Shown here: piece by piece, positions 1-36,013 of the stretch
How the letters are laid out: each line of letters opens with the position of its first letter
How positions within the stretch are numbered: position 1 is the stretch's first letter
NCBI GenBank assembly: GCA_018624035.1
Contig: JAAZUU010000010.1
Span: 1-36,013 of the forward strand
Source: Rhodobiaceae bacterium
GTDB taxonomy: Bacteria > Pseudomonadota > Alphaproteobacteria > Puniceispirillales > Puniceispirillaceae
Length of the DNA: 36,013 bases
Direction: 5' to 3'
Translations under genes and position numbers: made by a program
Notes under the pieces: generated by a model
Seen by the model: only the letters and a program-made list of their open reading frames with translations
What the model was told of the DNA's origin: nothing
Database searches by the model: none

Positions 1-383
1 ACATCGCCATGGCCGCGGCGGATGGCCGGGTAGACGCGCTTGACCGCGCCATCGACAAGGCGTGGAGCGAGCAGCAGGCGAGTGTGACCGTGCTTCGCGG
101 ATCACAGGCCCATTTCCGGCAATTGCTGCAGGCCGCCCGCGCGATGCGGCATGGCGGTTCCGCCCAGCAGGCCGTCAAATCCCTGCGCCCACCGGTACAT
201 TTCCGGCTCCAGGACAGGCTGACATCACAGCTTCGCCATTGGTCACCGGAAACGCTGATGGATGCTGTCAACCGGCTCCAGGATGCCGAGCTGACGGTGA
301 AGACCGGCAGCGCCAATGATACGGCAATCTGCGCACAGACATTGCTTGGCCTCTGTCTTCGCGCGCGGGCGCTTCGCGGCTAG
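1..383 (+). CDS. holA: DNA polymerase III delta subunit, C-terminal part
   Basis: This is the 3' end of a gene that begins before the window; the reading frame starts at base 3. HolA is the clamp-loader delta subunit, which opens the DnaN sliding clamp during replication. The visible 126 residues look like the C-terminal helical collar domain of HolA: a segment reading LDRAIDKAW, then a helix-rich stretch with FRQLLQAARAM, then a final region with WSPETLMDAVNRLQDAE and a C-terminus rich in Leu and Arg. The family call also rests on position, since holA sits next to parB in many alphaproteobacteria. It converges with parB and the two stop codons share the CTAG at 380-383. The N-terminal AAA-like domain cannot be judged here. 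Confidence 0.82.
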   Translation, partial: IAMAAADGRVDALDRAIDKAWSEQQASVTVLRGSQAHFRQLLQAARAMRHGGSAQQAVKSLRPPVHFRLQDRLTSQLRHWSPETLMDAVNRLQDAELTVKTGSANDTAICAQTLLGLCLRARALRG

Positions 384-1411
384 TCGATCCCCAGCTTCGC
401 CATCACGGTTTCGAACTGTTCGAGACTGTTGAAGCTGATCGCCATACGACCCTTGCCGGCCGCCTCATCCCAGTTAATGGCGAGACGCAATCCGAGAGCC
501 TTTTCAGCCTTTGCTTCAAGCGCCCTGATATCGGCGGATTTCCCGGGCGCGGCCGTGGATTTCGACGCGCCCGCAGCACCATGTTTGCGGCGCGCCACCA
601 TAGCCTCGACCTGGCGCGCCGACAGCCCCCTTGCCGCCACTTCGCGAGCAAGTGCCACACAATCTTCATCGCCAACCAGCGGACGCACCTGACCCATGCT
701 CAGCGTGCCATTGACAACCATATCGCTGACTTCGCGTGGCAGTGACAACAGACGAAGCAGATTGGCGATATGGCTCCGCGACTTGCCGATGATCTGTGAC
801 AGCTGTTCCTGCGTATAGCCGAAACTGTCAATCAGCTGCCTGTATCCCTCGGCCTCCTCGACCGCACTCAGATCGGCGCGCTGCACATTCTCAATCAGCG
901 CAAGCTCGTAGGCCTCCTCATCCTCCAGATTGCGGATGATAGCCGGAACGCTGTGAAGCTGCGCCATCTGCGCTGCGCGCCAGCGTCGTTCACCGGCAAT
1001 CAGCTCATACCGGTTGGAAGCACCGGCACGCGGGCGCACCAGAATTGGCTGGACGAGACCCTTGCTGCGGATTGAGTCCGCCAGCTCGGACAGTGATGCG
1101 GTATCAAAGCGACGGCGTGGCTGCCAGGGTCCAGAATTGATCCATTCGATGGGCAGCTCGGTCAGACCTGTTTGTGCGGGTGCGGATGCAGGTGATGCAG
1201 GACCCGGCGCAGCGCCCGCCGACGCACCGGTTGTCGCGGCGATCCCCGCATCACCAAGCAGCGAGGACAGACCACGGCCAAGGCCGCGGCTCTTGCCGGC
1301 GGAAGACATCGTCGGCTTGACGGTTCCGGATGAGGTACGGCCCCCGGTCTGCGCCGCAGCGGATGTTCCTGCCTTGGCTGATCCTTTACGGGGCTCGGAT
1401 GTCTTTGCCAT
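380..1411 (-). CDS. parB: Chromosome partitioning protein ParB
   Basis: ParB is a CTP-dependent clamp that loads at parS, spreads along DNA and is moved by ParA to segregate origins. The 343-residue protein has a low-complexity Ala/Pro/Ser N-terminus containing RGLGRGLSSLLGD (about residues 42-54), the typical ParA-interacting start of ParB. The CTP-binding ParB/Srx fold follows with GERRWRA at about 140-146 and ENVQR at about 174-178. A helix-turn-helix lies at about 200-224 (QLSQIIGKSRSHIANLLRL), and a C-terminal dimerisation region ends the protein. The start at 1411 has GGAG about 8 bases upstream. The frame stays open upstream to 1528 through a tandem repeat, but that extension is unlike ParB. 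The gene lies downstream of parA in the same direction. Identification is very secure. Confidence 0.96.
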   Translation of the reverse strand: MAKTSEPRKGSAKAGTSAAAQTGGRTSSGTVKPTMSSAGKSRGLGRGLSSLLGDAGIAATTGASAGAAPGPASPASAPAQTGLTELPIEWINSGPWQPRRRFDTASLSELADSIRSKGLVQPILVRPRAGASNRYELIAGERRWRAAQMAQLHSVPAIIRNLEDEEAYELALIENVQRADLSAVEEAEGYRQLIDSFGYTQEQLSQIIGKSRSHIANLLRLLSLPREVSDMVVNGTLSMGQVRPLVGDEDCVALAREVAARGLSARQVEAMVARRKHGAAGASKSTAAPGKSADIRALEAKAEKALGLRLAINWDEAAGKGRMAISFNSLEQFETVMAKLGID

Positions 1412-1468
1412 CGTTCGATGTCTCCATTCTTGCTTCTCGGCCGGACGATCATTCACCGAGTGGCTCTG

Positions 1469-1530
1469 GGCCCATCTCCGGCCCATATCTCGGGCCCATA
1501 TCTCCGGCCCATATCTCTGGCCCATCATCC
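1469..1530. repeat. 13-bp tandem repeat in the parA-parB spacer
   Basis: Three full 13-bp units of GGCCCATATCTCN (1480-1492, 1493-1505, 1506-1518) are flanked by a shorter related unit on each side, starting at 1469 and 1519. The array fills most of the 129-bp gap between the parA stop and the parB start. Units differ mainly at the last base, so the array looks recently amplified. Read on the minus strand it would be transcribed between parA and parB. Whether it acts as an mRNA element or is a neutral minisatellite cannot be told from the sequence. Confidence 0.9.
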
Positions 1531-1540
1531 AGAGCTTGTC

Positions 1541-2317
1541 TCAGGCCGCTTTACTCTCCTGGCGCAACAGCTCCGCCGCCAGCGCGGCATAGGCCTGTGA
1601 GCCGGGACATTTCAGATCATAGATCAGAACCGGTTGACCGAAAGACGGTGCCTCCGAAACCCGCACATTACGCGGCACTACAGTTTTATAGACAAGATCA
1701 CCGAAATGCGTGCGCACATCGCTCGCCACCATCGCCGAGAGCTTGTTTCGGGTGTCGAACATCGTCAACACGATTCCCTGCATCTGCAGATCACCATTCA
1801 GACCGGCACGAACCGCCTCGACCGTCCGCATAAGCTGTGACAGCCCTTCCAACGCGTAGAATTCGCACTGCAGCGGTACCAGAACTGAGGTCGCGGCTGT
1901 CAGCGCATTGACCGTCAGCATGCCAAGAGAGGGGGGGCAGTCAATTATAACATATTGATATTGTTTTGAAATTCTTCTTATTGCCATCTTCAGCCTGAAT
2001 TCCCGGTCAGGCATGTCCGACAATTCCACTTCGGCGGCTGACAGATCGACAATGGTCGGAATGATGTCAAGCCGGGGCACCTGCGTCGCCTGAATCGCGA
2101 CATCCGCGGTGCTGCTGCCAGCGATGACGCTGTAGCTGTTGTGAATCCTGTCCTCAACGCCGAGGCCGGTGCTGGCATTGCCCTGCGGATCAAAATCGAC
2201 AAGAAGCACCGAACGGCCACAGGCGGCCAGCGCGGTGGCAAGATTGATCGATGTTGTTGTCTTTCCCACACCGCCCTTCTGATTGGCGATGGCGATGATA
2301 CGCTGGGCTTGCGGCAT
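1541..2317 (-). CDS. parA: Chromosome partitioning ATPase ParA (Soj type)
   Basis: ParA is a deviant-Walker ATPase that binds DNA non-specifically as an ATP dimer and is released by ParB, pulling origins apart. The 258-residue protein carries the deviant Walker A motif KGGVGKTT at residues 14-21, the DFDPQGNAS motif at about 41-49 and the VIIDCPPSLG Walker B region in the middle. The size and short N-terminus match chromosomal Soj/ParA rather than plasmid ParA with an HTH. It starts 19 bp after the rsmG stop, and parB follows 129 bp later, so rsmG-parA-parB is probably co-transcribed. The two parS sites in this window are its functional partners through ParB. Identification is very secure. 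Confidence 0.97.
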   Translation of the reverse strand: MPQAQRIIAIANQKGGVGKTTTSINLATALAACGRSVLLVDFDPQGNASTGLGVEDRIHNSYSVIAGSSTADVAIQATQVPRLDIIPTIVDLSAAEVELSDMPDREFRLKMAIRRISKQYQYVIIDCPPSLGMLTVNALTAATSVLVPLQCEFYALEGLSQLMRTVEAVRAGLNGDLQMQGIVLTMFDTRNKLSAMVASDVRTHFGDLVYKTVVPRNVRVSEAPSFGQPVLIYDLKCPGSQAYAALAAELLRQESKAA

Positions 2318-2336
2318 GGTTCGGCACGGCTCCGGG

Positions 2337-2948
2337 CTAGGACACCATCAGGTCTATCACAGAACCGTTCGGATTGGTAAGGCTTGGATGCAAGCGCCAG
2401 GCAAGATTCGCCGGATCGCCAAGCGCTGCCAGCTCGGCCTCGGCCTGCGCGCCCTTCAGGAACAGGCAGCGCGTTCCGGGACGAAGTTGCCTTGCCAGAA
2501 GCGGCAGCAGACGGTCAAGTGGCGCGAGCGCCCGCGCCGTGATGACTGACGCCTCAAGGCACGGCATATTCTCAATACGTTCATTATGAACTTTTGCCGT
2601 CAGTCCGCATTCGCGGATCACCGTATGGAGAAAGATCGCCTTTTTCTGATCCGATTCGACAAGATGACATTCCGCATTGGTCATGATCGCCAGCACAAGT
2701 CCGGGAAATCCAGCACCGCTGCCAACATCGACAAGGCGCGGGGATCCCTGGGGAACAAGCGGCGCCAGCTGCGCTGAATCCCAGATGTGACGCATCCAGA
2801 TATCCCGAAGGCTTGCCGGCGATACCAGATTGACCCGTGGCTGCCATTTCTCGACAAGCCCGACATAGGTTTCAAGCTGATGCATTGTTTCACGTGAAAC
2901 ATCGACCTGCGCGGCGGTTGGCACGGCGGCTGGCACGGGGGTTTTCAT
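2337..2948 (-). CDS. rsmG: 16S rRNA (guanine-527-N7)-methyltransferase RsmG (GidB)
   Basis: RsmG uses S-adenosylmethionine to methylate N7 of G527 in 16S rRNA (E. coli numbering), in the decoding region of the small subunit. The 203-residue protein shows NLVS at about 40-43, RHIWDS at 53-58 and the SAM-binding [11 protein letters not shown] at 73-83, all characteristic of the family. Its start codon overlaps the mnmG stop in an ATGA tetranucleotide, so translation is probably coupled. A perfect parS site lies inside the N-terminal coding region and is read as DVSRET (residues 16-21), which explains a peptide that has no obvious enzymatic role. The mnmG-rsmG-parA-parB order is widespread in bacteria. 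Confidence 0.96.
2886..2901. promoter_or_regulatory. parS: parS centromere site (perfect palindrome)
   Basis: The sequence TGTTTCACGTGAAACA matches the canonical bacterial parS palindrome at all 16 positions. It lies inside the rsmG coding region, about 1.5 kb from parB and about 7 kb from the proposed origin. ParB is expected to load here. The frame reads it as Asp-Val-Ser-Arg-Glu-Thr. Confidence 0.97.
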
Positions 2949-4834
2949 CCCTGCGCCACTCCCGCCTGACCTACCCCATCCTGCTCGACCGTCTGCTGGC
3001 GCTTCAGATGACGAAGTACCGCCACCACCGCCGCCGGCGTCAGCCCCGGCAGCCTGTTGGCCTGGCCGATTGTCTCGGGACGCAGCCGCATCATCACGTC
3101 GCAGGCCTCGGCCGACAGGCCGCCAACAAGCGAATAATCCAGCTCGGCGGGAATGACGATGGCTTCATCACGCCGTAGCGCGTCTATATCCGCCTGCTGG
3201 CGATCAATATAGCCGGCATAACGGCAGTCAGCCTCGATCTGCGGACGAAGCGCCACCGGGACCGCCGCCAGCTCCGGCCACAGGCTGATGATCCGGTCAA
3301 AGCTGATGTCATCCAGTGCCAGCATGTCGGCGGCGCTACGAACCGCGCCGTCCCGCGGCACCGGCAGGCCAGCGTCGCGAAGGTCGTTCGGACGGGCCTT
3401 TGCGGTTTCGATCAGCAAGCGCGCGGTAGCCAGCGCTGTTTTCTTTTCGCGCCAGGCTGTCTGACGGTCCGGTCCGACACAGCCGATTTCGACACCGCGG
3501 TCAGTCAGCCGCTGGTCGGCATTGTCAGCTCTCAGCAGCAGCCTGTATTCGGCCCGCGAGGTGAACATCCGATACGGTTCCGGCGCACCGCGCGTGATCA
3601 GATCATCAATCATCACACCGGTATAAGAATCGGCCCGACCAAGGGTGAAGCTGTCAGTCGCACCGGACGCAAGCAGCGCCGCGTTGAGTCCGGCGACAAG
3701 ACCCTGCGCCGCGGCCTCTTCATAGCCTGTCGTGCCGTTGATCTGGCCAGCCAGAAACAGCCCGGGCATGGCTTTCAGCGCCAGCGTCCGGGACAGTGCC
3801 CGTGGATCGATGAAATCATATTCGATGGCGTAGCCATATTGCAGGATCCGCGCCTTTTCAAGACCCGGAATGCTGGCCACAAGCGCATCCTGGACATGGC
3901 GTGGCAGGCTTGTCGAGATGCCGTTCGGATAAACCGTATGGTCTTCCAGCCCCTCCGGCTCGAGAAAGATCTGATGCGACTCCCGGTCGGCGAAACGCTT
4001 AACCTTGTCCTCGATCGACGGACAGTAACGCGGCCCCCGGCCGGCGATCTGGCCACTATAGACAGCAGACAGATGGATCGACGCGGCGATGATCCGATGG
4101 GTTTCGGTGGTAGTGCGGGTGATACCACATTCAATCTGCGGAACCGTGATCCGGTCTGTCATGGTTGAGAACGGCACTGGCGGGTCATCCGCCGGTTGCC
4201 GCTCAAGCCGGTCCCAGTCGATGCTGCGGCCATCAAGGCGCGGCGGTGTGCCTGTCTTCAGCCTGCCAACCGGCAGGTCGAGAGCGCGCAATCGGTCCGA
4301 TAGCATGTTCGACGGTGCCTCGCCGATGCGGCCAGCCGGCGTGATGTCCTCACCAAGATGGATCAGGCCACCAAGAAAGGTGCCCGTTGTCAGCACCACC
4401 GCACCGGCATGATGCGCGGTGCCGGACTCATCGACAACGCCGCGGCACACCCCGTCCGTGACCAGCAGATCACCAACCGCCGCCTCGATCACCGTCACGC
4501 CGGCCTCGGCGACAAGGCGCTGCACGGCGGCGCGATACAGCGCCCGGTCGGCCTGCGCACGCGGGCCGTGGACAGCCGGTCCCCGCGACCGGTTCAGCAT
4601 ACGGAACTGGATACCGGAGGCATCGATAGCGCGGGCCATGATCCCGTCAAGAGCGTCGATCTCACGTACCAGATGGCCCTTGCCAAGCCCGCCAATGGCC
4701 GGGTTGCAGCTCATCTCGCCAATCCTGTCGGCACGCATCGTCACCAGCGCGACCGACGCGCCCATGCGGGCCGCGGCCGCGGCCGCCTCGCAACCGGCAT
4801 GCCCGCCGCCAACAATGATCACGTCCCACATCAT
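2945..4834 (-). CDS. mnmG: tRNA uridine 5-carboxymethylaminomethyl modification enzyme MnmG (GidA)
   Basis: MnmG works with MnmE to build the cmnm5 group on wobble uridine 34 of certain tRNAs, using FAD, NADH, methylene-THF and glycine. The N-terminus has the FAD-binding motif GGGHAG at about residues 9-14, followed by the signature [18 protein letters not shown] at about 43-60. A second signature, [13 protein letters not shown], contains the conserved cysteine near residue 271. The predicted length from the first ATG of an ATG-ATG pair is 629 residues, normal for the family. The frame continues upstream to a TTG at 4855, but [11 protein letters not shown] is the natural N-terminus; the next ATG, at 4831, is equally possible. 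It follows mnmE after an 84-bp gap and overlaps rsmG by 4 bp. Confidence 0.96.
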
Positions 4835-4867
4835 TGGACCGTCCCATGTTTCCAAAAGAAAATCATA

Positions 4868-4927
4868 CGCCCTTTCAGGCTGTTTTCCCCAACAGGGCGC
4901 TTTATGCGCCCTTTCAGGTTATTTTCC
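4868..4927. repeat. Direct repeat pair spanning the mnmE stop
   Basis: Two 21-bp copies starting CGCCCTTTCAGG lie at 4868-4888 and 4907-4927, 39 bp apart, with 19 of 21 identical bases. The second copy includes the mnmE stop codon (4919-4921) and the last Gly-Lys codons, so the spacer holds a duplicated mnmE tail. Between them GGGCGC (4895-4900) and GCGCCC (4906-4911) can form a hairpin with a 5-base loop. There is no T-run, so it is not a convincing terminator. Confidence 0.85.
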
Positions 4928-6295
4928 AATGCAAAAGCTGGAAAAAATACTGTCTAGCAGCTCCTCGACATCAATCTGACCTGTCAGCCTGCCAAGGCTG
5001 TCGGCCGCCCGGCGGTATTCCTCGGCGGCAAGTTCCGGTGCCGATCCAAGATCGATATCGTCCGTCGCGCGAAGCGCCTCCATGGCGCGTGTGAGCGCGT
5101 GGCGATGCCTGGCCCGTGTGATGATGCTCTGCGTCTCCGGCCGGTTTGCCGGCACAACCAGCGCGCGCAGAAGATCAAGAAGCTTCTGGACCCCGCCACC
5201 ATCGGAGTCATCTTCCAGCGAGACGAGACAGCTGGCCGTGGCAAGCCCGTTCAGATCGGCAAGCACATCGGCAGTTTCCTCAAGGCCAAGGAGATCGCGC
5301 TTGGTCAGCAGAACAGCCTGCGCGGCACCGGCGAGTTCCTGCAATCGCGCAAGATCCTCTCGCCATTCCGGCATTGACGCGTCAACGACAAGAAGCACCG
5401 CATCCGCGTCGCGTGCCGCGTGTCTGGCCCGGCGCACCCCTTCGGCCTCGATCACATCCTCGGTGTCGCGAAGCCCGGCGGTATCAAGAAGCGTCACCGG
5501 AATGCCGTCAAGATCGATCCGCACGCTGACAATGTCGCGCGTTGTGCCGGGTTGCGACGACACGATGGCGACATCACGCCCGGCCAGCCTGTTCAGCAAG
5601 GTGGACTTGCCGGCATTGACCGGTCCGACAAGGCTCACGGTCACACCGGCGCGCACCCGCTCCCCTTCACGGTCATCATCAAGGACCAGCTCCATGGCAT
5701 CGGCAAGCGCGCGCGTATCGGCATGAATCCGCGCCTCGATGTCACCGGGCAATTCCTCGTCGGCAAAGTCAATCACTGCCTCAAGCTGCGCCGCCAGACG
5801 CACCAGCGCGTCGCGCCAGCTTTCGACCGGGCGATGCAGCACTCCGTCGCGCTGCCGCCAGGCCTGAAGCCGCTGCCGGTCAGTCTCGGCGTCAATCAGG
5901 TCGGCCAGCGCCTCGGTACCAAGGAGGTCGATCTTGCCATTGGCGAACATGCGATTTGTGAACTCGCCTGGTCCAGCCGGCCGGAACCCCTCAGCTTCGG
6001 CAAGTTGCCGCATGATGGCCGCCGTGACAGCCAGCGAGCCATGGGCATGAATCTCGACAACATCCTCACCGGTGCTGGAACGCGGGCCCTTCATCGCCAA
6101 AATGAGCGCCTCGTCAAGGGTGGCGCCATCACTATCGACAAGCCGCGCCAGCCGGAAACGTCCGGGCGGCGGTACGTCACAACCAAAAAGCGCCGGCGCG
6201 GCAAAGGCGCGATCGCCACTGATCCGAATCACCGCGATGGCGGCCCGCCCAGGTGGCGTCGCCTGCGCAAAAATCGTGTCGCTTTCGTCTCGCAT
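4919..6295 (-). CDS. mnmE: tRNA modification GTPase MnmE (TrmE)
   Basis: MnmE is the GTPase partner of MnmG in wobble-uridine modification. The 458-residue protein begins with the tetrahydrofolate-binding domain (SDTIFAQATPPGRAAIAVIRISG), followed by a helical domain interrupted by a Ras-like G domain. GPVNAGKS (about 224-231) is G1, TTRD follows at about 251-254, and DTAG (271-274) is G3. It ends in the invariant C-terminal FCIGK with its essential cysteine, so the protein is complete. The stop codon sits inside one copy of a direct repeat. It is divergent from ogt and heads the leftward group mnmE-mnmG-rsmG-parA-parB. Confidence 0.97.
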   Translation of the reverse strand: MRDESDTIFAQATPPGRAAIAVIRISGDRAFAAPALFGCDVPPPGRFRLARLVDSDGATLDEALILAMKGPRSSTGEDVVEIHAHGSLAVTAAIMRQLAEAEGFRPAGPGEFTNRMFANGKIDLLGTEALADLIDAETDRQRLQAWRQRDGVLHRPVESWRDALVRLAAQLEAVIDFADEELPGDIEARIHADTRALADAMELVLDDDREGERVRAGVTVSLVGPVNAGKSTLLNRLAGRDVAIVSSQPGTTRDIVSVRIDLDGIPVTLLDTAGLRDTEDVIEAEGVRRARHAARDADAVLLVVDASMPEWREDLARLQELAGAAQAVLLTKRDLLGLEETADVLADLNGLATASCLVSLEDDSDGGGVQKLLDLLRALVVPANRPETQSIITRARHRHALTRAMEALRATDDIDLGSAPELAAEEYRRAADSLGRLTGQIDVEELLDSIFSSFCIGK

Positions 6296-6424
6296 CCGGT
6301 TAGTGCCTTTCCTTCAAAGCTGATATAACCTGATCAGCGGCGAACGTCTTCACCAAGTTTCATATCATGTCGCGGCGACGCCGGCACACATGCCAGAACC
6401 GACAGAGCCACATGAAAGGTGACG

Positions 6425-6946
6425 ATGATGACCGTTAACACAGCGGCGGCAGGGCTTTTCCGCGCAACCCTGCACAGCCAACTCGGATATATGCGCGCCG
6501 TCAGTGACGGGCGCCATCTGATCCGCCTCGACTGGGACCAGAGCCTCTTTGCCACCCCCGACAATCCAGATGATGTTTCACGTGAAACCTGCCGGCAGCT
6601 TGCCGCCTATCTTGCCGGTGAACGGCAGGAATTCACCCTGCCACTCCGCGCCGCAGGAATGTCGGCGACCGCTCTGTGCTGGCTGACAGCCATGGCGCGG
6701 ATTCCCTACGGCACAACGATGAGCTACGCGGAATTTGCCAGACTTGCAGGCAAACCTCGGGCGCCGCGCACCGCCGGCACCGCCTGTTCGACCAACCCGA
6801 TTCCGGTGATTTATCCCTGCCACCGGGTCGTGCGGTCGGACGGGACGCTCGGCAATTATGGTGGTGTGAGTAACATGCCCGCACGGCATCCGGACAATCT
6901 TGGCCGCAAACAGGCGCTGATTGATCTTGAACGGCGGTTCGCCTAG
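6425..6946 (+). CDS. ogt: Methylated-DNA--protein-cysteine methyltransferase (Ogt/MGMT family)
   Basis: Proteins of this family repair O6-alkylguanine by moving the alkyl group to their own cysteine. The C-terminal domain shows YPCHRVV with the acceptor cysteine at about residue 138, preceded by the NP pair (TACSTNP) and followed by GTLGNYGG, as in the family. The N-terminal part is less conserved. Two adjacent ATGs (6425 and 6428) lie behind a weak AAGG; an upstream GTG at 6419 is less likely. A near-perfect parS lies within the gene and reads DVSRET, the same peptide seen in RsmG. It converges with rho and both stop codons share the CTAG at 6943-6946. The leftward neighbours are unrelated in function, so it looks like an inserted single gene in a conserved arm. 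Confidence 0.9.
6574..6589. promoter_or_regulatory. parS: Second parS site (15/16 match)
   Basis: The sequence TGTTTCACGTGAAACC matches the parS palindrome except for the last base. It is 3.7 kb from the perfect copy in rsmG and about 3.2 kb from the proposed origin. It is read in frame as DVSRET, exactly as in rsmG. Chance occurrence of a 15/16 match this close to parAB is very unlikely. Confidence 0.92.
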
Positions 6947-8202
6947 CTGTTCATCTGCTCGAAGAAATCGTCGTTCGTCTTCGAGTGTTTCAGCTTGTCG
7001 ACCAGAAACTCCATCGCATCGACCGGACCCATCTGCATCAGGATGCGGCGCAACACCCACATCTTGGCAAGGGTTCCCTTGTCGACAAGAAGCTCTTCCT
7101 TGCGGGTGCCGGAGCGGGTGATGTCGATCGCCGGGAAGGTGCGCTTGTCCGACAGCTTGCGGTCGAGGATGACCTCGCTGTTGCCGGTGCCTTTGAATTC
7201 CTCGAAGATCACCTCGTCCATCCGCGAGCCGGTCTCGATCAGAGCTGTCGCGATGATCGTCAATGACCCGCCTTCCTCGATGTTCCGCGCGGCACCGAAG
7301 AATCGCTTTGGACGCTGCAGCGCGTTGGCGTCGACACCTCCGGTCAGCACCTTGCCCGATGACGGCACGACAGTGTTATAGGCCCGCGCCAGACGCGTGA
7401 TGGAATCAAGCAGGATCACCACATCACGCTTGTGCTCAACCAGCCTTTTGGCTTTTTCGATAACCATTTCAGTAACTTGAACATGCCTTGCTGCCGGCTC
7501 GTCAAAGGTCGAGGAGATCACCTCGCCACGGACGGACCGCTGCATGTCGGTCACCTCTTCCGGACGTTCGTCGATCAACAGCACGATCAGATAGACTTCC
7601 GGGTGATTTTCCGAGATGGCATGGGCGATGCTTTGCAACATCATCGTCTTGCCGGTACGTGGCGGCGCCACGATCAGTCCCCGCTGCCCCTTCCCCATCG
7701 GCGAGACAAGATCGATCACCCGCGGGGTGTTGTCCTTCTTGTCAGGGTCGAAGGGAAGTTCCAGCGTCAGCTTGTTTTCCGGATAGAGCGGTGTCAGATT
7801 GTCGAAATTGATCCGGTGCCGAACGGCATTCGGCTCCTCGAAATTGATTGTCTCGACCTTCAGGAGGGCGAAATAGCGCTCACCATCCTTGGGCGCTCGG
7901 ATTTCACCCTCGACCGTGTCGCCTGTGCGCAGCCCGAACCGTCTGACCTGGCTTGGCGACACATAAATGTCATCCGGACCGGGGAGATAGTTTGATTCCG
8001 GCGCGCGAAGAAATCCGAACCCGTCGGACAATACTTCCAACACACCACTGCCATAGATGGCGACGTCGTTCTGGGCAAGCTGCTTGAGAATCGCGAACAT
8101 CATGTCCTGCTTGCGCAGGGTGCTGGCGTTCTCGATCTCAAGCTCCTCTGCATAAGCGAGGAGATCGGCAGGCGATTTCTGTTTCAGTTCCTGAAGATGC
8201 AT
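6943..8202 (-). CDS. rho: Transcription termination factor Rho
   Basis: Rho is the hexameric RNA helicase that ends transcription at C-rich unstructured RNA. The 419-residue protein, the same length as E. coli Rho, starts [20 protein letters not shown]. It has an N-terminal helical domain, a cold-shock-like RNA-binding domain with GFGFLR (about 61-66), and an ATPase domain with Walker A APPRTGKT (about 179-186) and [12 protein letters not shown] in the Walker B/Q-loop region. The frame is open 25 codons further upstream, but Rho begins at the ATG used here. It converges with ogt at a shared CTAG, so the two mRNAs are presumably antisense at their ends. The 132-bp spacer to hemJ has a 12-bp direct repeat (8262-8273 and 8295-8306, 11 of 12 identical). 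Confidence 0.98.
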
Positions 8203-8334
8203 AGTCTCGACACGCTGATAAAAGCGGGGAAAACGGGTTGGCCCGTTGAAATTTGGGGAAAGCCAGTGTCTGTGCAATTTTTATGACAGATTTTGCCAGT
8301 GTCCGTCAATCGCAATGTCGATACCATCTGATTT

Positions 8335-8763
8335 TCAGAACGGCTTCACCACAGCCATGACGACGATGACAATCATCAGCGCTGTCGGCACCTCGTTCCA
8401 GATCCGGTAGATACGGGCTGGTCGCGGCTGCTCGTCATTCTCCAGCTGCCGACGCATCTTGGAAAAGATCCCATGACACGCAGCCATGCCAAGAACGCAC
8501 GCCACCTTCACCTGCATCCAGATCTCCAGCAGAAGTTGCGGTGCCAGAACAAGCATCCAGACGCCGAACAGGAAACTCGCGATCATAGCCGGGTTCATGA
8601 TCGCCTTCAGCAACCGGCGTTCCATCACCTTGAAGGTCTCCGCGCGAACCGATCCGATCACCGTGTCGGCATGATAGACATAAAGCCGCGGCAGATAGAG
8701 AAGCCCGGCCATCCACGCGATGATGGAAATGACATGAAGCGCCTTGATGATCTCGTAAGTCAT
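8335..8763 (-). CDS. hemJ: Protoporphyrinogen IX oxidase HemJ
   Basis: HemJ is the membrane enzyme that oxidises protoporphyrinogen IX to protoporphyrin IX, the step before iron insertion in haem synthesis, in bacteria lacking HemG or HemY. The 142-residue protein has four likely membrane helices. The first, IIKALHVISIIAWMAGLLYLPRL, carries the conserved His near residue 10, and later segments read MIASFLFGVWMLVLAP and a C-terminal TALMIVIVVMAVVKPF. Its start overlaps the hemE stop by 4 bp (8760-8763), so hemE-hemJ form a translationally coupled haem unit. The gene order hemE-hemJ-rho next to the origin is common in alphaproteobacteria. Confidence 0.93.
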   Translation of the reverse strand: MTYEIIKALHVISIIAWMAGLLYLPRLYVYHADTVIGSVRAETFKVMERRLLKAIMNPAMIASFLFGVWMLVLAPQLLLEIWMQVKVACVLGMAACHGIFSKMRRQLENDEQPRPARIYRIWNEVPTALMIVIVVMAVVKPF

Positions 8764-9791
8764 GACATCTGCCCTCGCACGCGGTTGACCAGCTCATGAA
8801 CATGCGGCTCCGGCGTTTCCGGTGTTATACCATGGCCAAGATTGAAGATATGTGGCCTGCCGGATACAGCCTCGAGAATTGATCCGATCGCCCGGTCCAT
8901 CGCCTGGCCACCGGCAATCAGGCTGAGCGGGTCAAGATTGCCCTGTAATGTGACGTGACCTGGAAGATGTTCAGCCGCCCAGGCGATATCAACACCATGG
9001 TCAAGGCCGATACCATCAACCGGCGTGTCATCACAATAGGCTATCAGCCCGTCACCGATGCCTTTCGGAAATCCGATAATCGGCTGCATGATTCCACGAC
9101 TCCTGAGAGTGTCTATGATGCGTCTGGCCGGCCCGCTGACCACACGCCGCCTGAAATGTGCCGGCACGGCGCCAGCCCAGCTGTCGAACAGCATCAGGGC
9201 ATCCGCACCGGCCCGCGCCTGTATCTCAAGAAACTCGATGGTTGCCATTGTGACGATATCCAGAAGCCGGTCGAATTTGTCATCATTGTCCCAGATCCAT
9301 TTTCGGGCAGTGGCAAAATCGCGTGAGGACCGCCCTTCCAGCATATAGGTGATGATCGTCCAGGGCGCGCCGGCAAAGCCGATCAGAGCTTTGTCACGGG
9401 TCAGATTCTTCCGGCAAAGCGAGATGGACTCGGCAACAGGTGACAATCTCTTGGCAATGAGACCAAGATCGTCTTCATTGATCTCGGAAGGATCGGAAAG
9501 CGGGTCGAGCAGGGGTCCCTGTCCAGTTACAAACCTCACATTCCTGTCCATTGCCCATGGCACCAGCAGGATATCCGAAAAGATGATCGCGGCGTCGAAG
9601 CCGAATTTGTCTAACGGTTGCAGCGTGACTTCGACAGCTTTCTCGGGGTTCAGGCAAAAGGAAATAAAATCAGGTTCTGAAGCACGTACCGCCCTGTATT
9701 CGGGAAGATAGCGTCCAGCCTGCCGCATGAGCCAGATCGGCGGTATTTTCCGACCCGTTCCGGTCAATGTGTCGAGGAAGATGTTTGTCAT
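8760..9791 (-). CDS. hemE: Uroporphyrinogen decarboxylase
   Basis: HemE removes four carboxyl groups from uroporphyrinogen III to give coproporphyrinogen III in haem synthesis. The 343-residue protein has the N-terminal signature IWLMRQAGRYLPEYR with the substrate-binding arginines, followed by a TIM-barrel sequence with FSDILLVPWAM and LQGNLDPL further on. Length and motifs are normal. It is the last leftward gene before the 350-bp non-coding gap proposed here as oriC; hemE flanks the origin in Caulobacter and in Rickettsia. Its promoter should lie in the AT-rich part of that gap. Confidence 0.97.
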   Translation of the reverse strand: MTNIFLDTLTGTGRKIPPIWLMRQAGRYLPEYRAVRASEPDFISFCLNPEKAVEVTLQPLDKFGFDAAIIFSDILLVPWAMDRNVRFVTGQGPLLDPLSDPSEINEDDLGLIAKRLSPVAESISLCRKNLTRDKALIGFAGAPWTIITYMLEGRSSRDFATARKWIWDNDDKFDRLLDIVTMATIEFLEIQARAGADALMLFDSWAGAVPAHFRRRVVSGPARRIIDTLRSRGIMQPIIGFPKGIGDGLIAYCDDTPVDGIGLDHGVDIAWAAEHLPGHVTLQGNLDPLSLIAGGQAMDRAIGSILEAVSGRPHIFNLGHGITPETPEPHVHELVNRVRGQMS

Positions 9792-9851
9792 GACGATACT
9801 CTCTATACAATAGATAGATATTTATAAAGAGAATGATGGATTGGTAGGTCC

Positions 9852-9860
9852 TGTGGAAAA
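9852..9860 (-). promoter_or_regulatory. DnaA-box-like 9-mer
   Basis: On the minus strand this reads TTTTCCACA, one change from TTATNCACA and an exact match to the relaxed form TTWTNCACA. It lies next to the AT-rich segment of the proposed origin. Confidence 0.6.
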
Positions 9861-9874
9861 CGCCTGTCGCATTT

Positions 9875-9883
9875 TCATTCACA
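9875..9883 (+). promoter_or_regulatory. DnaA-box-like 9-mer
   Basis: It reads TCATTCACA, one mismatch (position 2) to TTATNCACA. It is 23 bp from the previous box start and in the opposite orientation. Confidence 0.5.
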
Positions 9884-10020
9884 GCCTGTCCCCAGTCCTG
9901 TCAACAGCTGGAAGACCCTACTTGCAAGCCTGACAGTCATCTGCCGGCACCATCCCCACAATTCGTCCGGTGACAGGATGGTGTAATACATCCGGGGATT
10001 GAATATGCTGTTTCCTGCAC

Positions 10021-10029
10021 TTCTGCACA
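10021..10029 (+). promoter_or_regulatory. DnaA-box-like 9-mer
   Basis: It reads TTCTGCACA, one mismatch (position 3) to TTATNCACA. It lies in the ppsR-proximal half of the proposed origin. Confidence 0.5.
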
Positions 10030-10141
10030 GGCGCCTGTCCGGCTGTATGTTTCATCCCCAGAAGGCGGCAACTGACACACATGAAGTCCCCAGCGCGTGA
10101 AAACCCGTGACAGCCCTGACCGGACATCCTAATTTCACCAC

Positions 10142-10966
10142 ATGAATGACGCGACCCTGCATATTCATCTGGTGTCTGATTCCACAGGCGAGACCGTACA
10201 CCAGATCACGCGCGCCTGTGTCGCCCAGTTCTCCAACGTGCGGACGACTGAACATGTCTGGACACTTGTCCGCAGCCACAACCATGTCGACGCTGTCTTT
10301 GCGGGGGTTGACCGCAATCCGGGCGTTCTGTTGATGAGTGTTGTTGATGAGGATCTGCGCGCCGAATTCGAACGCCGCTGCACTGAGCGCGGGATCCCGC
10401 ATGTGTCGGTTCTCGACCCTGTCGTCGATCTGCTTGGGCGGATCCTTGGCAAACCGATGCGCAACCGCCCCGGTGGCCAGCGTCAGCTCGACACCGCCTA
10501 TTTCGACCGGATGGCCGCGGTCGATTTCGCCGTCCGTCACGATGACGGGCTGAACATGGCCGAACTTCATAACGCCGACATCCTGCTTGTCGGTGTGTCG
10601 AGAACATCGAAAACCCCGACATCGATGTATCTGGCGCATCGCGGATACAAGGTGGCAAATTACGCGCTGGTACCGGGAGTTCCCTTTCCAGCACATTATA
10701 TCGACAGGCTGAAACTGTTTGTGGTTGGTCTGACCAATGATCCGAAACGCCTGAGTGTTGTGCGCAAGACCCGCCAGATCGCGCAGTCGGATGAAAGCAA
10801 CGTCACCTATACCGACCTCGAGCGGATCACCGAGGAAGTGCGTGACGCGCGGCGGCTTTTTGCCCGGAATCAATGGCCGGTGATCGATGTCACCAGGCGC
10901 TCGGTCGAGGAAACCGCCGCGGCTGTCATCCAGCTTTATACCAATTGGCAGGAAGAAAACGCGTGA
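10142..10966 (+). CDS. Pyruvate phosphate dikinase / PEP synthase regulatory kinase-phosphorylase (PPSR, DUF299)
   Basis: Members of this family are bifunctional: they phosphorylate (using ADP) and dephosphorylate a threonine in pyruvate,phosphate dikinase or PEP synthase and so switch the enzyme off and on. The 274-residue protein starts MNDATLHIHLVSDSTGETVH, the typical family start with the SDSTGET motif, and carries the P-loop GVSRTSKT at 151-158. The length is normal. It is the first rightward gene beyond the proposed origin and overlaps the maf start in GTGA (10963-10966). Whether its target is PpdK or PpsA cannot be told, since neither gene is in the window. Alphaproteobacterial members usually regulate PpdK. 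Confidence 0.94.
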   Translation: MNDATLHIHLVSDSTGETVHQITRACVAQFSNVRTTEHVWTLVRSHNHVDAVFAGVDRNPGVLLMSVVDEDLRAEFERRCTERGIPHVSVLDPVVDLLGRILGKPMRNRPGGQRQLDTAYFDRMAAVDFAVRHDDGLNMAELHNADILLVGVSRTSKTPTSMYLAHRGYKVANYALVPGVPFPAHYIDRLKLFVVGLTNDPKRLSVVRKTRQIAQSDESNVTYTDLERITEEVRDARRLFARNQWPVIDVTRRSVEETAAAVIQLYTNWQEENA

Positions 10967-11721
10967 CCACGGAATTCGGCACCACGGGATTCGGGCCCGG
11001 CGAATTCGGGCCCGGGGAATTCGGACCCGGGGCCGCCTCTGTCCCCGCTGTGGCTCTGCCAACCGGCCCCCTGCTGCTGGCATCGGCAAGCATGACGCGG
11101 CGCCGCCTGCTGGAACAGGCCGGGTTCGAGATCGCCATCTGTGCCGCGTCGGTCGATGAACAGGCCATTCGCGGCAGTTGCGCCGAAGAGGGTATTCCGC
11201 CGGGCGAAGTGGCGGTCATTCTCGCCGAAATGAAGGCGCAGGCCGCGCTGTCGCGTGTCCCATCACACAACCCGTCACAAAGCCGGGCCGGACCGGGCCA
11301 ATTGCTGCTTGCCGCGGATCAGATATTGGAGATTGACGGTCAGATGCTTGGCAAGCCTGCCGATCATGCCGCCGCCGCGCAACAGCTGATGCGTATGCAG
11401 GGCAAGACGCATCACCTTCATACCGCAGCGGTGATCATGCGCGACGGCATGCGGATCTGGCACCATCTTGGCGTCAATGAGATGTCGATGCGGCCGCTTT
11501 CAGCTGCCGAGATCGAGGTCTATCTCGCCCGGCTCGGCGAGGCGGCACTCTGGAGCCCCGGAAGTTACCAGATCGAATCCATCGGCATGCATCTCTTTTC
11601 CCGCATTGGTGGCTGTCACTACACCATTCTTGGCCTGCCACTTCTTGAAATCACCGCTTTCCTTCGCGAACATGGCCTGCGGTTGGCCCCATCCGATACG
11701 GCCTCGCGTGACGGGGCATGA
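10963..11721 (+). CDS. maf: Maf-family nucleotide pyrophosphatase with repeat-encoded N-terminal extension
   Basis: Maf proteins hydrolyse non-canonical or certain canonical nucleoside triphosphates to monophosphates. The core begins LLLASASMTRRRLLEQAGF (about residues 37-55), matching the LASASxxRR signature, and continues with AADQILEIDGQMLGKP, which holds the conserved acidic residue. The start is a GTG overlapping the ppsR stop. It gives 252 residues, longer than the usual 195-210, because about 35 residues precede the core. Residues 9-23 repeat the unit GPGEF, encoded by a 15-bp tandem repeat. An in-frame ATG before the conserved core is not visible, so the GTG start is the simplest reading. 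It overlaps coaE by 4 bp. The substrate subtype (YhdE or YceF like) is not assigned. Confidence 0.88.
   Translation: MTTEFGTTGFGPGEFGPGEFGPGAASVPAVALPTGPLLLASASMTRRRLLEQAGFEIAICAASVDEQAIRGSCAEEGIPPGEVAVILAEMKAQAALSRVPSHNPSQSRAGPGQLLLAADQILEIDGQMLGKPADHAAAAQQLMRMQGKTHHLHTAAVIMRDGMRIWHHLGVNEMSMRPLSAAEIEVYLARLGEAALWSPGSYQIESIGMHLFSRIGGCHYTILGLPLLEITAFLREHGLRLAPSDTASRDGA
10971..11030. repeat. 15-bp tandem repeat in the maf 5' coding region
   Basis: Four 15-bp units of the form GGAATTCGGGCCCGG (10971-10985, 10986-11000, 11001-11015, 11016-11030) differ by a few bases each. The period keeps frame and encodes Phe-Gly-Pro-Gly-Glu units in Maf. The array contains GAATTC and GGGCCC palindromes and is much more repetitive than the coding region around it. 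Confidence 0.92.
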
Positions 11722-12350
11722 TCATCATCGGGCTGACAGGCGGGATCGCGTCGGGAAAATCCACCACGGCCACCATGTTCCGCGAGCGTGATATCCCGCT
11801 TCATGACGCCGATGCGGCGGTTCATAAAATGATGGCCTCTGGCGGTGTTGCCGTCGACAGGGTCGTGGCGGCGTTTGGGCGTGAGGTTCTGGCACCTGAC
11901 GGGTCAATCGACCGGCAGCGGCTTGGCAGGCAGGTATTTGCCAGCCCGGATCGGCGACAATTGCTGGAATCCATCATCCATCCGCTGGTCGCGGCCTCGC
12001 GTGACAAGTTTCTGGCGCGCAACCGGCAGGCTGGCGCACCGCTTGTCGTTCTCGATATCCCGCTGCTGTTCGAGACAGGTGGCGAAGCGATCTGTGACTT
12101 TGTCATTCTGTGCAGTGTCGATCCCGATACCCAGAAACAGCGGGCGCTGTCCCGGCCCGGCATGACACAGGACAAGCTTGATGCCATTCTGCAAAGCCAG
12201 ATGCCGCTTGCGACGAAACGCGCGATGGCCGACGCCGTGATTGAAACGGATCATGGTCTTGAGGCGGCGCGACGGTCGCTTCAGACCATTCTCGACGGAC
12301 CGGTGCGCGAGCTTGGCGAAACCAAAAACCGAGGTGGGTGTGATGCGTGA
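11718..12350 (+). CDS. coaE: Dephospho-CoA kinase
   Basis: CoaE phosphorylates the 3' hydroxyl of dephospho-CoA, the last step of coenzyme A synthesis. The 210-residue protein has the P-loop GGIASGKS at residues 8-15, then DADAAVH, IIHPLV and LDIPLLFETG, all standard for the family. Length is normal. The start codon overlaps the maf stop (ATGA) and the 3' end overlaps dnaQ by 8 bp, so ppsR-maf-coaE-dnaQ is one tightly packed transcription unit. aroE, which often lies between maf and coaE in related genomes, is missing. Confidence 0.96.
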   Translation: MIIIGLTGGIASGKSTTATMFRERDIPLHDADAAVHKMMASGGVAVDRVVAAFGREVLAPDGSIDRQRLGRQVFASPDRRQLLESIIHPLVAASRDKFLARNRQAGAPLVVLDIPLLFETGGEAICDFVILCSVDPDTQKQRALSRPGMTQDKLDAILQSQMPLATKRAMADAVIETDHGLEAARRSLQTILDGPVRELGETKNRGGCDA

Positions 12351-13044
12351 GATCGTTCTTGATACGGAAACAACGGGCATTGACCCGTCAGCCGGGCACC
12401 GGATTATCGAGATTGGCGCGCTCGAACTTCATAATCAGACGCCGACCGGTGAACAGTTTCATGTCTACATCAATCCGGAACGTGACATCGATGCCGGGGC
12501 GGTCAATATCCACGGGCTGACCGGGGAATTCCTGTCTGACAAACCGGTCTTTGCCGATGTCGTTGGCGGATTCATGGATTTTATCGGCGAATCACGGCTG
12601 GTGATCCATAATGCGCCATTCGATATGGGTTTCATCAATGCCGAGCTGCTCCGTCTTGGCCTGGCGGCGATGCCAATGGACCGGGCTGTCGACACGCTGG
12701 TGATGGCCCGCCGCAAATTTCCGGGCGCACAGGCCAGCCTCGACGCGCTGTGCCGACGTTTCGAGATCGACAACAGCCATCGTGATCTTCATGGCGCGCT
12801 TGTAGACGCCGATCTTCTGGCCACTGTCTATATAGAGCTTCTTGGTGGACGGCAGCGAAACCTGTCGCTGGAGCCGGAAAAGGCCCGGCCCGCCACCATG
12901 GCGGCAGCCGATATTGGCGCGCCTGCGTTCACATTGAATGGTGATTCGTCAAAATTCGATCGTCCCCATGCCCCGAGTGACGATGAGCTGGCGGCCCACC
13001 GGACGCTTCTCGAGCGTATCAAGGACCCGCTCTGGCACCGGTGA
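12343..13044 (+). CDS. dnaQ: DNA polymerase III epsilon subunit (3'-5' proofreading exonuclease)
   Basis: DnaQ is the proofreading subunit of the replicative polymerase core. The 233-residue protein starts MREIVLDTETTGIDP. D7 and E9 form the ExoI motif, HNAPFDMGF is the ExoII region and HRDLHGALVDADL is the ExoIII-epsilon motif with the catalytic His and Asp. The start at 12343 has GAGGTGGG just upstream; the frame is open further upstream within coaE, but that would not fit the family. A C-terminal tail with the polymerase-contacting region is present. It ends the ppsR-maf-coaE-dnaQ unit. Confidence 0.96.
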   Translation: MREIVLDTETTGIDPSAGHRIIEIGALELHNQTPTGEQFHVYINPERDIDAGAVNIHGLTGEFLSDKPVFADVVGGFMDFIGESRLVIHNAPFDMGFINAELLRLGLAAMPMDRAVDTLVMARRKFPGAQASLDALCRRFEIDNSHRDLHGALVDADLLATVYIELLGGRQRNLSLEPEKARPATMAAADIGAPAFTLNGDSSKFDRPHAPSDDELAAHRTLLERIKDPLWHR

Positions 13045-13064
13045 GATCCGCCGGCCGCGCCTGT

Positions 13065-13125
13065 AGGTCAAACCTTTAGGTCAAGCCGGTCATTTGAACC
13101 TGTAAGTTGAACTTTTCAGTCAAAC
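13065..13125. repeat. Degenerate GGTCAA-type repeats between dnaQ and secB
   Basis: The 97-bp space between the convergent dnaQ and secB genes contains TAGGTCAAACCTT and TAGGTCAAGCC in direct order (AGGTCAA at 13065-13071 and 13078-13084). It then has inverted and variant copies TTGAACCT (13094-13101), AGTTGAAC and AGTCAAAC. Direct and inverted copies could pair in RNA from either strand. I see no GC stem followed by a T-run, so I do not call a terminator. Confidence 0.5.
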
Positions 13126-13141
13126 TCCTCAGCTGACCTTC

Positions 13142-13654
13142 TCACGCCTCGCCATCAGCCTCGCTTGCCGCAAGCGCGTCTTTCTGGCGCTCCATATTTG
13201 ACTGATAGACAGCGACGAAATCAATCGGCTGGATGCTCAGCGGCATGAAACCGCCATCGCGCGTCATGTCCGAGATGATGGCGCGCGCGAACGGGAACAT
13301 CAGGCGCGGTGCCTCGATCATGATCAGGGGATTGAGATCATCGCGCGACGCTCCCGGGGCCGAGACGATGGCGGCATAGGTCAATTCCGCCAGAAACAGC
13401 GCCTTGTCCTCTGTCTTTGCGTTGGCGGACAGTGACAGGATCACCTCATACTGCTCGCTGTTCAGACCGCGCGCGCCGACATTCACGCCGATCTGCACGT
13501 CAGGCTGCTGCGGCGGGTCGATCAGGATGTCGGGTGCGTTCGGATTCTCGAAGGACAGATCCTTTATGTATTGCGCATGAACGACAATCTGCCGACCGGC
13601 CACCTCAGCCTGCCCGTTGCCGCCTGCCTGTGTCTCGGTGCTGTTGTCTGCCAT
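13142..13654 (-). CDS. secB: Protein-export chaperone SecB
   Basis: SecB holds preproteins unfolded in the cytoplasm and passes them to SecA. The 170-residue protein has the family core with VHAQYIKDLSFENPNAP near the N-terminus, then EVILSLSANA, FLAELTYAAIV and APRLMFPFAR, and ends with a short acidic tail. The start at 13654 has AAGGAA upstream; the frame is open to 13735 without family similarity. It reads leftward, convergent with dnaQ. fxsA lies upstream in the same direction, about 98 bp away. secB in the origin-proximal region near dnaQ is typical for alphaproteobacteria. Confidence 0.96.
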   Translation of the reverse strand: MADNSTETQAGGNGQAEVAGRQIVVHAQYIKDLSFENPNAPDILIDPPQQPDVQIGVNVGARGLNSEQYEVILSLSANAKTEDKALFLAELTYAAIVSAPGASRDDLNPLIMIEAPRLMFPFARAIISDMTRDGGFMPLSIQPIDFVAVYQSNMERQKDALAASEADGEA

Positions 13655-13752
13655 GCTCTGTTCCTTTTCCTGTTGTCCGGCCCGCGCCGGGTCACCCGCT
13701 CGGGTCGACGTCGCTTCAAGACGCCGCGCTAGCACGCCCGGGGCCGGTGCGA

Positions 13753-14277
13753 CTAGTCTTTCTTGTCAATTGGCCTTTTGCTGGCCGGCCGTTCCTCGAA
13801 GTCGCCTTCGATAATGTCGTCGCTGTCGTCGCTTCCGTGCGGTGGGTGACGGTCGCCCGAACGGTGGCCGAAGGACATACCGCCGCCAAACGGCATGCGT
13901 CCCCCCATCATGACACCGCCACGCGCAGAAATCCGTTTCAGGATCAACGCGCCGATCAGCGTCCGGATGCCGGGAAGAAACAGCAGCAGCCCGATGGCGT
14001 CTGTCAGATAGCCCGGGATCAGCATCAGCACCGCGCCGACCAGGATCGACACACCATCGGCAAGCGAGGCGACAGGCGCCTCGCCGCGGGCCAGCTGCGC
14101 CTGCAGCGATCCGGTGATTCGCCGTCCCTGTGATCGCAGGAGCGAAATTCCGATCATCCCCGTGACGAAAATGCCGATCAGGGTCAGCAAGACACCGGCC
14201 GTGCTGCCAAGCGCGACAAAAACCTCGATTTCGGCCCATATCCAGAGGATGAACCCGATTAGATAGACAATTGGCAC
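13753..14277 (-). CDS. fxsA: FxsA-family membrane protein
   Basis: FxsA is a cytoplasmic membrane protein whose E. coli member, when overproduced, relieves exclusion of phage T7 by the F plasmid; its normal role is unclear. The 174-residue protein has an N-terminal helix pair (YLIGFILWIWAEIEVFVALG, then VLLTLIGIFVTGMIGISLL) and a third segment with SILVGAVLMLIPGYLTDAIG followed by LLLFLPGIR, the core family signature. The C-terminal 50 residues are Gly- and Asp-rich, probably disordered and cytoplasmic. It lies between secB and timA, divergent from timA. Confidence 0.9.
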   Translation of the reverse strand: MPIVYLIGFILWIWAEIEVFVALGSTAGVLLTLIGIFVTGMIGISLLRSQGRRITGSLQAQLARGEAPVASLADGVSILVGAVLMLIPGYLTDAIGLLLFLPGIRTLIGALILKRISARGGVMMGGRMPFGGGMSFGHRSGDRHPPHGSDDSDDIIEGDFEERPASKRPIDKKD

Positions 14278-14410
14278 TGTTATTCCGTTCGTTTCAGGAA
14301 AAAATTACCATCAGCTGCTTGCTGGATTCTCAAGGAAACATATGTATCCTATGACCCTGCATTGTAAGAGGCTTTGCAGAGAAGACCAAATCATCCCGCT
14401 GGGGGATCCC

Positions 14411-15043
14411 GTGCCTTTCATTGATATCATCATTTTTGCCGTGATAGCCATCCTGCTGGTCCTGCGCCTGCGGTCCGTCCTTGGTCAGCGCACCGGCTAT
14501 GACGAACAGCCCTCACGCCGCGAGCAGATGGATGACGGGTCAGCCGAGGTTATTTCCATCGATTCCGGCAGACGCTCGGACGCCGGCGACGGCCATGGCC
14601 TTGCCGCCCTGAAGAAAGCTGACCGGACATTCTCGGAGAAACAGTTTCTGAACGGTGCCGCCGGCGCGTTCGAGATGATCCTGTCCGCCTATGCAGACGG
14701 TGATCTTGCGAAGCTGAAACGCCTTCTTGGCTATGATCTGTTGCAGAGCTTCACACAGTCGGTCCAGCAACGTTCATCGGATGGCGAAACGCTGAATATC
14801 TCGCTTGATGAACTTCGCGACCTGCGGATCATCGACGCCAAGGTCTTCGATAATATCGCCTCGGTAACCGTTGAGTATCAGAGTACGCAGACCCGCACGC
14901 TAACCGATGGTGACGGCAATGTCGTCGAGGATGAGGATACAGGAACGCGTGACCTGATCGACATCTGGACCTTCGAGCGCGATCTGACGCTTGATGACCC
15001 GAACTGGAAGCTGGCTGAAACCGAAACACCCGACGGGGAGTGA
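14411..15043 (+). CDS. TimA/Tim44-like membrane-anchored protein
   Basis: The product resembles the bacterial relatives of mitochondrial Tim44, called TimA in Caulobacter, which are attached to the inner membrane and proposed to help with protein insertion or export. The N-terminus PFIDIIIFAVIAILLVLRLRSVLGQRTG is a single membrane anchor with the typical RLRSVLGxRTG boundary. A linker follows, and then the Tim44 domain with FLNGAAGAFEMILSAYADGD and VTVEYQS. I chose the GTG at 14411 because it has GGGGGA 4-5 bases upstream and gives a family-like start (210 residues). An ATG at 14342 behind AAGGAA would add 23 residues. Protein-export neighbours (secB, fxsA) fit the proposed role. mltA, often next in this order, is absent. 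Confidence 0.85.
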   Translation: MPFIDIIIFAVIAILLVLRLRSVLGQRTGYDEQPSRREQMDDGSAEVISIDSGRRSDAGDGHGLAALKKADRTFSEKQFLNGAAGAFEMILSAYADGDLAKLKRLLGYDLLQSFTQSVQQRSSDGETLNISLDELRDLRIIDAKVFDNIASVTVEYQSTQTRTLTDGDGNVVEDEDTGTRDLIDIWTFERDLTLDDPNWKLAETETPDGE

Positions 15044-15073
15044 CGCCCCGGCCGGGTCGTCGCGACTGGGGAC

Positions 15074-15628
15074 ATGACCAAACATCGTGACAATCAGGCC
15101 GATGATGATGCCACTGTCTGGAAGCGTCTGACAGATGGCGTGAAGCCTTATCGCGCCGACCCGCCCGCTCCGGTCCGCCCGAAAGCATCGCCGCCGGCCC
15201 AGCGTCGCGGCAGAAAGGCGATGCCAGCGATGCGGCCAACCCCCGCCACATCACCCGCGAGGTCACCCAATCCGGTTGATCTTCGCGCCGGCGAACATGC
15301 GGGGATCGACAAATCGACACGCCGCCGGCTTGCCCAGGGCCAGCTGACAGTCGAATCCCGTCTCGACCTTCATGGGCTGACAGCTGCCCAGGCCGAACGG
15401 CGTCTTGCCGGCTTTATCGATTCCGCCGCCAGACAGGATCAGCGTTGTGTTCTGGTGATCACCGGCAAGGGCGCCGACGGAACCGGTGTCCTGCGCCGCC
15501 TCGTGCCACAATGGCTGAAGGCACCACCGCTGGCACCACGCGTGCTGGCCATTTCCGCGGCCCGCCCGGGCGATGGCGGAGATGGCGCGCTATACGTGTT
15601 GCTTCGTCGCCGTCGGCAGACATCATGA
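15074..15628 (+). CDS. Smr-domain protein (putative endonuclease)
   Basis: Smr domains are DNA- or RNA-acting nuclease modules also found at the C-terminus of MutS2. The 184-residue protein has a basic Pro/Ala/Arg-rich N-terminal half. The Smr domain follows, with LDLHGLTAAQAERRL at about 117-131 and VLVITGKGADGTGVLRRLVP at about 146-165, which hold the LDLHG and TGKG motifs. It ends GALYVLLRR as in the family. It starts 30 bp after timA and overlaps the downstream regulator gene by 4 bp (ATGA). The substrate is unknown. Confidence 0.9.
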   Translation: MTKHRDNQADDDATVWKRLTDGVKPYRADPPAPVRPKASPPAQRRGRKAMPAMRPTPATSPARSPNPVDLRAGEHAGIDKSTRRRLAQGQLTVESRLDLHGLTAAQAERRLAGFIDSAARQDQRCVLVITGKGADGTGVLRRLVPQWLKAPPLAPRVLAISAARPGDGGDGALYVLLRRRRQTS

Positions 15629-15996
15629 CTCCCTTTGGTGAAAGAATGCGCGAGCTTCGCGCCGCCCGTGGCCTGACGCAGCAACAGCAGGCGGACCAGC
15701 TTGGCGTGTCCAAGGCCTATATTTCGGCGCTGGAGACCGGTGCGCGCGGTCGTCCATCGGCGCCCTTCGTCGATCAGATATGCGCCTGGCTTGGCCTGAT
15801 CTGGGATGACGCCGAGGAGCTGAAGGCGCTTGCCGCGATGTCGCATCCAAAACCAACCATAGACGCCAGCCGGTCGCACGCCGCCGCGGTCGAACTTGCC
15901 AATCTTGTCGCCTCACATATCGGGTCTCTCGACACCGCGGCGTGCGACCGGCTGATCGCGGCGTTGCAGGACGAAGTGCAGAATCGGGACCGGTAA
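15625..15996 (+). CDS. XRE-family helix-turn-helix regulator
   Basis: The 123-residue protein starts MTPFGERMRELRAARGLTQQ and has a Cro/C1-type HTH over about residues 5-60 (LTQQQQADQLGVSKAYISALETG is the DNA-reading part). The C-terminal half is helical without a recognised sensor domain. The ATG overlaps the smr stop, so both are probably co-translated. An HTH gene directly after smr is seen in related alphaproteobacteria. Its targets are unknown, and no clear operator palindrome is visible upstream of timA or the GNAT gene. Confidence 0.88.
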   Translation: MTPFGERMRELRAARGLTQQQQADQLGVSKAYISALETGARGRPSAPFVDQICAWLGLIWDDAEELKALAAMSHPKPTIDASRSHAAAVELANLVASHIGSLDTAACDRLIAALQDEVQNRDR

Positions 15997-16126
15997 AGGC
16001 CGAGCTGCCAGCACATGATGCCGGAACAGATGACTTTTGCGGCCGGGTAAGTTGTGTTAGGACAGCGTCGGCAGGGCAAGACACGCCGCCACCCCTTCAC
16101 ACCACCTGCCGAGGTTGCCACTTCAG

Positions 16127-16672
16127 ATGACACCAAGGAAACTGTCCTCACATGTGCCCCGCATTTCGGTGGAAAGCCCGTCGCGGCTCAGCAGCGTCGA
16201 TATCGACGAGCTGTGCGACTCGGCAGAGGGCGCCATCCGCTCGGGCGGTGGTTTCGGCTGGCTGACGCCACCGCCACGTTCGGTGATGGAGGATTACTGG
16301 CGCGGCGTGCAGATGATTCCGGAACGCCACCTCATCGTCGCCAGACTCGACAAGGTCATTGCCGGGTCATGCCAGATCGTCAGTCCGCCCCGCAATAACG
16401 AGGCGCAGGCCTTCATGTGCCAGCTGACGACGTTCTTCGTGGCCCCCTGGGCGCGTGGCCATGGTCTGGCGCAGATGATTGTCGCCGAGGCCGAGGCGCT
16501 CGCGAAATCCAAGGGCTTCACCATGATCAGCCTTGATGTCCGCTCGACCCAGGACCGCGCCATCCAGTCTTTCGAGGCACGTGGATTTGTCCGTTATGCG
16601 GTGAATGACTATTATGCCCGTGTGGGCAGTGACTATGTGTCCGGTTTCTATTACCACAAGGAGCTGACATGA
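16127..16672 (+). CDS. GNAT-family N-acetyltransferase
   Basis: The 181-residue product has a GNAT fold. The acetyl-CoA-binding motif A is FFVAPWARGHGLAQMIVAEAEALAK, with R-G-H-G-L at its centre, followed by ISLDVRSTQDRAIQSFEARGFVRY (motif B, typical of GNAT C-termini). The acceptor cannot be predicted. The start is uncertain: the ATG at 16127 has no good ribosome-binding site, and a TTG at 16115 is closer to GAGG. It overlaps the HIT gene by 4 bp (ATGA), and a similar pair is found in other alphaproteobacteria. A spacer of 130 bp separates it from the XRE regulator. Confidence 0.85.
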   Translation: MTPRKLSSHVPRISVESPSRLSSVDIDELCDSAEGAIRSGGGFGWLTPPPRSVMEDYWRGVQMIPERHLIVARLDKVIAGSCQIVSPPRNNEAQAFMCQLTTFFVAPWARGHGLAQMIVAEAEALAKSKGFTMISLDVRSTQDRAIQSFEARGFVRYAVNDYYARVGSDYVSGFYYHKELT

Positions 16673-17034
16673 CGGGTTATGACGACCAGAATGTATTCGC
16701 CAGGATCCTGCGTGGTGAAATTCCCTGCAACAGGGTCGCCGAGGACGAGCACACCCTGGCCTTTGCCGATATCAACCCGGCACGCGCGGTTCATGTGCTT
16801 GTCATTCCCAAGGGCGCCTATGTCGACTGGCGGGATTTCGCCGCCAATGCCTCGGCCGAGGAGCAGGCAGCCTTCACCCGCATGATTGCGCATGTCGCCG
16901 AGGTGACAGGCATTGCCGAAACCGGATTCCGCGTGATCTCGAACATCGGCGTCAATGGACATCAGGAGGTACCCCACCTCCACATGCATGTTCTTGGCGG
17001 TGAACCGGTCGGGCGCATGGTGAATCCCGGCTAA
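16669..17034 (+). CDS. HIT-family (HINT-type) nucleotide-binding protein
   Basis: HIT proteins hydrolyse or transfer nucleotides from nucleoside phosphoramidates or similar compounds. The 121-residue protein starts with NVFARILRGEIPC, the usual HINT start, and has the catalytic triad-like motif HLHMHVLGG near residues 106-114. The length is normal for a HINT protein. It is translationally coupled to the GNAT gene. Confidence 0.93.
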   Translation: MTGYDDQNVFARILRGEIPCNRVAEDEHTLAFADINPARAVHVLVIPKGAYVDWRDFAANASAEEQAAFTRMIAHVAEVTGIAETGFRVISNIGVNGHQEVPHLHMHVLGGEPVGRMVNPG

Positions 17035-17115
17035 ATATCAGAAAACTTTAATAATCTTGTAGGCCTGTCGGCCACTGGTCATCATGGCTGATCCAAAAGT
17101 ATGGGATCGCGCGCC

Positions 17116-18609
17116 ATGCATGCAAGCATCAGGACTGTGGCCTTTCGGGGCATCGACACCATTCCGGTGGACGTTCAGGTGCATGTGGCGAACGGTCTGC
17201 CGTCAATGGCGATTGTCGGACTTGCCGACAAGGCGGTGGCAGAATCGAAGGAGCGCGTTCGCGCCGCGCTGGCCTCGATCGGTCTGGCGCTGCTGCCGAA
17301 ACGGATTGCGATCAATCTGGCACCGGCCGACGTCGTCAAGGAAGGCGCGCATTTCGATCTGCCGATCGCGCTTGGGCTGCTGGTCGCCATTGGCAGCATC
17401 CCCCGTGACGCAGTTGACGGCCATATGGTGCTTGGCGAGTTGTCACTTCACGGTGCCATTGAACCGGTATCGGGTGTTCTGCCTGCCGCCATGGCGGCGG
17501 TGGCCGGCGGTCTTGACCTGATCTGTCCGGCAAAATGCGGCCCCGAGGCGGCCTGGGCAAGCGAGCTGTCGATTGTTGCCGCGCCTGATCTGATGGCGCT
17601 GCTCAATCATCTTCGCGGGGTGCAGCATCTGCCACCGCCGGTGGCCGAATTGCTGCCGCCGGCGCATGAGGCGCCCGACCTTGCCGATCTCAGGGGTCAG
17701 GAAACGGCGCGCCGCGTTCTGGAAATTGCCGCTGCCGGCCGTCATAACCTTCTCATGATCGGGCCACCCGGCGCCGGCAAATCTATGCTGGCGGCCAGAT
17801 TGCCGGGTCTGTTGCCCCCCTTGTCCGCGCGCGAGGCTCTGGATGTGACGATGCTGCATTCCATCGCCGGCCAGCTTCCCGCCGGCGGGCTGGTGCAGAG
17901 CCGCCCGTTCCGTGACCCGCACCATTCCGCCTCGATGGCGGCGCTTGTCGGTGGTGGCGCGCGGGCGCGGCCGGGAGAAATTTCCCTGGCGCATGGCGGG
18001 GTGCTGTTCCTCGATGAACTGGCGGAGTTCGCCAAGCCGGTTCTGGACGCATTGCGCCAGCCCCTGGAGACCGGGCAGGTCGTTGTGGCGCGGGCCAATC
18101 ACCATGTCACCTACCCGGCACGCTGTCAGCTGATCGCGGCGATGAATCCCTGCCGTTGTGGCTATCTTGGCGATCCGGCACGGGCCTGTACGCGGGCACC
18201 CGATTGTGGACGCACCTATTGCGCGCGCGTTTCGGGCCCGATGCTGGACAGGTTCGACATGGTCATCGAGGTCCCCGAGGTCAGCGGCCAGCTGCTGCTT
18301 GATCGCACCCCCGGCGAGGCCAGCCTTGAGGTGGCGCGGCGGGTCGCCGGCGCACAGGATTTCGCCGTCCGACGGGCTACGGCAGCTGGAGATTCGGGTG
18401 AAAATTCCAATGTGCCGCTTCGTGATGTCAGCCCTGATGCGACATCTCTTCTTGAGCTTGCGATCGAGAAGAAGTCACTGTCGGCACGCGGGTTCCACCG
18501 CGTGTTGAGAGTGGCGCGGACAATTGCTGATTTGCAGCAGCAGCCGGTGATCGGTCGCGGGCATCTTGCCGAGGCGCTTGCCTACCGGGCCATGCCGTTG
18601 CTTGCGTGA
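17116..18609 (+). CDS. comM: ComM / YifB-family Mg-chelatase-like AAA+ protein
   Basis: ComM is a hexameric helicase that promotes branch migration during natural transformation; YifB is the E. coli name. The 497-residue protein has an N-terminal Lon-like domain ([22 protein letters not shown]), then the AAA+ module with Walker [21 protein letters not shown], the DPHHSAS motif, and LFLDELAEF as Walker B. A zinc-finger-like stretch, [16 protein letters not shown], follows, and then a C-terminal Mg-chelatase-like domain. The start at 17116 has GGGA 8-9 bases upstream; an ATG at 17101 lies in frame without an RBS. Its 3' end overlaps gshB (convergent) by 28 bp. This does not prove competence, since the family is also found in non-competent species. 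Confidence 0.94.
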
Positions 18610-19550
18610 CCGGACTTCCTGTGTTCGATCGCATCCCAGGTCATCGCGGCGATATCGATTCCGGTCAGCCGCTGGATCTCGCGGATGCCGGTTGGCGATG
18701 TGACATTGATCTCGGTCAGATAATCGCCGATGACGTCGATTCCGACAAACAACAGCCCGCGCCGGCGAAGTTCCGGGCCGATCATGGCGCAGATCTCCCG
18801 GTCGCGCGCGGTCAGCTCGGTGGCCTCGGCGATGCCGCCGACATGCAGGTTTGACCGCGCCTCGCCTGCCGATGGCACACGATTGACCGCGCCGACCGGC
18901 TCGCCATCCACCAGGATCACCCGTTTGTCGCCCTGCCGCACTTCCGGTAGATAGCGCTGTACCATCACCGGCTCACGGGATACGGCCAGGAACATTTCCA
19001 GAAGCGCGTTGAGGTTCTGGTCATCTGGCGTAAGTCGGAACACGCCGGCCCCGCCATTGCCGAAAAGCGGTTTGACGATGATGTCGTGATGCCGTTCCCG
19101 AAAGGACTTTATGGCATCGGTATCGCGCGAAATCAGCGTTGGTGGCATCAGTTCGGTAAACATCGTCACCAGAAGCTTTTCCGGCGCGTTCCGCACCTCG
19201 GCCGGATTGTTCACCACCATGGTCGATGGAGGCAGCATCTCAAGAAGGTGCGTCAGCGTGATATAGGCCATGTCGAAGGGGGGGTCCTGACGCATCAGGA
19301 TCACATCGAAGCTGTCGAGACCGCGTCGTTCGGAGGCGCCAGCGGTAAAATGATCGCCGGCCCTGTCGCGCAGGACAAGGCTCTGTCCAACCGCCTCGAC
19401 CCGCCCTTCGTTCAGCGACAGGCTGTCCGGTGTATAATACCACAGGGAATGTCCGCGCTGCTGCGCCTCGAGGGCCAGGGCGAACGAGGTGTCACCGGCA
19501 ATGTCAATGGATCCGATGGGGTCCATCTGCAGGGCAATGGAGAGCGGCAT
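18582..19550 (-). CDS. gshB: Glutathione synthetase
   Basis: GshB joins gamma-glutamylcysteine and glycine with ATP to form glutathione. The 322-residue ATP-grasp protein starts [25 protein letters not shown], as in the family. It has the ATP-binding loop [13 protein letters not shown] in the middle and the metal-binding [12 protein letters not shown] near the end (about 280-291). Length and motifs are normal. It converges with comM with a 28-bp overlap and starts 9 bp after the BON gene stop, so BON-gshB is probably co-transcribed. Confidence 0.95.
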
Positions 19551-19559
19551 CGCCGGTTC

Positions 19560-20198
19560 CTAGTCGCGAAGATCGCTGCGAAGTGAAATGTAGTTGACCA
19601 CCTCCTGCGCGAAACGAAGGTCCCGCGCATGGCCGACAACGCGGTTCATCTCCTCGGCATCGGCGGCGACACCGGACAGATATACCGTGCCATTCACGAC
19701 ATCGATGTTGAAATTCAGCGACGAGACGTCGGAATCAGCGATCAGCTTGCCGCGAAGCTGGGCACTGGCAGCGAGATCCTTGGCCACATCCTTCAGCGAA
19801 CTGCGGTCAATGACCTGAAGTTCGTTCACCACCTCGCGAACCCCGCGCACCTCCCAGGCAAGCTTGGTCGAGAGAACCTTTTCCTCCGGTGTTTTCACCT
19901 TGCCGGTCATCAGCACCGCGCCATCATTCACCGACACGTCAACATCGAGAAACAGGCTGGTATCATTCTGGATGAATTTGTCATTCAGCTTTGTCGCGAT
20001 CAGATTGTCCGATACCGAGGTCGACAGGCCTTTGTCGGTTGACGAGGCGGCAACTGCCGCCGTGCCGGCACCGATCACTGCCGGCGCACAACTCGATGTG
20101 ACCAGGCCGGCAAGGGCAATCATGGCGATTGGCAGGGCGAGCCCTGCGCGAAGACGGGGGGCGGCGCTGGAGGTCCCGCCTGGCTTTGCTGCTGACAT
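19560..20198 (-). CDS. BON-domain lipoprotein (DolP/OsmY-like)
   Basis: The 212-residue protein has a lipoprotein-type signal (LALPIAMIALAGLVTSSC, cysteine at about residue 36), followed by two BON domains (about 65-125 and 140-205; see DNLIATKLNDKFIQND and QLRGKLIADSDVSSLNF). The lipobox VTSSC is not ideal. DolP-type proteins are periplasmic or outer-membrane lipoproteins that bind phospholipids and help envelope integrity. I took the ATG at 20198, which has AGGGA upstream; the frame extends to 20354 without family similarity. A 16-bp repeat array is just upstream. It lies between yraN and gshB, reading leftward. Confidence 0.9.
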   Translation of the reverse strand: MSAAKPGGTSSAAPRLRAGLALPIAMIALAGLVTSSCAPAVIGAGTAAVAASSTDKGLSTSVSDNLIATKLNDKFIQNDTSLFLDVDVSVNDGAVLMTGKVKTPEEKVLSTKLAWEVRGVREVVNELQVIDRSSLKDVAKDLAASAQLRGKLIADSDVSSLNFNIDVVNGTVYLSGVAADAEEMNRVVGHARDLRFAQEVVNYISLRSDLRD

Positions 20199-20218
20199 TC
20201 TGGGCTGTTCCCTGATTT

Positions 20219-20260
20219 GTGAATGACGTTGATTGCGAGTGACGTTGATTGTGAGTGACA
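20219..20260. repeat. 16-bp direct repeats upstream of the BON lipoprotein gene
   Basis: Units GTGAATGACGTTGATT (20219-20234), GCGAGTGACGTTGATT (20235-20250) and a partial GTGAGTGACA (20251-20260) form 2.6 copies. They lie about 20-60 bp upstream of the BON start codon. They are either an operator array or a repeat expansion in the leader. Confidence 0.85.
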
Positions 20261-20350
20261 CCATGCGGTCAATGTGCCGCCTGTCGAATCGACGGTCAAG
20301 AGGTCGCACCGCCGGGCCTTCCAAAGCGGAGTGTTTCATCACGGGATCCC

Positions 20351-20725
20351 TCATCCATCACACCGCCATGCGTCTTTCAGATGCCGGACCGGCAAGACAT
20401 TGCCACGCAAAGGTGGCGAAATCTGGACAAGATCAAACCGCCATTCGAAATTTTCGGACACATGCCGGCATGATGCGAATTCCTGCGCGGCGCGGCAGAT
20501 CCGGTGTCTCTGCCGCGGCGAGGGAATGCCTGTTTCACTGGCACGCCGCCGGAATTTCACCTCGCAGAAAATGATCACCCGGCGGCGGCATGCCACGATA
20601 TCGATCTCGCCGGCCCGGCCGCGCCACCGACGGGCCAGAATACGGTGCCCGGTCAGCCTCAGCCAGATCATCGCCAGCGTCTCGGCGCCCCGTCCCTGAC
20701 GCTCCGACTGGCGGCGGTCACCCAT
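20351..20725 (-). CDS. yraN: UPF0102 (YraN) putative endonuclease
   Basis: The 124-residue protein matches the UPF0102/YraN family. It has a short N-terminal region with GRGAETLAMIWLRLTGHRILARR, then GEIDIVACRRRVIIFCEVKFRR, which holds the Asp and Glu-X-Lys residues of a restriction-endonuclease-like active site. YraN's cellular role is not defined; it may act on replication or repair intermediates. The ATG at 20725 overlaps the rsmI stop by 8 bp, and the frame is open further upstream to 20767. Arg content is high in the second half. The rsmI-yraN pair is very common in bacteria. Confidence 0.92.
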   Translation of the reverse strand: MGDRRQSERQGRGAETLAMIWLRLTGHRILARRWRGRAGEIDIVACRRRVIIFCEVKFRRRASETGIPSPRQRHRICRAAQEFASCRHVSENFEWRFDLVQISPPLRGNVLPVRHLKDAWRCDG

Positions 20726-21614
20726 CCCGGTCCGGTGCCGCCTCTGTGACGGCGTCTGTGTCGTCATCTGTATCGGCGTTCAATTCCAGCGCCAGCCGAT
20801 AGATCCGGTTGCGCGGCAGGCCGGTCGTCTCGACCACCGATTTCACCGCGTCACGAAGCCGCTGGCCGTCAAGCTCGGCGCGCAGCATGGCCGTCAGCTG
20901 GTCATCGTCAAATGCCGGCTCATCATCCGATCTGCCTGCCACCAGCACCACGATTTCGCCCTTCAGGCGGGGCATGCCAGCGACTGTTGATGCCAGGTCG
21001 GCAAGATCGCCGCGCAGCACTTCCTCATGCATCTTGGTCAGCTCGCGCGCCACGACGGCCCGCCGCGGGCCCATGATCTGGGCCATGTCAGACAGGCTTT
21101 GCGCCAGGCGCGCAGGTGTCTCGAACCAGATTGTTGTCGCCGCAAGATCGGACAATTCCGTGATCTGACCGCGCCGCGCCCCTCCCGCGCTGGCAAGAAA
21201 GCCGGCAAACATGAAGCGGTTGCTTGGCAGCCCGGAGACAGCCAGCGCCGCCAGAACCGCGCTTGGTCCCGGAACGGACTGGACCGGAATGCCCTGCTCG
21301 CGGCAGGCGGCGACAAGCTTGTACCCGGGATCGGAGACCAGCGGCGTGCCGGCATCGCTGACAAGCGCGACGGATCTTCCCTGTTCAAGCTGCGTGATGA
21401 TCCAGGGTCTCATCTCCGCCCCATTATGGTCATGATAGGGCACCATCCTTGCTGTGCTGCCGGTGCCTGTCAGCCGCAACAGCTTGCGGGTCACCCGCGT
21501 GTCCTCGCAGGCGATCACATCGACCGACGCCAGTGTTTCGGCGGCACGGCGCGAGAAGTCCCCAAGATTTCCGATCGGGGTGGCGACAAGGATGAGGGTG
21601 CCGGCGGCGGTCAT
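20718..21614 (-). CDS. rsmI: 16S rRNA (cytidine-1402-2'-O)-methyltransferase RsmI
   Basis: RsmI methylates the ribose of C1402 in 16S rRNA (E. coli numbering) with S-adenosylmethionine. The 298-residue protein starts TLILVATPIGNLGDFSRRA, then has ACEDTRVTRKLL and ALVSDAGTPLVSDPGYKLV (about 84-102), which are characteristic of this tetrapyrrole-methylase-fold family. The C-terminal region is acidic. It overlaps yraN and is divergent from lppC with about 104 bp between the start codons. Confidence 0.95.
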   Translation of the reverse strand: MTAAGTLILVATPIGNLGDFSRRAAETLASVDVIACEDTRVTRKLLRLTGTGSTARMVPYHDHNGAEMRPWIITQLEQGRSVALVSDAGTPLVSDPGYKLVAACREQGIPVQSVPGPSAVLAALAVSGLPSNRFMFAGFLASAGGARRGQITELSDLAATTIWFETPARLAQSLSDMAQIMGPRRAVVARELTKMHEEVLRGDLADLASTVAGMPRLKGEIVVLVAGRSDDEPAFDDDQLTAMLRAELDGQRLRDAVKSVVETTGLPRNRIYRLALELNADTDDDTDAVTEAAPDRDG

Positions 21615-21718
21615 GTCATTTCCGTCATGGCGAGCGTGCGGGTCAGAAGATATAGCCGATTAATGACTTGCGCGCAAAAACAGGCCATCATGACACAGAG
21701 GCCGGAGGGAGAGGGTGG

Positions 21719-23533
21719 ATGACAAGGTTGTGGCAGCTCGGTGCGGCGTTGGTCCTTGCCACGGGTCTGGCGGGATGCGGCGTGGCTGTCGATCAGCGCA
21801 CGCTTCAGACGACGGCCTCCCCGCCTCAGGCACCCCGAACCGACATCGCCGCCACGCCGTCTGCCGAACCTGTCCCCGACGCGCCATCCAAGACGGTCGC
21901 GAAAAACCAGACGCTGGCGCAGGTGCCCGCGATTTCTGACATTCGGACAGATATTGCTGTAGATACCGCCGGGGCGGAAACAGCTGCTGATGCAGATGTC
22001 GAGATTGCCAGTCTTGCCCCGTCGGCGGCGGCAAGCATCGATGACCTGCTGAAACCGGCGAGCCCGGCTGAAACGCAATCCCCGCAGGTGACGACACAGG
22101 CCCGGGAAGGGGATGTGGCTGATGATGGCGAAGACCAGGTTGCCAGACTCGCCCCGGGCACGCCGCCAGCGCCGTCCGGTGATGCGGCCCAGAAGGATGA
22201 CGGCCAGAAGGATGACGGCCAGAAGGATGACAGCCAGAAGGATGATAGCCAGAAGGATGATACCGGTGCGGCAGGGGATGTGGTGGGTGATATCATCTGG
22301 AATCTCGAAGCCGCCAATCGCGCACGACCGGCGCCGCCACCGGCACCGCAGATTCCGGTTGGACCCGATCCCTCACTTGCAAGCGACGCGCTCGAAGCCG
22401 CGTTCGCACAGATTGCCAGACGCGAACATGCATTGCCGGATGATGTGTTCGTGCTGCCGCCAAAGGCGGCGGGCACGACCCGCATCGCGCTTTTGATTCC
22501 GGTCACCGGACGCAATGCCGCGCTTGGAGCCGAGCTGCAGAAAGGCGCTGAACTGGCCCTTTTTTCGGTGCGCAATCCAAAGATCGAGCTTCTTGTCCTC
22601 GATACGCATGGTGACGGGCCGGAGGCCGCTGCCAGCCAGGCGGTGGTTGCCGGGGCGGATATTGTCGTCGGGCCGTTATTCTCTGATGCTGTTGTCAGCG
22701 CCCGCAGGATTGCCAGACAGGCCAATATCCCGATGCTGGCGCTGTCGAACAATCTGAAGGTAGCCGGCAGTGGCAGCTGGCTTCTTGGCTATGTGCCGGA
22801 ACAGCAGGTCGACACTCTTCTTGGCTATGCGTTGACAACCGGTGGCAACCGGATCGGGATCATTGCCGAGGATGCCGCTTTTGGTCAGATTCTTGCCCGA
22901 CACGCGGTGGACAGGCTGGCGCAGTTCGGGCTCCGTCCGGTCGAATCACTGACTCTGACAGCCAGCATGCTGGCAGACGAGGATCAGCTGAAATCGGCAA
23001 TCCGGAGCTTCACCGGGTACCAGCCACCGGCCGCCAATGAAACGGCTCCCGCCTTTGCCGATCTGCCGCCGGCGCGGTTTGATGCGCTGCTGTTTGCCGG
23101 AAGCGCCGATTTCGCGCTGCGCACCGCACCGGTTCTTGCCTACTACGACGCCGACCCGGAACGCGTTCTGTATCTTGGCAACGCGCAATGGAACCAGCAG
23201 CGGATCCTGACCGAACCGTCGCTTCAGGGTGGCGTGTTTGTCTCTCGGCCGACCGGCCGCGATGATGCCTTCAACAGGCTCTGGTCCGACATCTGGCCAT
23301 CACGGCCGGGGGCGTTGGCACGGCTCAGTTTTGATGCCATGGCAATGGCGACGGTTCTGACCGGCCAGCAGCGCCAGCTCTGGCAGACCGCGCTGGAATC
23401 GGAATCCGGGTTCAGCGGGTTCAGCGGCGCCTACCGGCTGCTTCCCGGCGGCGGCAATCAGCGCGCCTTTGAACTTCGCCGGATCGAGAATGGCGTCTCG
23501 GCCATATTGCAGCCCGCCCCGGACAAGATCTAG
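21719..23533 (+). CDS. LppC/LpoA-family lipoprotein (periplasmic-binding-like)
   Basis: The 604-residue protein starts with MTRLWQLGAALVLATGLAGC, a lipoprotein signal with lipobox LAGC and cysteine at about residue 20. A long acidic, Ala/Pro-rich low-complexity region follows (about 21-200) and includes five QKDD(G/S/T) units from a 15-bp tandem repeat (22190-22264). The C-terminal part (about 260-600) resembles the type-1 periplasmic-binding fold of LppC/LpoA, with IALLIPVTGRNAALGAELQKG near its start and GADIVVGPLFSD further on. LpoA in E. coli activates PBP1A from the outer membrane; this protein is probably an outer-membrane lipoprotein of similar kind, but that is inferred. The start has GGAGG upstream. 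It is divergent from rsmI and shares the CTAG at its stop with hemW. Confidence 0.88.
   Translation: MTRLWQLGAALVLATGLAGCGVAVDQRTLQTTASPPQAPRTDIAATPSAEPVPDAPSKTVAKNQTLAQVPAISDIRTDIAVDTAGAETAADADVEIASLAPSAAASIDDLLKPASPAETQSPQVTTQAREGDVADDGEDQVARLAPGTPPAPSGDAAQKDDGQKDDGQKDDSQKDDSQKDDTGAAGDVVGDIIWNLEAANRARPAPPPAPQIPVGPDPSLASDALEAAFAQIARREHALPDDVFVLPPKAAGTTRIALLIPVTGRNAALGAELQKGAELALFSVRNPKIELLVLDTHGDGPEAAASQAVVAGADIVVGPLFSDAVVSARRIARQANIPMLALSNNLKVAGSGSWLLGYVPEQQVDTLLGYALTTGGNRIGIIAEDAAFGQILARHAVDRLAQFGLRPVESLTLTASMLADEDQLKSAIRSFTGYQPPAANETAPAFADLPPARFDALLFAGSADFALRTAPVLAYYDADPERVLYLGNAQWNQQRILTEPSLQGGVFVSRPTGRDDAFNRLWSDIWPSRPGALARLSFDAMAMATVLTGQQRQLWQTALESESGFSGFSGAYRLLPGGGNQRAFELRRIENGVSAILQPAPDKI
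22190..22264. repeat. 15-bp tandem repeat inside the LppC lipoprotein gene
   Basis: Five in-frame copies of CAGAAGGATGACGGC (22190-22204, 22205-22219, 22220-22234, 22235-22249, 22250-22264) encode repeats QKDDG or QKDDS (last one QKDDT). Differences are mostly in the last codon. The encoded segment is a charged linker between the lipid anchor and the folded domain, so copy number can change without breaking the protein. Confidence 0.95.
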
Positions 23534-24696
23534 CCGGGCAGGAGGTCGGCCAATATCCAGTCAAGGAGCAAACGCCCCGCGGGCGTTACCCGAAGTTGCA
23601 CGCCGCCGATCTCCACCAACCCGGATTCCACCAGCCGGTCAAGCGCGGTCTCGTCAAGATGGGCGGCGCGGCTTGCATACCTGGCCTCCAAGGCGGGAAT
23701 CGACACCCCCTCGGCAAGACGCAACCCCATCATCAGCGATTCGGCGATGCTGTCCGCCCGTCCATCCTCGGTGACGATGTCGATGGCGTGGCCGGCATCC
23801 TCGACCGACTCAAGCCAGGCTGCCGGGCTGCGGCGCGTGGCGAGCCCCAGCCTGCCCGCCGGCACAGTCAACCGTCCATGCGCGCCCGGCCCGATGCCGA
23901 TCCAGTCCTGCGCCCGCCAATAGACAAGATTGTGACGACAGGCCTCGCCGGTGGCGGCGTGATTGGAAATCTCGTAGGCGGGGAGCCCGGCCCCGGTCAT
24001 GATGTCGTTGGTCATCTCATACATCTCGGCCGCCAGATCATCAGGCGGGACCAGTCTCTCGCCGCGACGCGCGCGGCTGTGGAACACGGTTCCCCGTTCG
24101 ATGGTCAGCTGGTAGAGCGACATATGCGTCAGGCCAAGATCGAGCGCCTCGCGCAACTCGCTCACCCAGCCGGCACATGTCTGGTCGCGCCGTGCATAGA
24201 TCAGATCGATCGAGATACGGGCGAAATGCTGCCGCGCCGCCATGATGGCGCTGCGGGCCTCACCGGCCGAGTGTTCGCGCCCGAGAAAGGCAAGCCCCGC
24301 GTCACGAAGCGACTGCACGCCAAGCGAGATCCGGTTGACCCCGGCGGCGCGAAACCCCTCGAACATCGCGGCCTCGCTGGAGGTCGGGTTCGCCTCGGCG
24401 GTGATTTCCACATCATCGGACAGACCGAAAAGCCGCTCCGCCTCGTCGATAAGGCCGGCGACCAGCGATGGTGGCATCAGACTGGGCGTGCCGCCCCCAA
24501 AAAATATCGAGACAAGCTTTCGTCCGGCCCCGTAATGCGTCGCCATATGCGCCATCTCGCGACGATAGGCGGCGGCGAAGCGCGCATGATCGACATCCTG
24601 CGAGACGTGTGAGTTGAAATCACAATAGGGGCATTTGGCGCGGCAGAACGGCCAGTGGATGTAGAGCGCCAGTGGTGTTTCCGCGGCTTTGCTCAT
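23530..24696 (-). CDS. hemW: Radical SAM heme chaperone HemW
   Basis: HemW is a radical-SAM-family protein related to HemN that binds and delivers haem; it is not the coproporphyrinogen oxidase. The 388-residue protein starts with [22 protein letters not shown], with the CxxxCxxC iron-sulfur motif at about residues 18-25. [10 protein letters not shown] follows, and the HemW-type C-terminus ends without the extra HemN elements. Lacking the N-terminal extension of HemN, it fits HemW. It overlaps rdgB by 4 bp and shares CTAG at its stop with the LppC gene. rph-rdgB-hemW is a common alphaproteobacterial order. Confidence 0.93.
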
Positions 24697-25295
24697 GCAA
24701 AACAGGCATCGACCAGCCCGGCAAAGGCGCGGGCCCGGTGTCCCATGGCCAGCTTGGTCTGCGGCTCCATCTCACCAAAGGTGATGTCATGCCCCTCGGC
24801 AACAAAGATCGGATCATATCCGAACCCGCGTTCGCCGCGCGGTGGCCAGACAAGCTTCCCGTCGATCCGCCCCTCGAATCCTTCCTCATGACCATCGGGC
24901 CAGCACAGGACAAGCGCGCAGATGAAATGCGCCCGCCGGTCGGTGCCACCGGTGGCGGCAAGCGAGCTTTCCACCTTCTGCATTGCCAGAATGAAATCCT
25001 TGTTCGGCCCGGCCCACCGCGCCGAATAGATTCCCGGGGCACCATTCAGCGCCGGCACCACGAGGCCCGAATCATCGGCAAGCGCCGGCTTGCCTGTCGC
25101 CATCGCGGTGGCCCGCGCCTTCAGCGCCGCGTTGCCAAGAAAGCTGTCCTCGGTCTCCTCCGGCTCCGGAAGGCCGTAACTCGCTGCCGAGGTGACAAGG
25201 AACGGCCTGCCAACGAAAAGCGCCGTGATCTCGCGCAATTTGCCGTCATTATGCGAAGCAATGACCAGCTCGTCCTCGGTGAACATACGTGCCAT
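24693..25295 (-). CDS. rdgB: dITP/XTP pyrophosphatase (RdgB/HAM1)
   Basis: RdgB removes pyrophosphate from ITP, dITP and XTP and so keeps deaminated purines out of DNA. The 200-residue protein has [14 protein letters not shown] at about 10-23, [11 protein letters not shown] and [13 protein letters not shown], plus [11 protein letters not shown], all standard. Length is normal. Two in-frame ATGs are close (residues 1 and 4). It overlaps hemW by 4 bp and follows rph with a 30-bp gap. Confidence 0.96.
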
Positions 25296-25325
25296 CAGTC
25301 AGTCTGCCGTCAAGGGTCCGGGTGA

Positions 25326-26051
25326 TCAGAGCGCGCCGCGTACCGCGGTGTCCTGCAGCGTGAAGAGCTGCCGGCATCCGGCCTCCGCCAGATCGAGGAT
25401 CCGGTTCAGCTCGTCGCGGCTGAAGGGCCGCTCCTCGCCTGTTGCCTGGATTTCGACCAGCCCGCCATCGGCGCTGAGAACAAAATTCGCATCGACCTCG
25501 GCGGCGCTGTCCTCGCCATAATCAAGATCGGCGATCGGCTGGCCCTGCCAGACGCCGCAGGAAATGGCGGCGATATTGTCGGTCATCGGTTGGCGCGTGA
25601 TCGCGCCCGACAGCAGCATTTTCTCGCAGGCGATCCGCAACGCCACCCAGGCACCGGTAATGGCCGCGGTTCGCGTGCCGCCATCCGCCTGGATAACGTC
25701 GCAATCCAGCTTGATCTGGTGTTCGCCAAGCGCCTCGAGATCGGTGACGGAACGCAGTGCCCGCCCGATCAGACGCTGGATTTCAAGGGTCCGTCCACCC
25801 TGCTTGCCGCGTGCCGCCTCGCGGTCGGTGCGGCTGTGCGTTGCGCGGGGCAGCATGCCGTATTCGGCTGTTACCCACCCACGTCCGGTGTTGCGCAGGA
25901 AATGCGGCACGCGATCCTCGACCGAGGCCGTGCACAACACATGCGTATTGCCGAATTTTGCCAGACAGGAGCCCTCGGCATGCAGAGAGACGCCAGCTTC
26001 AAGCGTCACGGAGCGGAGATCGGCGGCCGCGCGGCCGGAGGAACGATTCAT
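25326..26051 (-). CDS. rph: Ribonuclease PH
   Basis: RNase PH trims the 3' ends of tRNA precursors by phosphorolysis. The 241-residue protein has the family sequence [19 protein letters not shown] near the N-terminus, then [17 protein letters not shown], followed by [22 protein letters not shown] and the [14 protein letters not shown] region. Length and motifs are complete. It is divergent from hrcA, and the 159-bp space between them holds a 16-bp direct repeat. Confidence 0.97.
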
Positions 26052-26096
26052 GGAACCCTCGTAAAGATGTGTCGGTCTGTCGTTGCCCCCATGAGG

Positions 26097-26128
26097 CTAT
26101 GCATCTGTGTGTCTATGCATCTGTTGCC
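26097..26128. repeat. Near-identical 16-bp direct repeat in the rph-hrcA spacer
   Basis: CTATGCATCTGTGTGT (26097-26112) is followed directly by CTATGCATCTGTTGCC (26113-26128); the first 12 bases are identical. It lies in the divergent promoter region of rph and hrcA. It could be an operator pair or a small duplication. No CIRCE inverted repeat is seen here. Confidence 0.85.
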
Positions 26129-26210
26129 ATATGACCATATTGCCGCGGCGAGGCAGGAGACGGGCAGACCGACATTGACCCGTTATTATGCGTTACCCTA
26201 AGCTGGAAAT

Positions 26211-27266
26211 ATGAATGACGCCACCCTTCTCGGCCTGAAACCAAGGGCGATCGAAATTTTCAACGCCCTTGTCGCCGCCTATCTTGAATCCGGCCAGCCA
26301 ATCGGGTCGAAGATGCTGGCGCGGCGGCTGCGCCTTGATCTGTCGCCGGCATCGATCCGCAGCAACATGAGCGATCTCGAGGCGGCCGGGCTGCTGTTCT
26401 CGCCGCATGTCTCGGCCGGGCGGGTGCCGACCGAAACCGGTCTGCGCATGTTCGTCGACGGGTTGATGGAATACAGTCCCGACCTGACGGATGAGGACCG
26501 GATGTCGATCGACGGGGAATGCGCGATGCGCGGCATATCCGTTGATGATCTTCTGGAAAAGACGACCCGCACCCTGTCCGGCCTGTCACGCTGTGCCAGC
26601 CTTGTGCTGTCCCCGAAAAGCAATGCCGAGTTGCAGCATTTCGAATTCGTGCCGCTTGGCGAGAATCGGGCCCTTGCGGTGTTGGTGCGCATGGATGGCC
26701 GCGTGGAGAACCGGCTGATCGATCTGCCTGCCGGGGTGCCGCAATCGGCGATGGTGCGGGCCAGCAACTACATGAATGCGCGTCTGTCCGGGCGTGACCT
26801 GCGTGCCGCCACCGGGCTGATCCGCTCGGAGATCGCCGTGCACCGGGCCGAACTCGACGAAATGTCCCGCCAGCTTGTCGAGGCCGGTGTCGGTCTTTGG
26901 ACCGCGGGAGAGTTGGCGGAGGATGCCGTGCTGGTGATGCGGGGCCAGGCCAATCTTCTCGAGGATCTTGAGGCCGGTGATGATCTCGACACGATCAGGC
27001 AACTGTTCTCCGAGCTCGAGGCGCGAGAGAACGCACTTCGCCTTCTGGAAGCGACAAGTGGCGGCGACGGGGTGAAAATCTTCATTGGTGCCGAGCACCG
27101 GATGTTTGTGAATACCGGCTGCTCGCTGGTCATCGCGCCCTATCACAATGCCGACAGGAATGTCATCGGCGCCATCGGCGTTTTGGGGCCTCGTCATATG
27201 AACTACGCCAGGATTATCCCGATGGTCGATTACACCAGCCGTGCCATTGCCGCGGTCCTCAGTTGA
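26211..27266 (+). CDS. hrcA: Heat-inducible transcription repressor HrcA
   Basis: HrcA represses groESL and sometimes dnaK operons by binding the CIRCE inverted repeat and is activated by GroEL. The 351-residue protein has an N-terminal winged-helix (about 1-75) with IGSKMLARRLRLDLSPASIRSNMSDLEAAGLL, followed by SAGRVPTETGLRMFVD, the family signature. The C-terminal GAF-like domain ends with FIGAEH and IGVLGPRHMNYARIIPMVDY, as in HrcA. Length is normal. No CIRCE was found in front of hrcA, grpE, dnaK or dnaJ, so its target (probably groESL) is elsewhere. The 3' end overlaps the convergent zinc-ribbon gene by 8 bp. Confidence 0.96.
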   Translation: MNDATLLGLKPRAIEIFNALVAAYLESGQPIGSKMLARRLRLDLSPASIRSNMSDLEAAGLLFSPHVSAGRVPTETGLRMFVDGLMEYSPDLTDEDRMSIDGECAMRGISVDDLLEKTTRTLSGLSRCASLVLSPKSNAELQHFEFVPLGENRALAVLVRMDGRVENRLIDLPAGVPQSAMVRASNYMNARLSGRDLRAATGLIRSEIAVHRAELDEMSRQLVEAGVGLWTAGELAEDAVLVMRGQANLLEDLEAGDDLDTIRQLFSELEARENALRLLEATSGGDGVKIFIGAEHRMFVNTGCSLVIAPYHNADRNVIGAIGVLGPRHMNYARIIPMVDYTSRAIAAVLS

Positions 27267-27777
27267 TGTCCCGAAGATGACCGATTGATTCCGTCAGGAT
27301 CTGCCGCGGCCCGGCAAGCCAGCCATGACCGGCAAGGTTGCGGAGTTCGATATAACCTTCATGCTGACCCCACAGCACCGCGCTGCCGGTGACTATGCCG
27401 GCGCACAGGATCATGATCAGCCGGTCCAGACGCGCCGTATCGCCAGTGCCATGATAGGGAAAACCGGCAGCGCAACAGGGACAGCTCAGCCGCAACGGCG
27501 TGTCAGGCGACATAAGCCCATCCCGCGCCCGTCCCGGCACCCTCAACTCCGCGTTACAGACATGACAGACAATGAGGTGGTGGCTCTGCCGCGCCGAGAC
27601 CGATCTGTCGAAAGGGCGCCGGATATCATGCGCAGGCCCAAAATCATCACGCGGGCCCTGCCGCTGAACGGTGAAGACGCGGCGGCAGCGGTGACAGCGC
27701 ACCGGCATGTCGTAATAGCGTCGCAGCCTGTCCGGCACCGACAGGGCGTTCTGGCAATGCGGGCTTGTCAGCTGCAT
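27259..27777 (-). CDS. Uncharacterised zinc-ribbon membrane protein
   Basis: I do not recognise this 172-residue protein beyond its ribbons. The N-terminus resembles the MJ0042-type zinc ribbon (pattern CPxC...CxxC), but the first Cys is replaced by Ser: it reads SPHC, then CHRC about 20 residues later. A second four-Cys ribbon is formed by CHVC (about 91-94) and CPCC (about 119-122). Near the C-terminus one hydrophobic segment (about 140-160, LDRLIMILCAGIVTGSAVLWG) looks like a membrane helix, which would place the ribbons on one side of the membrane. It is convergent with hrcA and upstream of a small hairpin (27798-27822). Metal binding of the first ribbon is doubtful. Confidence 0.7.
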   Translation of the reverse strand: MQLTSPHCQNALSVPDRLRRYYDMPVRCHRCRRVFTVQRQGPRDDFGPAHDIRRPFDRSVSARQSHHLIVCHVCNAELRVPGRARDGLMSPDTPLRLSCPCCAAGFPYHGTGDTARLDRLIMILCAGIVTGSAVLWGQHEGYIELRNLAGHGWLAGPRQILTESIGHLRDIN

Positions 27778-27797
27778 CTGTGATCGCGACCCGTTGA

Positions 27798-27822
27798 CTG
27801 GACGGCGGGATGTGCCGTCCGG
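27798..27822. other. Inverted repeat in the zinc-ribbon gene leader
   Basis: GGACGGC (27800-27806) and GCCGTCC (27814-27820) pair around a 7-base loop; a wobble pair and one more pair extend the stem to 9. No T-run follows on either strand, so it is not a plain terminator. It lies about 20-45 bp upstream of the zinc-ribbon gene start and downstream of the acidic-protein gene. It could be a binding site or an RNA hairpin. Confidence 0.55.
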
Positions 27823-27883
27823 TCCTTTGTGCCGCGACAGTGACTAAAAAATCGTTAGCAAGGTGAAAAATAAGTCTCGTCGA

Positions 27884-28840
27884 TTAGCTGTCGGATTTCT
27901 CTTTCGCCGTTTGGGTCTTTTTTGCACGGGTGGCTGCCTTCTTCCCGGAGGCCTTCTTCCCGGCCGCGCCGGCGGCGGCCGCTTTTTTCGCGCGTGTTTT
28001 CGGTTGCGCCGCGGGAAGCTCCTGCAATGCCTCGGCAATGGCAGCCTTGATCATTGGCCGCAGATCAGCCGCCACCACAGCCTGTAATTCGCTGCGCATC
28101 GCGGCGACAAGCTCGGCCTTTATCGCGGCCAGATCGACCGGCTCAGGCGAATCATCGGATTTCCCGACAGCGGCGGCGATTTCCTGCATCGCGGCCTCCA
28201 TATCCGGGTCATCAATGCTGTCCGTATTGCCAGCATCGCTGATGGTGCGGTCGATATCGGTGCCGGCCGGGCCGTCAATGCTGCCAAGGGCGGTCTTGTC
28301 TTCCCAGGCCTGTCGCACCAGCTTCTGGATGTCAGCGACATCAATATCGGCCATCGCATCGCTGTTGGCCGGTGCCGGCGGCTCGTTCGGAAGCGCCGGT
28401 TCGGACGCGCTTGCCGGCCTGTCGGTGTTCATGTCGGTGTTGGTATCGCCGCCGATATCGTCACTGTTGGGCGATTCGGAGATGGCGGGGGTCGGGGGGC
28501 TGTCAATGGCAGGCAATGCCTCGCCGGCATCGAAAGGCCCCTCCGTGTTGCCACCAGAACCGGCCACCGGACGACCTTGCGCGGCGCCTGTCATGTCCGT
28601 GGATGGCGGCGGCGCGCCACGGGGTGATATCCTGTCCGGCATTTCACGTTCGGCAAGGTTGCGCAAATCATCAAACCGGCGGGCGATTGGCGGACGCCCG
28701 TCGCCTGCCCGGGTCTCGAAATCCACCTCGACCGGGGTCATGGCTTGTGATTCGATCACGGCAAACATCGCCTGGCCCTCGGCGGCTGATTTCCGCGACT
28801 GCTCATAAAGCGCCATGATTGATTGTCTGACGGTCGCCAT
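27884..28840 (-). CDS. Uncharacterised acidic protein with Lys/Ala-rich tail
   Basis: I do not recognise a family. Taking the ATG at 28840 (AGAGG close upstream; a further ATG at 28903 is possible) the protein has 318 residues in three parts. The N-terminal 60 residues are helical with mixed charge (VRQSIMALYEQSRKSAAEG). The middle (about 75-235) is Pro/Asp/Ala-rich and strongly acidic, probably disordered. The last part is a predicted long helix (about 236-276, IKAELVAAMRSELQ and LRPMIKAAIAEALQEL), then a 42-residue Lys/Ala/Thr tail of the kind seen in histone-H1-like bacterial proteins. DNA or RNA binding through the tail is likely, but that is inference. Its layout recalls scaffold proteins such as PopZ, though I see no PopZ signature. 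It is divergent from grpE. Confidence 0.7.
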   Translation of the reverse strand: MATVRQSIMALYEQSRKSAAEGQAMFAVIESQAMTPVEVDFETRAGDGRPPIARRFDDLRNLAEREMPDRISPRGAPPPSTDMTGAAQGRPVAGSGGNTEGPFDAGEALPAIDSPPTPAISESPNSDDIGGDTNTDMNTDRPASASEPALPNEPPAPANSDAMADIDVADIQKLVRQAWEDKTALGSIDGPAGTDIDRTISDAGNTDSIDDPDMEAAMQEIAAAVGKSDDSPEPVDLAAIKAELVAAMRSELQAVVAADLRPMIKAAIAEALQELPAAQPKTRAKKAAAAGAAGKKASGKKAATRAKKTQTAKEKSDS

Positions 28841-29020
28841 TGGCCTCTGCCCTGTCTGCGTGGTGACGGCCCGGGCCGTCTGCAATGATGGCAAGTCTCG
28901 CATATTCAATTTCTGCCGACAACATGACCGGCCGGCCGTGGTCCGACCCGTTCGGGTGTCGCCGCACTGTGGCCATCACGCAACTTCCATGCCGTTTGTG
29001 AAGATTCCGGCGTCCTTGCC

Positions 29021-29049
29021 CTTGGCTGACATCACAAATGGACCTAAAT
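29021..29049 (+). promoter_or_regulatory. Possible sigma-32-like promoter of grpE
   Basis: CTTG (29021-29024) and CCTAAAT (29043-29049) are separated by 18 bases, close to the alphaproteobacterial heat-shock form CTTG-N17-CCTATAT. It is 58 bp upstream of the grpE ATG. The match is weaker than that of dnaK. Confidence 0.35.
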
Positions 29050-29106
29050 AACGCTACGCAAAGGACGAAATGTCTGGCAGGTGCCGACAGAAATGAAGGA
29101 CGGATG

Positions 29107-29808
29107 ATGGCTGAAAACAAAAAGGATGTGGCGGCAGACGCCGCTCCCGACGGGGATGTGCATATGGACGCCGGGGGTGACGAGGCCGCGCCGGCGACAA
29201 CGGAGACCGCAGCGGCGGGCGAATCGGTATCCTGGGACGCCGGATCGCTGCCCGAAGCCAGTGACGCGGTCGAGAGCGATGACATTGTCAATGATGATGC
29301 CTTCGAAGCGCTGATCGCCGAACGCGATTCGCTGAAAGACCAGCTTCTTCGCGCGCTTGCCGATGTCGAGAATATGCGTCGCCGCACCGAGCGCGAGGTG
29401 GAGACCGCCCGCAAATACAGCCATACTGGATTCGCCCGCGATCTGGTCGGCGCGATCGACAATCTGGCGCGCGCCATCGATGCCGCGCCGGCTGCCGATG
29501 ACGAAGCGGTCGGGGAATCGGTGAACGCGCTGATTACCGGCCTCGAGATGAGCTGGACCGAAATCCAGTCCACGATGGAGCGGCACGGGATCAGGCGGAT
29601 CAGCCCGCTTGGCGAGAAGTTCGACTATAATTTCCATCAGGCCATGTTCGAGATGCCGCATCCCGACCAGCCGCCCGGAACCGTGGTCGAGGTGGTGCAG
29701 CATGGCTATGTGCTTCATGACAGGCTGCTGCGTCCGGCGATGGTGGGTGTCGCCAAGGCGGCGGACCCGGCGCCCGACGCAGAACCGCCGGCCGAGGATG
29801 CCGGCTGA
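29107..29808 (+). CDS. grpE: GrpE nucleotide exchange factor for DnaK
   Basis: GrpE is the exchange factor that makes DnaK release ADP. The 233-residue protein has an acidic N-terminal tail (about 1-70), a long coiled-coil dimerisation helix with RDSLKDQLLRALADVENMRRRTEREVE, then the C-terminal beta domain with QSTMERHGIRRISPLGEKFD, FDYNFHQAMFEMP and VVEVVQHGYVLHDRLLRPAMVGVAK. It is preceded by AAGGA with two adjacent ATGs (29104, 29107); the second has the better spacing. Its 3' end runs into a tandem repeat, and the gene ends 213 bp before dnaK. It is divergent from the acidic-protein gene. Confidence 0.95.
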   Translation: MAENKKDVAADAAPDGDVHMDAGGDEAAPATTETAAAGESVSWDAGSLPEASDAVESDDIVNDDAFEALIAERDSLKDQLLRALADVENMRRRTEREVETARKYSHTGFARDLVGAIDNLARAIDAAPAADDEAVGESVNALITGLEMSWTEIQSTMERHGIRRISPLGEKFDYNFHQAMFEMPHPDQPPGTVVEVVQHGYVLHDRLLRPAMVGVAKAADPAPDAEPPAEDAG

Positions 29809-29852
29809 GGATGCCGGGTAAGGATGTCGGGTAAGGATGCCGGTAAGGATGG
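29796..29852. repeat. About 13-bp tandem repeats at the grpE 3' end
   Basis: Units reading GAGGATGCCGGCT, GAGGATGCCGGGTA, AGGATGTCGGGTA and AGGATGCCGGTA follow each other. They include the grpE stop codon and run about 44 bp past it. The unit length varies from 12 to 14, so the array shifts frame and provides stops. The last copy ends just before the dnaK promoter. Confidence 0.88.
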
Positions 29853-29865
29853 TCCAGTGACCGCA

Positions 29866-29893
29866 CTTGTAACCGGAACAGCGCGTCCTATAT
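29866..29893 (+). promoter_or_regulatory. Candidate sigma-32 (RpoH) promoter of dnaK
   Basis: CTTGTAA (29866-29872) and CCTATAT (29887-29893) lie 14 bp apart, with 17 bp from CTTG to CCTATAT, in good agreement with alphaproteobacterial RpoH promoters. Transcription would start near 29900 and give a leader of about 120 bases before dnaK, whose ribosome-binding site is AGGAG. Confidence 0.7.
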
Positions 29894-30021
29894 GGACGGT
29901 GTAATTCAACAGCAAGAGCATGACCTGCCAGCGCGGTGCCATGGGCGCTACAGGGCCAAATGCCGGAACGTCACCAGGGTGTCAGTCCAGAGGGAACTGG
30001 TGGACAGGAAAGGAGATCGTC

Positions 30022-31932
30022 ATGGGGAAAGTTATTGGAATAGACCTTGGAACGACAAATTCATGCGTTGCCGTGATGGATGGCAAGGACGCCCGCGTTA
30101 TTGAAAACGCCGAGGGCGCCCGCACCACCCCGTCGATGGTCGCCTTCGCCGACGACGGCGAACGGCTTGTCGGCCAGGCCGCGAAGCGGCAGGCGGTGAC
30201 CAACCCCGAAAAGACGCTTTTCGCGATCAAGCGGCTGATCGGGCGTCGCCATGATGATACGGCGACAAAGAAATTCACCGAGCTCGTTCCCTATGAAATC
30301 ACCAACGCGAAGAACGGTGATGCCTGGGTCAAGGTCGATGGCGAGGAATATTCACCAAGCCAGATTTCCGGGTTCACGCTTCGCAAGCTGAAGGAAGATG
30401 CCGAGGCCTATCTTGGCGAGAGCGTGACCGAAGCCGTGATCACCGTGCCGGCCTATTTCAACGACTCACAGCGTCAGGCCACCAAGGATGCCGGCAAGAT
30501 TGCCGGTCTCGAGGTTCTGCGGATCATCAACGAGCCGACGGCGGCGGCGCTTGCCTATGGACTCGATCGTCGCGAATCCGGCCTGATTGTTGTCTATGAT
30601 CTTGGTGGCGGTACCTTTGATGTGTCGATCCTCGAGGTTGGTGACGGTGTCTTCGAGGTGAAGTCAACCAATGGTGACACCTTCCTCGGTGGCGAGGATT
30701 TCGACCACCATATCATCGAGTTTCTGGCCGAGGAGTTCAAATCGAGCGAGGGTATCGATCTTCGCAAGGACAAGCTGGCCCTGCAGCGTCTGAAGGAAGC
30801 TGCCGAAAAGGCGAAGATCGAGCTGTCATCGGCGGTGCAGACAGATGTCAATCTGCCCTTCATCACCGCTGATGCGACCGGCCCCAAGCACCTCAATGTC
30901 AAGCTGACCCGCGCCAAGCTGGAACAGCTGGTCGAAACGCTGGTACAGCGCACGATCAAGCCGTGCCAGGCCGCGCTGAAGGATGCCGGGGTGAAGCCCG
31001 GTGAGATTGACGAGGTCATCCTTGTCGGCGGCATGACCCGCATGCCGAAGATTATCGAAACGGTGAAGGAGTTTTTCGGCGCCGAACCGCACCGGGGCGT
31101 GAACCCGGACGAGGTTGTGGCGTCCGGAGCCGCCATCCAGGCCGGTGTCCTGACCGGCGATGTGAAGGATGTCCTGCTTCTCGACGTCACGCCGTTGTCG
31201 CTTGGCATCGAGACGCTTGGCGGTGTCTTCACCCGCCTGATCGACCGCAACACGACCATCCCGACAAAGAAGAGCCAGGTGTTCTCGACCGCCGATGACA
31301 ATCAGTCGGCCGTGACCATATCGGTCTATCAGGGTGAGCGCGAGATGGCGTCTGACAACAAGCATCTCGGCCAGTTCAATCTGGAAGGCATCGCGCCGGC
31401 GCCGCGCGGGGTGCCGCAGATCGAGGTGACGTTTGACATCGATGCCAACGGCATTGTCAAGGTCAGCGCCAAGGACAAGGCAACCGGCAAGGAGCAGGAG
31501 ATTCGCATCCAGGCCTCAGGCGGTCTTGATGACAGCGAGATCGACCGCATGGTCAGCGAGGCCGAGGCCAACGCCGAGGAAGACAAGAAGCGCCGTGACG
31601 CTGTTGAGAAACGCAATCAGGGCGAAGCGCTTGTCCATGGTGCCGAGAAGGCCATCACCGACCTTGGTGACAAGGCCGACCCGGCAGCAAAGGCCGAGGT
31701 CGAGGCAGGAATCGCCGCACTGAAGGAGGCCCTCGAGGGTGACGATATCGAGGTCATCGCCGCGAAATCGGCCGAATTGTCGCAATCGATGATGAAGATG
31801 GGCGAGGCCGCCTATCAGGCCGAACAGCCTGCGGGCGATGCCGAGGGTGGCAATGCCGGCGATGAGGAAACCGTCGTCGATGCAGAGTTCGAGGAAGTCG
31901 ATGGCGATGATAGTGCCGGCGACAGGAAATAA
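30022..31932 (+). CDS. dnaK: Molecular chaperone DnaK (Hsp70)
   Basis: DnaK is the Hsp70 chaperone that folds proteins together with DnaJ and GrpE. The 636-residue protein starts [20 protein letters not shown] with the first phosphate-binding loop. The ATPase domain shows [34 protein letters not shown] and [19 protein letters not shown]. The substrate domain begins near [14 protein letters not shown], and a helical lid and an acidic tail ending [17 protein letters not shown] complete it. The start codon has AGGAG 7-8 bp upstream; the frame is open 34 codons further upstream. It is expected to be heat-induced through the promoter above and is followed by dnaJ after a hairpin. Confidence 0.98.
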
Positions 31933-31948
31933 CCTTTCAAACCATGAC

Positions 31949-31979
31949 GCGGGCGGACGGTGACGACACCGTCCCCCGC
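31949..31979 (+). other. Hairpin between dnaK and dnaJ
   Basis: GCGGGCGGACGGTG (31949-31962) can pair with CACCGTCCCCCGC (31967-31979) through a 4-base loop, with one bulged or mismatched base. The stem is strong, but no T-run follows, so full termination is unlikely. Similar intercistronic hairpins in dnaKJ operons can stabilise the dnaK part of the mRNA or reduce dnaJ expression. Confidence 0.75.
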
Positions 31980-32011
31980 ACTGTTCCATTGGTCAGTCTG
32001 GCGGCGAAGTC

Positions 32012-33142
32012 ATGAGCAAGCGTGATTATTATGATGTTCTCGGCGTGTCCAAGGACGCCGATGAATCCGCGCTCAAATCCGCCTATCGCAAGCTGGCGAT
32101 GAAAAATCACCCCGACCGGAACCCTGATGACGAAGCCGCGGCCGAGCGGTTTCGCGAGGCCACCGAAGCCTATGAGGTTTTGAAGGATTCGCAGAAACGC
32201 GCCGCCTATGACCGCATGGGCCATGCCGCCTTTGACAATGCCGCCGGTGGTGGCTTCGGTGGCGGCTTTGGCGGCGGTGGCTTCGGTGGTGGCGGCTTTG
32301 CCGATATCTTTGACCAGATGTTTTCCGAATTCTCACGCGGCGCCGGCGGGGGCCAGGCCGACCACGGAGGCAATGACCTACGCCATGATCTGAACATTTC
32401 GCTCGAGGAGGCCTTCTCCGGCGTCCAGCGCGATATAAACGTGACCGTTCCGGTTGGCTGTGACGAATGCAGCGGCAGCGGGTCGGCCGCCGGTGCGCAG
32501 CCGCGCAATTGTGGAACCTGTGGTGGCAGTGGCCGTATCCGGGCGCAGCAGGGCTTCTTTGCTGTCGAGCGCACTTGCCACAGCTGTCAGGGTATGGGGC
32601 AGGTCATCACCGACCCTTGCGGTGCTTGCGGCGGCGAGGGCCGGGTGCGGCAGAACAAGATGCTGTCGGTTTCGGTGCCGGCCGGCGTTGACAGCGGCAA
32701 CCGCATCCGCCTGTCGGGCAAGGGCGAGGCCGGGTTCCGCGGTGGTCCGGCCGGCGATCTCTATATCTTCATTTCGGTTGACCCGCATCCCATTCTGGTC
32801 CGTGACGGGGCGGATATTCTAACCCGCATTCCGGTGCCGATGACGACCGCCGCGCTTGGTGGCAGCATCGATGTCCCGACGGTCGAGGGCCGTATGGCGC
32901 GGCTGACCATCGAATCGGGAACACAGTCCGGGAGGCGCTTCCGCATGCGTGGCAAGGGCATGCCGGTGTTGCGTCGCAACACGCGCGGCGACCAGATTGT
33001 CGAGGTGCAGGTTGAAACACCGACGAACCTGACAAAGAAACAAAAGGACCTGTTGAAGCAGTTCGGCGAGGCGGGCGGCACCAGCCCGGAAACCGACAGC
33101 TTTCTGAAACGCGCGCGTCGTATCTGGGCTGACGACGGCTAG
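32012..33142 (+). CDS. dnaJ: Co-chaperone DnaJ (Hsp40)
   Basis: DnaJ delivers clients to DnaK and stimulates its ATPase. The 376-residue protein has a J domain with the invariant HPD (NHPDRNPDD, about residues 33-35) and a Gly/Phe-rich segment (about 75-105). Four CxxCxGxG zinc-binding repeats follow (CDECSGSG, CGTCGGSG, CHSCQGMG, CGACGGEG), and then the C-terminal substrate domain with VPAGVDSGNRIRLSGKGEAG. Length is normal. It lies 79 bp after dnaK, with a hairpin in the gap. Confidence 0.98.
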   Translation: MSKRDYYDVLGVSKDADESALKSAYRKLAMKNHPDRNPDDEAAAERFREATEAYEVLKDSQKRAAYDRMGHAAFDNAAGGGFGGGFGGGGFGGGGFADIFDQMFSEFSRGAGGGQADHGGNDLRHDLNISLEEAFSGVQRDINVTVPVGCDECSGSGSAAGAQPRNCGTCGGSGRIRAQQGFFAVERTCHSCQGMGQVITDPCGACGGEGRVRQNKMLSVSVPAGVDSGNRIRLSGKGEAGFRGGPAGDLYIFISVDPHPILVRDGADILTRIPVPMTTAALGGSIDVPTVEGRMARLTIESGTQSGRRFRMRGKGMPVLRRNTRGDQIVEVQVETPTNLTKKQKDLLKQFGEAGGTSPETDSFLKRARRIWADDG

Positions 33143-33219
33143 TTCGCGCAGCGATTTCATCTTGCCCCGCCGGCGCGGGCTTTATAGTCTCGCCGCATTC
33201 GGCAAGGAGGGCCGCACCA

Positions 33220-34029
33220 ATGACATCCCCAATGATCAAGATCGGCATTCCGGGCGCGGCCGGCCGCATGGGCCGTATGCTGATCTGTGAGATTGCCGCC
33301 GCGCCTGACCTTGAGCTGGTCGCGGCGACCGACCGGGCTGACTCCGACGCGCTTGGCCAGGATAGTGGTCTGCTTGCCGGCACCGGCACGAATAATGTGT
33401 TGATCTCGGACAATCCGGAAACCCTCGCCGGCGCTGATGTGCTGATCGATTTCACCAGCCCGGCCGCGAGTGTCGCGCATGCCGGAATTGCGGCGGGTCA
33501 GGGCTGTGCCATGGTGGTTGGTACCACCGGTCTGTCGGGTGATGACGAGGCCGCGCTGGCCGCGGCGGCGAACTCCGTCCCGCTTGTCTACTGCGCCAAT
33601 ACCTCGGTCGGCGTCACGCTGCTGGCAAAGCTTGTCGAACAGGTGGCGGCGCAGCTTGTCGAGGGGTGGGACATCGAAATTCTGGAAGCGCATCATCATC
33701 ACAAGGTCGATGCCCCCTCCGGCACCGCGCTGGCGCTTGGCGAGGCGGCGGCGCGCGGACGCGGGGTCAGGCTTGATGACGTGTCCGACATCGTCCGCCA
33801 GGGCCAGACAGGCGCGCGCAAGCAGGGCGATATCGGGTTCGCGGTGCTTCGCGGCGGTGATGTCACGGGGGAACATTCGGTGATTTTCTTCGGTGATTCA
33901 GAGCGGGTCGAGATTTCGCACAAGGCGACCGATCGCGCTATCTTTGCCCGAGGCGCCTTGCGGGCGGCGCGTTTTGCCGCCGCGGCAAAGGCCGGATTCT
34001 ATGACATGAATGACGTTCTGGCAGGCTAG
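33220..34029 (+). CDS. dapB: 4-hydroxy-tetrahydrodipicolinate reductase
   Basis: DapB reduces the product of DapA with NAD(P)H in the lysine and meso-diaminopimelate pathway, so it serves both amino acid and cell-wall synthesis. The 269-residue protein starts IKIGIPGAAGRMGRMLI with the nucleotide-binding GxxGRMG. DFTSPAASVAH and the substrate-binding EAHHHHKVDAPSGTAL (about 158-173) follow. It is complete. dnaK-dnaJ-dapB is a typical alphaproteobacterial order. It ends 30 bp before the convergent tdk stop. Confidence 0.97.
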   Translation: MTSPMIKIGIPGAAGRMGRMLICEIAAAPDLELVAATDRADSDALGQDSGLLAGTGTNNVLISDNPETLAGADVLIDFTSPAASVAHAGIAAGQGCAMVVGTTGLSGDDEAALAAAANSVPLVYCANTSVGVTLLAKLVEQVAAQLVEGWDIEILEAHHHHKVDAPSGTALALGEAAARGRGVRLDDVSDIVRQGQTGARKQGDIGFAVLRGGDVTGEHSVIFFGDSERVEISHKATDRAIFARGALRAARFAAAAKAGFYDMNDVLAG

Positions 34030-34059
34030 CGTCCCGGTTAGTCTCCGGTGACGCCCCGA

Positions 34060-34641
34060 TCACGCCCCGGCCATCGTTTCCACCCAATGACGACGGCACA
34101 GTGAGATATAGCGTTCATTGCCGCCAATCTCGACCTGAGCACCCTCGCGGATCACCCGGCCCTCATCATCCTGTCTGACAACCATCGTCGCCTTGCGCCC
34201 GCAATGGCAGATGGTGCGGATTTCCCGCAGCACATCGGCAATCGCCAGAAGCCGCGCGCTGCCGGGAAACATGTTGCCCTGAAAATCCGTGCGAAGGCCA
34301 TAGCACATCACCGGAATGCCCATCTCATCGGCGATGCCGGCCAGCTGCCAGACCTGTGTGTCGGTCAGGAATTGCGCCTCGTCGACCATCACACAGGCAA
34401 GCGGTGTGCTGGCATTCTCGGCGGCAACAAGCGCGGTCATGTCGGTGTCGCCATCGAACACGAAAGCTGTCGATTCCAGGCCGATCCGTGACCCGATCCT
34501 GCCCGCACCAACCCGGTCATCGAGCCGCGCGGTCAGCAGCAGCGTGCTCATCCCGCGCTCGCGATAATTGTGTGAGGCCTGCAGAAGGATGGTTGATTTG
34601 CCGGCATTCATCGCGGCGTATGAAAAATACAGCTTGGCCAT
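34060..34641 (-). CDS. tdk: Thymidine kinase
   Basis: Tdk phosphorylates thymidine to dTMP in pyrimidine salvage. The 193-residue type-II enzyme has the P-loop MNAGKS in its first 20 residues, the catalytic DEAQF region and a C-terminal zinc knuckle formed by CHCGRKA and SLCRRHW. The start at 34641 has GGAGGG upstream; the frame stays open to 34812 but the extension is unrelated to Tdk. It is divergent from upp, with a 114-bp space that should carry both promoters. Confidence 0.96.
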   Translation of the reverse strand: MAKLYFSYAAMNAGKSTILLQASHNYRERGMSTLLLTARLDDRVGAGRIGSRIGLESTAFVFDGDTDMTALVAAENASTPLACVMVDEAQFLTDTQVWQLAGIADEMGIPVMCYGLRTDFQGNMFPGSARLLAIADVLREIRTICHCGRKATMVVRQDDEGRVIREGAQVEIGGNERYISLCRRHWVETMAGA

Positions 34642-34755
34642 CGGAACCCTCCTAGAACGGCCCGCCATACTGCCGCCGGGCGCGGCTTTTGTGAATGGAA
34701 AAAGCGCGGCTTTATGGGTAATGTCATGCGATACCATCCGAAGGAGCACAGCAAT

Positions 34756-35400
34756 ATGAACGCGTCGCAGATACCCGGTTTGACGGTGATGGATCACCCG
34801 CTCGTCGATCACAAGCTTTCAATTCTCCGTGATCATGAGAGCCCGCCACATCGCTTCCGGCAGACGCTTCACGAACTGTCCTGGCTTCTGGCCTATCCGG
34901 CCTTCGCGGCGCTGAAGACGGAAGGCGTGGACATACAGACACCGCTCGAGGTGACGAGCTGTCAGGCGATGCAACCCCCCTATCCGTGCCTTGTCTCGAT
35001 TCTGCGCGCCGGCAACGGGCTTATCGACGGTTTCAGCCAGGTCTGCCCCGAGGCCAGTGTCGGGCATCTCGGCCTTTACCGGGATCATGACACGATGGCA
35101 CCGATCTCCTATTACAACAGCCTGCCAACCGATATCACCCAGCGGCAGGTCATTCTTGGCGATCCGATGCTGGCCACCGGCGGCAGCGCGGTGATGGCGC
35201 TGGACACGCTTCGTGAAATCGGCGTCAGGGACATTGTCTTTTCCTGTCTTGTGGCAGCGCCGGAAGGCGTGAAGGCGCTTCATGACGCGCACCCCGATGT
35301 ACCCATCGTCACCGCCGCGCTTGACCGTGAGCTGAACGAATCCTGTTATATCCTGCCGGGTCTTGGTGATGCTGGTGACAGGATCTACGGCACCGGCTGA
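34756..35400 (+). CDS. upp: Uracil phosphoribosyltransferase
   Basis: Upp makes UMP from uracil and PRPP, the main route of uracil salvage. The 214-residue protein has VMDHPLVDHKLSILRD near the N-terminus, ILRAGNGLIDG in the middle and the PRPP-binding GDPMLATGGSA (about 137-147), and ends with GLGDAGDRIYGT, as in the family. The start at 34756 has AAGGAG about 9 bases upstream. It is convergent with cdd, with a 14-bp palindrome between them. Confidence 0.97.
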   Translation: MNASQIPGLTVMDHPLVDHKLSILRDHESPPHRFRQTLHELSWLLAYPAFAALKTEGVDIQTPLEVTSCQAMQPPYPCLVSILRAGNGLIDGFSQVCPEASVGHLGLYRDHDTMAPISYYNSLPTDITQRQVILGDPMLATGGSAVMALDTLREIGVRDIVFSCLVAAPEGVKALHDAHPDVPIVTAALDRELNESCYILPGLGDAGDRIYGTG

Positions 35401-35410
35401 GCGGCGGGGA

Positions 35411-35424
35411 AGACACCGGTGTCT
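35411..35424. other. 14-bp perfect palindrome between upp and cdd
   Basis: AGACACCGGTGTCT is a perfect palindrome between the convergent upp and cdd genes; its right end touches the cdd stop codon. With no loop it cannot form an efficient terminator stem, and no T-run follows. It may be a protein-binding site or chance. Confidence 0.5.
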
Positions 35425-35827
35425 AGTCGCTCAGATTCTCCGGCCCGAAGCTTTCCGGCAACAGCTCGTCAAGGGTGAACCGCCGTTGCAACCCGTCCGG
35501 TGCGCCAACAAGAACAGGCGTTTCCCCGGCGCCGAACTCGCGAATGCGCTGGCGGCAGGCACCGCAGGGTGTGCACAGAAGATTGCCGTCACCGCCAGCT
35601 ACGGCGATCATCGCGATCCGCCTGCCACCCGCCATCACCATCGCGGCGATGGCGCTTGCCTCGGCACAGTTGCCAACCGGATAGGCGGCATTCTCGACAT
35701 TCGCTCCGACATGAAGGGCACCGGTCTCGTCAAGGATCGCGGCGCCGACCGGAAATTTGGAATAGGGAGCATAGGCACGGCTCATGGCGGCGATCGCGGC
35801 GGTCATCAGCTTTTCGTCATCCTGCAT
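35423..35827 (-). CDS. cdd: Cytidine deaminase
   Basis: Cdd converts cytidine and deoxycytidine to uridine and deoxyuridine. The 134-residue protein has the catalytic zinc motif CAEASAI (the C-A-E of the HAE/CAE signature) and PCGACRQ with the two further zinc cysteines, plus PYSKFPVGAAI at the N-terminus. The start at 35827 has GGAGG upstream; an ATG at 35842 in the same frame is less likely. It lies 42 bp after the end of an ABC permease gene and runs in the same direction, so uptake and deamination are probably linked. Confidence 0.95.
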   Translation of the reverse strand: MQDDEKLMTAAIAAMSRAYAPYSKFPVGAAILDETGALHVGANVENAAYPVGNCAEASAIAAMVMAGGRRIAMIAVAGGDGNLLCTPCGACRQRIREFGAGETPVLVGAPDGLQRRFTLDELLPESFGPENLSD

Positions 35828-35855
35828 CGATGCCTCCCGCATGTTGCACCCGACT

Positions 35856-35867
35856 ATGTCTAGACAT
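35856..35867. other. 12-bp palindrome between the permease gene and cdd
   Basis: ATGTCTAGACAT is a perfect 12-bp palindrome in the 42-bp gap upstream of cdd. It could be an operator site. It is too short for a terminator. Confidence 0.4.
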
Positions 35868-35869
35868 GA

Positions 35870-36013
35870 CTATTCCTTGACATAGGGCTTGCCGATGGCG
35901 GCTGGCGGGCGCGCCTGGCCGACAAGGCCGGCAACCACGACAATGGTCGCGATATAGGGCGCCATTGACAGGAACTCCGACGGAATCGGGGTGTTCAGGA
36001 TCGACAGCTTCTG
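35870..36013 (-). CDS. ABC transporter permease, C-terminal end (probable nucleoside importer)
   Basis: The gene continues beyond the window; only the last 47 residues and stop are visible. The sequence ends with LNTPIPSEFLSMAPYIATI, then a short hydrophobic stretch VVVAGLVGQARPPAAIGKPYVKE, which fits the end of the second permease of BMP-family nucleoside (YufPQ/NupPQ-like) ABC importers. Its place directly upstream of cdd supports a nucleoside substrate. The assignment rests on this short tail and context, so the substrate is not certain. Confidence 0.72.
   Translation of the reverse strand, partial: QKLSILNTPIPSEFLSMAPYIATIVVVAGLVGQARPPAAIGKPYVKE

Follow-up and report, generated by a model that had tools for sequence, protein, structure and literature searches.

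The 350-bp region between hemE and ppsR (positions 9792-10141) in the stretch of Rhodobiaceae bacterium DNA considered here is almost certainly the chromosomal replication origin, being of the hemE/ppsR (COG1806) type of Alphaproteobacteria. This is a real yet ordinary origin of a known type, with a place and general layout as in Caulobacter and Rickettsia, and was resolved by comparison with relatives. A preliminary description of the same DNA had proposed a candidate oriC at this site, a proposal supported by the GC-skew switch found at the orthologous gap in two relatives, by the top DnaA-box cluster of three long regions falling in the gap, by the conserved register of those boxes and by the published boundary genes of such origins. 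The gap moreover contains an unstable AT-rich element.

Gene neighborhood of the hemE-ppsR gap

The window, namely, the whole stretch of DNA analysed, corresponds to the complete contig C157 (36,013 bases) of a draft genome of 2.75 Mb in 207 contigs, with dnaA of this genome being found on a different contig. Read from left to right, the window contains a partial holA, parB, parA, rsmG, mnmG, mnmE, ogt, rho, hemJ and hemE, followed by the 350-bp gap, to the right of which lie ppsR, maf, coaE and dnaQ and, farther right, hrcA, grpE, dnaK and dnaJ. As had been described, genes from parB to hemE are oriented leftward except for ogt (i.e., parB, parA, rsmG, mnmG, mnmE, rho, hemJ and hemE), and ppsR, maf, coaE and dnaQ are oriented rightward, such that hemE and the COG1806 gene ppsR are divergent, flank the gap and both point away from it. 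The product of ppsR belongs to PF03618, the former DUF299. The GC content of the window is ~60% and that of the gap is 51%. Coordinates of the features considered are listed in Table 1.

The assertion that this is the only gap of more than 300 bp in the window holds with those gene models that can be supported, start codons having been fixed for part of the genes; two of the models behind this assertion (27259-27777 and 27884-28909, both on the minus strand) are without a Pfam match and owe their support to conservation seen by tblastn, mainly in the genus member G009. These two adjacent ORFs, located between hrcA and grpE (27259-28909), share 46% and 41% identity with their G009 counterparts, and the first contains paired Cys motifs.

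Table 1. Features of the window, in order of position; offsets are counted from the first DnaA box, and functional names within the gap are predicted
Feature	Position	Strand	Remarks
parB	380-1528	-	TIGR00180, 183.1 bits (cut-off 58.45)
parA (ParA/MinD-type ATPase)	1541-2317	-	No model above cut-off, name based on adjacency to parB; 92% identity in G009
parS, exact 16-bp palindrome	2886-2901		
parS, one mismatch	6574-6589		
hemE, left boundary gene	8760-9791	-	TIGR01464, 364 bits (cut-off 302.95)
oriC (almost certain), hemE-ppsR intergenic region	9792-10141		Conserved box array; skew switch at the orthologous gap in relatives
Putative DNA-unwinding element	9796-9838		hemE end of the gap; least stable 42-mer of the window
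DnaA-trio-like spacer	9839-9851	+	TAG at 9845-9847, offset -7 from the first box
DnaA box TTTTCCACA (TGTGGAAAA on the plus strand), first box	9852-9860	-	Adjoins the unwinding element; 1 mismatch; GTGGAAA invariant in 10 genus gaps
DnaA box TCATTCACA, offset 23	9875-9883	+	Offset filled in 19/30 gaps (up to 2 mismatches)
Degenerate DnaA box CTGTCCCCA, offset 34	9886-9894	+	2 mismatches; offset filled in 27/30 gaps (up to 2 mismatches) or 24 (up to 1)
Degenerate DnaA box CCATCCCCA, offset 98	9950-9958	+	2 mismatches; offset filled in 13/30 gaps
DnaA-box-like TTCTGCACA, offset 169	10021-10029	+	Offset common to only 4/30 gaps
DnaA box TCATCCCCA, offset 200	10052-10060	+	1 mismatch to TTATCCCCA; ATCCCC invariant in 10 genus gaps
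Probable leaderless ppsR promoter, GTGACA-N17-TAATTT	10107-10135	+	6 bp before ATG; function inferred
ppsR (Kinase-PPPase, PF03618; COG1806/DUF299), right boundary gene	10142-10966	+	

An ordered array of DnaA boxes

The preliminary description reported three 9-mers in the gap that differ by no more than one mismatch from TTATNCACA, and these are present, beginning at 9852 on the minus strand and at 9875 and 10021 on the plus strand. The whole window contains 10 such 9-mers, corresponding to 0.10 expected per 350 bp, and when the gap was shuffled 300 times with dinucleotides retained, 0.3% of the shuffles gave three or more. The preliminary description did not include the boxes at 9886, 9950 and 10052, which emerge only upon comparison with relatives. 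Speaking against an origin here is the weakness of the window's own boxes, with two 9-mers in the gap lying within one mismatch of TTATCCMCA. A scan of the same genome for TTWTNCACA yielded 46 scattered places, one of them in the gap, as compared to 28 for the reversed control, but, given the degeneracy of the window's boxes, carries no information. The window's boxes include GC-richer variants, CTGTCCCCA and CCATCCCCA among them, which probably accounts for the array being difficult to recognize without relatives. In a table of PMC4285127, TCATTCACA is the Helicobacter pylori entry, and two of the window boxes resemble forms tabulated as being of high affinity elsewhere.

The hemE-ppsR gaps of relatives were next considered. 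Ten of the 12 genomes of the genus, that containing the window included, encode ppsR, and in all 10 hemE is divergent, with the gap spanning 350-485 bp. Alignment of these 10 gaps revealed a common order, namely, an AT-rich stretch, a short spacer, GTGGAAA, DnaA boxes in the forward direction and ATCCCC, with both GTGGAAA and ATCCCC being invariant. In the family, ppsR was detected in 52 of 61 genomes; loci were taken from the best 30 matches, so that the gaps of more distant genomes lie outside the comparison. The resulting set of 30 gaps, which includes that of the window's genome, draws on all 10 loci of the genus (L013-L022) and on 20 of the 21 loci from the wider family (L024-L044), L026 having been dropped since hemE lies outside it; L023 contains a fragment of ppsR and lacks the gap, and the outgroup loci L003, L004 and L006 were kept apart.

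When the 30 gaps were aligned on the first box, boxes with up to two mismatches recurred at fixed offsets. Following offsets 34 and 23 (Table 1), offset 46 was filled in 18 gaps and offsets 98, 132 and 199 in 13 each, while offset 200, that used in the window, was filled in seven. The first box itself was found in all 30 gaps (up to two mismatches), a value reached partly by construction, as this box was chosen as the best match within a 30-bp range; the other offsets were unselected. Beyond the anchor, the 30 gaps contain 103 boxes with no more than one mismatch, whereas shuffled gaps gave 5.6 on average and never more than 11, and the most boxes at any one offset was 24, as opposed to no more than 2 upon shuffling, although this control overstates significance, given that the sequences are related and hence non-independent and that non-overlapping base pairs were shuffled, a procedure only roughly preserving dinucleotides. 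The box cluster is accordingly weak in the window yet strong and of conserved register across the 30 family gaps.

A tandem pair, TTATCCMCA-NN-TTATCCMCA, was found with up to two mismatches at seven places in the 12 genus genomes, all in the hemE-ppsR gap (G001, G005, G006, G007, G008, G009 and G011). Matches with three mismatches added 11 places (18 in total), none in any located gap, with the reversed control giving eight matches when as many as three mismatches were allowed; one of the 11 places falls in G003, which, like G002, offers no ppsR match by which to locate the gap. The gaps of G000, G004 and G010 contain no match to the tandem pattern at up to three mismatches. In three relatives, scanned over 155, 140 and 175 kb, the densest 400-bp DnaA-box cluster was the gap, with 4, 5 and 4 boxes, respectively, versus no more than 2 elsewhere.

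Several observations count against an origin at this place. Counts of TTATNCACA-type boxes were not clearly above those of shuffles in G010 (reached by 8.3%) and G007 (40.7%), and for TTATCCMCA, 26.3% of shuffles reached the G007 count. The outgroup gaps of Cohaesibacter (L003 and L004) contain no box with up to one mismatch. Six of 11 named hemE loci (L005 and L008-L012) gave no ppsR match in the flanking DNA examined, and two others, L002 and L007, are, judging by length, on the same contigs as the G010 and G005 loci. In the case of L005, from SAR116 AG-911-J10, where hemE is found without a detectable ppsR in the flanking DNA examined, the origin boundary may be rearranged.

The AT-rich element and the adjoining spacer

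The AT-rich stretch previously assigned to 9797-9838 is indeed 76% AT, and the 42-mer beginning at 9796 is the least stable of the window in terms of nearest-neighbor energy. As such, the gap has the AT-rich element of a hemE/COG1806 origin, as judged on composition and stability only. The same stretch (9796-9838) probably also holds the hemE promoter. Counted back from the first box toward this element, TAG trinucleotides occur at -7 in 21 of the 30 gaps, at -10 in 10 and at -19 in 12; in the window, TAG is present at -7 and missing from -10 and -19.

GC skew, promoters and the position of dnaA

The GC-skew analysis called for in the preliminary description was performed on relatives, the window's own genome being a 207-contig draft. 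In each of two single-contig family genomes, G026 (2,753,527 bases) and G031 (2,592,803 bases), 20 sampled 20-kb stretches revealed the skew to change from negative to positive on passing the orthologous gap from left to right, with the reverse switch found about half a chromosome away. The two exceptions were both from G026, namely, a left-arm stretch at 980 kb (+0.014) and a stretch at 420 kb, next to the far switch (-0.004). In contiguous DNA, the cumulative skew minimum of G026 (140 kb) was at 1,808,564, inside the gap, and that of G031 (175 kb) at 1,491,844, 38 bp into ppsR.

These results bear on the possibility that the gap is only a divergent hemE/ppsR promoter region, with hemE transcribed from the AT-rich stretch and the conserved 9-mers serving DnaA in the role of a transcription factor. 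Such a reading draws on the ppsR promoter sequence GTGACA-17-TAATTT, the position of which is kept in eight of the 10 genus gaps, and on the AT-rich block abutting the start of hemE. It is nonetheless highly improbable, since the skew switch of the two single-contig relatives falls at the gap and since an ordered array of DnaA boxes over ~200 bp exceeds what a promoter needs; a promoter and an origin can, moreover, coexist.

That the true origin instead lies nearby but elsewhere, such as beside dnaA, which in G009, G026 and G031 is separated from the gap by a mere 75-86 kb, is barely credible: although the cumulative skew minimum is displaced rightward from the gap both in the window (by ~15.9 kb) and in the G009 contig (by ~4.9 kb), on shallow slopes, those of G026 and G031 are at the gap on the fine scale, the dnaA loci of G000, G009, G031 and G026 contain 1, 1, 4 and 1 boxes with up to one mismatch in ~4.3 kb each, and no 400-bp stretch outside the gap holds more than two boxes in the scanned regions of G009 and G031, which include dnaA (that of G026 lies beyond the region scanned). 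An origin beside dnaA was hence rejected, there being no box cluster around this gene.

Chromosome segregation and cell-cycle control

Both parAB and an exact parS were found within 10 kb of the gap, as had been noted, with 2886-2901 and 6574-6589 being called parS on the basis of its consensus. The scanned regions of G009, G026 and G031 contain 2, 8 and 2 exact copies, respectively, with the eight of G026 (L093-L097 and L058-L059; 1.74-1.88 Mb) lying within ~5 kb. As a separate observation, a 42-bp stretch inside the conserved parA (1941-1982) is 83% AT in a region of ~60% GC, with no other 42-mer of the window reaching so high a value.

In agreement with the preliminary description, neither a full CtrA site (TTAA-N7-TTAA) nor GANTC occurs in the window gap. 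Across the 30 gaps, full CtrA sites were found in one and GANTC in eight, and a strict IHF consensus in three, that of the window not among them. The outgroup gaps L003, L004 and L006 contain 1, 1 and 2 TTAA-N7-TTAA sites, respectively, with GANTC also being present. The window's genome does encode a CtrA-like regulator (240.8 bits against its best model, NF045991, falling short of the cut-off of 350), GcrA, detected in 54 of 61 family genomes and in 28 of the 28 of good quality, and a CcrM-like methylase with a RAMA domain. PF06627 (SciP) was detected in none of the 61 family genomes, the Caulobacter control being positive. Two near-identical CtrA-like C-termini are found near contig ends (L107 and L111, in G000 contigs C182 and C103), pointing to duplication of ctrA or, alternatively, to overlapping contigs in the assembly.

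These data thus lend no support to direct repression by CtrA at this origin, although a diverged motif may be employed. The earlier suggestion that control may differ from that in Caulobacter is compatible with full CtrA sites being present in one of 30 gaps, but is not proven. It can be tentatively proposed, with somewhat less than even confidence, that in this family, probably the Puniceispirillaceae (SAR116), the origin retains the ancestral hemE/ppsR place and a fixed box array without direct CtrA or CcrM input at oriC, despite CtrA-like, GcrA and CcrM-like proteins being encoded in the window's genome. If true, DnaA would time initiation, with CtrA acting elsewhere or via a changed motif.

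A proposed course of initiation

Given the layout of the gap, DnaA most likely occupies the TGTGGAAAA box that borders the unwinding element, together with the weaker, mostly same-direction boxes to its right. DnaA would then extend leftward onto single-stranded trios of the TAG type, upon which the AT-rich stretch at the hemE start (~9796-9838) would open and the helicase would be loaded there, with forks leaving both ways. DnaA binding, strand opening, a bidirectional start and trio function are all inferred.

A base-resolved origin in a marine lineage known mostly from drafts would be of use for metagenomic peak-to-trough estimates of growth rate and for correct assembly orientation. The conserved box register likewise offers a comparative set for addressing which DnaA boxes are essential and how control of oriC varies without CtrA sites.

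Comparison with known origins

Among the literature matches listed, none describes a SAR116 or Puniceispirillum origin by title, and a prior prediction in DoriC is possible. The phrase 'origin of replication' is absent from the excerpted text of PMC8547437, addressing SAR116 genomes, and PMC8116508 makes no mention of SAR116, DoriC or hemE.

In the basal unwinding system, as outlined in an excerpt of PMC8287927, a DnaA box is found next to consecutive 3'-GAT-5' trios. The window gap resembles Bacillus subtilis oriC in that a DnaA box is adjoined by TAG trinucleotides which, in steps of three bases, lead to an AT-rich stretch, a resemblance only; unlike that system, the window offers TAG at -7 and not at -10 or -19.

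Closer parallels are found among Alphaproteobacteria. According to an excerpt of PMC1914354, the Rickettsia prowazekii origin lies between the same orthologs as does that of Caulobacter, an arrangement most likely ancestral. The predicted origins of R. prowazekii and R. typhi share the boundary genes of the window gap and are of similar size (384 and 383 bp, respectively), yet are ~82% AT, whereas the window gap is 51% GC. In Caulobacter crescentus, the same excerpt places the origin between hemE and CC0001 (COG1806, DUF299). The preliminary description had named only the hemE side of this likeness, and both sides in fact match. Cori differs in having five CtrA sites, as opposed to no TTAA-N7-TTAA in the window gap, and the PF06627 gene is missing from the 61 family genomes. 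Otherwise, the two origins are alike in both boundary genes, an AT-rich element and several DnaA boxes, and the window's genome, like that of C. crescentus, encodes CtrA-like, GcrA and CcrM-like proteins.
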